Shown here: positions 1-64,000 of the stretch, in pieces
Layout: each line of letters starts with the position of its first letter
Numbering within the stretch: position 1 is the first letter of the stretch
Source: Bacteroidota bacterium
Lineage (GTDB): Bacteria > Bacteroidota > Ignavibacteria > Kryptoniales > JAKASW01
Reading direction: 5' to 3'
Assembly (NCBI GenBank): GCA_021845665.1
Contig: JAJZVO010000011.1
Coordinates: 21,951-85,950 of the forward strand
DNA length: 64,000 nucleotides
Program-made: the position numbers and the translations under genes
Notes under the pieces: generated by a model
Told to the model about the DNA's origin: nothing
Database searches by the model: none
Seen by the model: the letters and a program-made list of their open reading frames with translations, nothing else

Positions 1-290
1 TGACCATGGCCGCGCTCCGTTTCGCTCACGCTTTTCTTCTTTTCATTTGCAATCTTGATCACCATACCTGACTCCGGATTTACTCAGACTTCCTTCAGGC
101 CTCCGTTCGCGCGGACGTTGAATGACCAAGCATGCTTCCCGTTCTCTTTCTCGTATTCTCCATTGACTATTTTCCCTCCATTTACCGCTGCCAACGCCGT
201 CTGTTCTGCCTCAGTTTTCGTAACCTTCGGTTTCACCAGAGACGCTCCAATGTTAATCACGATGCGTATTGGGGGCTTCGAATTTTATGG
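1..290 (-). pseudogene. PepSY-domain protein remnant (runs off left edge)
   Basis: Minus strand reads VTKTEAEQTALAAVNGGKIVNGEYEKENGKHAWSFNVRANGGLKEV*VNPESGMVIKIANEKKK: PepSY-like with an in-frame TGA at 84-86 and a stop close upstream. Confidence 0.55.
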
Positions 291-386
291 CATGGCACCC
301 GGTTGTATATTTGAAAGTCGAGCAGCATAGCGGACCCGGCGGGTTTAGGTTTGGTTACGAGAGATCTCAAAATAGGATGCTAAGGA

Positions 387-1763
387 ATGAACGACGAAAG
401 AATAAGGGCATACAGGGACGCCGCTCTGGCTATGACGTCGGGACGTTTCAATTTCGATATATCGGTAGCAGGCGAGGACGAAGTCGCAAGTCTCGGAAGG
501 GCTCTTCAGGACCTCGGTTGCTATCTTGAGAAGAAGTTCGCTGAGATCAAAGCTCTTACAACCGCCACCGAGAAAATCAATTCGGCGTTGGTAGTGGAAG
601 ATGTTTTCAACTACGTGTATGACTCGTTCAAGGGATTGATTCCATACGACCGGATTGGAGTGTCGCTATTGGATGAAGACGGCGCCACTCTACGAGCGCG
701 CTGGGCAAGGTCCGAGTCATCCGATATGCGCATAAATCCGGGATACTCGAGATCCTTGCAGGGTAGTAGCCTGCGTGAAATTTTCAGATCGGGCAAGCCG
801 AGAATCATCAATAATCTCGTGTCCTACTTGGAGTCACATCCAAATTCAGACTCGACAAGTAAGATTGTGGAAGAGGGTATACGATCGAGCTTGACATGCC
901 CGCTGATCGCTATGGGCAAGCCGATAGGAGTCATTTTCTTCTCCAGCATGAAGCCGGAGACATACAAAGACGTCCATATTGATGTTTATCTTCAAATCGC
1001 CGGCCAGCTCTCCGTCATCGTGGAAAAAAGCAGGATGTACCAGCAGCTCCTCGACTTAAATGAGTTAAAGAATAAATTCCTAGGCATAGCCGCGCACGAC
1101 CTCCGAAGCCCAATCTCGGCAATATTGGCATCGATAGAGATGATACTCGAAGGAGATTATGGGCCGGTAAGCGAACCGATAAAGGACGCACTCAAAGTTA
1201 TCGAGACTTCTTCTTCGGGAATGCTCAACCTCATCAACGACCTTTTGGACGTGAGCGCCATAGAATCCGGCCACCTTGAACTGAAAGTTCAGCCGGTCGA
1301 TCTCGATGATTTTCTCCAGGGTTGTGTTAGCATGGGCAAACATCCAGCCGGCAAGAAATCTATTAGACTCGAGCTCGGCTACCATCAATACCTTCCAAAG
1401 GTTCTGGCCGACCACGACAAATTGAAACAGGCAATGAGCAACCTAATTTTAAACGCCATCAATTACTCCGGACGGGATACGAAGATCACCGTCTCCGCGC
1501 GGCCCGAGGGGAGGTATGTGGTAATATCAGTCGCGGATCAGGGACAGGGAATTGCACGGGATGAGCTGAAAAAGCTCTTCAAGGAATTCAGCAAGACGAG
1601 TTCCCGTCCCACAGAGGGGGAAGCCAGCACGGGGCTCGGTCTGGCGATCGTAAAACGCATAGTCGAGGCTCATGGCGGGAAAGTATGGGCAGAGAGTGAA
1701 TTGAAAAAGGGCTCAACTTTCTACATCACGGTGCCGGTCGCTCCAGATGACAGGACTGAATAA
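387..1763 (+). CDS. GAF-domain sensor histidine kinase
   Basis: GAF-like N-terminus, HisKA H-box (FLGIAAHDLRSPISAI), HATPase N/G boxes (NLILNAINYSG, STGLGLAIVKRIVEAHGG). Confidence 0.9.
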   Translation: MNDERIRAYRDAALAMTSGRFNFDISVAGEDEVASLGRALQDLGCYLEKKFAEIKALTTATEKINSALVVEDVFNYVYDSFKGLIPYDRIGVSLLDEDGATLRARWARSESSDMRINPGYSRSLQGSSLREIFRSGKPRIINNLVSYLESHPNSDSTSKIVEEGIRSSLTCPLIAMGKPIGVIFFSSMKPETYKDVHIDVYLQIAGQLSVIVEKSRMYQQLLDLNELKNKFLGIAAHDLRSPISAILASIEMILEGDYGPVSEPIKDALKVIETSSSGMLNLINDLLDVSAIESGHLELKVQPVDLDDFLQGCVSMGKHPAGKKSIRLELGYHQYLPKVLADHDKLKQAMSNLILNAINYSGRDTKITVSARPEGRYVVISVADQGQGIARDELKKLFKEFSKTSSRPTEGEASTGLGLAIVKRIVEAHGGKVWAESELKKGSTFYITVPVAPDDRTE

Positions 1764-1860
1764 TATTTCCCGAGAAACTGGGATCGCTTGTTAAACGTAA
1801 CATCCGTTTCGCGGTTGGTAAAGCTGCGGGCCGGGGAAAGGATGGTATGCGGTTTAAGCT

Positions 1861-3291
1861 TTACTCGCCCTTCTCTTTCTCGAATCCTGATCGTTTCATG
1901 GTTCCCCACCCGGCCGCTCCGCGCATGTAGTCTATCCCTCCTTTCACTCGCCACCAAGCGGTCATCTGCCGGTAACCGAAATTCTCGAGCACGGCAAAAA
2001 GGACTAGCTTCACGAGGTCACTCGCCCCGGGGTACCGGTGAAATGTGTACTCCTCCAGTAATATGGCCCCGACGGATAGAAAAATTCCGTAGAGTACCGC
2101 GACCACGAGGAACAGTATGAAGAATCTTACTTCAACGATGTGCAGGTAGAAAGAAATGGAGACGAAAATGACTCCGGTAAGTTCGACGAACGGCCCGATC
2201 ATCTCGAAAAAGAAATAGTAAGGGAAGGCAAGCATTCCCACCACTCCGTAGGAAGGGTTCAGAAGCATTCTTTTGTGGATGCGCATCGTGTCGATCAAAC
2301 CACGGTGCCACCTGTTGCGCTGGTTGCTTAGCGTTTTGAGATCCTTCGGCGCCTCGGTCCAGCAAACGGGATCCGGTACAAACACGACGCGGTAGTCCTG
2401 TTTCTTTTCATGCAATACTCTCTCAAGCCTTGTAACCAGTTCCATGTCTTCGCCAACGGTATGGAGACTGAATCCTCCGCATTCGATAAGAGCCACGCGC
2501 TTGAAAAGCGCGAATGCACCGGAGACAACCATAAGGCCATTTACCGCTGACCATCCAACTCTCCCCGTGAGAAACGCCCTGAGGTATTCGTTGACCTGAA
2601 ACATTGCCAGCCATTTCTTCGGCAGGTGCACCGATTTAATGGACCCGTTCTCGACTTCGCAGCCGTCCACGATCCTGACAATCCCTCCTGTCGCGACCAC
2701 CCTCTCGGGATCTTCAAGATATGGTTTCACAACCTTCAGAAGCGCGTCTCCTTCAAGAATCGAGTCAGCATCGACCGTACAAACAAGTTTAGACTTGGAG
2801 ATGTTCACGCCACAATTCAGGGCGTCGGATTTGCCTCCGTTCACCTTATCGACGACGACAAGATCCCTGAAAGCGCTGTTCCGCGACCGATATATCCCCA
2901 TCACGCTTTTCGTCGACAGACGCGGAATGTAGCTTTGTGCGACACGCACCAGATCGTATTCCTTGATAAGGAGCGCCATCGTAGAATCGATTGAGCCATC
3001 GTTGATTACAATGACTTCGAGTTTAGAATAATAAAGCTTAAGCAGCGCATGCACGCTTTGCAGGATCGACTTCTCTTCGTTGTATGCGGGAACGAGTACG
3101 CTGATCGATGGAGCGAACTCGGACTTAAGAATTCCTCTGTAGTCGAACATCGTATTTCGTCTTATGTATTCGAGGAGCGAGGGGAGCGCTACGACGAGGA
3201 GGATCAGATAGACGAGATTGATAAGTATGAAATATATAATGACGAAATAACTGTACAAAACTGCAAGCTCTCTCCAGATCTCGGTTACCAC
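1861..3291 (-). CDS. processive family-2 glycosyltransferase (PgaC/BcsA-like), membrane
   Basis: VPAYNEEKS, VINDGS, DADS, QRNRWHRG motif and C-terminal TM helices. Confidence 0.88.
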   Translation of the reverse strand: MVTEIWRELAVLYSYFVIIYFILINLVYLILLVVALPSLLEYIRRNTMFDYRGILKSEFAPSISVLVPAYNEEKSILQSVHALLKLYYSKLEVIVINDGSIDSTMALLIKEYDLVRVAQSYIPRLSTKSVMGIYRSRNSAFRDLVVVDKVNGGKSDALNCGVNISKSKLVCTVDADSILEGDALLKVVKPYLEDPERVVATGGIVRIVDGCEVENGSIKSVHLPKKWLAMFQVNEYLRAFLTGRVGWSAVNGLMVVSGAFALFKRVALIECGGFSLHTVGEDMELVTRLERVLHEKKQDYRVVFVPDPVCWTEAPKDLKTLSNQRNRWHRGLIDTMRIHKRMLLNPSYGVVGMLAFPYYFFFEMIGPFVELTGVIFVSISFYLHIVEVRFFILFLVVAVLYGIFLSVGAILLEEYTFHRYPGASDLVKLVLFAVLENFGYRQMTAWWRVKGGIDYMRGAAGWGTMKRSGFEKEKGE

Positions 3292-4394
3292 TGGAACTCC
3301 AGAACTCTTTGAGCAATCCCGATATTGAAATTGTCCATCACTTCCGTGGCTGCCGCTCTCGTTCCAGGAAGATCAGAATTTGTCGCTTTGGAAAGGATTG
3401 ATAGTCCTTCCTTTCCGAACTTGGTGAGCGCGTAGCCCGCGTGCAATCGCACCTCCCGGCTTGAATCACCAAGCATTGCGGCCAGAAGAGGGAGGCCCTG
3501 TGGATCCCCAAGTTCGCCCAAAAGCAGGATGCCGCACGCTCTGATTTGCCAGGATTTGCTGGTCAGCGCCTTCAATCCCGCATGAACAGCTCTCGGATCG
3601 CCGATCGCAGAAAGCGAAAGGAGAGCGTAGACCGATTCATCTGCCTTTTCTCCAGTCGTGATCTGAATGAGAGTCGGCACAGCCGGTATCCACCTCAGAA
3701 TGCCAAGCATCTGGATGGCGAATTTTCTTGAGTTGTCCCCTTTGATGTTGAGTATTGGCATAATGAAGTCGGCCGCGTGCCCGTCCTGGGCAAGAATGAT
3801 CGTCTCCAGGCCCATCGCGGTCAGAAGCGTTATTTCGGGAAGGGATTCTAGCATGAAGGGAAGGATCTCAAAACCGCCAATATCCAGGCCAGCTTCAAAT
3901 GCCTGGACCTTGAGCATTTCATCGGCATCTGAAAGAAGCAAAAGCATATCTTCCAGCGATTCTAAATTGCGCATCGTCCTTAACTCTGAAACAGCGGCGG
4001 ATCTCTTCCACCAACGGTAATCTCTGAGTTCCTTCATTGCCTTGTGGTGAAGCCCAACCATAGAATACAATTTTCTGACGTTGTCCAGCTCCTCGCCGGA
4101 GAGCTCCTTTGCTAATTTCATGAACGCGCTGCGCGCAGCATGGCTGCTACCCGAGGTTGAGAAGTTCCACTTCCTCTTGAGTCTCTCTTGAAAAGCGGCT
4201 GCTGCTCTTTGGAGGTCCACTTCCTCACTTCCTAATAGGAGCGTGAGCAACTCGCCGAAATAATACGCCTCCATTGTGCGACTGCGTTTTAAGCGAAAGG
4301 TCTGGACGCTTTTCCGGACCAATAGGTATAAAGAAAGCGAAACGATCAGGATTAAAATCGTGGCGATCGCAACGAAGACTCCGAAGAAAATCAT
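3285..4394 (-). CDS. membrane-anchored HEAT-repeat protein
   Basis: N-terminal TM helix followed by HEAT-like helical repeats (AIGDPRAVHAGLKAL, ELGDPQGLPLLAAMLGDSSREVRLHAGYAL). Confidence 0.8.
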   Translation of the reverse strand: MIFFGVFVAIATILILIVSLSLYLLVRKSVQTFRLKRSRTMEAYYFGELLTLLLGSEEVDLQRAAAAFQERLKRKWNFSTSGSSHAARSAFMKLAKELSGEELDNVRKLYSMVGLHHKAMKELRDYRWWKRSAAVSELRTMRNLESLEDMLLLLSDADEMLKVQAFEAGLDIGGFEILPFMLESLPEITLLTAMGLETIILAQDGHAADFIMPILNIKGDNSRKFAIQMLGILRWIPAVPTLIQITTGEKADESVYALLSLSAIGDPRAVHAGLKALTSKSWQIRACGILLLGELGDPQGLPLLAAMLGDSSREVRLHAGYALTKFGKEGLSILSKATNSDLPGTRAAATEVMDNFNIGIAQRVLEFQW

Positions 4395-4403
4395 TCCGAA
4401 TGC

Positions 4404-5756
4404 TTACCAGCGATAAGTCAAGGTGACTGCGTTCTCTAACGTGTTTGACCCGGTACTCCATTTTGATAATCCGGAGTCCAGTCTGATGCCATAGTGGCGA
4501 GCGAAAAAGTAAATTACGGTCCCATATATTCCGCTCGCCTTGATATTCTGAATATACGTTTCGCTGAATTGATTGTAGAAATCAGCTCCGCTGTATCCTC
4601 CGAATTGCAGTGCCAGGCTGGATGTCAGCTGGAAATTTGCGCGCAAGGCCACGCTTTCTGAATTGCCTGTTTGTGATTGTCCAAGGTAGCCCTTCGCCGA
4701 GAGCCAGGATTCCGAACCGAAATAGTAATCGAGCGAGGCCAAGAAGACATTTACGGTCAATGACGGAAACTCCATGTACGCGTATCCTGCGCTGATCGAA
4801 AACGGGGAGTAGATCTTGTAGGTCAATTTCGTCGATGCTTCGAACTTCTGAGCGGTGCGGGTTGAAGGGCCAACCAGCAGATCGGCGTTAACGGACACGT
4901 AATCGGATACGGTGCATGTCCCTCCCAGAGTTCCCGCGTAATCATTGGAGTCATAGAAGTGGCGGGATTCTACTCCAAAAAAGCCTTCGATGGATCTGTT
5001 GAGGTGGGTGTTGTATTGAATCTTAGCGATTGTGTTCGGATCGCGATTCGGCGACTTGAACGACTCATTATAGTAGTATGCGGTTATGTCGTTTGCATAA
5101 AGTCCTCTAACCTCTTCCAACAGGGAAGCAGCCGCCTTGTCGTCGGGGTCGGCGGACACGAGCCGCTCTGCAGCGGACTCCGCCTCACGATATTTCAACT
5201 CCTGCTTCAGCGCGAGCGCTTTCAGCATCAGGGCAGTAGTCTGATTCGGATAAGCAGAGAGTACCATGTTTGAATACCGGAGGCTCAGTCGATTATTGTT
5301 TGCCCACAGCGCCACTCTGGCAACTGCGATGGAAGCGGTTGTGTCGCGCGGATAGAGCCCGGCCAGCTTAGTCAGAATCTGCAGCGCCCTCTCGTAGTTC
5401 TTGTTCCATGATACTGTAAGGCCGAGTCCAAGGATCGCATCGTACGAAGTGCTGTCTTTTCTCAAAACCGACTCGTAGACATCTATCGCGGAGTCTCTTT
5501 CGCCCAACCATGACATGATCCTGGCCATCGCCATTCTAACGTCAAGATTATGGGGCTCGATAATTGAAAGTCGTTTATATAGCGCCAGCGCCTGGGACAG
5601 CTTGCCGGACTTTTGGAGAGTCATTGCGCTGTCTGCTAGTGCGTTTGTTCCGTGTGCATTTTGGGCCTGAGCTCCTGTAGTGGCAAGTACTAACCAGCCT
5701 GCTAAAAGGAAAGCGATATGAATGCGCTTGAACAGGATTGGCTTAAACTTCGTCAT
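4404..5756 (-). CDS. TPR protein with C-terminal outer-membrane beta-barrel (YaiO-like)
   Basis: Signal peptide, TPR repeats, C-terminal amphipathic beta region ending in an aromatic residue. Confidence 0.8.
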   Translation of the reverse strand: MTKFKPILFKRIHIAFLLAGWLVLATTGAQAQNAHGTNALADSAMTLQKSGKLSQALALYKRLSIIEPHNLDVRMAMARIMSWLGERDSAIDVYESVLRKDSTSYDAILGLGLTVSWNKNYERALQILTKLAGLYPRDTTASIAVARVALWANNNRLSLRYSNMVLSAYPNQTTALMLKALALKQELKYREAESAAERLVSADPDDKAAASLLEEVRGLYANDITAYYYNESFKSPNRDPNTIAKIQYNTHLNRSIEGFFGVESRHFYDSNDYAGTLGGTCTVSDYVSVNADLLVGPSTRTAQKFEASTKLTYKIYSPFSISAGYAYMEFPSLTVNVFLASLDYYFGSESWLSAKGYLGQSQTGNSESVALRANFQLTSSLALQFGGYSGADFYNQFSETYIQNIKASGIYGTVIYFFARHYGIRLDSGLSKWSTGSNTLENAVTLTYRW

Positions 5757-6123
5757 GTCGGTCCAGGAGCTTGTTTATTCTTACGACCAGTTCCTTTGGG
5801 CTGAAGGGCTTAGTGATATAATCGTCAGCTCCAAGCTCGAGTCCTAACACTACATCCGTCTTGCTTGAAAGTGAAGTCAACATAATAACCGGAATGTTAC
5901 GGGTATTCACATTTTTCTTTAGCTCGGCCAGAACTTCGAACCCATTCATAACCGGCATCATCGCGTCCAGAACGATAATGTCCGGTTTTACGCCGCTGAG
6001 GATTTCCAACCCTTCACGACCATTAATCGCGCGGCGTACCTCGAATCCCGTGTTCTTCAACTTGAACAGAACTATTCGCGCGATCTCGTCGGAGTCTTCC
6101 ATTACAACTATTGATTTAGGCAT
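5743..6123 (-). CDS. single-domain response regulator
   Basis: REC fold: MEDSDEIARIV, DIIVLDAMMPVMNGFE, ADDYITKPFSPKEL. Confidence 0.93.
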   Translation of the reverse strand: MPKSIVVMEDSDEIARIVLFKLKNTGFEVRRAINGREGLEILSGVKPDIIVLDAMMPVMNGFEVLAELKKNVNTRNIPVIMLTSLSSKTDVVLGLELGADDYITKPFSPKELVVRINKLLDRHDEV

Positions 6124-6721
6124 GCCTCGTGCCCTCCGGTACTTTTTGGTTCATCATCACCAATCAGAGTTTTGTGCGATGCTCTTGCTTCGGTCAAGCT
6201 AAATATTCCTGATTCGCGGGCATTGATCCAATGTATACGTTTGGAGCAGTTTTATGTATGGCTCCACGCTCAGAGATCTGGGGCAACTCAAACACCTTCA
6301 GACGTTTGTCAGGAAGGACAGACATAGAAGCCCCATCCCGGATGAAATGGGATTTCAGTGTGGGTTTGAAGACGCGGGGAATGCCAAATCCTGCAGGCAA
6401 GAAGAATGCTGCCAATGTCCATGCCGTTAGCTTCTGCTTACTCTTAAACATGATAGCACCGTCGATTAATGTTCCGTGACAGTCCAACTGCAAACACTGA
6501 ATAACATGTTCATATCCGACGCGTGTACCACTCCCTCCCGCAGGTAACACGACTCTGATATGAGACATTTTACCGATAACGTCCTAAACCAGTTTGTACA
6601 ACGAGGTATACTCAGGTGCCTGCAAAAATATATCAAGTCCGCGTTTCTTCTTATAAGTGTGTCAGGGGACACGTTGTTTCCCGGGGTCAGGGCCGCCTAA
6701 TTCCCTACCTGTTTAATATCG

Positions 6722-6880
6722 GTTACAAGTTTAGTTCACCGATTTCTTAGAGTCAAGATTTTTGAGATTGCAGGACATCCGGATATCAAGACAACAATGA
6801 TATATGCAAAAGTACGACTGGAATCGCTACGGAACGCGGTAAGGATGCTGGAGGAAAAGGGATTACCAGTTAGGAAATGA
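6722..6880 (+). pseudogene. C-terminal remnant of a tyrosine recombinase/integrase
   Basis: Reads ..FEIAGHPDIKTTMIYAKVRLESLRNAVRMLEEKGLPVRK*, matching the GH-x-IxTTxxYA C-terminal motif; rest of the gene absent. Confidence 0.7.
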
Positions 6881-6954
6881 TTAGTAAAACTTGATGAGGA
6901 ACGGTGAAGCAGGACGCTGAGGAGAAAATCGCTGAAAAGGATTGAAATCTCTCG

Positions 6955-7038
6955 TGCCCGGGACAGGGCTCGAACCTGCACGGCCTTGCGGTCACTAGAC
7001 CCTGAATCTAGCGCGTCTGCCAATTCCGCCACCCGGGC
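6955..7038 (-). tRNA. tRNA-Leu (CAG anticodon)
   Basis: GCCCGGG/CCCGGGC acceptor, class II variable arm, anticodon loop TTCAGGG, T-arm GGTTCGAGCCC; CCA not encoded. Confidence 0.95.
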
Positions 7039-7142
7039 TGCTAACTTCTCAAACTCTGCTTGAACTTCGAAGCCGTAGACTTGGATATTGTGCAAATAAT
7101 ATATGCGATTCCCGATGTTTAAACAACCTTTGAAAAGTGGAC

Positions 7143-7290
7143 GGGTCTGCGACAAATTTGTGAAACTATCGCCATTCATTTAAATGAACGGCTCAAAAAG
7201 TCTCAAAACCCCATTCGGGGTTTCGGGCACCTTCACAGGCGTCCATTTTTAATGGATGCCGATGGTGCGTTATATTTTTGTCGCACACCC
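7143..7290. mobile_element. 148-bp MITE-like element, copy 1
   Basis: TIRs GGGTcTGCGACAAA / TTTGTCGCAcACCC; flanks aaagtggac (7134-7142) and aaggtggac (7291-7299); 117/118 nt identity to 63883-64000; internal hairpins. Confidence 0.8.
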
Positions 7291-7334
7291 AAGGTGGACC
7301 GGGGCTGGAAAACATTCAATCAAAGATAAATATC

Positions 7335-7362
7335 TCAGCCGCGCCGTCGAGAGCGCGGCTGA
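7335..7362 (-). terminator. hairpin terminator downstream of the S10 peptidase
   Basis: 10-bp GC-rich stem TCAGCCGCGC/GCGCGGCTGA, 8-nt loop, then an AT-rich stretch on the minus strand. Confidence 0.55.
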
Positions 7363-7387
7363 AATTGACCGACTTACACCCCCAGAA

Positions 7388-8929
7388 CTAATCCTTCGGA
7401 TGTATCATCGACTCGATGAAGTTGGCTACATCCTTGTGAAGCTGAGGCATCACTTTCGGATTTACGTACACCATGTGACCCGAATAGAAATACTTGAAGT
7501 GTACCCTCTTAAGGAGATTCGGGATATTATTGCCGAGGTTGTCAACCGTATACTCGGTAGCGTAGAACGGTGTTGCAAGATCGAAGTAACCGTTTAACAT
7601 CAAAATATTGAGATAAGGATCCTTCGACAAAACGTCGGCAAGGTTGGGAGCCACGTTGGGATCGCGGAAGCCGAAAGACCTGCGTCCATACTGGTTCCAG
7701 TCCCACTTGAATCCCTTCATACCATATGCATCAATACGGTAATAATACTTGGTGGGATATTTCAAATCATTATAAAGATAATCCAGAAAGCCTGTTATGA
7801 ACGGCGGGCTTATCTTGACGCTTTGAGGATCATATCTCGAATATTCGCCTATCATATCCGACTCAGGTCCCGTGAATCTCGCGTCGAGCCTGCCTACTGT
7901 CTCCCCGCGGCTGCGAAGAAGCTCGGCAGTGAACTGGGGCTCGCTCAAACGCAGATCGGCGCGTGACCAATAGGTTTTCGATATGCCTGTATATTCATGT
8001 AATTTGTCCAGCACATCATTGTATTCGGTGCTGTCTATCGATGCCCCTTTGAAGAGAGCGTTGGCATATTCGTCTCTCGCGAACTTCCTCACCTTTTCCA
8101 GGAATGCCGGGAGATCCTTGGGCTTATTTGGAAGTGCGTTGTGGTACCATGCTACCGCTGCATACGAAGGGAGGTAAAGTATATACGGTAGGTCGTTCCC
8201 GGGTGCGAATGCCAGCGTCTCGAAGTTCCAAACGGTGGAGAGGAATATTACGCCGTTTAGTTGAATGCCGTCGTTCTCATATAAGTAATCCGCGGTGGCG
8301 GCATTCCTCGTGGTACCATAACTCTCGCCGAAGAGAAATTTGGGCGAATTCCATCTGTCGTACTTTGCGATATACTGGTAAATGAATTCGCTGGTCGCTT
8401 TGGCATCTTCATCGATTCCCCAGAATTGAGATCCCTTGGCTTTCCCGACAGGCCTGCTGAAACCGGTACCCATCGCGTCGATGATGACCAGGTCGGTAAC
8501 ATCTAGAATCGAATTCTTGTTGTCCTCTATCTTGTAGGGGGCGGGTGGCGTCGCGTGCGGGTCGTTGATCACAATTTTCTTTGGCCCGATTGCTCCCATA
8601 AGAAGCCATATCGACGACGACCCGGGACCTCCGTTGTATGCAAAGGTGATCGGCCGGGTAGAAGGATCTGTGACACCATCCTTCGTGTATGCGGTGAAGC
8701 CGAATAATGCTATTGGCTTGTTACTATGGTTCCTCAGAAGTATCGTTCCAGTGGTGGCGGTGTAACGAATAAGTTTGCCGTCGAGTGTGATGGTGTGCTG
8801 TGTCGACACCAGGAGCGGCTTGGGGATTTCTGAGTTGCTGGAATCACTCTTCTCTTTTCTCATTTGGGCCGACAATGGTGCTGCGGCTAATAAAAGAGCA
8901 AGAACGATCGCAGACATGGATTTGTACAT
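7388..8929 (-). CDS. S10-family serine carboxypeptidase-like protein
   Basis: Signal peptide, FAYNGGPGSSS, FGESYGTTR, C-terminal GHMVY. Confidence 0.9.
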   Translation of the reverse strand: MYKSMSAIVLALLLAAAPLSAQMRKEKSDSSNSEIPKPLLVSTQHTITLDGKLIRYTATTGTILLRNHSNKPIALFGFTAYTKDGVTDPSTRPITFAYNGGPGSSSIWLLMGAIGPKKIVINDPHATPPAPYKIEDNKNSILDVTDLVIIDAMGTGFSRPVGKAKGSQFWGIDEDAKATSEFIYQYIAKYDRWNSPKFLFGESYGTTRNAATADYLYENDGIQLNGVIFLSTVWNFETLAFAPGNDLPYILYLPSYAAVAWYHNALPNKPKDLPAFLEKVRKFARDEYANALFKGASIDSTEYNDVLDKLHEYTGISKTYWSRADLRLSEPQFTAELLRSRGETVGRLDARFTGPESDMIGEYSRYDPQSVKISPPFITGFLDYLYNDLKYPTKYYYRIDAYGMKGFKWDWNQYGRRSFGFRDPNVAPNLADVLSKDPYLNILMLNGYFDLATPFYATEYTVDNLGNNIPNLLKRVHFKYFYSGHMVYVNPKVMPQLHKDVANFIESMIHPKD

Positions 8930-9499
8930 ATGGTCCTCCTAGTTCAAAGTGAAAAGCAGTGAAAGAATCTACCTCAAACGAAACCGAATAGCAATCGTCG
9001 GCCACGCATGGCCATACTCCGCGATAACAAGAGACGATTTCGAGTCCGGCAGATTTTCTACGAACAGCCATGACGAATAGGTCCTCCGCTGCGAAAGCGG
9101 CAACGGTATCAGTGACTAGACTCAATACCACTTTCAGTACCAGCAAGCCCAGCACATTGGAATGGAATATTGAGATCGCGCCGAATAACGCCATGGCCTT
9201 GCCTAATTTGACGGACGTAAACACACAAAGTTGCCAAAGCAAAGCGCTATTGTGTACATTGTAAAGTAAACCGAAGACCAATGACTCGGGACTTCACGAC
9301 CCCAAACCCGCGTCTGCAAAATTATAAGCACGCCTGAATACCGCCCGCTCTGAACCGGAGCTGTGACCCAACAAGAACGAGTATCGGCAGTCCATTTTTG
9401 GCTAAATTTAATTAAACTTATGAAGAAAGTACCGGCTCAAAACATTAAGTTTATGTCGAAGTGCCAAATTCACCAATGCAAATTCAAAGGAGTATTTTA

Positions 9500-10375
9500 A
9501 TGAGGTTGATGAAATACGTCCCCCTTCTGCTTATCGCAACACCATTCTTGTTCACAGGCTGCACAAGCATGCTTCTCGTAAAAAGCATGTGGGGGAGCAA
9601 CAAGATCGTCGTTGACGGGAACGACAGCGACTGGGGGGACACGATGTTTTATATCCCATCGGCTCAAATGACCGCTGGAGTCAGGAACGACTCAAAGTAT
9701 CTCTACCTCATCCTGAAAACGACAAACCGCCGGCAGGCTTTCCAGATAAGAGGCCTTGGTCTCACCGTTTGGTTCGACCCGACGGGAGGCGCGGGGAAAG
9801 AGTTCGGGATTCATTTCCCCATCGGGAGATTCGACGGGACAAATTTCAGGAGAGACTTCAATTCAAAACAGAACAACGAGCAGGAAAACGCAACTTTCGT
9901 GATGAGAAACCCTAACGACCTGGAACTTCTCGGTGTGAGCCGCAAAGGCCCTGAGAAGTTGTCGATTGCCGATCTTAAGGGGATTGAATTGCAGATGAGA
10001 GGCACTGAAAACGGGTTGATTTATGAAATGAGAGTACCGCTTCATTCGTCGGCGGAGGATCCTTACGCAATAAATCCGAAGGGAGATGAATTGGGAATCG
10101 GAATCATCGGAGGAAAATTCGAGCGTCCCAATTCATTTGAAAGACGCGGAGGCGCCGGTGGTGACTTTGGCGGTGAAGGCGGAGAAGGAGGCGGAGGTGG
10201 TGAGATGCCCGGCGGTATGGAAGGTGGAGGATACGGCGGAGGCGAGTACGGTGGAGGCGAAAGAGGCGGGTTCCGGCGCGAAGGCGGCAAACAGCAGCAA
10301 GCTCCTCAACAGATAAGCTTCTGGCTCCGCGTCGATTTGGCTTCCGGACCACATCGCGTCCCCGCGATTAATTAA
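9500..10375 (+). CDS. lipoprotein with CBM9-like domain and Gly-rich C-terminal segment
   Basis: AAAGGAG RBS, lipobox LFTGC, IVVDGNDSDWGD motif, GGEGGEGGGGGEMPGGMEGGGYGGGEYGGG. Confidence 0.75.
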   Translation: MRLMKYVPLLLIATPFLFTGCTSMLLVKSMWGSNKIVVDGNDSDWGDTMFYIPSAQMTAGVRNDSKYLYLILKTTNRRQAFQIRGLGLTVWFDPTGGAGKEFGIHFPIGRFDGTNFRRDFNSKQNNEQENATFVMRNPNDLELLGVSRKGPEKLSIADLKGIELQMRGTENGLIYEMRVPLHSSAEDPYAINPKGDELGIGIIGGKFERPNSFERRGGAGGDFGGEGGEGGGGGEMPGGMEGGGYGGGEYGGGERGGFRREGGKQQQAPQQISFWLRVDLASGPHRVPAIN

Positions 10376-10381
10376 ACATCC

Positions 10382-10515
10382 GAGACCACCCAAAAAGTGG
10401 CATCGCTTGAAATCGACACATCTCAAAACACATCCCGGTAAGATTGGTTCAACTTATCGGGATGCGCTGTCGCCAGCAGCCCGATTCACCGGATAGCCAC
10501 TTTTGGGACAACCTC
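10382..10515. repeat. nested inverted repeat, MITE-like remnant
   Basis: Outer arms cccaaaaagtggc (10389-10401) / gccacttttggg (10496-10507); inner arms catcccggtaag (10431-10442) / cttatcgggatg (10453-10464). Confidence 0.6.
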
Positions 10516-10609
10516 AGTTAATGTTGAAAGTCTCCGGAGGTCGACGGGGATTGCGCTTCGAAAGCAATGCCGCTAGAAGCCGGGCCGAAAACCCGCCGCA
10601 AAATTATTT

Positions 10610-10715
10610 AACCACAAAGCTCACGAAGAAATGGCGCAAAGAGCACAAAGAAAGAGCGATAAATGAATAGAGCCCTTCGTGTCCTTCGTGAAAAATCTTC
10701 GTGCTCTTTGTGGTT
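10610..10715. repeat. intergenic inverted repeat of ACCACAAAG/CTTTGTGGT type
   Basis: aaccacaaagctcacgaag (10610-10628) versus cttcgtgctctttgtggtt (10697-10715), 17/19 complementary. Confidence 0.7.
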
Positions 10716-10873
10716 GGACTTTTCGGCCGCGTCTCTAGCCTTCTGAAAATCCAAACGGGACTTCCGGATTTCAATCGCCATCATGGATTACTTTCCCTTC
10801 GTCTCCCACACGCCTTTCGGCTCAATTCGAATCACCTGGAAAAATCAAATTGCATTAAGAGGAGCGAAACAAT

Positions 10874-11605
10874 TTGGCGCTCGAGAAGGATCTCTCGGCA
10901 GCGCACACTGTACAGATGGGACTTCTTCCCAAAAGCCTCCCTTCAATCGAAGGCTATGAATTCTTTGCCGACTCGATCCCGGCAAAGTCCGTCGCCGGCG
11001 ATCTTTATGACTTCATAAGACTTGAAGACGGCAGACTGGCTTTCTCACTCGGCGACGTATACGGAAAGGGAATGCCTGCAGCGCTTCTTATGGCAAACGT
11101 GCAGGCAACCATCAGGGCATATTCCAGACTTAATCCGGATCCGGAACAGTGCCTCGGTCGATCAAACAATCTTCTCTTCAGCTCTACCGCGCCAGATAAA
11201 TTCATCACTCTCTTCTACGGTGTGCTCGATGCGGACAAGAACTTGTTTACCTACACGAACGCAGGACACGAAGAGCCGAATCTTTTCCATCGCGGAAAAC
11301 CCGCTGACAGACTAAACGAGGGCGGTGTCCCGCTCGGCGTAGTAGAAGATTTTCCGTTCCAAAATGCACAGGTCGAAATCCAAAAGGGAGATGTGCTCGT
11401 GTTCTGTTCGGACGGGGTTCACGACGCCGTTAGTGCGGAAGGCGAAAGATTTCGGGCGGAGCGTGTCGAGGCCATCGTCAGTGAAGCCTTGAGCCTATCG
11501 GCTGCAGAAATCGCTGCCAGAGTATTTGAAGAGGTTAAAACTCACGTCGCCGATGCCCCGCAATTCGATGATATGACCCTCCTTGTGATGAAGAGGTCGA
11601 AATAG
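10874..11605 (+). CDS. PP2C-type SpoIIE/RsbU serine phosphatase domain protein
   Basis: SVAGDLYDF, GDVYGKGMPAALLMA, CSDGVHDA, FDDMTLLVM; TTG start after AAGAGGAG. Confidence 0.85.
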   Translation: MALEKDLSAAHTVQMGLLPKSLPSIEGYEFFADSIPAKSVAGDLYDFIRLEDGRLAFSLGDVYGKGMPAALLMANVQATIRAYSRLNPDPEQCLGRSNNLLFSSTAPDKFITLFYGVLDADKNLFTYTNAGHEEPNLFHRGKPADRLNEGGVPLGVVEDFPFQNAQVEIQKGDVLVFCSDGVHDAVSAEGERFRAERVEAIVSEALSLSAAEIAARVFEEVKTHVADAPQFDDMTLLVMKRSK

Positions 11606-11638
11606 AAATATGCTCTTCCCTTACCGCTTGCCGAATTT

Positions 11639-12736
11639 TCAGGCGACTTTGATCTGACCCGCGACCTTGAGGCGTTCCTTGGAGGCTTTGTAATCGTACG
11701 CCGGCTTTATTCTCCTATCGATAAGGAAATATGCGATGGCGGCTATGATCACGACGGTCGTGCCCACTCCCGCCTCCGGACCGTACCGCCCTCCCGTCAG
11801 CCAATAGGGACCGTAGTCCGTCGGGACGAATATTGTCCTGTTCGTGAGTAGTCCGCTGACAGGAAGCGATAGGAAGAAACTCTGTACCAGGTTCCACGAG
11901 AAGTGCATACCGAATGGGAAGTAAAGTGTGCGTGTCTTCAGGTACGCCAGGCATAGCCAGACACCGGCGAGCATCGTGTTTAGTGTCGAAAGGAAATCCG
12001 CAGAGGGATTGGCCAGGTGCATTACGCCGAAGAACACTGACATGAGTATTGTCGCACCGACTGCACCGGTCCCTTCGATCAGGGCCTGGAAAGGATAACC
12101 CCGAAACACCAATTCTTCACCCATCGCAAAATAGCCGAAGAAGATGAAACTCAAGCCGAAGTTTCTGATGACAAGGAGCCAGTTCTGCCCTGGCCTCATA
12201 TCCAACTTGATTGCCCCGACCGCCAGCTCCACCCCGCCGACCGCTCCGATCATGATCACTCCGATCAGGAATCCGAGGAGCAGCTCCTTCATGATTCTCC
12301 CATGGTAAGGGATGCCGACGGAAAAAAATCTGCGCCTGTCGACGAATCTGATGAGGAGATACGTCGCGATGATTACGTCTATGTAAAACAGGAAGAAGAA
12401 GGACTGCATCGGTACAATGCCGGTAAGTTTGGCCAGGATAGCGGAGACATAGTATATCGCTATTATCGCTACCAGGAATAAGACTACTCTCCACCCGCTC
12501 CTCAAATACTGTTCAGAATCCAGAAGAAGGTTGTTCTTCGGCGCCAGCTCTTCGGGACGCTTCTTCATTATGAGCACTGCAGCAAGCGCAAACACTCCCA
12601 GAAGGAGCCCGAGTATGAACCAGTAGCCCTGGTCGCGCCTCTTAAGGTCGGCTGCCCCCGAAGACGCGAACGCACAGACCGCCTCGTAGAGAACAATGAA
12701 AAGCCAGTATCGCAATATGAAATCAGAGATATTCAT
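11639..12736 (-). CDS. CPBP-family intramembrane metalloprotease
   Basis: Multi-TM with GEELVFRGYPFQAL and FFGVMHLANP motifs. Confidence 0.88.
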   Translation of the reverse strand: MNISDFILRYWLFIVLYEAVCAFASSGAADLKRRDQGYWFILGLLLGVFALAAVLIMKKRPEELAPKNNLLLDSEQYLRSGWRVVLFLVAIIAIYYVSAILAKLTGIVPMQSFFFLFYIDVIIATYLLIRFVDRRRFFSVGIPYHGRIMKELLLGFLIGVIMIGAVGGVELAVGAIKLDMRPGQNWLLVIRNFGLSFIFFGYFAMGEELVFRGYPFQALIEGTGAVGATILMSVFFGVMHLANPSADFLSTLNTMLAGVWLCLAYLKTRTLYFPFGMHFSWNLVQSFFLSLPVSGLLTNRTIFVPTDYGPYWLTGGRYGPEAGVGTTVVIIAAIAYFLIDRRIKPAYDYKASKERLKVAGQIKVA

Positions 12737-12949
12737 TCAAGACTCCGCGAAAAACAAGAACCAGCAGTCTGGACATAGCCGCTGACTGGCGGTCAACCTC
12801 TTACTGTAGGCTGCCATGTGATCACGACCCTGCTCTGGGTTGATGAGAATTGGGAAATCATTTCAGTTAAAGAGACTGCAAAGTTTACGGATCTGCCGAT
12901 GCATCGGATTACAGGCCGATGCCGGGCAAACGACGCATCCATGACTTGT

Positions 12950-13237
12950 TCAGTCTTTTCGCTCTTCAGAGTGCCACTTGTCGGGTGTATTCCTGGGAGA
13001 GTTCAGAATTTTCTTGGCCTCATCGAGTATTTCCTCTTCCCTGCGGCGCTCTTTTTTTTGCTCGTGGTACTCACGATAAATAGCGAACCCGCCAAGAATC
13101 CAGATCAATACCGGCACAGATGTGAAAACAACTTTCGCCGCAGTTGGAGCCTGGCTGTTGAAGAGGACGTAGAACGCTATCAGCATGAAAATTAGCGGGG
13201 CGAACCATGCCAGAAATATCACTTTGTTAGTCTTCAT
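12950..13237 (-). CDS. small two-TM membrane protein with basic/acidic C-terminus
   Basis: Two hydrophobic helices then HEQKKERRREEEILDEAKKIL; co-directional with HIT gene. Confidence 0.6.
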   Translation of the reverse strand: MKTNKVIFLAWFAPLIFMLIAFYVLFNSQAPTAAKVVFTSVPVLIWILGGFAIYREYHEQKKERRREEEILDEAKKILNSPRNTPDKWHSEERKD

Positions 13238-13244
13238 CTTATCA

Positions 13245-13589
13245 TCACCCCGGCGGCCATTTCATCTGCCTGCCGCCTAATAAATGAAGGTGGATATGGC
13301 TGACCGTCTGTCCTCCCTCGGCTCGGCAGTTCCAGACCAGCCTGTATCCTCTTTCGGAAATAGAGACTTTCTCGGCAACTTCGACCGCCGTCAACACCAT
13401 CTTCGAAATGAGATTCGCGTCGGTAGCCCGGTCCATTTCTGCAAGGCTCTCCACATGTTTCCTCGGAATGATGAGGATATGGGTCGGAGCGGCGGGATGC
13501 ACATCCCTGATCGCGAACACATCTCCATCCTTGAAGAGAAAATCTGGCGCGGCTTTGCCTTCCGATATGTTGCAGAAAATGCAGCTCAT
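13245..13589 (-). CDS. HIT-family (histidine triad) hydrolase
   Basis: CIFCNISEG and HIHLHLLGG. Confidence 0.92.
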   Translation of the reverse strand: MSCIFCNISEGKAAPDFLFKDGDVFAIRDVHPAAPTHILIIPRKHVESLAEMDRATDANLISKMVLTAVEVAEKVSISERGYRLVWNCRAEGGQTVSHIHLHLLGGRQMKWPPG

Positions 13590-13622
13590 TTGGTTCTTTC
13601 AAAACTCAATTTATAGCTACGG

Positions 13623-14762
13623 TCAATTAATCGGCTGAAATTTTCCGACTTCTTCGACCACGGCGTCCACAATTTCCTCCTCTTTCACGCGGCGGACCAC
13701 TTCACCTTTTCTGTAAAGGATGCCGACTCCCTTGCCGCATGCAACGCCTATGTCGGCTTCGCTCGCTTCGCCGGGACCGTTCACGACGCATCCTAGTATC
13801 GCAATCTTCACCGGCTTCTTGGTGCCCGCAAGGCGTTCTTCAAGCTCCTTCGTAATCGAGAATAGATCGACCTCGAGCCTGCCGCACGTCGGGCAAGCGA
13901 TAAGTTCGACGTTCCGTGTCGCAAGGCCTAATGAGCGCAGTATCTCCTTCCCCACCTCAACTTCTCTCACAGGATCGTCGGTCAGTGAAACCCTTATCGT
14001 ATCGCCGATACCTTCGGCAAGCAGTGTCCCTATGCCGATCGATGACTTTATGGTCCCTACTTTTGTCGGTCCTGCCTCTGTCACTCCGAGATGAAGCGGA
14101 TAGTCGGTCCTTTCTGCTATGAGCCGGTATGCGGCGATCATCAAACGCACGTCGGTTGACTTGACCGATATTATGACATCATGGAAATCGTTTTCCTCGC
14201 AGATATTGGCATGCCTCATCGCGCTTTCGTATAGCGCTTCGGCAGTGGGATAGCCGTGTTTCTCCAAAATGTCTTTTTCGAGCGATCCGGAATTCACCCC
14301 GATCCTGATGGGGACCTTCCTCTCCTTCGCCAAAGAAAGGACCTGCCGGATTCTCTCCACGCTTCCTATATTGCCGGGGTTCAACCTTACCTTTGCTACG
14401 CCTCCTTCGAGAGCCTTGATAGCGAAGATGTGATTGAAATGTATGTCTGCGACAACGGGTATCGGAGCCTGCCTCACAATCTCGCCGATCGCAGCAGCGG
14501 CTTCCTTGTCGTTAACCGTGACCCGTACGATGTCGCATCCCGCTTCCGCCGCTTCTACTATCTGTTTGACGGTTGCATCAATGTCGGAGGTCTTCGTCTT
14601 CGTCATCGTCTGAACGGATATCGGCGAACCTCCCCCAACCGGGACTTTGCCTATGAATACTTTTCGTGATTCCCGTTTCGGATAGTTGAAATTCACCGGT
14701 ACTTCAGGAGAATGAGCGTTTTCCCCATTCGTCTTGTTTGAAATTACTGGAAGATCTATCAT
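13623..14762 (-). CDS. ispG: 4-hydroxy-3-methylbut-2-enyl diphosphate synthase
   Basis: VGGGSPISVQTMTKT, RVTVNDKEAA, LGCVVNGPGEASEADIG. Confidence 0.95.
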   Translation of the reverse strand: MIDLPVISNKTNGENAHSPEVPVNFNYPKRESRKVFIGKVPVGGGSPISVQTMTKTKTSDIDATVKQIVEAAEAGCDIVRVTVNDKEAAAAIGEIVRQAPIPVVADIHFNHIFAIKALEGGVAKVRLNPGNIGSVERIRQVLSLAKERKVPIRIGVNSGSLEKDILEKHGYPTAEALYESAMRHANICEENDFHDVIISVKSTDVRLMIAAYRLIAERTDYPLHLGVTEAGPTKVGTIKSSIGIGTLLAEGIGDTIRVSLTDDPVREVEVGKEILRSLGLATRNVELIACPTCGRLEVDLFSITKELEERLAGTKKPVKIAILGCVVNGPGEASEADIGVACGKGVGILYRKGEVVRRVKEEEIVDAVVEEVGKFQPIN

Positions 14763-14827
14763 CGTATCCTCTTTCGCATTTATATAAAATTCGTGCTTAT
14801 CGCGCTCCGAACTCTGCTTCGGCTGGC

Positions 14828-15748
14828 CTAATTTAACTTCTTACTGGCATTGAATAAAATCTTCTTTTCGTCTTCCGTCAGCGAGTCATATCCTGAAGCG
14901 CTTATCTTATCAAGAATCTCGTCGAGTTTTGCCTGACTAAAACCACCGTCTTCATGAGTATCCCTGCGCGGCCTCACATCAGTGAAATTGACATCGGTAA
15001 TTACATGCGGGTCAGCATACTTTTTTTTCGGCCGGACCATGCTTACCAGGGTCTCCTTCTCCCTTGAAAAGAAATCGGAGAGTCTTGCGAAAGAAGGGAC
15101 CGACCTCCGGTAGTATAGGAGGTATATGAACGCCACGAAAGCACCGCCGAGATGAGCGAAATGCGCTATGCCGTCGGAAGTATTCATGACGCCGTTGAAG
15201 AGTTCTATCGCTATGAAAAACGCTACGACGTACTTTGCTTTAATCGGGAAAAGAAAAGCGACGTAGACCGGTACTTCCGGAAAAAGCATTCCGAATGCAA
15301 GGAGAACGCCATATATGGCTCCCGACGCCCCGATGGTTGGTAGCGGCGTCGTAAAGAGCGGCGTCAGCAGAACGTTTGATATACCTGCGCCGATTCCGCA
15401 AATAAAGTAGAAGATCAGAAACCTGCGGGTTCCCCACAGATTCTCCAGCTCCACGCCGAAGAACCAAAGCGCGAGAAGATTAAAGAATATGTGGAAAAAG
15501 CCCCCGTGAAGGAAGAGGTAAGTTACAAGCTGCCATGGGTAGAACCCCTGCCCAAGCGGGTAAAGCGCGAAGAGCCTGAAGAAAACGTCGTAGAGATATA
15601 TATGACCGATGCGCAACCCGAGCTGCAGGAATAATTGGAAAAGAAAAACCGCCGAAGTTGAGATGAGAAGAAACTTCATACCCTTCGGGAAGAACCTGAA
15701 ACTGGACGGAGGGGTATAGTAGCCCGAATAGTTAGTGTAATAACTCAT
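14828..15748 (-). CDS. rhomboid-family intramembrane serine protease
   Basis: TIGASGAIYGVLLAFG, HGGFFHIFFNLLALWFFG, IAHFAHLGG. Confidence 0.92.
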   Translation of the reverse strand: MSYYTNYSGYYTPPSSFRFFPKGMKFLLISTSAVFLFQLFLQLGLRIGHIYLYDVFFRLFALYPLGQGFYPWQLVTYLFLHGGFFHIFFNLLALWFFGVELENLWGTRRFLIFYFICGIGAGISNVLLTPLFTTPLPTIGASGAIYGVLLAFGMLFPEVPVYVAFLFPIKAKYVVAFFIAIELFNGVMNTSDGIAHFAHLGGAFVAFIYLLYYRRSVPSFARLSDFFSREKETLVSMVRPKKKYADPHVITDVNFTDVRPRRDTHEDGGFSQAKLDEILDKISASGYDSLTEDEKKILFNASKKLN

Positions 15749-15800
15749 AAGCTCATCACCTTATTGAACACCTATAAACCTCCGTCCGTTTCAATTTTAA

Positions 15801-17027
15801 TCATTTATTATCGAGAGCTGCAACACCGGGAAGTACCTTACCCTCCAGGAATTCCAGCGAGGCGCCTCCGCCGGTAGAGACATGGGAGACTTCCTTTTCC
15901 AATCCAAATTTCGCTATTGCCGCCGCTGAATCTCCACCGCCAACGATCGTCGCTGCGCCCTTTTTGGTTGCGCTCACGAGCGCATCGGCTATCGCCTTCG
16001 TACCAGCCGCAAAATTGTCCATCTCGAAAACTCCCATAGGACCGTTCCAGACCACCGTCTTCGAATTGACGATCTCGTTCCTGAAGAGCTCGATGCTCTT
16101 CGGGCCTATGTCCATGCCTACCCAGCCCTGGGGAATCGAATCGACACTCACCACCTTTCTGGCAGCGGTGTTTTCAAATTTTTCAGCTACGACGCAGTCC
16201 ACGGGAAGCAGAAGCTTCGCCTTACCGCTCTTCGTCTTCGCGAGAAGTTCCTTTGCGAGCTCGATCTTATCGGCTTCGAGAATGGAATTACCAATCTCCT
16301 TTCCCATTGCCTTGAGGAACGTGAACATCATCCCGCCGCCGATGATAAGGGCGTCGACTTTTCCCAGCAAGTTGTTGATGACGTCTATTTTACCGGATAT
16401 CTTTGCGCCGCCGATTATCGCGGCGTAAGGACGGTTCGGATTCCCGACAGCCTGAGAAAGGTACTTCAATTCCTTTTCCATAAGATAGCCGCCGACAGCA
16501 GGTTTTCGGACCGATCCTTCGGAGAGAAATTTCGTAACTCCCTCCGTAGAAGCGTGCGCGCGATGAGCGCTGCCGAAGGCATCGTTGACATAGACCTCTC
16601 CTAGCGATGCCAGCTGTTTTGCGAAGTCGGGATCGTTCGCCTCCTCCTCGGCATGAAAACGAAGGTTCTCCAGGAGAACGACATCTCCTGGCTTAGCCGA
16701 TGCAACCGCGGCCTTGGCCCCATCACCGATACAGTCGGGAGCCATGATGACTTTCACTGAAAGAAGCTCACCGAGCCTCTTCGCCACAGGGGCCAGCGAG
16801 AATTCCGGCTTCGGCTTCCCTTTCGGCCTTCCAAGATGGCTCATCAGTACCGGTGTCCCTCCGTCTTTCAGAATCTTCTTTATGGTCGGAAGCGATTCGA
16901 CGATTCGAATGTCATCAGTGATATTCTTGTTCTCATCGAGCGGCACGTTGAAATCCACTCTGACAAGTACTCTCTTGCCTTTTACGTTTACGTTTTCAAT
17001 AGTCTTCTTGTTGAAAGTATTCTCCAT
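15801..17027 (-). CDS. pgk: phosphoglycerate kinase
   Basis: [55 protein letters not shown]. Confidence 0.98.
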
Positions 17028-17030
17028 TTT

Positions 17031-17774
17031 TCACTCCAGATTAAAGTCGGATTGTTCAACCATTGTCTTAATAGACCCAACGCTCAAGAAAAGAAACTTC
17101 GGGACTGTCCTGGTTTCGCTCCTCAACAGAACCGGTACTCCCGACGGGATTGAGCCGAATTCGGAAGTTGAGATGACCTGCGCATTACCACGACTCGTCT
17201 TCGTATTGAAATCCCGATCAGTCCTTACCGGCAGGAGCGTGTGAGCGTCCAGCCAAATCCTTCCACCTCCTACTGCGCTGATGGAATCACCCTGCGTGTC
17301 GACTTTGAAAGAAATCAGAAAGCAAGTCCGGCCGTCTACCTCGACGGAATCCGAATCGAGAGTTGCAGTGAACATCCGTTTCTTGCCGGCCTTGGCTAGA
17401 AAGCGCCTCCACGGGAATGCCATATCGAGGTAGTAGTCCATCATAGGCTTGTTCAGTCTTCGGTCAAACTCCCGCGCCATCATCCGTGCCGAACCCGAGT
17501 CCGAGAAAAAGGACTTCCCGATAATCTGATTTTTCCTATCCACACCGTTGATTATCGTTATCCGGTACTTCGCGTTGCCGGAGACGCTTCTTCCCAGAAC
17601 GCTCGCATTGAACGCAACCGATACGAGGAGGCTTCCGTTAGCCTGGTCTGCCTTTCTCTCCAACGATGTGACTCTGGCCCTCGCGTCTCTCAAAAGCGAG
17701 ATCGCCGTCAGCGATTGCGCGCTTGCTTCCGCCGCACACATCCCCGCCAAAAAGAATATTATCGCCATCCTCAT
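17031..17774 (-). CDS. secreted protein of unknown function (LolA-like appearance)
   Basis: Signal peptide; beta-rich; 4-bp overlap with the upstream gene. Confidence 0.65.
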   Translation of the reverse strand: MRMAIIFFLAGMCAAEASAQSLTAISLLRDARARVTSLERKADQANGSLLVSVAFNASVLGRSVSGNAKYRITIINGVDRKNQIIGKSFFSDSGSARMMAREFDRRLNKPMMDYYLDMAFPWRRFLAKAGKKRMFTATLDSDSVEVDGRTCFLISFKVDTQGDSISAVGGGRIWLDAHTLLPVRTDRDFNTKTSRGNAQVISTSEFGSIPSGVPVLLRSETRTVPKFLFLSVGSIKTMVEQSDFNLE

Positions 17775-18436
17775 ATTCTGTGAAGCCCTTCGTTTCGAAT
17801 CGTAATCTTTCCGATCTCTCCGTGAATGAAAAAGAACTTGCCGTATATGTGCATCACTATTTTCCCCGGGAAATATGTGTTCAGGAGCTTGTCGTAGGAA
17901 ACCTCTACCGTGTCGTCAAACTCCATCCCTAAAGGGAGCCCCCTTAGATGCTCTCTTATCCAAACAGGCGTATAATTATGCGGGTTCACGGAAGCCGTTA
18001 CCGTACTCATGGGATCGTTAGTGTCTGACGGCTCGGCAAAAGAAAAATTCAACCTTAGATCATCACTCCCGGAAGGATCTTCCAGGTCACAAGATGATAG
18101 AGTCTTTCCCTTGTCGGAAAAATACTCGTGCAGAAGAAACATCTTATCGAATGCGGCGTAACCGGCATCGAACCGGCTCTCGTTCGGAACCGTGCCGGCA
18201 ATCAACTCTCTTTTGAAAATGCCGTGGCGGACAGTTATCCTGAATTCCAGTTTGTCGATGCTTCCACCCCTCGAGACCATTTCCATCTTCTGAATGAAGC
18301 TCAGGTCCATCCGGTCGAGCGAACTGTCGATTTGAGTCGCACGCGCTTTACATTTGTCAAACACTTCCCGCGCACTTTGCGGAAGCGGAGCACGAATCAG
18401 GCCCAGCAACACAGTCGCGATCAGAAGAAAATTCAA
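17771..18436 (-). CDS. secreted protein of unknown function, partner of 17031-17774
   Basis: TTG start at 18436 after AAGGAAGGG preferred; track ORF extends to 18481 but would begin in the gap terminator U-tract. Confidence 0.6.
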   Translation of the reverse strand: MNFLLIATVLLGLIRAPLPQSAREVFDKCKARATQIDSSLDRMDLSFIQKMEMVSRGGSIDKLEFRITVRHGIFKRELIAGTVPNESRFDAGYAAFDKMFLLHEYFSDKGKTLSSCDLEDPSGSDDLRLNFSFAEPSDTNDPMSTVTASVNPHNYTPVWIREHLRGLPLGMEFDDTVEVSYDKLLNTYFPGKIVMHIYGKFFFIHGEIGKITIRNEGLHRI

Positions 18437-18470
18437 TCTACCCTTCCTTGTTTGCCCGTAGCTGCGAGGC

Positions 18471-18509
18471 AAAAAAAACACGGGACGGCCTTCGGCGGGC
18501 CCGTCCCGT
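18471..18509 (-). terminator. intrinsic terminator of gap
   Basis: ACGGGACGG...CCGTCCCGT stem followed by TTTTTTTT on the minus strand. Confidence 0.85.
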
Positions 18510-18520
18510 AAATGGATTAA

Positions 18521-19561
<1,041 letters not shown>

Positions 19562-19739
19562 TTAAGAATAGGTGCACTAATAATCAATTTCGCATGGTTT
19601 GGGGTAACGGGACGATCCGAAAACGAACAGTGAGACCCTTGAGATGAATTGGTTATCGGTGAGATTGGAGTTCGTTGGAAATGATAAAATTGAATCTTGC
19701 CGACGATGAATCTATATTTTCTACGAAAGGACAAGAACC

Positions 19740-20039
19740 ATGAAAGAAATTGACTTCATCACCAACCACAAAATCCAATTTCTCAATTTTTTCCGGTCGA
19801 AATTTCCGACTTTCCATAATTCGGTTGTGTTTTACCGGGACATCCGTTATGCGGCCGATTCCTTCCTTATTTCAGGGGGATTTAGGCCTTCGGACGCGGA
19901 ACTTGAAGCCGTCGCGAACGCGTTAATCAAGGTGATGGTTTCAGACGGGGTTTTTAAGGCAGTCACGGACGAGAGCTGGACTCTCAACTACCCCGAATTC
20001 CATACAACAAAACCGGGGAAACCATCTCTGAATTTTTGA
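19740..20039 (+). CDS. hypothetical 99-aa protein
   Basis: GAAAGGA RBS before ATG; coding-like composition; no family recognised. Confidence 0.6.
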   Translation: MKEIDFITNHKIQFLNFFRSKFPTFHNSVVFYRDIRYAADSFLISGGFRPSDAELEAVANALIKVMVSDGVFKAVTDESWTLNYPEFHTTKPGKPSLNF

Positions 20040-20098
20040 AGAAGCACAATTAATAAATCGCAGTAAGATTTTACAAATAGATATCCAGGAGGAAATAA

Positions 20099-20452
20099 AT
20101 GGCTGACCTAGAGACGGTGCAGGCTGAAATAAACATATCCGAGCGAGCCGCCAAGGAAATAAAAAGAGTCATGTCGGAAAACAGCATACCGGAAACGGCC
20201 GGACTTAGAATGGGAGTCAAAGGAGGCGGGTGCAGCGGTTTCAGTTACGCACTCGGGTTCGACGAAACATCGCATGAGACCGACAGGGTGATCGAGACCC
20301 GGGGCGTAAGGGTCTTCATTGACGAGAGGAGTCTTCCCTATCTCGCGGGTGTTACTCTCGATTACCAGGACGGGCTGAGCGGAAAAGGTTTTACGTTCGA
20401 CAACCCTAACGCTACCCGTACCTGCGGATGCGGCCATTCGTTCAGCGCTTGA
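20099..20452 (+). CDS. A-type iron-sulfur carrier (HesB/IscA/ErpA-like)
   Basis: GGGCSGFSY and C-terminal CGCGHSF. Confidence 0.93.
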   Translation: MADLETVQAEINISERAAKEIKRVMSENSIPETAGLRMGVKGGGCSGFSYALGFDETSHETDRVIETRGVRVFIDERSLPYLAGVTLDYQDGLSGKGFTFDNPNATRTCGCGHSFSA

Positions 20453-20635
20453 AAGGTTCCGGCGGAGATCCCTGCATCTCCGCAATGCGGATTAGCGACG
20501 CACAGTTTAGAAACAGATATTGGCTGCCCTAAGGAACTTTAGATAACAAAATGCCTTTTAGGAAAGAGGGTCATCGCCTCGTGCGCCGTTACGGGGGCGG
20601 GGCGCTTCCCTCAACAAAAATGAAAGGAACGAGCA

Positions 20636-21226
20636 ATGGCTTATCAGGCTAAGAATTACAGTCATCTAATCGGAATGGAAGGTTTCTCGAAACAACTTCT
20701 TGAGAACCACTTCACACTGTACCAGGGGTATGTTACAAACACCAACAAGGTCGCGGACATTCTTTCGCAAATGTTGATAGACGGGAAGACCGGCACTCCG
20801 GAATATGCCGAGCTAAAGAGAAGGTTCGGATGGGAATTCAACGGAATGCGTCTGCACGAATATTACTTCGACAACCTCGGCGGGAAGGAACCTCTTGCAA
20901 AGGGGAGCAAACTTAACGCGGCGCTCGAGAAGCAGTTCGGAAGCTATGCGAACTGGGAGGCCGACTTCAAAGCAGCCGGAAGCATGAGAGGAATCGGCTG
21001 GACGCTTCTCTACCTGGACGGGACAAACGGAACCCTCTATAACGAGTGGATCAACGAACACGACATGGGACATCTTGCGGGCTGTACCCCGATAGTCGTA
21101 CTCGATGTTTTCGAACACGCATTCATGATTGACTACGGATTGAAACGCGGCGACTACATTGCCGCATTCATGAAGAACCTCAATTGGAAAGAAGCAGCCG
21201 CGCGTTTCGACAAAGCGCAGAAGTAA
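20636..21226 (+). CDS. divergent Fe/Mn-family superoxide dismutase
   Basis: LENHFTLYQGYVTNTN, MRLHEYYFDNLGG, VLDVFEHAFMIDYG keep four plausible metal ligands (H,H,D,H). Confidence 0.85.
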   Translation: MAYQAKNYSHLIGMEGFSKQLLENHFTLYQGYVTNTNKVADILSQMLIDGKTGTPEYAELKRRFGWEFNGMRLHEYYFDNLGGKEPLAKGSKLNAALEKQFGSYANWEADFKAAGSMRGIGWTLLYLDGTNGTLYNEWINEHDMGHLAGCTPIVVLDVFEHAFMIDYGLKRGDYIAAFMKNLNWKEAAARFDKAQK

Positions 21227-21246
21227 AACTAAAGGTGGAGGACACC

Positions 21247-21669
21247 ATGAAATACTTAAAGATCGCTGCACTGGTCTTCACGGCAGTATTGTCCACAGCC
21301 GCGATGACACAGGCGCAGCAAATGAAATCGATGAAGGGCATGGGCGGCATGCACAACATGCGCATGGCTATGGCTACAACCGGTAAGACGACGACTCTGA
21401 AAGGAGAGGTTGTCGATCTTAGCTGCTACCTTACAAAAGGGTTGCACGGAATGAGCCACGCAGAATGTGCTGCAAAATGCATTCGAAGCGGCCTGCCTGT
21501 TGGAATTTTGAGCAACGGGCGGGTGTACATCGCGATGACCGCAAATCATGAACCCGCAAATTCTCTTCTCGAGCCTTACGCCGCGAAGGAAGTCGAGGTA
21601 ACAGGCATCGTAGCCAGACGGGGAGGCGTCGATATGGTAGCGGTTTCCAAAGTGGTGCCCCTCAAGTAA
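21247..21669 (+). CDS. secreted Met/His/Cys-rich small protein of unknown function
   Basis: GGAGGACACC-ATG; signal peptide; VVDLSCYLTKGLHGMSHAECAAKCIRSGLPVGIL. Confidence 0.7.
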   Translation: MKYLKIAALVFTAVLSTAAMTQAQQMKSMKGMGGMHNMRMAMATTGKTTTLKGEVVDLSCYLTKGLHGMSHAECAAKCIRSGLPVGILSNGRVYIAMTANHEPANSLLEPYAAKEVEVTGIVARRGGVDMVAVSKVVPLK

Positions 21670-21698
21670 CAATCGCGGCAAATTCCTTAACAGCAGAA

Positions 21699-21730
21699 GA
21701 AAGGCGGTCGTCCAGACCGCCTTTCTCATT
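21699..21730 (+). terminator. intrinsic terminator after the SOD gene pair
   Basis: GAAAGGCGGTC-GTCCA-GACCGCCTTTC, 11-bp stem, T-rich tail. Confidence 0.8.
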
Positions 21731-21924
21731 TCCTCATCGCACGGGACTTCTATGACCGGCGATTCTCCTGGATTGAGTAAGCCTCCTGACTTTCCGCCGT
21801 TCGGTTTAACGCGCGAGGAAAGAGCCGGCGACAAACAGTTTAAATAGTCATGAATTCCACCCATCTGAACTGAGTGCTTCTCCGCGAGTACCGGGGGTCA
21901 TTCGAAATTCGACCAAGCCGAGAA

Positions 21925-22590
21925 TCAGGACGATCCCTTCGGAAGCTTCTTCACAAAGTCGACCAATATTCTTGCGGTGAGTCCCCAGATCGGGCCTTCG
22001 GAAGTCTTGTAAACGAAGATTTTGTGCTTGAATCCTCCCCATCCATCCCAGTAGCGTCGGGGCAGTCCAAGCTCCTTCGCCGGAAACAGGACCACGTCTT
22101 CTCCCGTCGACTTGTCCTTGTACCGCGGATGGACTTCTGTAATCACCGTATAAACTTCGGGACCATTAACCTGGAAATATGACACCGGGACAAGAAAAGC
22201 CCTTTCTACTTCCGAAGAGTTCCAAGTTATGGAAGAGGGTTCTACGTCCGCGACTCCAACAAACACGTGCACCATGGCACCCATCGGTGCGAAGACTGAA
22301 TCGAGACGTCCTATAACTGTAATCTTCTCCGCTGGGATACCCACTTCCTCTTGAGTTTCGCGAAGGGCCGTGGCTTGAAGTGATTCGTCCAATTTATCGT
22401 GACCGCCGCCAGGCAACGAAATTTCCCCTCCCTGCCTTATCGAATTAGCCCGCTTCTCGAACAGGATGTGGAATTCTCCGCCGACCGGAATGAGGAGCAA
22501 TAGGACTACAGAGACAAAATAATCTTCCCCTTGTATGACAGGGCTCTCGGGCAATGCCGCCCGCAGCTTTTCCAGTTCATCGATCTTCAT
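21925..22590 (-). CDS. NUDIX hydrolase (CoA pyrophosphatase-like)
   Basis: SLPGGGHDKLDESLQATALRETQEEVGI NUDIX box. Confidence 0.92.
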   Translation of the reverse strand: MKIDELEKLRAALPESPVIQGEDYFVSVVLLLLIPVGGEFHILFEKRANSIRQGGEISLPGGGHDKLDESLQATALRETQEEVGIPAEKITVIGRLDSVFAPMGAMVHVFVGVADVEPSSITWNSSEVERAFLVPVSYFQVNGPEVYTVITEVHPRYKDKSTGEDVVLFPAKELGLPRRYWDGWGGFKHKIFVYKTSEGPIWGLTARILVDFVKKLPKGSS

Positions 22591-23447
22591 TTGTGACTGA
22601 CTTCTAAGAACATATTGTCTATCAATCTTGTCCGTCCGAACCTGGCAGCGAGAAGAGCCAATACCCGTTTCAGCGCTCCCGCTTCCTCGACTCTGGTGAA
22701 CGTATCCGGGTTCACAAAGCTTATATAATCGATCTTCCCTTGGGATTCAGCCGTGATATGCCTTAACATTTCGGATCTGACTCGTGTAAATTGCCTTTCT
22801 CCGTCTCGGACGATTTGCTGCGCTAGGTTTAGAGAGCGGTAAAGCACGGTCGCCTCCTTCCTGTTTTCTTCAGAAAGGTAAACGTTCCTCGAACTCAGCG
22901 CCAGTCCATCTTCCTCACGGACTATTGGTGCAACTATCATGCTCACGTCGAAGTTCAGGTCCGACACCATCCTCCTTATGATGAACGCCTGCTGTGCATC
23001 CTTCTGTCCGAATACCGCCACATGCGGCTTGACTATGTTGAACAGTTTGGCGACCACCGAGGCGACTCCCTTGAAGTGGGTGGGCCTGAATTCGCCCTCG
23101 AGAATGTGAGAGACCTCCTCTGTCTCGACGAATACGAGCTCCTTTTCGGGATACATCACTTTGTCTTCCGGCGCGAAAATTATGTCGACTCCTCGCGCCT
23201 CAGCCAGCTTACTGTCTCGGGCAAAATCCCTCGGGTAAGTCGACAAATCTTCGTGCGGAGCAAATTGCGATGGGTTCACATATATCGACAACACGACAAC
23301 ATCTGCATTCTTCTTAGCTTCGTCCACAAGACTTAGATGGCCTTCGTGAAGATATCCCATCGTCGGCACGAGAGCGATTTTCTTCCCGCTCGCACGCAAG
23401 TCGTCGGCAGTTCGCTGCATTTTGAAAATGTCGCTAATTATCTTCAT
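22587..23447 (-). CDS. panC: pantoate--beta-alanine ligase
   Basis: VPTMGYLHEGHLSLV, VSIYVNPSQFAP, FGQKDAQQAFIIRRMV. Confidence 0.96.
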   Translation of the reverse strand: MKIISDIFKMQRTADDLRASGKKIALVPTMGYLHEGHLSLVDEAKKNADVVVLSIYVNPSQFAPHEDLSTYPRDFARDSKLAEARGVDIIFAPEDKVMYPEKELVFVETEEVSHILEGEFRPTHFKGVASVVAKLFNIVKPHVAVFGQKDAQQAFIIRRMVSDLNFDVSMIVAPIVREEDGLALSSRNVYLSEENRKEATVLYRSLNLAQQIVRDGERQFTRVRSEMLRHITAESQGKIDYISFVNPDTFTRVEEAGALKRVLALLAARFGRTRLIDNMFLEVSHK

Positions 23448-23605
23448 AGCCTTCTTCTCTTCTCATTGAAAGAAAAGACACACGGATATCACGGATTAAG
23501 CCGGTCCCCTCGAACACGGTTGCCTGATCAATCAAGCCCGTGAAAATCAGCATCCTCTCTGCGAACCGGTTTCCATTCTCAACGTTCCGCGTCCCGTTCT
23601 CCATT

Positions 23606-24511
23606 CTAAATTATTCGCTTCCCCATCGCGGACGCTATGACTTCAGTTGCGAATTCAGCCGACTGGTTCTTGATATCGAAAATTGGGTTCACCTCCGTCA
23701 CTTCGAGCGAACTCATGCAAGCGCAGTCGGCAATATTCTCCATAATGAGATGAGTCTCGCGGTAGCTCAGTCCTCCAGGCGACGGCGTTCCGACACCGGC
23801 GGCAACCGAGGGATCCACCGAGTCGATATCGAAGCTGATGTGGAGGAGATCCACCTTATCTTTCATTTCTTTCAACACGCGACCGATGATCCTGTGGGCA
23901 CCATACTTATCGATGTCCGACATCGTGTAATGCGCGATACCGGTCCGCCGCACGATTTCCTTCTCAGCCTTGTCGATGTTCCGCACGCCTATCAGCACTG
24001 CATTCTTCGGATCGACTTTCCTGAAATCACCACCTATCGTCGTAAGCTCCACCGCTCCCTCTCCGAGAACTGCAGCGAGAGGCATGCCATGTATGTTTCC
24101 GGATGGCGTTGTCTCGTGCGTGTTCATGTCCGCGTGTGCGTCGATCCATATCACTCCGAACCTCAAGTTGTGCTTGCGGGCAAAACTCGAAAGCCCTGAG
24201 ATCGTTCCCATAGCGATCGAGTGATCTCCTCCCAACACAAGCGGGAATTCATTGTTTTCCATTATCCCTTCGACCTTGTGGGACAGGAGGGTGCTCACCC
24301 TGACTATTTCAGGCAGGTACTTTAGCTTGTGGTTGTCGATTTCCTGGCTTTCCGGCACTTTGACAGGTATGTCGCCATCGTCAATGACGGTGTGGCCGAT
24401 CTCGCGCAGTCTTTCCGCGAGTCCCGCTATCCGCAATGCCGATGGTCCCATATCGACACCGCGCCTGCCAGCCCCAAGATCCATTGGTACGCCGACTATA
24501 CGTATGGTCAT
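23606..24511 (-). CDS. arginase-family hydrolase
   Basis: GGDHSIAMGT, WIDAHADMNT, SFDIDSVDPSVAAGVGTPSPGG. Confidence 0.93.
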   Translation of the reverse strand: MTIRIVGVPMDLGAGRRGVDMGPSALRIAGLAERLREIGHTVIDDGDIPVKVPESQEIDNHKLKYLPEIVRVSTLLSHKVEGIMENNEFPLVLGGDHSIAMGTISGLSSFARKHNLRFGVIWIDAHADMNTHETTPSGNIHGMPLAAVLGEGAVELTTIGGDFRKVDPKNAVLIGVRNIDKAEKEIVRRTGIAHYTMSDIDKYGAHRIIGRVLKEMKDKVDLLHISFDIDSVDPSVAAGVGTPSPGGLSYRETHLIMENIADCACMSSLEVTEVNPIFDIKNQSAEFATEVIASAMGKRII

Positions 24512-24711
24512 CTTCCTCTCTATTTTTTAGGGAGAAATTCGAAATCCGAAATCTTAGGCATCGATAAAACGCACAATTCAAAAAGGAAAAAAACTCCAAG
24601 GCCGCACTTCCACCTGCGGGCAGAACCTTCAATCGCTGGTCGAGTTCCTGACATTCATCTTAAGGTTCGGGAAAAGCGCTTGTATTCAAGTACCTCCCCG
24701 GCGCAATTCGC

Positions 24712-25551
24712 TCACGACGCGAGCAGGTCCAACAATTGCGTGATTTTCCCTTTCAGTTCCTTCCTGTGGACGATCATGTCTACAAACCCTTTATCGAGGA
24801 CGAACTCAGATCTCTGAAACCCTTCCGGGAGGTCTTTCCCAACCGCCTGCTTTATGACTCTTGGTCCGGCAAATCCGATCAGGGCTTCGGGTTCCGCTAC
24901 ATTGAAATCGCCGAGCATGGCGAAACTCGCGGTGACTCCGCCGCTTGTCGGGTCGGCAAGTATAGAAATATACGGGAGCCCCGCCTTGTGCAGCCGCGTA
25001 AGCCTGGCGCTCGTCTTCGCCATCTGCATGAGTGACAGCGCCGCCTCCATCATTCGCGCGCCGCCGCTCTGAGATATCAGCACGAGAGGTAGTTCCAGTT
25101 TGACCGCACGATCTATGGACCGGGCAACCTTCTCACCGACGACTGAGCCCATGCTCCCACCGATGAATTTAAAATCCATGCATCCGAATACTACCGGATG
25201 GCCGTTGATCTCGCCGGTTCCGGTCCTGATCGCGTCGGTGAGACCGGTCTTTTTCTGTGCCTCCGCAAGTCTGGATTTGTAGCTCTTGGTATCGACGAAG
25301 CCGAGCGGATCGTTCGCCTTCAGCTTTTTGTCGATCTCCTTGAAAGTCTTCTTGTCGATCAGGATGCCGATGTACTCCTCGCTCCCGATCCTGAAATGGA
25401 AGCCGCACTTGTTACAGGTCCAGAAGTTGTCTTCGACCTGCGTCCTGTGCAGCATTTCTCCGCACTTCTCACACTTCACCCACGATCCTTCCGGGAGATC
25501 TTTCTTTTCAGCGGACGTGATATTTTGCGTAGAACGTTTGAACCACGACAT
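24712..25551 (-). CDS. accD: acetyl-CoA carboxylase carboxyltransferase beta subunit
   Basis: Zinc ribbon CxxC motifs, SGGARMMEAALSLMQMAKTSA, GFAGPRVIKQAVG. Confidence 0.97.
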   Translation of the reverse strand: MSWFKRSTQNITSAEKKDLPEGSWVKCEKCGEMLHRTQVEDNFWTCNKCGFHFRIGSEEYIGILIDKKTFKEIDKKLKANDPLGFVDTKSYKSRLAEAQKKTGLTDAIRTGTGEINGHPVVFGCMDFKFIGGSMGSVVGEKVARSIDRAVKLELPLVLISQSGGARMMEAALSLMQMAKTSARLTRLHKAGLPYISILADPTSGGVTASFAMLGDFNVAEPEALIGFAGPRVIKQAVGKDLPEGFQRSEFVLDKGFVDMIVHRKELKGKITQLLDLLAS

Positions 25552-26312
25552 CAGCTCTTCTCCACTCCCGATGCCTGCCTCGCTCCATCGGATGAGCCGC
25601 CGGCAGGTATCTCGCGGGATAATTTACTTAAGGGATTCCCCTTGATGGCTACGAAGTCTTTTATGTACAACGGAGCGAGAGACCTCAGATCGGAGAACTC
25701 GCCCCGGTTGAATCTGTCGACTGCCAGCATGGCGACTTCCCTTGCTGACGCGTCCAATACTCTCATCGATTCACTGCCGAACTTCCTGACGACAGCGTCG
25801 TTCGATAGAATCGTGCCTACCCCTTCTCCGACAAAGAGCGTTCCCATGTCGAATTTATCCACAATCTCTTCGGCTTCGGCAATCGCGTAATCTCCGAGCT
25901 TTATGGCACGTGAAGCGTCGATTCTGAAAGAGCCGTAAAAATACTCTTCGGCCCGGGCATGGAGAAGCGGTACAACCACACGCCCTCCTGCGAAATCTCT
26001 TGCCCTGAGGGCCATCGCATCGAGAGTCGGCACCGCCAAAAGCTTCTTATCCAAAGCAAAAACTATCCCTTTGGCCACGCTCAAACCGATCCGCAGACCG
26101 GTGAAACTACCAGGCCCGTTCGATACCGCGACCGCATCGAGGTCCGCGTAATTCAGATGGACGTTTCCCATCATTTCGTTCGCACAGATGACTAACCTCT
26201 CGACATGCACCTGCGGGACGTGAAGTGCCGACTCGGCAATAATCGAGCCGTTGTCGCTCAGCGCGACGGAGCAGACTTTCGTAGCAGTCTCTATGGCAAG
26301 TATCCTGGCCAT
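25551..26312 (-). CDS. tsaB: t6A biosynthesis protein TsaB
   Basis: ILAIETATKVCSVAL, VSNGPGSFTGLRIGLSVAKG. Confidence 0.95.
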   Translation of the reverse strand: MARILAIETATKVCSVALSDNGSIIAESALHVPQVHVERLVICANEMMGNVHLNYADLDAVAVSNGPGSFTGLRIGLSVAKGIVFALDKKLLAVPTLDAMALRARDFAGGRVVVPLLHARAEEYFYGSFRIDASRAIKLGDYAIAEAEEIVDKFDMGTLFVGEGVGTILSNDAVVRKFGSESMRVLDASAREVAMLAVDRFNRGEFSDLRSLAPLYIKDFVAIKGNPLSKLSREIPAGGSSDGARQASGVEKS

Positions 26313-26314
26313 TG

Positions 26315-26743
26315 TTAGTCTCCGCCTTCCGATGATTCGACGATTATCTCACGTGTCGTGTCGTCAACCACGGTAATCTTCACGTCGAAACGCATTTCGG
26401 GGATGATGCCGTCCAGCTTCTCCGCCCATTCAACGAGGCACACACCGCCTGCTTCAGAGTATTCATCGAACCCGATTCCGAGTATTTCTTCTATGTCCTT
26501 TATTCTGTAAAGGTCGATATGGAACACCGGCATCGTGCCATGATACTCGTTGACAATTGTAAAGGTCGGGCTGTTCACGACCTCGTTCACCTTGAACGCA
26601 TCGCAAATTCCCTTGACGAACTGCGTTTTCCCCGCCCCCAGGTCGCCGTATAGCGCCACAAGGCTCCCGGGACGGAGCCGCTTCGCGAATTCATGCCCGA
26701 AATGGACAGTCTCGCCTTCGCTCTTGGATACGTATCTCTCCAT
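26315..26743 (-). CDS. tsaE: t6A biosynthesis ATPase TsaE
   Basis: YGDLGAGKTQFVKGI, SPTFTIVNEY, HIDLYR, EWAEK. Confidence 0.94.
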   Translation of the reverse strand: MERYVSKSEGETVHFGHEFAKRLRPGSLVALYGDLGAGKTQFVKGICDAFKVNEVVNSPTFTIVNEYHGTMPVFHIDLYRIKDIEEILGIGFDEYSEAGGVCLVEWAEKLDGIIPEMRFDVKITVVDDTTREIIVESSEGGD

Positions 26744-26756
26744 CAATATAAGATAC

Positions 26757-28328
26757 TTACCTCGGGTCCAGTATCGCAACCGGAAGTATCATCTCTTCGA
26801 GAGATATTCCCCCGTGCTGGAAACTGTCGTGGTACTGCTCGAGATACTTGTGATAATCAGTGGGATAAACGAAGTAAAAATCCTCCTTGGCGATGATATA
26901 GTTGATCGTCACACCGCGCCTCGGAAGCATATATTCCTCGGGGTTCTTCACAAAGATAGCCTGCCTGTCGTCGCACTTGAGATTTCGTCCGAACTTGTAC
27001 CGCAGGTTTGTTGAAGCTTCTCTGTCGCCAAGCACCTTCGAGCCGCGCATGCTTCTGATACTTCCGTGGTCCGTAGTGACTATGATTGTTGCATCGGTTT
27101 GAGCAAGCGCTTTAAACAGGTCGAGGAGGTAGGAGTGCTGGAACCACGATTTGGTGAGCGAGCGATAGGCGCTTTCGTCCGGAGCTATCTCCTTCAGAAT
27201 GTCCGAATCGGAGCGGGAGTGTGCGAGTATGTCGACGAAATTCACAACTATCGCAGTCAGCGGCTGCTTTGCAAAGCCCGAGATGTTTGAAACGATATTC
27301 TTCCCGAAGTCCGGATCGATGATCTTAATGTACTTCGGATCGACCCGCAGCCTCTTCCTCTGAAGAAGGTCCGCAAGTAGTTCCTTCTCGTTGCGGTTCC
27401 TGCTGGAATCGTCGTCGGAGTTTCCCTTGTCCCAGATCTCAGGGAATCGTTTCTCCATTTCGAGAGGAAGAAGGCCACTGAAAATGGCGTTCCTTGAGTA
27501 CGGTGTCGCAGTGGGTAGTATTGAATAATAGAACTGCTTCGTAATAGAAAACATGTCGTGAAGAAAATCTTCCATGATGAGCCATTGATCGAGACGCATG
27601 CAGTCGATCACCATAAGCACGACTGATTTCCCAGGGACCATCTTCGGCATAACAAATGTTTCAAAAACCTCGTGCGAAAGCTTGGGTCGGTCTGTTTTCT
27701 TCTTGACCCAGTCTTTGTAAACACCGTCGATGTACTTCCCGAACGCCGCATTAGCTGCCCGGCGCTGATCCATCAAGGGCTCCTTCAAGCCAGTCTCCGG
27801 ATGCTCATCGATCTCAAGCTCCCAGTAGGTCAGTTTCTGATGAATGTCTACCCACTCTTCAAAGTCGAGAGCGCCGTCTATGCGAGAGGCGATTTCCCTG
27901 AACTCCGAGACGTAATCTCTCGAAACTCTCTCGCCTTCGATCTTATGACCGTCGATTATCTTCTTAGCGGTCAGGAGTATCTGGCTCGGGTTTACCGGTT
28001 TCGTCAAATAGTCGCTTATTTTCTGGCCTATGGCCTCTTCCATAAGCGATTCAGCTTCGTTCTTTGTAATCATTACAACCGGTATTTCCGGTGCAACTTC
28101 CTTAATGACTTCCAGCGTACTGAGCCCGCCCATTCCTGCCATCATTTCGTCGAGCAGGATCAGGTCGAAAGTCTCATCCCGCAGGTTTTGTTTCACAAGT
28201 TCTATCGCATCCTGACCGTTCGTCGCAGTATCAACGTGAAAGCCCTTGCCTTGAAGGAAGATGACATGTGGTTTCAGAAGCTCGATCTCATCATCCACCC
28301 ATAGGATTCTTCTCTTATCCCCGTACAT
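26757..28328 (-). CDS. porX: REC-PglZ response regulator (PorX-type)
   Basis: N-terminal REC (WVDDEIELLKPH, LLDEMMAGMGG) plus C-terminal PglZ/alkaline-phosphatase-superfamily domain (VIDCMRLDQW, IIVTTDHGS). Confidence 0.9.
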   Translation of the reverse strand: MYGDKRRILWVDDEIELLKPHVIFLQGKGFHVDTATNGQDAIELVKQNLRDETFDLILLDEMMAGMGGLSTLEVIKEVAPEIPVVMITKNEAESLMEEAIGQKISDYLTKPVNPSQILLTAKKIIDGHKIEGERVSRDYVSEFREIASRIDGALDFEEWVDIHQKLTYWELEIDEHPETGLKEPLMDQRRAANAAFGKYIDGVYKDWVKKKTDRPKLSHEVFETFVMPKMVPGKSVVLMVIDCMRLDQWLIMEDFLHDMFSITKQFYYSILPTATPYSRNAIFSGLLPLEMEKRFPEIWDKGNSDDDSSRNRNEKELLADLLQRKRLRVDPKYIKIIDPDFGKNIVSNISGFAKQPLTAIVVNFVDILAHSRSDSDILKEIAPDESAYRSLTKSWFQHSYLLDLFKALAQTDATIIVTTDHGSIRSMRGSKVLGDREASTNLRYKFGRNLKCDDRQAIFVKNPEEYMLPRRGVTINYIIAKEDFYFVYPTDYHKYLEQYHDSFQHGGISLEEMILPVAILDPR

Positions 28329-28471
28329 TTATACTCCTCGTCTGTAAGAACTGTTTATGGACAAAAAAGTTATCTACGGCTCCAGTGAGAAACAAACCGC
28401 CCGATTCCCCCGAATATGTTGGCGGCCTTTTACTATAAGGAAGCACATGGACTGAATCCAGACATTCTTTA

Positions 28472-28499
28472 GGTGGAAAAATCTTAAGATTTTTCCACC
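28472..28499. other. 28-bp perfect palindrome in the porX/ilv divergent region
   Basis: GGTGGAAAAATCTTAAGATTTTTCCACC is exactly self-complementary. Confidence 0.9.
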
Positions 28500-28600
28500 A
28501 AGCATGAGCAGAGTTTACGATGCACCATTCGAAGTCTGATAACGGTCCTTCTCCTTCGCCGGACCGCTAAAGATTTAATGAAGATTTTCCGACCTTAGTA

Positions 28601-28629
28601 TTGACATCGAGCAACCGATTCCGTATACT
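28601..28629 (+). promoter_or_regulatory. sigma70-like promoter for the ilv leader
   Basis: TTGACA (28601-28606), 17-nt spacer, TATACT (28624-28629). Confidence 0.7.
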
Positions 28630-28643
28630 TTATGAAAGAAGAT

Positions 28644-28811
28644 ATGAACGATAGCGGATCAACATATGGCTCTAGTATGGCGGCGAAGAGTATTTCGCTG
28701 CCCGTAACCAATCCAATCGATTCAAATCTTTTTGGCCTCATTTCTCTAATTTCCATTCTAGTTCTCCTCCTCCTAAGCGAGGGGAATATCCTACTCGGCA
28801 TTATCAGCTAA
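28644..28811 (+). CDS. putative Leu/Ile/Val-rich attenuation leader peptide (55 aa; in-frame ATG also at 28632)
   Basis: Reads ..NLFGLISLISILVLLLLSEGNILLGIIS*; 17 of 26 residues L/I/V across codons 29-54; just downstream of the promoter and upstream of ilvB; below the 60-aa ORF cutoff. Confidence 0.6.
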   Translation: MNDSGSTYGSSMAAKSISLPVTNPIDSNLFGLISLISILVLLLLSEGNILLGIIS

Positions 28812-28906
28812 ATAGCCGAAGGTTATTCCCCGAGAGCACGAACCTAACAAAAATCCATTTACATCGACGGGAATAGCCTGAAGCCGAAGGTCTTGCCGAG
28901 GCATTC
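28781..28906 (+). promoter_or_regulatory. candidate attenuator: mutually exclusive stems downstream of the leader peptide
   Basis: 28781-28788 GGGGAATA pairs 28824-28831 TATTCCCC; 28821-28830 GGTTATTCCC pairs 28869-28878 GGGAATAGCC; 28871-28879 GAATaGCCT pairs 28899-28906 AGGCATTC. Confidence 0.5.
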
Positions 28907-29001
28907 GAGGTCGGTAACATAAGTGATGATCTGGTCCAAGATTTTTGGACAACGAAATGCGGACCACGGTCAATATCATAACAAAACACGGAGACAACAT
29001 A

Positions 29002-30735
29002 ATGAGCACCAACGAAATGACAGGCTCGGAAATATTCGTCAAGAGCCTGATCGAAGAGAATGTCGAATACATGTTCGGATACCCCGGAGGGGCGGTAATC
29101 GGGGTCTATGACGCGATGCACGACATGTCGCACATAAAACATATACTTACCCGCCATGAACAAGGCGCCGTACATGCCGCTGAAGGATACGCGAAGGCGA
29201 CCGGTAAGGTAGGAGTGGTACTCGTCACCTCCGGACCCGGCGCGACCAACACCGTCACCGGAGTAGCCGACGCCTACATGGATTCAGTACCCATCGTCGT
29301 TTTCACCGGCCAGGTGTCGACCCACCTCATCGGGAACGACGCATTCCAGGAAGCAGACATAATTGGAATCACAAGGTCCATAACGAAACATAATTTTCTC
29401 GTAAAAGACGTCAAACAACTCGCATGGACGATCAAGGCGGCGTTCCATATCGCCTCCACGGGCAGACCCGGCCCGGTCGTCGTGGATATGCCTAAAGACG
29501 TAATGGCATCAAAGGCTCCATTCCTCTATCCGAAAGAAGTTAAACTCCGAGGTTATCACCCGTTTTATTTCGGACACATGGGACAGATAAACAAGGCTGT
29601 CGAGATCATAAACGCATCGCGCAAGCCAGTCCTCTATGTCGGCGGCGGCGTCATAAATTCAAACGCCTCGACCGAATTATTCAACCTCGCAAAGAAGCTC
29701 AATGCACCTGTGGCGATGACCCTGATGGGACTCGGAGCATACCCGGGCGACGACAAGCTGTCGATGGGAAGGGTCGGCGTGCACGGGACCTGGTACTCGA
29801 ATGTTGCGGTGGATCAGTGCGACTGCCTGATAGCTATCGGCTCGCGCTTCGACGACCGCGTCACGGGAAACCCCGCGATGTTTTCCCCCAACTCCAGGAA
29901 AATCCATATCGACATCGACCCGTCGGCAATCAGCAAAAACGTGAAAGTGGATGTGCCGATAGTCGGCGATGTCCGTCACGTGCTCGAAAGACTCACCCCG
30001 CTGGTCAACCCTCTCAATACCAAGGAATGGCTCGAGCAAATCGAAGAGTGGAAGGCAGAGCATCCGCTCAGATATGAGAATGGTAACGAGATACGAGCCC
30101 AGTATGTGATCGAGAAAATTTATGAGCTGACGAACGGGAACGCGGTTATCACGACAGATGTCGGCCAGAATCAAATGTGGACCGCCCAGTTCTACAAATT
30201 CCTGAACCCCAGGTCGAACATTACATCAGGCGGTCTCGGGACAATGGGATTCTCCTTCCCCGCCGCGATGGGAGCAGCTTTCGGCGTGAAAGACAGGCCA
30301 GTCTTCAGCATAAACGGCGACGGCGGCATCCAGATGAACATTCAGGAAATGGCAACTGCTGTTTCTAACAAACTCCCTCTTAAGATAGTGATCTTGAACA
30401 ATGGCTACCTCGGAATGGTACGACAGTGGCAGGACCTCTTCTACAAGAAGCGGTATAGCCACGTAACTCTCGGGAATAACCCCGACTTTGTGAAGCTGGC
30501 CGAGGCCTTCGGCGGTGCGGGATTCGTCGCTGACAAAACCGAAGAAGTAGTCCCGACACTCGAGGAAGCAATGAAGATAAACGACCGCCCTGTCATCATC
30601 GATTTCAGGACCATTAAGGAAGACAACGTGTTCCCGATGATACCGAGCGCCGGTACCGTGGCACAGATAATCGACTATCCAAAATCAGTTAAGGAGCTGG
30701 AAATGGCAAAGACCCAGTCGGAGGCTGTGAAGTGA
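29002..30735 (+). CDS. ilvB: acetolactate synthase large subunit
   Basis: TPP-enzyme motifs: YPGGAVIGVYDAM, HEQGAVHAAEGYAKATGKVGV, NGDGGIQMNIQEM. Confidence 0.97.
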   Translation: MSTNEMTGSEIFVKSLIEENVEYMFGYPGGAVIGVYDAMHDMSHIKHILTRHEQGAVHAAEGYAKATGKVGVVLVTSGPGATNTVTGVADAYMDSVPIVVFTGQVSTHLIGNDAFQEADIIGITRSITKHNFLVKDVKQLAWTIKAAFHIASTGRPGPVVVDMPKDVMASKAPFLYPKEVKLRGYHPFYFGHMGQINKAVEIINASRKPVLYVGGGVINSNASTELFNLAKKLNAPVAMTLMGLGAYPGDDKLSMGRVGVHGTWYSNVAVDQCDCLIAIGSRFDDRVTGNPAMFSPNSRKIHIDIDPSAISKNVKVDVPIVGDVRHVLERLTPLVNPLNTKEWLEQIEEWKAEHPLRYENGNEIRAQYVIEKIYELTNGNAVITTDVGQNQMWTAQFYKFLNPRSNITSGGLGTMGFSFPAAMGAAFGVKDRPVFSINGDGGIQMNIQEMATAVSNKLPLKIVILNNGYLGMVRQWQDLFYKKRYSHVTLGNNPDFVKLAEAFGGAGFVADKTEEVVPTLEEAMKINDRPVIIDFRTIKEDNVFPMIPSAGTVAQIIDYPKSVKELEMAKTQSEAVK

Positions 30736-31223
30736 AGAAACACACAATCTCCATCCTGGTAGAAAACAAGTTCGGTGCATTGAACAGAATCGTGGGACTC
30801 TTCAGCGCCCGCGGATATAATATCGACAGCATCTCCGTCGGCACTAGCGAAGACGATTCAGTCGCAAGAGTTACGATCGTATCGAAGGGCGACGACGACG
30901 TGATCGAGCAGATCATTAAACAGCTAAACAAGCTTATCGACGTCACAAAGGTGGTTGACCTCACTTATGACAATTTTGTCGAGAGAGAGCTGGTACTGAT
31001 CAAGGTAGCGGCCAACCGGAATTCAAGATCGGAACTCATGCAGATATCCGAAATATTCCGGTCGAAGATTATCGATATCAGCCCGCGCTCGATTACAATC
31101 GAAGCGACAGGAAGCGAGCAGAAGGTCGACGCGATGATAAAGATGCTCGATCCCTTCGGCATAAAAGAGATAGCCCGAACCGGGCGCGTAGCACTCAAGC
31201 GGGAATTCGAAGGAACAGTATAA
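30732..31223 (+). CDS. ilvN: acetolactate synthase small subunit
   Basis: ACT domain: ISILVENKFGALNRIVGLFSARGYNIDSISVG; 4-bp overlap with ilvB. Confidence 0.95.
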   Translation: MKKHTISILVENKFGALNRIVGLFSARGYNIDSISVGTSEDDSVARVTIVSKGDDDVIEQIIKQLNKLIDVTKVVDLTYDNFVERELVLIKVAANRNSRSELMQISEIFRSKIIDISPRSITIEATGSEQKVDAMIKMLDPFGIKEIARTGRVALKREFEGTV

Positions 31224-31224
31224 T

Positions 31225-31395
31225 GGATTACCGGAATAGTGGGATTATGGATCATTGGATAACTGGAAAGGCGAATTTCCAAAAGGAATGCGCATCCGAT
31301 CCGCCTCGCACCCGGCAGGATCAATGTCGACATGATGCGAATCGCCCCTGCCTCGATCATTCCATAATTCCACATTCCCTCAATCCAACATTCCC
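31225..31395. repeat. imperfect ~35-bp inverted repeat between ilvN and ilvC
   Basis: GGATTACCGGAATAGTGGGATTATGGATCATTGGA versus reverse complement of TCGATCATTCCATAATTCCACATTCCCTCAATCC. Confidence 0.55.
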
Positions 31396-31432
31396 CCAGT
31401 CACCATTGAAATCAGACAAAAACCAGAACTAA

Positions 31433-32437
<1,005 letters not shown>

Positions 32438-32591
32438 TAAAGCAAAACGGGAACACGAATGGCATGTATGGATCCGATTACCAGAACGAATTCCGCGAGT
32501 AGAACATACTCAGATATGTCCGTTTGCGCGATCGGCCTGGATGGACAGCCATCCGTGCTATTCTTGTTCAATTTATAAGAGGAATGACCTG

Positions 32592-34202
32592 ATGGGACAG
32601 AAGATATACATATACGATACTACGCTCCGCGACGGCACGCAGGGGGAAGAGATCTCTTTCAGCGTAGAAGACAAGGTGAAGATAGCTCTTCATCTGGACG
32701 GCTTCGGTGTGGATTACATCGAAGGTGGATGGCCGGGTTCTAACCCGAAGGACATGGAGTTCTTCGAAAGGATGAAGAACGTTAAACTGAAACACGCCAG
32801 GCTCGCCGCCTTCGGCAGCACGTGCAAGGCTTCATCGACTCCAGAGACAGACTCCAACGTCAATCAACTCCTGAGTGCTGCCACTCCGACGGTGACTATT
32901 TTCGGCAAGTCTTGGGACATGCACGTAACAGCCGCCCTGGGCACTACGAAAGAAAAGAACATCGAGATTATCACCGAAACCGTGAAATATCTGAAGAAGC
33001 ACGGGAAGGAAGTGATCTATGACGCTGAGCATTTCTTCGACGGCTACAAGTCCGACTCCGAATACGCCCTTAGTACGATCAAAGCCGCCGAAGCGGGCGG
33101 GGCTGACTTCATCGTCCTCTGTGACACGAACGGCGGCAGCCTCCCCGACGAAGTCGAGAAGATTGCACGCACCGCCGGCAGCACTGTGAAGATACCCATC
33201 GGTATACACGCTCACAACGATTCAGAGCTCGCCGTAGCCAATTCACTGGCCGCGGTGAGGGCCGGTGCCACCCAGGTTCAAGGAACAATCAACGGATTTG
33301 GTGAAAGGTGCGGCAACGCCAACCTCTGTTCGATAATTCCGAACCTTCAGCTGAAGATGAATATTCCTGTCCTCCCACAGGCGAAGCTGAAGGGCCTTAC
33401 TGAGCTTTCGAGATTCGTAAGTGAAGTGGCAAACCTTCAGCCGAGAAAGAGCCTCCCCTACGTGGGTCAAAGCGCTTTCGCTCACAAGGGAGGCGTTCAC
33501 GTCAGCGCAGTGATGAAATCGGCGCGCACTTACGAGCACATCGAACCGGAAGTGGTCGGCAACTCACGACGCGTTCTCGTCAGCGACCTCTCGGGCAAGA
33601 GCAACGTGCTTTATAAGGCGGAGCGGCTGGGAATTCAGATCGCAGACAACAACGGGAAAGCCACAAAGATCGTCAATGAACTCAAGGCACTTGAAAGCCA
33701 GGGATATGTCTTCGAGGATGCCGACGCTTCACTGGAAATTCTGATGCGAAGGGATACAGGCGGGGTTGAGATACCGTTCGAACTTGAAGCTCTCCACATT
33801 ATCATCGAGAAGAATGACAATGCCGGTCTCGCTCATACTGAGGCCGTGATAAAGCTGCGAGTCGGCGACAAAATCGAACACACCGCCGCGGAAGGAAACG
33901 GCCCTGTGAACGCGCTCGACAACGCGCTTCGCAAGGCGCTCCTGCAATTCTACCCTCAACTCGCCGAGACGAAATTGTCCGACTACAAAGTGAGGGTCGT
34001 AAATGCCGGAGAAGGTACCAGCGCGAAAGTAAGAGTACTCATTGAGACAACAGACGGCGAATCGGATTGGAGCACCGTCGGTGTTTCCGAAAATATAATC
34101 GAAGCAAGCTGGAAAGCCCTTGTGGACTCAATTGTCTACAAGATGATGAAGGACAATGATAAAGCAAAAGCCGAAAAGAAAGAGTTAGAGGTGGCAAGAT
34201 GA
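32592..34202 (+). CDS. cimA: citramalate synthase
   Basis: [53 protein letters not shown]. Confidence 0.93.
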
Positions 34203-34429
34203 ATGCCCAGACACGTATTGAATTGCTTGAGAAAGCATTGAACAGCGAAATGGAGACCATCAAACGCTACAACGATCACGCGGAAGTTTCTGAAGACGCA
34301 GAGACGAAAAAATTGTTCCGCTCTCTCGCCAGCCAGAAGTATGAACACTACCTGCAGATCGAAAAACATCTCCGCCAGCTTAAGGCGAATAACGACATTA
34401 CCGACGCAATTAACAGCATGTTTCAGTAG
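34199..34429 (+). CDS. 76-aa rubrerythrin/half-ferritin-like two-helix protein
   Basis: ATGA overlap with cim[51 protein letters not shown] resembles helices A/B of rubrerythrin-like proteins. Confidence 0.65.
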
Positions 34430-34446
34430 AACCGTAGGGAGAGGAA

Positions 34447-36006
34447 ATGAGCGACAAGATATATATTTTCGACACGACACTGCGCGACGGTGAACAGTCC
34501 CCCGGATGCAGTATGAATACTCAAGAGAAGATGAAGATGGCGAGACAGCTGGAAGCTCTCAACGTTGACATCATTGAGGCGGGTTTCCCGATTGCGTCTG
34601 ATGGAGACTTCGAAGCCGTCCGAGAGATTTCGAAAACCATCAAGGGTTGCACCATTGCGGGTCTTTGCAGGGCGACGACGCTCGACATTGATCGCGCGTT
34701 CGAGGCGCTGCAGTACGCCGAGAAGCCACGCATCCACGTTTTCATTGCGACAAGCGACATCCATCTCAAGCACAAGCTCAACAAGACACGTGAGCAGGTG
34801 CTTGAACAGTCAGTCGACGCCGTCACGTATGCAAAGAAACTCGCGAGCGACGTTGAGTTCAGTTGCGAAGACGCGAGTAGAAGCGACATCGACTACCTTT
34901 GCCAGATAATTGAGGCGGTCATCGGAGCCGGGGCGACAACCATAAACCTCCCGGACACGGTTGGTTATGCGCTTCCTCAGGATTACGGCGCCATGATCAG
35001 CACTATCCGTACCCGGGTGAAGAACATCAACAAGGCCATTCTGAGCACTCATTGCCATAACGACCTTGGCCTGGCGGTTTCCAATTCCATCGCCGCTGTG
35101 GCGAACGGAGCGAGGCAAATAGAATGCACCGTCAACGGCATCGGGGAACGCGCCGGAAACGCGTCCCTGGAAGAGTTCGTGATGGCACTCAGGACGCGCC
35201 CCGACGCCCTCCCCTTCCATACCGACGTGAAGGCGGAGGAAATTTACAAGACCAGCCGCCTCCTCTCGACTCTCACGGGCATGATGGTACAACGCAACAA
35301 GGCGATAGTCGGCGCGAACGCCTTCTCCCACGAGGCGGGAATCCATCAGGACGGCATCATCAAGAGCAGGATGACTTACGAGATAATGACGCCTGAGTCC
35401 GTCGGGATTAAGCATTCGACGCTGGTTCTCGGAAAGCATTCCGGAAGACATGCTCTCAAGAAGAGATTCGAAGAACTCGGCTACTCCTTGAGCCCTGAGG
35501 AGCTCAACAACGTCTACACCGAATTCACGCAGCTTGCCGACAAGAAAAAGGAAATCCTCGACGAGGATCTGGTTGCCATATTGAACAACAAGTTCGATAA
35601 CGACGAGACCAGCTTCACTCTTTCAAGTCTTCAGGTCATGACTGGCACCGGAGTGAAATCGACAGCCGTGATCGAGCTGAGCGACGGGAAAGAGACGTAC
35701 GTCGACTCCGCCACCGGAGACGGCCCGGTCGACGCGGCCTATAACGCCATCGAGAGAATTACCAAGCTGAACGGACAGCTTACCGACTACAATATCAAGT
35801 CGGTCACATGGGGCGGAGATGCGGTCGGAGAGGTAGTCGTTAAAGTTATTTTCAATGACGTGATCTTCACCGGCCACGCCGCCAGTACCGACATCGTTAC
35901 CGGAAGCGTCGAGGCGTATCTGCAGGCGGTCAACCGCGCCCTTTCGGCAAAGTCTTCAAAGGCTGTCGAAGACAACGTGATAAAGAAACAGGCGAACGCC
36001 GTGTAA
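34447..36006 (+). CDS. leuA: 2-isopropylmalate synthase
   Basis: [51 protein letters not shown]. Confidence 0.97.
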
Positions 36007-36084
36007 ATCACCCTTCGCCTGGTTAATTTCTTACAACTAACGAATACGACTAAGAACCACAAAAATCAAAGAGAGATTTCTAAA

Positions 36085-37383
36085 ATGGGAATGACAATCA
36101 CCGAGAAAATTCTTGCCGGTCACTCCGGAAAGGATCGCGTTGTGCCTGGTGAAAACGTTTGGATCGACGTCGATGTACTGATGACTCACGACGTCACCGG
36201 ACCCGGCACTATCTCGATATTCAGGAAAGAATTCGGCAAAGATGCCAGGATATGGGACCGAAATAAAGTCGTAGTGATCCCGGATCATTATATTTTCACC
36301 GAAGACCAGCACGCGAAACGTAACGTGGTTTTCCTCAGAGACTTTGTGAAAGACCAGCAGATAGAAAATTTCTATGACGTCGGTACACCCGATTACAAGG
36401 GCGTCTGCCACGTTGCACTCCCCGAAGAGGGGTACACGAGACCAGGCGATGTTCTTTTCGGCACCGACTCCCACACCTGCACCGCGGGTGCATTCGGCGA
36501 GTTCGCCACCGGGATCGGCAATACCGATGCCGCCTTTATCCTCGGAACGGGTAAATTGTGGGTGAAAGTTCCGCAGACAATGCGTTTCGTCTTCAACGGC
36601 AAGATGCCCGATTATCTGATGGCAAAGGATCTGATACTAAGGATAATCGGAGATATCGGAGTCGATGGCGCTTCTTACGCCGCGATGGAATTCGCCGGTG
36701 AAGCCGTGTACAGCCTCAACATTGAGGAAAGGATGACCCTCTGTAATATGGTCATCGAAGCGGGTGGTAAAAACGGAATTATAGCTCCTGACAACGAGAC
36801 CGAAAAATACGTCAAGGCAAGAACCAATAAGCCGTACAAGCCGGTGCAGAACGACCCCGACGCGGAGTTCGCTTCCGAACTCAAATACGATACAGCCAAA
36901 ATCGTCCCTCTCGTCGCGAAGCCACATTCTCCCGAAAATGTCGAAGCGGCGGAAAGACTCTCCGACGTGAAGGTCGACAGAGTTTACATAGGTTCTTGTA
37001 CCGGCGGCAAACTCACAGACTTCAAAGCCGCAGCGAAAATCCTTAACGGTAGAAAGACGGCAGTGGATACGTTCATAGTCCCCGCCACTACCGACGTTGA
37101 AAAGGGTCTTGAAAAAGAGAAGATCGGCAGCAAGACGCTCTTGCAGATATTCAAAGAAGCCGGAACGAGGATAGGGCACGCTAGCTGCGGTGCATGTCTC
37201 GGGGGACCGGAAGACACGTTCGGCCGGATAAACGGCGAAGAAATATGCGTATCGACTACCAACCGTAACTTCCCGGGGAGAATGGGATCCAAGAAGGGAC
37301 AGGTATATCTCGCATCGCCGTTGACTGCTGCCGCTACGGCACTGACCGGCAAAATCACGGACCCGAGGAAGTTCCTCGCATAA
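36085..37383 (+). CDS. leuC: 3-isopropylmalate dehydratase large subunit
   Basis: Aconitase family: GTDSHTCTAGAFGEFATGIGNTD, IGSCTGGKLTDF, SCGACLGG. Confidence 0.96.
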   Translation: MGMTITEKILAGHSGKDRVVPGENVWIDVDVLMTHDVTGPGTISIFRKEFGKDARIWDRNKVVVIPDHYIFTEDQHAKRNVVFLRDFVKDQQIENFYDVGTPDYKGVCHVALPEEGYTRPGDVLFGTDSHTCTAGAFGEFATGIGNTDAAFILGTGKLWVKVPQTMRFVFNGKMPDYLMAKDLILRIIGDIGVDGASYAAMEFAGEAVYSLNIEERMTLCNMVIEAGGKNGIIAPDNETEKYVKARTNKPYKPVQNDPDAEFASELKYDTAKIVPLVAKPHSPENVEAAERLSDVKVDRVYIGSCTGGKLTDFKAAAKILNGRKTAVDTFIVPATTDVEKGLEKEKIGSKTLLQIFKEAGTRIGHASCGACLGGPEDTFGRINGEEICVSTTNRNFPGRMGSKKGQVYLASPLTAAATALTGKITDPRKFLA

Positions 37384-37449
37384 TCGTAGAACCGCACACC
37401 ATTCATTCGAATGAACAAGAATCAGCAGAAATCAGGAGATTGACAGAAC

Positions 37450-38034
37450 ATGTCACAGAATAGAATAACCGGGAAGGTCTACGTTGTCGGCGACAATGTG
37501 GACACGGATCAGATCATACCGGCCAAGCATTTGGTTTATGACACACATTCACCGGAAGAGCGCAAGCTATACGGTAAATACGCAATGAGCGGAGTACCTG
37601 AGGAGAAGTCCGGCCTTCCTGAAGGCGGCGTGAAATTCATTAAAGAAGGTACATTTGAATCCGAATTCCCCATTATCGTGGGCGGTAAGAATTTCGGATG
37701 CGGCTCTTCGAGGGAGCACGCACCGCTGGCCCTTCAGGTCGCCGGGGTAAAAGCGGTCGTCGCACAGACGTATGCGCGCATATTCTACCGCAACTCTGTC
37801 GACGGCGGCTTCCTTAAGCCTCTCGAATCGGTGGAAAACATTTTCAAGTCGTTCTCGACAGGCGACCATGTAGAGATCGATCTCGATGCCAACAAGATTA
37901 CAAACAAAACATCCGGAAAATCTTTCGAGCTCCGTCCGCTCGGCGACGCTGCAGACATCATAAATGCCGGTGGACTCTTCGCCTACGCCCGAAAGATCGG
38001 CATGATCAAGTCGAAGGCGGAGGCCAATGTTTAA
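37450..38034 (+). CDS. leuD: 3-isopropylmalate dehydratase small subunit
   Basis: [33 protein letters not shown]. Confidence 0.96.
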
Positions 38035-39094
38035 GATCGCAGTCATCCCCGGAGACGGCATCGGCACGGAAGTTACGTCGCAGGCCGTAAGAATATTGAA
38101 GAAAGCCTCACGCATTCTCAACGAACAATTCGAGTTCACCGAACTCAGAGCGGGCGGGATCGCCATCGATACGGACGGCAGACCTCTCCCCGAGGCGACA
38201 CTAAGCGCGGCGCTTGCAAGCGACGCGGTCCTTCTCGGAGCTGTCGGCGGACCGAAGTGGGACACACTTCCCTACGAGATGAAACCCGAGCAGGCTCTGC
38301 TCGGCCTGAGAAAAGGGCTAGAGCTTTACGCCAACATCCGGCCGGCGATCCTCTTCGACGCTCTCCTGAACGCTTCGTCCTTGAAACCCGAAGTGGTGAA
38401 GGGAATCGATATCGTCGTCATCAGGGAGTTGACGGGGGGCATCTATTACGGAAGGCCTGCAGGCATAATCGAAGAGAACGGCACCCGTCGCGGAATCAAC
38501 ACGATGACCTATACTGTCCCGGAAATCGAACGAATAGCCCACACCGCCTTTAAACTGGCGAAGACCAGGAAAAAGAAGGTCACCTCCGTCGATAAGGCGA
38601 ATATCCTTCATACCTCCATGTTGTGGAGGGAAGTCGTGAGCGGTATCCAGAAGAACGACTATCCCGACATCCAACTCGATCACATGTATGTCGACAACGC
38701 TTCGATGCAGCTCGTGAGGAATCCGAAACACTTCGACGTTATACTGACTGAGAATATGTTTGGCGATATCCTGAGCGACGAGGCCTCGATGCTCACGGGT
38801 TCGATCGGCATGCTCCCTTCGGCTAGCATCGGTGAAAAACATGCGCTGTACGAACCAGTACACGGCAGCGCACCGGACATAGCCGGGAAAGGACTCGCTA
38901 ATCCGATTGCAAGTATCCTTTCGGCGGCAATGCTGCTGGAGTATTCACTGAAACAGAAAGAACTTGCAAGGAAGATATTCCACGCCGTCGAAACAGTTCT
39001 CGGAGAGGGCTACCGAACTTCAGACATCGCCACTGCCGGCCAAAACGTCCTCTCTACCGAGGAGATGGGCCGCCGGGTAGAGAACGCCCTTTAG
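38027..39094 (+). CDS. leuB: 3-isopropylmalate dehydrogenase
   Basis: [46 protein letters not shown]; overlaps leuD. Confidence 0.97.
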
Positions 39095-39569
39095 AGTAAT
39101 CTTATCGCAATGGTCGTCGGCAGAGGTTCCTCACCTCTGCCACCTTGCGAGTTAAGTGTTCGCTCCCTCTTTCAGAAGCAGGCTGTCCCGGACAGGGCGA
39201 AAGGCAGTCAGGCTGCTTTCAATTCACTCTATCTCATAATGTTTTGTGGAAGAGCCGAAGACTCTCCACCTCCGGAAGTTCTAAGTAGCCCCGCCATTGA
39301 GACGTCATTCGTGCCGTTTCATAATCCTGCACCATTGGTCAATCCAGGTGACATTTGCATTCCGACGCCAACACATGTCTCCGAGAAGTTGAAATGCATC
39401 GCCCTTGCCCCTATATTTAACCTATCGCAATTTGTAGACTTATGAAAGTATCTTTAAGTAAATTAGCATTGAACGGTTTCAACCTGCCCGAGCTCGTTCG
39501 AAAGTCGTGCCTATCTCTTTGCGTCCCGGATCCGATTACTAGGCCTCTTAAAGCCATACAGGTTATCTA

Positions 39570-40526
39570 GTGCTGAACTATGTTTGGATAGGCCTTGTCC
39601 TGATAGGCGTGCTTGCTGCGGCATCGACCGATATTTACGATGCGTCTACAAACCGTTACAGGAACGGGCAACCGTTCGAGCTTCAGTACAATAGCACGAC
39701 AGCCATGAATGGGACCGTTTCATATTCTCGCGAATATTATGACAAGTTTTACGGTGTAGACGTCGATTCACCGGATACTATCAGCTGTCGCGCCGATCTA
39801 ACGGGCAGCTTCATAAACATATACACTGACAATGATTCACCGAAGATATGGAAGATTGTCGCGAAGACCGACGACAATTCGAAGCTAATAACTGCGAAAG
39901 TCCTTTCTCAGCACGGCAACATGATGACTATTCTACTACCGACAACTTCACTTGTAAAGACCAAGGCTGTTCTCGACGCCGTGATAAGCTATAGCGAGCT
40001 TGCCGTGAAAATCGCACTTGGGTTGATTGGCGTAATGGCTTTCTGGCTCGGGATAATGAAGCTTGCCGAAGATAGCGGAATGATAAAAATCATCGCACGT
40101 GTTTTGAAGCCCGTGATGGTAAGGATTTTCCCCGATATACCTCCGGATCATCCCGCAATCGGTGCGATGATCATGAACATGGCGGCAAATATGCTTGGGC
40201 TGAACAACGCAGCTACTCCGCTGGGCCTGAAAGCCATGGAACATCTTGAGAGTCTGAACACGCATAAAGGAACTGCCACCAACGCCATGATAACCTTCCT
40301 TGCGATCAACACTGCGGGGTTGACTCTTATCCCTGCAACGGCAATCGCAGTGCGTGCAGCCCTCGGTTCGAAGGATCCGACTATTATCTTAATGACTTCT
40401 TTCTTTGGGGCAGGCCTGGCTACGATAGCAGGCATAGCCGCTGCCAAGATTCTGCAGAGATTGAAGATATATAGGATCGACGACAAGCTTGACGGTAATC
40501 CGCCGGAAAGCGAAGGGTCAAATTGA
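39570..40526 (+). CDS. nucleoside-recognition (SpmA-like) membrane protein with extra N-terminal domain
   Basis: SpmA-like core MAANMLGLNNAATPLGLKAME; extra ~110-aa soluble segment after TM1; GTG start. Confidence 0.82.
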   Translation: MLNYVWIGLVLIGVLAAASTDIYDASTNRYRNGQPFELQYNSTTAMNGTVSYSREYYDKFYGVDVDSPDTISCRADLTGSFINIYTDNDSPKIWKIVAKTDDNSKLITAKVLSQHGNMMTILLPTTSLVKTKAVLDAVISYSELAVKIALGLIGVMAFWLGIMKLAEDSGMIKIIARVLKPVMVRIFPDIPPDHPAIGAMIMNMAANMLGLNNAATPLGLKAMEHLESLNTHKGTATNAMITFLAINTAGLTLIPATAIAVRAALGSKDPTIILMTSFFGAGLATIAGIAAAKILQRLKIYRIDDKLDGNPPESEGSN

Positions 40527-41059
40527 TCAAGGTTATACTTCAAACCCTATCGATAGTCGCGATACCGTTAATCATCGCGGCATTCGTAGCGTACGCCGCC
40601 AAAAAGAAAGTGCCGGTTTACGAATCCTTCGTTGCGGGAGCGAAGGGCGGTTTCGAAGTAGCGATAAAAATTATTCCCTATTTGGTGGCCATGCTGGTCG
40701 CAATCGGCATATTCAGGGCAAGCGGCGCGATGGAAATACTCGTCAAGCTTCTTGCGCCGATAGCAAATTTGATCGGAATGCCTCCGCAGGTCGTTCCGAT
40801 GGCTCTCCTACGCCCTCTTACAGGCAGTGGCTCTCTTGGACTTATGGCAGATACTATGAAAAGATATGGACCCGATTCATTTATAGGAATACTTGTCTCG
40901 ACTATGTACGGAAGCAGCGAAACGACTTTCTATGTACTCGCCGTATACTTCGGCGCGGTAAATATATATCGCACGCGGCACGCCGTAGCGGCAGGTTTGA
41001 TCGCAGATGCCGTCGGGATGCTTGGGGCTCTGCTGATCTGCAGACTTCTTTTCGGTTAA
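40523..41059 (+). CDS. SpmB-like membrane protein
   Basis: Nucleoside-recognition domain: RPLTGSGSLGLMADTMKRYGPDSFIG, YGSSETTFYVLAVYFG; overlaps SpmA-like ORF. Confidence 0.85.
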   Translation: MIKVILQTLSIVAIPLIIAAFVAYAAKKKVPVYESFVAGAKGGFEVAIKIIPYLVAMLVAIGIFRASGAMEILVKLLAPIANLIGMPPQVVPMALLRPLTGSGSLGLMADTMKRYGPDSFIGILVSTMYGSSETTFYVLAVYFGAVNIYRTRHAVAAGLIADAVGMLGALLICRLLFG

Positions 41060-41074
41060 TTAACGAGGAAACAA

Positions 41075-42424
41075 ATGAAAGCTCTAACCGCAATAATTGC
41101 AATCACATTTATTTCAGTCTCTTCACTTTTTGCTCAGAATTATCCACGTCCTCTCCTCGCGCCGGGCGAAAGCCAGATCGAGGGCGGCCTCGGCATATCC
41201 TGGATCAATGAAAACGGTAAGACGGTACCGTACTACATGATTGGCGTCATGCCGGATCTTCAATTCGGCAAACTCGGCATCGGTCTCGACCTGACTATGC
41301 GCATCTCGACCAACACCGGCAAAATCAGGAAGTCCGATTGGTCGGGCGGGGCGTATCGGAAAATTATCAGATACATCAGCTGGGGCCAGATGGGTGATCC
41401 CGTATACGCCAAAGTCGGGCAGATGGACATGGCGACCATCGGTCACGGATTCATCGTCTACGACTACAACAATAGTCCGAGCTACGATAATAGAACAATC
41501 GGCGCAGAGCTCGGTCTCGATTTCAATAAGTTCGGATTTCAAACCCTGTACGGCAATTTCAACCAGCCGGGGATTATGGGAGGAAGGGCATTTATCAGGC
41601 CGCTTAGATTCACTGCGCTTGGAGAGATTCCCGTTATCGGCGGTTTCGAAGTTGGTGCGACATATGTTACCGACCAGAACCCCAATTCCGGCATAGTATA
41701 CCGAGAAACGACAGCTTTTCCGCTCAACGGCCTGGGCGGAGGGACAACATATATTCCATATAATACCGGGAAGCTTTCTGAATACGGTTTCGATGCGGGC
41801 CTTCCTGTTTTGCGCATTCCTTTTGCCGACGCAGACCTCTATTACGATTACGCGCAGATCAACCACTTCGGTCACGGTTCCGCAGCGGGAGTGCTCGTCA
41901 ACTTTAACAGTCTCGGGCTCGCGAAGGCTTCGATCAAACTCGAACACCAGTGGATCGGACACCAGTTTATCCCGGAATACTTCAACCAATTCTACGAACT
42001 CAACAGGTACGTTCCCAACGATACCGGATATTTCAGCCAGGCAACACAGCTTGCCAACACTCCCGGTGGCCAGGGATGGTACGGTCAGATCACTCTGGCG
42101 GTTCTGCAGCAGTTCCAGATAGTCGGCGGATACCGGGGCATCGATCACGATCCGAACGGAGGATTGCTCCACCTCGAGACTCGCTTCCCGAGCCTCGTCC
42201 CGATGATCGCTTTCAGTGCGGGCTATGACAGATGGGGAATCCAGAGCTTCAAAGATGCCTTCCAGCTCGACAAGAGATCGCTTCTCTATGCTTTCTTTGG
42301 CTATAAGCCGTATCCATTTATGACGGTAGGCTTCAATTACTACTGGACGTTCATCCCCGTCAGCGGCGGCTACGAGGTGCAGAAGAGAATTGAGCCGAGG
42401 GTCATGTTCAATTTCTCATTCTGA
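41075..42424 (+). CDS. predicted outer-membrane beta-barrel protein
   Basis: Signal peptide, Gly/aromatic-rich beta pattern, C-terminal MFNFSF. Confidence 0.75.
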   Translation: MKALTAIIAITFISVSSLFAQNYPRPLLAPGESQIEGGLGISWINENGKTVPYYMIGVMPDLQFGKLGIGLDLTMRISTNTGKIRKSDWSGGAYRKIIRYISWGQMGDPVYAKVGQMDMATIGHGFIVYDYNNSPSYDNRTIGAELGLDFNKFGFQTLYGNFNQPGIMGGRAFIRPLRFTALGEIPVIGGFEVGATYVTDQNPNSGIVYRETTAFPLNGLGGGTTYIPYNTGKLSEYGFDAGLPVLRIPFADADLYYDYAQINHFGHGSAAGVLVNFNSLGLAKASIKLEHQWIGHQFIPEYFNQFYELNRYVPNDTGYFSQATQLANTPGGQGWYGQITLAVLQQFQIVGGYRGIDHDPNGGLLHLETRFPSLVPMIAFSAGYDRWGIQSFKDAFQLDKRSLLYAFFGYKPYPFMTVGFNYYWTFIPVSGGYEVQKRIEPRVMFNFSF

Positions 42425-42475
42425 TCGAGGAACCTTTAAGCTTCATCATCCTGTTAGTGTTTTAAAAATGGAGAC

Positions 42476-42892
42476 GTGATGCTGAAAAAGAACTGGCTTG
42501 TGTTTCCTGCCCTTATTGCAATCGGGATTGGTAGCCTCCTGTTACACAATAACGTATATGCGAAGCAGGAGGCGAAGCCATCGTGGGGAAGAAATCTTCA
42601 GGTTCTTACCTTCGTCAAGACCAAGAAGGAGCTGAAAGGCTGGATGGATATGTTCAATCAAAGTCTCGGCGTCAACTGCGCATTCTGCCACAACACAAAC
42701 AATTTTGCCAGCGACGCGAAGCCGCAGAAGCGAATCGCGCGCGTCATGCTGAAAATGCTTCTCCATATCAGGTCGACTTATTTTTCATTCCCTCACGCTA
42801 AGAAGCCGACTTGCTATACGTGCCACCAGGGACACGAGCGCCCGATGAATATGCCTCCCGGAGGCTTCAAGCATCCTTTTCCATTTGAATAG
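42476..42892 (+). CDS. secreted di-heme c-type cytochrome (reaction-centre-cytochrome-like)
   Basis: Signal peptide and two heme motifs CAFCH and CYTCH. Confidence 0.88.
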   Translation: MMLKKNWLVFPALIAIGIGSLLLHNNVYAKQEAKPSWGRNLQVLTFVKTKKELKGWMDMFNQSLGVNCAFCHNTNNFASDAKPQKRIARVMLKMLLHIRSTYFSFPHAKKPTCYTCHQGHERPMNMPPGGFKHPFPFE

Positions 42893-42920
42893 CTGCATAG
42901 AAGGGGGTAAGGGATTTCAG

Positions 42921-42946
42921 AAAGCCGGGTGTCTGCCCGGCTTTTT
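42921..42946 (+). terminator. intrinsic terminator after di-heme cytochrome
   Basis: AAAGCCGGG-TGTCTG-CCCGGCTTT followed by TT. Confidence 0.85.
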
Positions 42947-42972
42947 AATCAATGAAGAGGAGAGGCTCCACA

Positions 42973-44061
42973 ATGCGCCGCATAATTATGATACTACTCA
43001 TGACGTTCAACGCGGCTTTCGCGCTCCCACAATTCGCAATGATGACCGGGATGGAATGCGCGAACTGCCACGTCAATCCGACCGGCGGAGAGTTGAGAAA
43101 CACCTTCGAAGCTCCCAGCTTTGTAAACGACCACCTTACGCTTTTCAAGAGTCACGGCAAGGGGTTCCACTTCAGCCCCGAGCTCACCCGAGACATACTG
43201 ATAGGAGGAGACGTAAGGTTCCAGTACTTATATGACGGCCAAACGAAGAACACTACCTTCCAGTCGATGGAGGGAGCCCTTTACAGCTCATTACACATTT
43301 ACAGGTCCACTCGACTTTATATTAAATATGACTTTGTCAACACTGCGTACGAAGCCTATGGGATGTACGATTTCAATGAAGGAAATTCCTGGGTTAAGGT
43401 AGGCGCATTTGCACCTTCGTACGGAATCAGACTCGATGATCACACCGCGTACACCAGAGGGGGAAACTTCGGCTACCTTCAGGGAATACCTCAGCTGGGC
43501 CTCATCTTCGGACCACTTTATAGATCGCTCGGCGTGGAGGTCGGCTCGCAGCTCAGCAACTTCCTTGTCACTGTCGACGCGACAAATGGAGACGGCTACA
43601 GCAACATCAACTTCACTTCGAAAAAGGCCTTCATCGAAAGAGTGGAATACCTGACGAAGGGTTTTATCAACCTCATGCTTGGCGGTTCGGCTTACCTCTC
43701 AAGCGGCACAATGATGTACGGATTCCAGGGGGGAATCGGCGCGGACGACCGCTTTACATTGCTTGCCGAATACGATTGGGCACGGTCCTTACCCGGCTCA
43801 CTTCTGCCGCCGAACGTTACATCGAACGCAGGGATGGCACAACTGACTTACGAAGTTGAAAACGGTCTTTTCGCGATGGGTAGGTTCGATTATTTCAAAA
43901 CCTTTGCCGGAGGGCCGTATTACGCGAGGTACATACTCGGCGTCAACATCTATCCGGTTCCGCATCTTGATTTCATGCCGCAGATAAGGTTCAACACGAC
44001 GAACGCCATCGGTGCGCCTCAACCGATGGAAGCTCTGGTCGAGTCTCACATATATTTTTGA
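42973..44061 (+). CDS. monoheme cytochrome fused to outer-membrane beta-barrel (porin-cytochrome-like)
   Basis: GAGGAGAGG RBS; ALPQFAMMTGMECANCHVNPTGGELRN then ~320 aa of barrel-like beta pattern ending HIYF. Confidence 0.78.
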   Translation: MRRIIMILLMTFNAAFALPQFAMMTGMECANCHVNPTGGELRNTFEAPSFVNDHLTLFKSHGKGFHFSPELTRDILIGGDVRFQYLYDGQTKNTTFQSMEGALYSSLHIYRSTRLYIKYDFVNTAYEAYGMYDFNEGNSWVKVGAFAPSYGIRLDDHTAYTRGGNFGYLQGIPQLGLIFGPLYRSLGVEVGSQLSNFLVTVDATNGDGYSNINFTSKKAFIERVEYLTKGFINLMLGGSAYLSSGTMMYGFQGGIGADDRFTLLAEYDWARSLPGSLLPPNVTSNAGMAQLTYEVENGLFAMGRFDYFKTFAGGPYYARYILGVNIYPVPHLDFMPQIRFNTTNAIGAPQPMEALVESHIYF

Positions 44062-44064
44062 ACC

Positions 44065-45489
44065 TTACTTGATCTTCTCTATTCTAAGAGTATTCGTCGT
44101 CCCTCTTGCAAGAATGGGCGTCCCGGCGGTGAGTACGTACGTATCTCCGGCCGACGCAAGAGAAGCGGACTTCAGGATGGAACCGACCTTCGCCAACATG
44201 GCATCTGTGTCAGGGATCGACTCCACCTCAACAGGAATTACTCCCCAAATCAAAGGAAGCTTCCTCGCCACTTCCACGCTTTCGGTGATCGCGTAGACCG
44301 GAACCTGGGGCCTGTATTTGGACAAAGCACGCGCCGTCGTACCGGTGTTTGTTATCGGTATTATGAATGACGCATCGATGAACTTCGATAATGAACACGC
44401 CACTTCCGCGATGGCGTCCGTGAAATCGTCACGTACCGCCTTGTAATCCAGCTTTCGCGCGACAAGCCCCATCTCAGATTCGGCCATCTTCACTATCGAC
44501 ACCATTGTCTTCACGGCCTCGACCGGGAAATTCCCGGCAGACGTCTCACCACTCAACATAACCGCGTCCGTCCCATCGAATACGGCGTTTGCGACGTCGG
44601 TTGCCTCGGCTCTCGTCGGGCGCGGTTCCCGGATCATCGAATCGAGCATCTGGGTTGCAGTAATAACCGGCTTCCCATACTCATTGCACTTGCGAATGAT
44701 GGTCTTCTGCAGAATGGGAACCTCTTCTATCGGAACTTCGACACCGAGATCGCCACGGGCCACCATGATGGCATCGCTCGCCTCGATTATCGGATTGATC
44801 TCTTTTACAGCCTCGGGCTTTTCTATCTTCGCGATTATACCCTGACTCCCTTTCTGCGCAGCGAGCAAATCACGAAGCTGCAGCACATCCGAAACGTGGC
44901 GCACAAAGGAAAGTGCGATGAAATCTACCTTGCTCTTGACGCCGAACTCGAGATCCGCAATATCTTTCTCGGTCAGCGAAGGAATGGAGACATCGCAGCC
45001 GGGGAGATTGATTCCTTTGTGCGATGTGAGCGGACCGCCGTTTACAATCTCGCACTGTATTTCCGTTCCCGAGACCGATTTCGCTTTCAACTCCAGGAGG
45101 CCGTCGTCCATAAGGATCCTGTCCCCCGCCTTAACACCGGTGATTATTCCCTGGTAGGTAACCGGGATAATTTTCCCTCTCCCGACGACATCGCTGATTG
45201 TCAAAGTGACGGTTTCCCCGTTCTTCAGATTGATGACACCGTCTATTTGTCCGACTCTGATTTTTGGTCCCTGAAGATCCTGAATTATCGCAAATCTCTT
45301 TTTACAGACACTCTCGAGGTGCCTGATGATCTCAATTTGTTCGGCATGTTCCTCGTGCGTGCCGTGGGAGAAGTTCAACCTGAAGACATCGGCACCTGCA
45401 TCCACCAGGTTCTTTATTCTCTCTTCTGTGTCCGATGCCGGTCCGAGTGTACAAACTATCTTTGTTTTTCTATTCTGTATTCTTCGCAA
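44065..45489 (-). CDS. pyk: pyruvate kinase
   Basis: KIVCTLGPASDTEE, MVARGDLGVEVPIEEVP, VMLSGETSAGNFPVEAV. Confidence 0.97.
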   Translation of the reverse strand: MRRIQNRKTKIVCTLGPASDTEERIKNLVDAGADVFRLNFSHGTHEEHAEQIEIIRHLESVCKKRFAIIQDLQGPKIRVGQIDGVINLKNGETVTLTISDVVGRGKIIPVTYQGIITGVKAGDRILMDDGLLELKAKSVSGTEIQCEIVNGGPLTSHKGINLPGCDVSIPSLTEKDIADLEFGVKSKVDFIALSFVRHVSDVLQLRDLLAAQKGSQGIIAKIEKPEAVKEINPIIEASDAIMVARGDLGVEVPIEEVPILQKTIIRKCNEYGKPVITATQMLDSMIREPRPTRAEATDVANAVFDGTDAVMLSGETSAGNFPVEAVKTMVSIVKMAESEMGLVARKLDYKAVRDDFTDAIAEVACSLSKFIDASFIIPITNTGTTARALSKYRPQVPVYAITESVEVARKLPLIWGVIPVEVESIPDTDAMLAKVGSILKSASLASAGDTYVLTAGTPILARGTTNTLRIEKIK

Positions 45490-46228
45490 ATCCTCGTAAC
45501 TCCTTAGTTTGGTCCGCTATTTCTGTCAATACCCTTGATGCGGACCCCTTGATAGAGAAGTCCGCGAAATCAGACAGGGGTGTTTCTTCTATGTTAACTT
45601 CGACGATCTTTCCGCCGTTCCTTTTTACCGCCATCGGAAGTTCGGCGGCAGGATATACTACCGATGACGTGCCGACAACAAATATCACTTCCGCCCTCTG
45701 CACGGCCTCTTCAGCCATGGCCCATTGGTCCACCGGAAGCATCTCACCGAACCATACTATGTCAGGCCTGATCAGGCCGCCGCACTCCGGGCACGTGATA
45801 GTTCCGTTCCTGTCGAACTCTTCACCATCATAATGTTTGCCGCAACCGAGACAGTAGTTCCGCTCGATATTTCCATGAAGCTCGGCAACCTTCTTTGAGC
45901 CCGCTCGTTCATGAAGGTTATCTATGTTTTGAGTGACGACAGTGAAGCTGGGGAAAATTCGCTCCAACTCGACCAGCGCGATATGAGCCGGGTTTGGCTT
46001 TGACTCCCGCGTTATCTTCCGCCGGTGCTCATACCATTCAGATACGAGCTGCGGATTCCTGAGGAAGGCATCGAAGTTGGCCAATTCCTCCGGATTGAGT
46101 TTACTCCATAGGCCGTCGGTTCCCCTGAATGTCGGTATGCCGCTTTCCGCTGATACCCCAGCTCCAGTAAAAGCGACTACTTCCCGGGCACTCTTAAGGA
46201 TATTCTGCAGCTCTTCCGGGATACTCAT
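45470..46228 (-). CDS. cobB: sirtuin NAD-dependent deacylase
   Basis: FTGAGVSAESGIPTFRG, TQNIDNLHERAG, zinc-binding CLGC/CPEC. Confidence 0.94.
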   Translation of the reverse strand: MSIPEELQNILKSAREVVAFTGAGVSAESGIPTFRGTDGLWSKLNPEELANFDAFLRNPQLVSEWYEHRRKITRESKPNPAHIALVELERIFPSFTVVTQNIDNLHERAGSKKVAELHGNIERNYCLGCGKHYDGEEFDRNGTITCPECGGLIRPDIVWFGEMLPVDQWAMAEEAVQRAEVIFVVGTSSVVYPAAELPMAVKRNGGKIVEVNIEETPLSDFADFSIKGSASRVLTEIADQTKELRGFAKNTE

Positions 46229-48645
46229 TGGTGCGGCAATAGTGTCAGTTGGTGCGCAATTTCTTTTCCTGGAAGGGTAATCGGAAAAAAGGTCAGTTTA
46301 CCGTCGAGGTAATTTCTCAACAGATCTGAATAATACGGACTGAGGATTTGGCCAGACTCCCCGCCGGGAAGGCTGAAATACATCCCGTCTTTGCTCATGT
46401 CTACTATCATCCTCATCGACGGCCCGACTTTCATGTGGTAAGGCTTGTCGAAAGAATATTCGCCGTTGTTCACCGTCGTGTTGTTGCCGCCTCTCGGGAA
46501 TGGGCCGGCGTCGTAGATCGCCCTCACAATCGCGTTCGATTTGAGCGGGTGTTCGAGCTCCAGCGTGTGGAATCTTCCCCACATCCAATCGATCGGGTGC
46601 GGACCGAACTCCGTCCTCAGCTTCTGCAGCGAAATCTCCAGGCTTTTAGTTAGATCCAGATTGAGCAGGCTGTCGCCATTCGACACTCGGTATAATTCGG
46701 CCAACAGCTGAGGCTTATTCATCATACCGTTCAAGATCCTTGTGGGCACATTGCTGACGACAACATACCTGCGATAGAGCCCTTTCCCCATCACCGGTTC
46801 AAAGACACTTCTCAACATATACACGAAAGTCATATTTAAGATCGAAGCGGCAGTGCTCTTGGCAGTGATCATACCTTCAAAGTTCTTCAGGTACACAAGC
46901 TCTCTCGGGAAATACCTTTCACTATCGCATGCGGCGAGAAGATGCCGGTTTAGCGACACCATGAATTTGGAGTAGTAATCCAACTGGAGCTGCCGGCAAA
47001 GGGCGACGCTCATTGTGTCGTGCTGTTCTATAAACGACTTTATCCTGTCTATGCGTGATGAGGGCTCATACAGATTCGTTACGTAATAGGGATAATCGTC
47101 AGGCGTTGTGCGGTTGTTCGCGGTAGCAAGGAAACCCGCCGATGGGTCATAACTTTCCGGCAAAGAGTTGAACGGGATGAAACTGTTCCAGACAAACTTG
47201 CTTGTGTTTCCGGGCTGTGGGAGGAAGGGAAGCGGATAACGCCTGAGGGGAATATTGCCGGCCGCCTTGTAGCCGATATTTCCATCAACGTCCGCATAGA
47301 CGAAATTCTGCGCCGGCGCTCCAAAGTAGCTCAGGGCTTTAAGAAAATCCTGGAAATTGTTTGCGGTATTGAGAAGGTACATCGATCTGATTTCATCGCT
47401 GGGCCAGTAGGCACTCCAACGCAGCGCTACTATCCCTTCGGGCCCGACCATATCGTTTCCGACTGAGGTCGTTTCATAGGAAGAGGAAATGACTCCGCTT
47501 ACAACCGGGCCGAGAATCGTTGAGCGCCGCATGAAGACATAAGGCGTCGTTCCCTTGACTTCAATAGTGTCTTCCGTTGTCATGAAAGGAAGGAGCTTGC
47601 CGTTGTACCAATACATATTCGGATTCGAAGAGTCAGGCTGCATAATGTAAAAGTCCGAATCATCCGACATTACATTCGTCAATCCCCAGGCGATGCTGTC
47701 ATCCCTGCCGATTACGATGCCTGGCGCGCCGGGGAGTGACACTCCCATGACGTGCAAATTTGGAGCGGAGAGCGAAACGAGATACCACCTGGCTGGCTCA
47801 CTGAACGCGAGATGAGGATCGTTGCAGAGGATCGCGGATCCGGTATTGGTTCTCGACGGTGCGATAGTCCAGTTGTTGCTCCCGAAACAGTCCGGAGCTC
47901 CGGCCCCTCCCAACATCGCAAGAGCCTGCGAGTTCGCGTTCATGAAGCCGCGAAGTGCAGACTGTCTCATGCCGGCCGATGCGTCGTTCTTTTTCCCCTT
48001 TGAACCGGAGAAGAGCGGAATCAAAAGCGAAGCCTTTTGGGCGCCGAGGCTGTCATAGATCTCACCGAACACGGGCTTGGTCCACCAGGATATGTTGAGA
48101 TCCCAGGCCATCAGTCTTGCCACGATAAAGCTGTCCCGCGGCTTCCATGGGCCGGGTGAAAACTTAAGCATCGCGAATTCTGCCGGAAATGCCCTGGCAC
48201 TCGCAATATATGCGTTCACCCCATCGGAGTACCACCGTAGTATATTTTTGCTGATAGGGGAACAGCTTCTGTATAGGGAGTCGGCCATTTGCTTGAATTC
48301 AAGCGTCCGGAAAAGCTCGTCCACCGGAATAAGTTTGCTTCCGAAAATCTCACTGAGCCGCCCCTCCCCCAGGCGCCTGTACAGTTCCATCTGGAACAGC
48401 CGGTCCTGAGCGTGCACGAATCCGAGCGCGAAATAAGCATCCGAGTCAGAGTGTGCCACTATATAGGGAACCCCGAGGCTATCCCTTTGAATGTCGACTT
48501 TTCCACCAAGCCCGGACAACTCTTCTTGTCCGTCAAGCTGCGGCAGAGACGAAGTCCCGAATTTCCTCAGCAGTAGAATCACGCTTACAAGTATTATGAA
48601 TAGTGTAAGTGAGGTTACCGCCGCGACAAACTTAAAACGTTTCAC
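46225..48645 (-). CDS. penicillin acylase family protein (Ntn hydrolase)
   Basis: GSNNWTIAPSRTNTGSAILCNDPHL with processing Ser, SLPGAPGIVIGRDDSIAWGLTN. Confidence 0.92.
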   Translation of the reverse strand: MKRFKFVAAVTSLTLFIILVSVILLLRKFGTSSLPQLDGQEELSGLGGKVDIQRDSLGVPYIVAHSDSDAYFALGFVHAQDRLFQMELYRRLGEGRLSEIFGSKLIPVDELFRTLEFKQMADSLYRSCSPISKNILRWYSDGVNAYIASARAFPAEFAMLKFSPGPWKPRDSFIVARLMAWDLNISWWTKPVFGEIYDSLGAQKASLLIPLFSGSKGKKNDASAGMRQSALRGFMNANSQALAMLGGAGAPDCFGSNNWTIAPSRTNTGSAILCNDPHLAFSEPARWYLVSLSAPNLHVMGVSLPGAPGIVIGRDDSIAWGLTNVMSDDSDFYIMQPDSSNPNMYWYNGKLLPFMTTEDTIEVKGTTPYVFMRRSTILGPVVSGVISSSYETTSVGNDMVGPEGIVALRWSAYWPSDEIRSMYLLNTANNFQDFLKALSYFGAPAQNFVYADVDGNIGYKAAGNIPLRRYPLPFLPQPGNTSKFVWNSFIPFNSLPESYDPSAGFLATANNRTTPDDYPYYVTNLYEPSSRIDRIKSFIEQHDTMSVALCRQLQLDYYSKFMVSLNRHLLAACDSERYFPRELVYLKNFEGMITAKSTAASILNMTFVYMLRSVFEPVMGKGLYRRYVVVSNVPTRILNGMMNKPQLLAELYRVSNGDSLLNLDLTKSLEISLQKLRTEFGPHPIDWMWGRFHTLELEHPLKSNAIVRAIYDAGPFPRGGNNTTVNNGEYSFDKPYHMKVGPSMRMIVDMSKDGMYFSLPGGESGQILSPYYSDLLRNYLDGKLTFFPITLPGKEIAHQLTLLPHQ

Positions 48646-48710
48646 CTGCTTAATTTAGTGAAGCGAGTGTCAATGTAACAACAGAGAGGCTCGATAAGGT
48701 TTGCTGCTCT

Positions 48711-49433
48711 TTACCCTTGCGTGAAGTTAAAAAGGAATCCGACCGAGACGGAAGGTACCACATACCTGGTTTGGGGCATAAACGACGTCGAGAAGAAATT
48801 GTAGTAACCAACGCCGCCGTTCAAGTACAGTCCAACAAACCTGGCAAGTCGAAGAGAATTCCCTACGCCCAGGTAGGCCGATGCTCCTGTTGTGAACCTG
48901 GAGTAAGGCAGCGAGTAATTCAGGAACGACCCGCTGGTCGGAAAGGCCCAGCCGAAGAGCATTCCCGCTGAGCCTTCTCCGTAAAGTGTATACCCCAGCG
49001 TATTGAGCCTCGATTGTACGAACGGGACTCTGACTCCGAGTTCAACCGGCAACAACACACCCTGGGATGAGGGAATCGCCCCGAACGTAGAAACCGGCTC
49101 ATAAAGACTGATGAGCGAAATTCTGAGAAACATATCGTTGCGCAATGGGATGCTTCCGACTGCCCCTGCACCCAGAGAAGTGGCACTCATCAACAAGGGC
49201 GAATATTCGGGCGCGGCTATCGCACCCATTGGTCTGGCATATCGAGACGTGCCGTCCGACAAGTAACCCAGGCCCGCAACCGGCGTACTCCGCAGCGATT
49301 TCATATCATAGCCAAAGTTGTCTGTAACGCTCTCTCTTCCCAACAATTGCGCCTGTGCTGCAACGCTTGCAAAGAAAAACAAAATCGGGAGTAAGAGACT
49401 CATCCTGCGTATCATATCACACCTCCATGTCAT
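48711..49433 (-). CDS. predicted outer-membrane beta-barrel protein
   Basis: Signal peptide; beta-rich; C-terminal VGFLFNFTQG; start may be an internal ATG. Confidence 0.65.
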   Translation of the reverse strand: MTWRCDMIRRMSLLLPILFFFASVAAQAQLLGRESVTDNFGYDMKSLRSTPVAGLGYLSDGTSRYARPMGAIAAPEYSPLLMSATSLGAGAVGSIPLRNDMFLRISLISLYEPVSTFGAIPSSQGVLLPVELGVRVPFVQSRLNTLGYTLYGEGSAGMLFGWAFPTSGSFLNYSLPYSRFTTGASAYLGVGNSLRLARFVGLYLNGGVGYYNFFSTSFMPQTRYVVPSVSVGFLFNFTQG

Positions 49434-49442
49434 TCATACGTA

Positions 49443-50954
49443 TCAGAAATCATACTTGAACGTGAACAGAAAATTCGTATTAGTGATCTTTTGGTTGCTC
49501 GTGCTTTGCGAGGCGTATGTAATGCCGTTTATGACGGTACTCGGATAAAGCTGACTCGTTGTATTCCAATAATCGTACTGATAAGCAACATCGATCTCTA
49601 TAGTGTTTTGGATCTTCACACCGAGACCTCCGCTGACGAGCTTCTGAGCTTGGGCAGATCCATCACCGCTATATGGAGAGGGCAAATAGCCTACGCCTGC
49701 TCTCAAGTATGGCACCAAAAGCGAATAGTTCGGATTTGTCAGTGCGTATTCCACTCCAGCCCGGATGCTCGTAGTCGGGCGGTATTGCTGCTTGATTTGG
49801 CCATTGAGATCACCGGCCGGACTCTGATTAGATGGCAAATTGAAATTGCTGAAACTCAATTCCGTCCAATCGACGTATTGAATGTCTGCCGCCGCCTGCA
49901 GCTGGGGTGTTCCGCCTGAAACGCCAAAGCCCAATTTGAATGGAGTGGTCACATCATACTGCAAAGTCGGTCCGGGATAGGGAGATTCATTTTCTCCGTA
50001 ACCGTTGCTGGTTGCATATGAATATGATCCCGCGGGGCCCAGCGGACCTGCCGCGAACGACGCCGTTCCATTCGAACTGAAATTATCATTCACCGTGAGA
50101 AGAGTAGGGAACTCCACAGTCGCACCAAACCGAGCGATAGTGTTTCCCCCCGAGTCAAGTACTCGATACATCATACCCAACTTGGCATTCCACCCACTGA
50201 TGCTCTGATTGTCCTCATTCTTCAAGGCAAACGATGTAAAGTAAGTGGAATTGTAATTGTTGCCGGAAACTCCGTTCTCCTGGAAATTCTGGACATATTT
50301 GTATTGTCCACTTATCAGGTTTATGGTAAGTCCGAGAGAGAAATCAGGCGCGATATCCAAACCGGCAGAAGCAAGCCAATTACTCAATCCACCGGAAACG
50401 AAAACATTCCCGCTCTGGTTGACATTACCATTTATATAAGGCTGTTGGCTGGTATTCTCCAGGAAATCCATATAGGCTATGTCCGCGAGTGTATCTCCGG
50501 GATAGTAAAGCGAAGGTATGATCGAACTATTAGGATTATATCCGCTGACCGCTAGAGCTGCATTATAGTCCGGTCCGTGATTGTAGCCGAACGCAATCAC
50601 GAAACTCCCCCTCGTCGTCGGGAACGGGTAGACCAACCCGAGACTGGAAAGATCCGTCTGGGAACTCGAAAGTGAATTACTGTTTCCAAGATAAGTGGAG
50701 TTGTCGGTGTAGCCGAGGAAATTCAATCCCATCTGGACCTGGGATTGTCTCGACTGGGCCAGTCCCGCAGGGTTGAAATAAGTCGCATCGAATCCTTGCG
50801 CGAGCCCGATCATGGCATTCCCCATGGCAACAGATTTGGCGCTGACACCGTACCCGCCCTCCGCTAATCTAAGTGCGTCCTCAGGATATTGGGCAAAGGC
50901 ATTAATGGAAATCAGAAACAGCGAGGAGAATATTATCAACAGTTTGCTTTTCAT
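49443..50954 (-). CDS. OmpP1/FadL/TodX-family outer-membrane transporter
   Basis: N-terminal GGYGVSAKSVAMGNAMIGLAQGFDATYFNPAGLAQ; C-terminal FLFTFKYDF. Confidence 0.88.
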   Translation of the reverse strand: MKSKLLIIFSSLFLISINAFAQYPEDALRLAEGGYGVSAKSVAMGNAMIGLAQGFDATYFNPAGLAQSRQSQVQMGLNFLGYTDNSTYLGNSNSLSSSQTDLSSLGLVYPFPTTRGSFVIAFGYNHGPDYNAALAVSGYNPNSSIIPSLYYPGDTLADIAYMDFLENTSQQPYINGNVNQSGNVFVSGGLSNWLASAGLDIAPDFSLGLTINLISGQYKYVQNFQENGVSGNNYNSTYFTSFALKNEDNQSISGWNAKLGMMYRVLDSGGNTIARFGATVEFPTLLTVNDNFSSNGTASFAAGPLGPAGSYSYATSNGYGENESPYPGPTLQYDVTTPFKLGFGVSGGTPQLQAAADIQYVDWTELSFSNFNLPSNQSPAGDLNGQIKQQYRPTTSIRAGVEYALTNPNYSLLVPYLRAGVGYLPSPYSGDGSAQAQKLVSGGLGVKIQNTIEIDVAYQYDYWNTTSQLYPSTVINGITYASQSTSNQKITNTNFLFTFKYDF

Positions 50955-51060
50955 GCTACTACCGCCTGGTTAGTGGACACTTCAGAAAATAATCAACAGA
51001 ATTCTGCCGCTAAACGCCTAGAATATCAGGTGTATTTGCCGGCCCTCTCTAAGAGCAGTA

Positions 51061-52503
51061 TCAGTGGCGCACTCTCGCTCCACCGCTCGCGACCGCACCC
51101 CTCGAGGGGGGTGCGGACGGAGCTGACTCTCTCATTGCAGACATTGCCGAAGCGGCGCGGTACTCAACACGAGGCGCGTTCTCCCTGAAACTCGATATCT
51201 GACCAGCGCGTGCTATCTGCACCGGTGAGGCATAATTGAAACGCTGCCTGATCATTTTCACATCTCGCACGGGCCGCGAAACCTGGGCGCGGATCGCGCC
51301 GAGGTTTAAGGAAGAATATTCATGCCTGATCCTCGGGGGCGGCGCCTGCGGAGGTGGGTTGTACTGCGGAGGCGGGTTGTACTGCGGAGGTGGATTGTAC
51401 TGTGGAGGCGGATTATAACTCGGAGCCTGTTGGCGAACTCGCGGCTGTGGCTGCTGACTTGGCTGTTGCGGCTGAGAGTTAGGAGCCGGGTTCGAATTGT
51501 TCCGGGGCGGCGGGTTGTAACTCGGAGCTCGCTGCCTAACAGGCGGCTGTTGGTTAGGCCGTTGAGGCTGTGCGTTTGGCGTAGGATTCGGATTCTGGCG
51601 AGTTGCCGGAGTATAGCTGGCCCTGCCGCGCTGTGCGGGTGATGGAGCGGAGTTCGGATTACCCTGTGCAGCCGGATTGTATCTCGGTACACGCTCACGC
51701 ACCCTTTGGCGGTTATTTATGTTGCTGACCGTACCGTACCCTCCCACCGGATTCTCCGAACCTCCGGTTCTGGTCCTGGTTACGTAAGAACCGCTAGCGT
51801 TCACTGCTTCTCCTCTAACACCGCTGGCTGTACCAACAGCAGCTCCGGTCGCATTGCCGGCAGGTATCGCACCGCTGCCGTAGTCACGTCCGAGTCGCGT
51901 GCCGCCGATGTTCCTGGCCCTTGCTGGATATCCGACGCCAGTCCCTCCGTAGTAGGAGTAGTATGGGTAATACGCAGAATACGGACCGTAACCTCCGTAA
52001 TATGAGTTATACGGGTAGTATCCCCCCATGTAGCCTAGCGTGTAGTAGTTCCAGTCCCAATTCCCCCAACCGGCAAGACCACCGTATGAGAATGGGCCGC
52101 CATACCATGAATTAAGGCCAAACCCGAGATTGTAAGAATCCATCGGCCACCACGCTGAACTGGGATAATACATGCTGTAAGTCCATCCCGGGTAGTACCC
52201 ATATGAAGGACCGAAAAACCCATAATTGTCATAAGGCCACGGATTACCGAACCCGTAACCACCCATGCCGAAGGTGCCGTATCCATACTCATTGCTGGAG
52301 TAGTTTGGGTTTACCTGCGGCGTACCAGTCGAATCATAGTAGGTGGAACTGTAACCGTATTGAGAAGTATCGGAGCTACTGGGACCGTATGATGAACCGT
52401 AGCCGCCATAATTGCCGCTAGTGGCCGCAAACTCGGTGTAACAGCCCGATAACCCTAGAACGACCAGGAGCGAAAGTGCTAAAGCCGCCAATTTTGTTTT
52501 CAT
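51061..52503 (-). CDS. Tyr/Gly-rich low-complexity lipoprotein with Pro/Gln/Asn-rich C-terminal half
   Basis: MKTKLAALALSLLVVLGLSGC lipobox; ATG at 52503 preferred; YGGYGPYSAYYPYYSYYGG and (NPPPQY)n. Confidence 0.7.
   Translation of the reverse strand: MKTKLAALALSLLVVLGLSGCYTEFAATSGNYGGYGSSYGPSSSDTSQYGYSSTYYDSTGTPQVNPNYSSNEYGYGTFGMGGYGFGNPWPYDNYGFFGPSYGYYPGWTYSMYYPSSAWWPMDSYNLGFGLNSWYGGPFSYGGLAGWGNWDWNYYTLGYMGGYYPYNSYYGGYGPYSAYYPYYSYYGGTGVGYPARARNIGGTRLGRDYGSGAIPAGNATGAAVGTASGVRGEAVNASGSYVTRTRTGGSENPVGGYGTVSNINNRQRVRERVPRYNPAAQGNPNSAPSPAQRGRASYTPATRQNPNPTPNAQPQRPNQQPPVRQRAPSYNPPPRNNSNPAPNSQPQQPSQQPQPRVRQQAPSYNPPPQYNPPPQYNPPPQYNPPPQAPPPRIRHEYSSLNLGAIRAQVSRPVRDVKMIRQRFNYASPVQIARAGQISSFRENAPRVEYRAASAMSAMRESAPSAPPSRGAVASGGARVRH
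51348..51419 (-). repeat. 18-bp tandem repeat x4 encoding NPPPQY units
   Basis: Four near-identical gcggaggYgggttgtact units. Confidence 0.85.
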
Positions 52504-52513
52504 GGCAATCACC

Positions 52514-52810
52514 TCATTTTTTTCGACGCGAATTCTCGTCGTCACGCTTAATCCCGCCAGGCCTGATTTCTGACCTGCGTCTCGTAGGTTGAACATAGTA
52601 CCTGTTAGGAAAGAAACCGGTACCGAACGGAGAGACGAAGATCAATGGTGCAAAACTTCTTTCCCACATCGCATTCTGGGACTGATTCAGAAATATCGCG
52701 GGTGGATTGTAGAACTTGCTGAAGTCTTTCGCAAGGCCCCTCGTACTAAGCGTGTCGCCTTTGACTTTTCCGGTCGCTAAGAAGGCCGACATAAGAACCG
52801 CAATCATCAT
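52514..52810 (-). CDS. hypothetical 98-aa secreted protein
   Basis: GAGG-spaced ATG and short hydrophobic N-terminus, co-directional with the lipoprotein gene. Confidence 0.45.
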   Translation of the reverse strand: MMIAVLMSAFLATGKVKGDTLSTRGLAKDFSKFYNPPAIFLNQSQNAMWERSFAPLIFVSPFGTGFFPNRYYVQPTRRRSEIRPGGIKRDDENSRRKK

Positions 52811-52919
52811 CTAATAACCTCGTTTCAATTTCTATAACAAAGAAAAGCGACGCAAGGTTTTTCTGTAACCCTTAATATTAATTAATCTTAATCGATTTTC
52901 GAGTGTTTCGTCCGCGCGG

Positions 52920-53693
52920 CTACATAGACTGAGCATATTCAATTCTTATCGTCCTCAAGCTTCCAGTCTTTCTAAGATTCAGAATATTCTTGTAATCGAA
53001 CTCGACTGTGAAACCGTTTCCCACGCTCCACTTGATACCGGCATTTAGATAGCCGGGTCCGGGCCTCGACAGCAAGGCAGTATCCGGATAATTGTCGTTC
53101 ATTCCGAAGTTGTATTCGGCAACGACCGAAATATCTCTTCCTATCGTTTTGTCGGCACCGACAAAGAAATTTATGTTCCTATTTCCGTCCCCATTCTCCA
53201 TCGAGTAGTTGATTCCGCCGTGTATGCCGAGGTACCCCAGCATGTTGAAATATTTCGAGGCTACGGCAAAAAAACCCGGCGACTTGTATAAGTAACGGTT
53301 GTACTGAGAAAGATAGGCATCCTTTCCCTGCGAATCGTACCCGAACGTTATGGCGGGAAAATCTGTCGTCTCATCGATTAGCCTGAATCTGACATTCACG
53401 CCCGGAAGATTATTCCAATCTACCGGGCCCGAGCCGATGACATTTGTACCTCCGTAGCTCAAACCGAACGTAAGGCGGTTGAATGCCCCAGCTTCGAGCG
53501 ATACCAGGACGCCGCTATTCTCAAAGAAGTTCACACCCATTTCTATCGTGCCGTTGTGCAGGATTCCAGCCGTCGGCATGTCGACAAGATACTGCTCCTC
53601 GACGCCTGCGGCCGTCCCCGCGCTGCCGTTCAGGTTCTGAGCAAATACTACCGATGACGTCAGAAGTACCAATAGAAGGGCCTTAACTCTCAT
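52920..53693 (-). CDS. predicted outer-membrane protein (YjbH-like appearance)
   Basis: Signal peptide; GAFNRLTFGLSYGGTNVIGSG; repeated beta pattern. Confidence 0.65.
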   Translation of the reverse strand: MRVKALLLVLLTSSVVFAQNLNGSAGTAAGVEEQYLVDMPTAGILHNGTIEMGVNFFENSGVLVSLEAGAFNRLTFGLSYGGTNVIGSGPVDWNNLPGVNVRFRLIDETTDFPAITFGYDSQGKDAYLSQYNRYLYKSPGFFAVASKYFNMLGYLGIHGGINYSMENGDGNRNINFFVGADKTIGRDISVVAEYNFGMNDNYPDTALLSRPGPGYLNAGIKWSVGNGFTVEFDYKNILNLRKTGSLRTIRIEYAQSM

Positions 53694-53705
53694 TTCAATC
53701 TCCTT

Positions 53706-55100
53706 TTAGAATTCATCTTCTCCGAAAACCTTTCGTATGTTCTTCGGGAGCTCTACTTTCTTAGATTCCTGTTCAGCTTCGATATTGTTTTCAACATTCA
53801 TTTCCTGGGTCCTCAACGCCGGCGGCTTGGGCGCGACCGGGGGAGCGACGCTCTCGCTCTGACCGCTCAATATCTCGATGAGCGCTCTCTCCTCGTTAAG
53901 AAGTTCACCAGTATCGTATAAAAGAAGCTTCCGGTCTCTATAAACAAACTCTCCGTCCAGAATAACGTCCGAGACATCCGAATCCGAATAATCCTCTATG
54001 AATGCACCAGCCGCCGCTTCAGCGGGTAGTGTCTCCAGCCTCCTAGCAGAGAGTTTGCTTGCGTCCATGAAAGTGAAACTCGCTACTTTACCACCCTCGA
54101 TACTCCCGAGCTTGGATCCCATATTAAAAAGTCCCGCGCCCGATCGGGTAACACTCATCAGCGCCAGGTCCGGTTCACATCCGAGTTCAAGCAGTTTCTT
54201 CATCTGTAAGAACATTCCCGGCGTTTCCCAGTTGGAGCCGACTGCAAATTGCCGGTAAATGTTGCGGATCGATTTGAATGTCTGCACATCGAGGTTTTCT
54301 GGAATGATTACGATCCTTGCCCCCGAAGTTTTGGCAACCTTTAGTGAGGCCGCAGGCGTCCCATTTAATCCAACAAGTATCGTGGAGCTGTTGAGAATTT
54401 TGCTTTTTCTCAGAAGCTGGATGATGCCGGAATTAAAATTGGACCTGGTAGTCTCGGTATCTGAAGGGTCCTCGTCAGCATGTGTCATTATCCATCCCGG
54501 GGTATCGGCATTGTTTCTCGCCACCGCACTAAGGCTGAAAAGTGTAAGATCCTTTTGGTACGGGACGAACACACCCGATTTTAAATGCCGATCCACGATC
54601 CTCCTCAGGAAACCGATTTGTTGCTCACCTTCCGCAAAGGCGATGGCATCAATCCCCGCAAGCTTGATTGCAGAATACATTCCTCTGGCGCCCGACTCAT
54701 CTCCTATCACCGAAAATGCAATTGCGGACACACCGCTCTGTATTGCACTAAAGAACGTCAGGTGGTACATCTTCTCATAAAAATCTTCGTTCTGCGAGTC
54801 GAGCGCAGTTTCCAAATGGAGAAGATCAGCGGATGCCCACTGGGAAATCGGCGTTCGTGGCTCAGCGAACCTCGTGATCAATGATTCCGGATGGAAATGC
54901 GAATTGAAAAAGGTTGGGAGGATGATCTTGTTCGAAGCATCGACAAGATCGGCATCAGGATATTTTCGCTTGAGGCCGTCTAAGTCCTTCGAGACCTCCA
55001 AGATGAGATTCGAACGGACTACGATGTTTAAAAGGCCGTTCCTGTTCTCTTCATCGCACACAAAGCTGTATCCACCGGCGATGATCTTTGTCAAGCTCAT
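53706..55100 (-). CDS. amidohydrolase-family protein with eroded active site
   Basis: LPTFFNSHFHPES metal motif, IEGGKVASFTFMD; usual downstream motifs altered. Confidence 0.7.
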   Translation of the reverse strand: MSLTKIIAGGYSFVCDEENRNGLLNIVVRSNLILEVSKDLDGLKRKYPDADLVDASNKIILPTFFNSHFHPESLITRFAEPRTPISQWASADLLHLETALDSQNEDFYEKMYHLTFFSAIQSGVSAIAFSVIGDESGARGMYSAIKLAGIDAIAFAEGEQQIGFLRRIVDRHLKSGVFVPYQKDLTLFSLSAVARNNADTPGWIMTHADEDPSDTETTRSNFNSGIIQLLRKSKILNSSTILVGLNGTPAASLKVAKTSGARIVIIPENLDVQTFKSIRNIYRQFAVGSNWETPGMFLQMKKLLELGCEPDLALMSVTRSGAGLFNMGSKLGSIEGGKVASFTFMDASKLSARRLETLPAEAAAGAFIEDYSDSDVSDVILDGEFVYRDRKLLLYDTGELLNEERALIEILSGQSESVAPPVAPKPPALRTQEMNVENNIEAEQESKKVELPKNIRKVFGEDEF

Positions 55101-55114
55101 TGCTCCTCCCTCAG

Positions 55115-55310
55115 TCAGTGAGTAAATAGAAACTTCGCCTCATGCAATTCACTAATGAAGCCCTTGCAGTTGGCGCGGTGGAATCCTTTCTTAGCAGAAG
55201 CACCTCCGGCTTCTCCATTCCTGTTTACAGCAATATAAGCAAGTCGGACCGTTTTGTCAGCCTTGGCTGAATCCGAGCCTGTGACGATCTCCTTATTAAG
55301 TCCCGCCTTT
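55115..55310 (-). pseudogene. possible C-terminal relic of an isoaspartyl peptidase/asparaginase-type gene
   Basis: Fragment VRLAYIAVNRNGEAGGASAKKGFHRANCKGF resembles that family's C-terminus; no start, abuts cysS stop. Confidence 0.35.
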
Positions 55311-56783
55311 TTATTGTACCACCTTAAATGTTGTCGTCCCGTCCTTTTTATCCTCCAGGACGACACCCATGTTCTGCAATTCGGACCTGATCGAATCAGC
55401 AAGCTTGAAATCCCGGTTCTTCCGGGCATCCAACCTGAGACTTATGAATAAATTGATGAGGCCGGATTCTATGCTCCTTCCGGATCCGGCCCGATCATCG
55501 GACCGGACAATTCCGAGCACATCCCCGGCGAGCGAAAGGATGAATGAATAAATCAGAGATGCAGATTCATCGTTCACTGCCCCGCCGGAACCTATCGCCG
55601 AATTAACTTCCTTAAGCATCTCGAAGAGTACCGCGATCGCAGCAGGCGTGTTAAAGTCGTCTGCCATCGCGGCAAGCCATTCGCTGTAGTACCGGCGCAG
55701 ATCGACCGGTTCTTCAGGAAGGTTTGCAAAATCGACATCGGCTCGTTTGTCGCCCGCAAGAGTCCGGAGCTCGCGAATAAGATTCTTCAGCCTATCCAAA
55801 CCCCTGCCAGCGCCCTCAACGGCCTCATCTGAATAGTCGAGCGGGCTTCTGTAATGGCTCTGAAGAATGAAAAACCTGACAGTTATCGGATCGAATTTCT
55901 TGAATGCATCTTTGAGAGTGACGAAGTTGCCGAGCGACTTGCTCATCTTGGTCCCATTGACGGTCACCATGTTGTTATGGAGCCAATACTTCACGAACGG
56001 CCTGCCCGTCGCCGCTTCGCTCTGGGCGATCTCACACTCGTGGTGCGGAAACTGGTTGTCCAGACCGCCGCCATGAATATCGAATGTATCTCCGAGATAC
56101 TTCATGCTCATTGTCGAGCACTCCAGGTGCCATCCAGGGAAGCCGTCGCCCCAAGGGGAAGGCCATCTCATTATATGGCCGGCTTCAGCCTTCTTCCATA
56201 ACGCGAAATCGGCCGGATTCTTCTTGTCGCTTCGCACATCGATGCGTGCTCCGGCCACGAGATCTTCCACCTTCTTTCCGGAAAGCTTCCCGTAGTCCGG
56301 GAATTTCGAGACATCGAAGTAGACGTTGCCGGCGGATTCGTAGGCGTATCCAAGCTCGATGAGCTTCCTGGCAAGTTCGATCTGTTCCACTATATGACCG
56401 GTCGCCCTGGGTGAAATATCCGGCCTGATTACGCCGAGCCTGTCCATGTCTTCGAAATAACTTCGCATGAAAGTCTCGACGATTTCCATCGGGTTAATCT
56501 TGTCCCGCTTCGCTTCCTTCTCAATCTTATCGTCGCCCTCGTCGGCATTGTCCGTCAGATGACCGACATCCGTGATATTCTGCACGTACAGCACCTTGTA
56601 ACCGACAAAGCGGAAGAACCTCACCATTACATCGAACGATACGTAGCTCTTTCCATGCCCGATATGAGAATGGTTGTAAACCGTGGGACCGCAGACGTAA
56701 ATACCCACCCTGCCATCGGAAACCGGGAGGAACTTTTCCTTTTGCCTGGAGAGGGTATTGTAAAGATAGATGTCTGTCTTCAT
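55311..56783 (-). CDS. cysS: cysteinyl-tRNA synthetase
   Basis: [39 protein letters not shown]. Confidence 0.97.
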
Positions 56784-58495
56784 TTGATTCCGATAAGCTC
56801 CTTTGCGCCGGAAATGCCGGCCTGAGTCACGTCTTCACCGCTCAGGAGGCGCGCAACTTCCAGTACGCGCTCGTCTTCACTGAGCCGTGACACGCTGGTG
56901 ACCGCACGTTTCCCTTTGACCCCCTTCTCGACCTTGAAATGCACGTCCGCCATTCCGGCAATCTGAGGGAGGTGGGTAATTGCTATAATCTGATGAAACT
57001 TGGAAAGGCTCTTGAGACTTTTCCCGACCTTGCTTCCGATCCTTCCGCTGATGCCCGTATCGATTTCGTCGAACACGAGCAGCGGGAGGCGGTCGCTCTT
57101 CGCGAGAATGGTCTTCAACGCGAGCATGATCCTGGAAATTTCACCTCCTGACGCCACCCTTGCGAGAGGCCTCGGCTCCTCCCCGACATTCGTCGAAATG
57201 AAGAACTCCACGAAATCGAACCCCTTCTCGTTCGTCTCATAGAAGTCGCGACCGAGCTTCACGAGCGGCTTAATATCCGCTCCATGACCGTCATAAACTT
57301 TGTTCTTTATCACTATCTCGAACTTCGCGTTCTCGATCCCTATTTCGGCGAGCACCCCGACGATGCTTCTCATGATCCGTTCGGCGACTTCCCTCCGCTT
57401 GGAGGAAAGCCTCTCGGCAATTTCGGAAAGCTTTTGCCGCTGCTGTTCCACGTTCCCTTCGAGTCTTCCGATGGCCTCGTCGAAATTCTCGGCGAGCTGG
57501 AACTCTTTACCGATCCTCTCCCGATACTCGATGGCGGCTTCGAGCGAGCCGCCGTATTTCTTCCGGAACATAGAAAGCACGCCGAGCCTCTCCCTGATTT
57601 CCTCCAGCCGCTCGGGATTGAAATCGATCTTGCTGCTGTAGCTCTGTACGGACCTCGTAATTTCATCGACGATCGCTTTGGCTGTTTCGCTGTCAGCTTT
57701 GAGCGGCTCGAAAGTCTTATCTATGTCCGACAAATCCTCCAATTGGTTGCGCACCATGACGAGCTGGTCGTGGATAGAGCTCTCACTGTCGTAGAGCAGC
57801 TCGTACAGCTTCATCGTGACCTCGTAGAGCTTCTCGGAGTTCTCGAGTATTTTCAGCTCCGACTCGAGCCGGTCGATCTCGTCCGGCTGTGGATTCACCG
57901 CGTCGATCTCTTTGATCTGGAACGCGTATAGCTCGCGTTTCTCCTTGAGCGCCTCTCTTCGCGAAACGAGCTCTTTCATTTCCCCAAGCTCGGAGTTCAG
58001 ACTGTCATAAGCACCCTTGAAATTCTTGATGAGGTTCTCCAGCCCGCCGAAATCGTCGAGAAGGTCGATGTGAGTCTCCGGACGGAGGAGCGACTGGTGC
58101 TCATGCTGTCCGTGAAGATCGACGAGGTAATCGCCGAGATCCTTCAACTGTGCCACCGGAACGGGCGTATCGTTCACGAAGGCCCGGCTCTGCCCCTTGG
58201 CGCTCACTTCCCGGCGAACGATTATTTCCTCTTCCGACTCTATCTCCGCCGCTTCGAGAAGCCGCTGGACCTTCTTATTCCCGGAAATCGTGAAGACTCC
58301 CTCCACGATGGTCTTATCTGCGCCGCTCCTCACTTCGTCTTGTGTGGCACGCTCGCCGAGTATCAGGTTAAGCGCATCGATTATGATGGACTTCCCCGCC
58401 CCGGTCTCGCCGGTAATAATATTCAATCCGGATCCGAATTCGATATCGAGTTCGTCTATCAGGGCATAATTCTTTATCGAGAGGGTTTTCAGCAT
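56780..58495 (-). CDS. recN: DNA repair protein RecN
   Basis: GLNIITGETGAGKSIIIDALNLILGERA, LARVASGGEISRIMLALK, VFDEIDTGISG. Confidence 0.96.
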   Translation of the reverse strand: MLKTLSIKNYALIDELDIEFGSGLNIITGETGAGKSIIIDALNLILGERATQDEVRSGADKTIVEGVFTISGNKKVQRLLEAAEIESEEEIIVRREVSAKGQSRAFVNDTPVPVAQLKDLGDYLVDLHGQHEHQSLLRPETHIDLLDDFGGLENLIKNFKGAYDSLNSELGEMKELVSRREALKEKRELYAFQIKEIDAVNPQPDEIDRLESELKILENSEKLYEVTMKLYELLYDSESSIHDQLVMVRNQLEDLSDIDKTFEPLKADSETAKAIVDEITRSVQSYSSKIDFNPERLEEIRERLGVLSMFRKKYGGSLEAAIEYRERIGKEFQLAENFDEAIGRLEGNVEQQRQKLSEIAERLSSKRREVAERIMRSIVGVLAEIGIENAKFEIVIKNKVYDGHGADIKPLVKLGRDFYETNEKGFDFVEFFISTNVGEEPRPLARVASGGEISRIMLALKTILAKSDRLPLLVFDEIDTGISGRIGSKVGKSLKSLSKFHQIIAITHLPQIAGMADVHFKVEKGVKGKRAVTSVSRLSEDERVLEVARLLSGEDVTQAGISGAKELIGIK

Positions 58496-58503
58496 ACTCT
58501 GGG

Positions 58504-60240
58504 CTACTTGATATTGAAATATTTCGCTTCGGGATGGTGTACCACTATTGCTGTCGTGCTCTGTTCAGGGACCAACTGGTATTCCTCTGTCAGCGTGATT
58601 CCAGCCCTTTCCGGCCTCAGAAGTTCGAACAGCCTTGCCTGGTCTTCAATATTCGGGCACGCGGGATAGCCGAACGAGTAACGTGATCCCTGGTATCCCT
58701 GCGAGAATAGCCTCTTTATTTCCTGAGCGTCGTTGCCGACGATCCCTAACTCTGTCCGGACCACCTTGTGCCAGTATTCTGCAAGCGCCTCGGCACTTTC
58801 GACGCTGAGTCCGTGCAAGTACAAATACTCCTGGTAGTTTCCGGAGTCGAACAGGTGCTTCGTAAATTCACTGGCCTTCGAGCCGATGGTCACCGCCTGC
58901 AGGGCAATAACATCGAGTTCACCCGACTCAACCGATCTGAAATAATCCGAAATACATAAGGACCTGTCGTCCCGCTGCCGCGGGAAAGTGAACCTTACCC
59001 ACTCCCTGACGTCCTCGACCCTCGCCTTGCCGGGCGTAACTCCTTTCCATTTGGAATACGGGTCTACATCGGCAGCAGGCCGGTAGATAATCAGGTCGTT
59101 TCCAGAAGACTGACACGGGAAATAGCCGTAGGCCACTTTCGGCTCGAAAAGCCGCTCGCGTTTCACCTTCAACTTCTGCGCCTCAAGAGCCGGATAGACG
59201 TCCGACTCCAATATCTTGCGGTACTCTTCGTCCGTCTTCCCCTTTTTCGAGAACTGCCATTGGCCTCGCACCAGGGCGACTTCGTTCAGATATTCCCAAA
59301 TCTTCTCGATCTTTATGTTTGTCACAACCATGGTGCCATAAAACGGCGGCACCGGCAAAGAGAGGTCGGTGCTCACTTTGCTCCGTGCTCGAACGACAGT
59401 TTGCCCTTCATTACTGGCTTCTTTCCTGTTCAACTCGAGAGTCTTGTTCAACGAAGTCGAGGATGTCGTGGCATTCCTGATCTCGGATACATCGACTTTC
59501 CCAGACTTGATGTCTTCCATGAAGTGAAGTCCGGCGAAAGCATCGTTGGCGTAAGACAGATAACCACGGTAGACCTTGCGGAGGTCCTGCTCGACATATC
59601 GCCTCGTTAGAGCGGCACCGCCCAGGACAACTGGAATATCGATACCTCGCTGATCCATCAGTTCCAGGTTTTCCTTCATGACAACGGTCGACTTAACCAG
59701 GAGTCCGCTCATCCCGATGGCATCCGCCTCGTTGTTCTCCGCGGCTTCGATGATCTGCTCGATCGGCACCTTGATGCCGAGGTTGACTACCTTGTAGCCG
59801 TTGTTCGTCAGGATTATGTCCACCAGATTTTTACCTATATCGTGGACGTCTCCCTTCACAGTTGCAAGGACCATCGTCCCTTTCTTAGCCCCTTCGACCT
59901 TTTCCATGAAAGGCTCGAGGTACTTGACGGCAGTCTTCATCGTCTCCGCTGACTGCAAGACGAAGGGAAGCTGCATCTGTCCGCTTCCGAAAAGATCGCC
60001 CACAACGCGCATTCCATCCAGCAATATCTCGTTTATTATCTGCAGGGGAGAATAGCTCTCAAGGGCCTTTTTCAGATCGTCGTCGATTCGGATCTTGTCG
60101 CCGTCGACGATACGTTTCTTCAGCCTTTCCTCAAGGTTCAACGATTGGTCGTCGGGATTCTTCGCGGGACCGGACTTTGCCGCCGCGTAATAGTTCATAA
60201 GCTCGACCAGAGGATCATACACGCACTTCAGCTCATTCAT
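58504..60240 (-). CDS. metH: methionine synthase C-terminal half (B12-binding and reactivation domains)
   Basis: GDVHDIGKNLVDIIL, VLGGAALTRRYVE, GSRYSFGYPACPN. Confidence 0.9.
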   Translation of the reverse strand: MNELKCVYDPLVELMNYYAAAKSGPAKNPDDQSLNLEERLKKRIVDGDKIRIDDDLKKALESYSPLQIINEILLDGMRVVGDLFGSGQMQLPFVLQSAETMKTAVKYLEPFMEKVEGAKKGTMVLATVKGDVHDIGKNLVDIILTNNGYKVVNLGIKVPIEQIIEAAENNEADAIGMSGLLVKSTVVMKENLELMDQRGIDIPVVLGGAALTRRYVEQDLRKVYRGYLSYANDAFAGLHFMEDIKSGKVDVSEIRNATTSSTSLNKTLELNRKEASNEGQTVVRARSKVSTDLSLPVPPFYGTMVVTNIKIEKIWEYLNEVALVRGQWQFSKKGKTDEEYRKILESDVYPALEAQKLKVKRERLFEPKVAYGYFPCQSSGNDLIIYRPAADVDPYSKWKGVTPGKARVEDVREWVRFTFPRQRDDRSLCISDYFRSVESGELDVIALQAVTIGSKASEFTKHLFDSGNYQEYLYLHGLSVESAEALAEYWHKVVRTELGIVGNDAQEIKRLFSQGYQGSRYSFGYPACPNIEDQARLFELLRPERAGITLTEEYQLVPEQSTTAIVVHHPEAKYFNIK

Positions 60241-62087
60241 CGACCCTGCACTGCCTCACCTCTCGACGCCGCTTCAAACCTTCTCTCGTCAAAAATCAGC
60301 TCCCTGCAGATTTCCCTCCCGCGTTCGTCGATCTTGTATAGCGGCATGATCTTCTGTGCGTTAACAATCGAGAGATCGAGACCCTTTTCTATTGCATAAT
60401 AAAGAAAAACGGAATTCAATACGTGACGTGCATGGACGTTCAGTCCGAACGAAGCATTGGAGACACCGAGGAGCGTGTAAGCAGCGGGGAATGCGGTCTT
60501 TATAAGCTTGATGGCCTCTATCGTCTCGATCCCCGCTTTCCTGAACTCTTCATCGCCGGAACCAAGGGTGAACGTCAGTGTATCGAATATCAGATCCTGT
60601 TCTCTCATTCCATACTTATTAACGGCAAGATCGCGGATGCGTTTTGCCACTTCAAATTTCTTCTCGCGGGTCTTTGCCATGCCCGATTCGTCTATTGTCA
60701 AAGCCACAACCGCCGCGCCATATTTCTTACAGAGGGGGAGCACACATTTCATGCGCTCCTCGCCGTCCTCCAGGTTTATCGAGTTAATGATCGCCCTGCC
60801 GGCATACCTCTTCAGCGCCTCTTCTATGACCTGGTATTCAGTCGAATCGATCATAAGAGGCAGAGCGACCTGAGTATTGAATCTTTTCATCACCTCACGC
60901 ATGTCACGGATTTCATCTCTCCCGACGTATGCTACACATAGGTCGAGTATGTGTGCCCCTTCTTTCATCTGTTCCCTGGCAAGCTGCACCATGCCGTCGT
61001 AGTCTTCAGCGAGAAGAAGATCCTTGAACTTCTTCGAGCCGTTGGCATTGCACCTCTCTCCGACAATTACAGGCGGCGGGTCGAGGTGAAGCGAGACACT
61101 TGAATATATCGAGGATATGGATGGGATGTAAGAGAATTCCCGCTGCTTCGGTTCGACGCTGGAAGCGATCTTTACCAGTCTCGCCATGTGTTGAGGGGTT
61201 GTGCCGCAGCACCCTCCGATTATGCTTACTCCGAACTCTTCCACAAACCGGTTCATCCAAAACTCGAGCTCGTCCGGCGTCAGGTGGTAACAAGCCTGAC
61301 CGCCGATATTCTCGGGAAGTCCTGCATTCGGCATCACGAACACAGGCTTCGGCGAGTTCTCACACAGATAGCGTACGTTCTCCTCCATCTCCTTCGGACC
61401 GGTAGCGCAGTTCATCCCGAAGACCGTCACGATATCATAAGGCTCAATCGCGGTCAGCGCAGCGGCGATTTCAGTGCCCATGAGCATCGTACCCATCGTC
61501 TCAATCGTGATCGAAACAATTACGGCGATTCCTCTTCCGCTCTCCTGGATAAACTCATACACCGCGGCCAACGCCGCTTTCGTCTGCAAAAGGTCCTGGC
61601 AAGTTTCGATTATGAGAAGATCCACTCCAGCATCAACAAGCCCTTTGACCTGCTCTTTGTACGATTCGCGCATGTCGTCGAACTCGATATGACCCAGCGA
61701 CGGCAGCTTCGTGGTTGGCCCCATCGACCCTGCGACATAACGGCGGCGTTCCGGAGTCGAATAAGCATCGGCGGACTTTCTAGCGATTTCTGCGGCGCGC
61801 TTGTTGATTTCGTACGATTTGTCTGCTAGGCCGTACTCTGCAAGGACGATGGATGTTGCGCCGAACGAATTGGTTTCAATTACGTCGACACCGACCTCTA
61901 GAAAACTGCGATGCACTTTTTCCGGGGCTTCCGGTTTGGAAATGTTCAGGTATTCGTTGCACCCTGCGAGATGCTCGCCTCCGAAATCTTCGGGCGTGAG
62001 ATCCTGATTCTGCAGGCTTGTACCTGTCGCTCCGTCAAAAACGAGGACTCTGTCACTTAGTATTTGTAGGAGTTCTTTTCCTGTCAT
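60237..62087 (-). CDS. metH: methionine synthase N-terminal half (homocysteine and pterin-binding domains)
   Basis: VFDGATGTSLQNQDL, GGCCGTTPQHM, GERCNANGSKKFKDLL; ATGA overlap with the C-terminal half. Confidence 0.93.
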   Translation of the reverse strand: MTGKELLQILSDRVLVFDGATGTSLQNQDLTPEDFGGEHLAGCNEYLNISKPEAPEKVHRSFLEVGVDVIETNSFGATSIVLAEYGLADKSYEINKRAAEIARKSADAYSTPERRRYVAGSMGPTTKLPSLGHIEFDDMRESYKEQVKGLVDAGVDLLIIETCQDLLQTKAALAAVYEFIQESGRGIAVIVSITIETMGTMLMGTEIAAALTAIEPYDIVTVFGMNCATGPKEMEENVRYLCENSPKPVFVMPNAGLPENIGGQACYHLTPDELEFWMNRFVEEFGVSIIGGCCGTTPQHMARLVKIASSVEPKQREFSYIPSISSIYSSVSLHLDPPPVIVGERCNANGSKKFKDLLLAEDYDGMVQLAREQMKEGAHILDLCVAYVGRDEIRDMREVMKRFNTQVALPLMIDSTEYQVIEEALKRYAGRAIINSINLEDGEERMKCVLPLCKKYGAAVVALTIDESGMAKTREKKFEVAKRIRDLAVNKYGMREQDLIFDTLTFTLGSGDEEFRKAGIETIEAIKLIKTAFPAAYTLLGVSNASFGLNVHARHVLNSVFLYYAIEKGLDLSIVNAQKIMPLYKIDERGREICRELIFDERRFEAASRGEAVQGR

Positions 62088-62189
62088 TACACTCTATTTT
62101 TAATCAATTTAGCTGTGATTTCGGGGAAATTCAAACGGCGCGAGTATCTGTGTTGAGTACTGTCCTGATTACATGGGATGAATACGGGA

Positions 62190-62957
62190 AAAAACCAACT
62201 ACAAGTAATCCAGACGATTCGCTTAGGCCGACGGACTTCCGAGTGAAATATATCAGCGCCTCTCCTCGGTATCTGTTCGTCTTCGGACCCGGTTATCATA
62301 ATGAGAGCATCGGCGAGATCTCCTTCGCATATCTCAGAGGCTCCAAAGGGCCGAGAAGGATGCCGCCCACCAAGCCCGCAATCTCGCTAACGAAAACACC
62401 ACTAAACCGGCGAATGTTGTGACGAATCAGTTCCGTCAAATCTCCACCACCAAAGACCATCACGACCGCCGCCGCGCGCCTGTCGTTGACTGCGACGCAG
62501 GGCACAAATGGAGCGGAAGCTGTAACCCAGGAGTATAAGCTTGCTCATATCGACGTCAGGACGTTGCCAAAGATAATCGGTGAGCAATATTGACCGGAGG
62601 GATCGTCCCAAGCGCAGTCCTGCGAACCTATGGTAATTCGGCGGCCAACTGAAACGGCGTATATGAGTTTCTCGGCGCATACGGATAGTCCGGTGCGGCA
62701 ATTATGACGTTTCGAATGTTGAAGCCGTAATCTATAGCGTGCTTACCTCTCGCCTCACTTCCCAAAAGAATCACTACCGGATAGGGCCTCGCCGCACCGT
62801 TCCCGGACGGAACGAGCAGCCCGCAATTGATCTCCTTACCTGCATCGTTAACAAGCGACAGCCATTCGTGTCTGAACAGCGTGTCGGAACCGGACTCAAC
62901 CACGCGACTCGCGGCGAGCCTTCTCTTTGCCGGGACAAAATACATCCCGCAATCCAT
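62190..62957 (-). pseudogene. alpha/beta-hydrolase (dienelactone-hydrolase-like) pseudogene
   Basis: One protein read across several frames: YPVVILLGSEARGKH..NVIIAAPDYPYAPR | DYLWQRPDVDMSKLILLGYSF | PCVAVNDRRAAAVVMVFGGGDL | MITGSEDEQIPRRGADI. Confidence 0.8.
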
Positions 62958-62966
62958 TTCGCCGAT

Positions 62967-63041
62967 TTAAACCCCGCAAAGGACCAGGACTAAACCTGCG
63001 GCCACCGCCGCCCAGATCAGCCACTTTAAAAGTTTGGACAT
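62967..63041 (-). CDS. 24-aa single-TM small membrane peptide
   Basis: MSKLLKWLIWAAVAAGLVLVLCGV* preceded by GGGAGGAGG at 5-nt spacing. Confidence 0.5.
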   Translation of the reverse strand: MSKLLKWLIWAAVAAGLVLVLCGV

Positions 63042-63125
63042 GTCCGCCTCCTCCCATTTCAACTAAATATGGGAACCGGCAACTTTCAGATCAACGCCCA
63101 TTCGACTCGATCCGACCGCCTGAAA

Positions 63126-63782
63126 TCACGGAGCGTAATTCGTGGGATCCGGAATTCCCGCGAGACTAAATGCTTCTCTTCGCTCCAGACAAGTTCCGCA
63201 TTTACCGCAATGAAGGCTTCCACCATTATAACAGGAGTAAGTAATCTCAAATGGAACTTGAAGATCGCGCCCCTTGAGAATTATGTCTTTCTTATACAGA
63301 CCGACAAACGGATCTTCAATTGTCACGTTCATATACGTACCGGCGCTCGCGGCTTCCGACATCGCTTTAAGAAACCCGGGACGGCAGTCCGGGTATATCG
63401 CGTGGTCGCCGGCATGTGCGGCATAGAGGACCTTAGCGGCACCGGTAGATTCGGCGTACCCCGCAGCTATCGACAGCATGATGCCGTTACGAAACGGGAC
63501 AACAGTACTTTTCATCGATAAGTCTTCGTAGTGCCCTTCCGGTATTTCCCCTCCGCTTTGGAGGAGATCGGATCTGAATAGCTCATTTACAAAAGGAAGC
63601 CTGATCAGGACATGTCCTGCTCCTGCTCGTCCTGCAATTCTCTTTGCGGCGGCCTGTTCACGCTCGCCATGTTTGGAACCGTAATCGAATGTCAACGCCG
63701 CAACATCGTAACGCTTAATCGCCCAATATAGAAGCGTACTGGAATCGATGCCGCCGGACAATAACACGATCGCCTTTCCCAT
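63126..63782 (-). CDS. queC: 7-cyano-7-deazaguanine synthase
   Basis: VLLSGGIDSSTLLYW, FDYGSKHGERE, CHCGKCGTC-type zinc site (LHCGKCGTCLERREAF). Confidence 0.95.
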   Translation of the reverse strand: MGKAIVLLSGGIDSSTLLYWAIKRYDVAALTFDYGSKHGEREQAAAKRIAGRAGAGHVLIRLPFVNELFRSDLLQSGGEIPEGHYEDLSMKSTVVPFRNGIMLSIAAGYAESTGAAKVLYAAHAGDHAIYPDCRPGFLKAMSEAASAGTYMNVTIEDPFVGLYKKDIILKGRDLQVPFEITYSCYNGGSLHCGKCGTCLERREAFSLAGIPDPTNYAP

Positions 63783-63882
63783 GAAACAGTCTTTCCCTTT
63801 TGTTCAAAGTAGGTATTAGTTAGGACATATTATCTTTAAATATACGGCCGGCACGGAAATTCAGTGAATCGGCCTTTCGATT

Positions 63883-64000
63883 GGGTCTGCGACAAATTTG
63901 TGAAACTATCGCCATTCATTAAAATGAACGGCTCAAAAAGTCTCAAAACCCCATTCGGGGTTTCGGGCACCTTCACAGGCGTCCATTTTTAATGGATGCC
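63883..64000. mobile_element. MITE-like element, copy 2 (truncated by window end)
   Basis: 117/118 nt identical to 7143-7260, same orientation. Confidence 0.8.

Follow-up and report, generated by a model that had tools for sequence, protein, structure and literature searches.

A conserved leader element ahead of the ilv-cimA-leu operon and a candidate leader-peptide switch on branched-chain amino acid operons across a bacterial class

Upstream of the first gene of a branched-chain amino acid operon stands a short open reading frame (ORF) ending in Leu, Ile and Val codons, which raises the question of whether the operon is controlled by translation of a leader peptide, as proposed in an initial annotation of this locus. 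In the following, the window designates the whole stretch of DNA analysed, i.e., 64,000 nucleotides, to which all coordinates refer. On the + strand, the operon reads ilvB-ilvN-ilvC-cimA-leuA-leuC-leuD-leuB as identified with NCBIfam, where leuD is named from its place in the operon only, the NCBIfam search having returned nothing for its product at the cut-off used. The divergent upstream neighbour of the ilv leader is porX, and the interval from porX to the ilv promoter comprises a perfect inverted repeat, GGTGGAAAAATCTTAAGATTTTTCCACC, at 28473-28500. The first gene is:

29002-30735, + strand: ilvB, acetolactate synthase large subunit (NCBIfam TIGR00118, 808.9 bits)

The leader element at the ilv operon is real and conserved. 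Within the genus, 12 of the 13 genomes possess the leader ORF, 190-230 nt 5' of ilvB and after an invariant TTGACA promoter, and the promoter, the ORF and three RNA strands (A, B and C) are all kept in 12 of the 13; the thirteenth congener (84% complete) is devoid of the element, and its own ilvB match is distant (30% identity). The 372-nt leader RNA is more stable than its shuffles (z = -3.8), and the edges of the blocks conserved in the congener alignment approximately coincide with the edges of the A, B and C helices. The reading favoured here, with a probability of roughly 0.78, is that the ilv-cimA-leu operon is under the control of a leader sensed by the ribosome; the sign of the switch, the step that lowers transcription and the response to amino acids are the parts that we infer.

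The 5' half of the element comprises the following features:

28601-28629, + strand: promoter TTGACA-17-TATACT (TTGACA 28601-28606, TATACT 28624-28629), scoring 11/12 against the consensus
28644-28811, + strand: leader ORF of 55 aa, MNDSGSTYGSS...LFGLISLISILVLLLLSEGNILLGIIS followed by the stop, with start and frame conserved and indels in-frame in 12 congeners
28755-28775, + strand: codon run I L V L L L L, of which bases 28762-28771 are able to pair with strand A

The promoter lies where the initial annotation had placed it, is conserved, and corresponds to the sole promoter-like site of the intergenic region. All 59 aligned loci exhibit a promoter-like site (9-12 of 12 matches, with a -35 box exactly TTGACA in 53 of them) located 187-246 nt 5' of the leader stop; conserved 5' of the ORF throughout, it speaks against a transcription start downstream of 28811, which had been named as potential counter-evidence, and the transcript probably starts near 28636. 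Between the two start codons first offered for the ORF, the one at 28644 is conserved in the genus; the ATG at 28632 is not conserved among congeners and was dropped. Considering codon usage, ilvB has reached saturation at its synonymous sites among the congeners (pS 0.77). The first 10 leader codons display pS 0.68 and pN 0.23 (pN/pS 0.34), the peptide N-terminus (STY.S) being largely kept, and the last 19 codons display pS 0.21 and pN 0.05. This pS/pN pattern, set against ilvB, argues for an ORF that is translated and whose 3' end is constrained at the RNA level. The run of L/I/V codons reported ahead of segment A is indeed present, the C-terminal codons are nearly frozen in the genus and the first two CTC codons after I-L-V are invariant. 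As in classical ilv/leu attenuators, a short translated ORF with clustered I/L/V codons is thereby found directly 5' of the operon.

The 3' end of the ORF and the region beyond it harbour the strands of the switch:

28781-28791, + strand: strand A, able to pair with either B or the codon run (class-wide A:B swap test, codon-shuffle control)
28795-28819, + strand: upper stem-loop UCGGC...GCCGA with the ORF stop in its loop; stem invariant among congeners
28821-28831, + strand: strand B, invariant among congeners and 5' side of the helix B:C covarying in 59 loci
28832-28868, + strand: B-C spacer, unstructured, A-rich and G-poor (composition by family)
28869-28878, + strand: strand C (GGGAAUAGCC), 3' side of B:C (covariation, 59 loci)

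Helix A:B associates 28781-28788 with 28824-28831 (8 bp), together with 28790-91:28821-22 and the upper stem 28795-99:28815-19, and helix B:C associates 28821-28830 with 28869-28878 (10 bp, one G-U). Both pairs of segments were correctly located from the outset and remain complementary in relatives; the stop codon, expected within the A:B loop, is found in the loop of the upper stem 28795-28819. An extra competing helix joins the Leu codon run (28762-28771) to A and, for the congeners, RNAalifold chooses codon-run:A, the CGGC stem and B:C. The spacer measures 34-38 nt in the genus (37 nt in the focal leader; 46% A, 12% G) and 25-49 nt in other families (54% A, 6-9% G).

Within the genus, B:C covariation is impossible because B is invariant; inside B:C, strand C has two variable sites there, both keeping a G-U pair, and the outermost pair is lost in two congeners. 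With A and B nearly invariant in the genus, A:B is likewise without covariation at this level. Over 59 loci, 96.4% of B:C cells are paired, 6 pairs are changed on both sides with 46 double-changed cells, and covariation reaches 0.282 vs 0.146 when shuffled and <= 0.076 when slid, in an alignment that was itself fitted to the B:C helix. A duplex-energy swap of strands between loci is alignment-free, and gave -16.1 kcal/mol for matched and -12.6 kcal/mol for mismatched B:C (0/2000). For A:B, the swap test gave 0/2000 over 39 loci, a signal mostly between families (81/2000 within families f10/22), and expected pairs amounted to 8.35 vs 4.43 with the leader codons reordered, being higher in 56/59 loci. 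As in classical attenuators, mutually exclusive helices are under selection, as indicated by covariation for B:C and by swap and codon shuffle for A:B. The alignment of relatives proposed as a check in the initial annotation thus returned a conserved I/L/V type of peptide and a covarying B:C, the helices persisting in relatives.

The element extends well outside the focal family (f1). A covariance model built from the 12 congeners retrieved four loci in other families, before ilvD, ilvB or leuB. With R2, modelled on the B-spacer-C core, 24 of 40 examined matches outside the genus had an I/L/V-rich ORF 5' and ilvD/ilvB 3', including all of the first 15 (all E <= 3e-4); with R3, a model derived from 39 sequences, this arrangement was found at 20 of the 21 in-class matches that were new. 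Because the R2 and R3 models exclude the downstream genes, the promoter and the upstream ORF codons, gene context constitutes independent support. R2 matches in families f7, f14, f19 and f11 had no ilv gene near and were taken as chance and, in the sister family f2, ilvB is present and no leader was matched by covariance model. Altogether, covariance models added 48 leaders from four more families of this class (f10, f17, f22 and f26), located before ilvD or ilvB (once leuB), each just 3' of the stop of an ORF whose last 30 codons are 50-67% Leu/Ile/Val. The promoter/ORF/B/C layout is retained in all 48, the stop-to-B spacing is short in these families too (3-11 nt) and B:C pairing is kept; the peptide differs across families, with I/L/V richness and an LLGI-like stretch alone persisting. 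Outside the class, R3 returned just four weak matches in the phylum sample, three of them without an I/L/V-rich ORF or ilv/leu context. The other one (L149, another class of the same phylum, E 0.03) exhibits an I/L/V-rich ORF, then an ilvD N-terminal fragment and leuB, so that the element may reach beyond the class. At two loci the downstream ilvD was matched in part or in pieces: at L086, a match of R2, as a short piece only, and at L128 as two pieces, of which the second begins at residue 229, whereby the gene of L128 may be interrupted or frameshifted.

The proposed mechanism would operate as follows. Transcription would proceed from about 28636 and the leader ORF would be translated at once. 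With Ile, Leu and Val tRNAs charged, the ribosome would reach the stop and then leave or sit on the start of B; A:B would form before C is made, C would be left to a further segment, D, and expression of the downstream genes would be low. Under scarcity, the ribosome would dwell on the Leu/Ile codons -12 to -2, covering A, and B would wait across the 37-nt spacer until B:C forms and the genes are expressed. Pairing of C with D, or exposure of the spacer, would lower transcription, presumably through a Rho-dependent or other U-tract-free stop in the genus.

This logic was confronted with folding, the modelled ribosome blocking 17 nt 5' of the A-site codon and 12 nt counted from that codon, which is an E. 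coli-like assumption. In nascent RNA before C and without a ribosome, A:B comprised 9.5, 7.7 and 9.3 pairs in f1, f10/22 and f17, respectively; with a ribosome over A, it was lost or strongly reduced in all families, and 20 new loci reproduced this result. For the focal genus, A-blocking positions span approximately codons -12 to -1, with six I/L/V codons inside, and the contiguous run (-18 to -13) immediately precedes them; for a hard stall on the run, nascent folding predicts A:B, i.e., the "off" state. The earlier idea that a ribosome stalled on the L/I/V codons covers A and favours B:C agrees with nascent folding in all families in that B is left free for C, except that most of the focal run is too far 5'; sensing in the focal genus would fall to the final Leu of the run together with the Ile/Leu codons located within A or 3' of it (-12 to -2). 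At equilibrium, f17 adopts A:B and C:D without a ribosome, B:C with a ribosome at codons -17 to -4, and a mixture with a ribosome at the last codons or stop, A:B and C:D being partly restored; the further idea that a ribosome at the stop favours C:D is in part upheld by this folding in f17, not for the exact focal C:D helix. As a whole, the central proposal, i.e., an I/L/V leader with competing A:B and B:C before the ilv-cimA-leu operon, stands on codon selection, covariation, swap tests, folding and recurrence in families.

The same sensor could work with the opposite sign, codon-run:A plus B:C being the ground state and a stall on the run freeing A, so that A:B would form and represent the "on" state with C (and D) released, in the fashion of a his-type attenuator. 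At full length and equilibrium, the focal RNA (as codon-run:A plus B:C) and f10/22 favour B:C even without a ribosome, because of which the favoured logic needs kinetic, i.e., co-transcriptional, trapping of A:B. Across the 12 congeners at equilibrium, a shift from B:C to A:B plus C:D is obtained only with a ribosome at codons -19 to -13; the choice of codon-run:A by RNAalifold and the two invariant CTC codons point the same way. Against this, A:B beats codon-run:A before C is made in 12/12 congeners, and f17, whose core is the same, settles into the opposite ground state, with a U-rich stretch following its C:D. The inverted sign is considered unlikely.

Returning to the favoured sign, the segments intervening between C and ilvB are the following:

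28900-28914, + strand: D region, forming a hairpin with 28876-28885 or, through GAGGUCGG at 28907-28914, pairing with Z
28732-28739, + strand: Z (TTGGCCTC), ORF segment complementary to D; 5-10 bp of Z:D in 10/12 congeners
28929-28971, + strand: distal hairpin before ilvB, at the same place in congeners with a sequence differing by species
28990-28993, + strand: GGAG, likely ilvB Shine-Dalgarno, unpaired in the minimum-energy fold

The C:D helix as first described (28871-79:28899-906, 8 bp with a 1-nt bulge) is present, but its register is not conserved in congeners and shows no swap-test covariation. D at 28899-28906 was hence rejected as conserved partner of C in favour of GAGG[UC]C at 28907-28914, which in most congeners closes a hairpin by pairing with the 3' portion of C. 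A C-overlapping hairpin occurs in most loci of every family, in differing registers, and C..D segments adopt more stable folds than their shuffled versions (Stouffer -4.0 for the genus and -6.6 for loci outside it), bearing in mind that Stouffer sums, here and below, ignore the relatedness of loci and overstate significance; by swap test, C:D covariation was not significant in any group. As regards Z:D, permutation gave p ~0.005-0.015 in the genus with D fixed by position, and compensations are seen (UUGGCCUC:GAGGCCAA, UCGGCCUC:GAGGCCGA, CUAAGCCUC:GAGGCUUAG). A first test of the core, taking the first GAGG plus C or T as D, gave 150/5000; two congeners (G002 and G007) have no GAGG partner for Z, and a long-segment RNAduplex test of Z vs the post-C region gave noisy values that did not reach significance for the focal genus. 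Because the core was picked after inspection, the Z:D pairing is suggestive only.

How the switch is read out may differ between lineages. In the focal genus, the last helix with U-tract that characterises classical attenuators is missing: no U-tract was found after C:D (longest T run 1-4), as the initial annotation had remarked, nor any terminator-like site in the focal leader. Intrinsic termination at C:D is thus disfavoured, there being neither U-tract nor swap-test covariation of C:D. Over 20 kb of the window, hairpin-plus-T sites number 24 vs 19.6 in shuffles (sd 4.5), i.e., not clearly above. The focal genome encodes two rho-like genes, at C87:17788-19077 (682 bits, above the NCBIfam cut-off) and C92:70086-71129 (413 bits, below it). 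Since Rho is encoded and hairpin-plus-T sites are not clearly in excess, a Rho-dependent stop is possible. In f17, a U-rich stretch lies 3' of C:D. In f10, f22 and f26, a hairpin covers the Shine-Dalgarno of the first gene (ilvD or ilvB) in 31/39 loci (Stouffer z -6.2 vs shuffles), often as UCUGAAG...UCAGAGG, e.g., at L062, L083 and L146. Four loci (L084, L087, L076 and L140) exhibit a second small ORF between leader and ilvB, with a GTG start just past this hairpin (VRS..KY.GY..TSKRS...LTKSVV..., I/L/V-rich at its end in several), which resembles either another leader peptide in tandem or what is left of an ilvD start.

Such hairpins raise the alternative that the output would be translation of the first gene rather than transcription, the RNA switch opening or closing the Shine-Dalgarno hairpin. 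In many f10/f22/f26 loci, the 5' strand of the hairpin is moreover complementary to a segment of the leader ORF, but no covariation is seen between the two (16.6 for matched and 16.3 for mismatched combinations), and the focal ilvB Shine-Dalgarno is predicted to be unpaired, leaving translational readout a doubtful account of the present locus. Transcriptional readout by a ribosome-sensed leader being favoured for the focal operon, the broader picture of an undescribed RNA family in at least five families of one class, with one A:B/B:C switch, lineage-specific outputs (U-rich terminator, Shine-Dalgarno hairpin or, in the focal genus, a stop that lacks a U-tract and may depend on Rho) and a focal long-range ORF:D helix closing the structure, is tentatively put forward, at somewhat under even odds.

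That the ORF product would be a small membrane protein, with conservation of the RNA being incidental, had been envisaged from the start. The peptide is hydrophobic and its N-terminus is under constraint in the genus; its C-terminal synonymous sites are constrained, though, it has no match in NCBIfam, and across families its sequence is not conserved beyond composition when stop-to-B spacing and B:C persist, which makes this explanation very improbable. Least credible is a metabolite-binding riboswitch or T-box in place of a leader-peptide sensor, suggested by a compact conserved RNA before amino acid genes, as pairing explains most conserved bases, the conserved strand A is in all families part of a translated ORF with an I/L/V bias, and Rfam 15, which includes T-box and amino acid leaders, gave nothing at gathering scores in the window region and six related loci and nothing even at E <= 1 in 28560-29010.

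Considering known systems, the leaders of E. coli ilvGMEDA, ilvBN and trp combine a translated leader (I/L/V-rich in ilv), a stop in the first hairpin, a three-strand competition and a U-tract terminator. The present leader resembles them by its I/L/V-rich translated leader, its stop in the first hairpin and the A:B/B:C/C:D competition, but differs in the focal genus by the lack of a U-tract terminator, a 34-38 nt A-rich spacer between strands 2 and 3 and a probably very short 5' UTR; no sequence relation was seen. In the ilvB-II (Corynebacterium), ilvB-OMG and Leptospira ilvB motifs, an I/L/V-rich uORF precedes ilvB and attenuation was inferred from conservation, ilvB-II exhibiting a uORF of 15-17 aa and an intrinsic terminator stem with uridines (PMC10272879). 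In contrast to ilvB-II, the uORF here has 54-62 aa, no U-tract follows and the element also stands before ilvD in other families; the distinction from ilvB-II and ilvB-OMG is drawn from their descriptions, the present leader having no Rfam match. Actinobacterial cys operons possess leader peptides without obvious terminators, for which Rho was proposed and no conserved hairpins were found (PMC1262725); the leader peptide and lack of an intrinsic terminator are shared, whereas B:C covaries here. Within the Bacteroidetes, leader-peptide attenuation was also inferred for amino acid operons of Flavobacterium psychrophilum (PMC9723704), i.e., the same type of regulation in a different lineage, likened here by description. 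A comparative study of attenuation in bacteria dates from 2010 (as cited in PMC4833913). Nothing on this class was found in the open-access full-text literature, an earlier description in subscription papers being possible. As such, the kind of regulation is already known and the RNA core is without Rfam match.

Judged from sequence comparison, the sensor is well supported for a leader-peptide switch ahead of branched-chain amino acid operons throughout the class. Leader-peptide amino-acid attenuation would then be a common means of control among these bacteria, almost all uncultured, and its RNA core is sufficiently conserved for a covariance model. Sharing a common switch with different-looking outputs, these leaders may offer a natural series for following how attenuators move from one output to another, whether termination at a U-tract, termination by Rho or control of translation.
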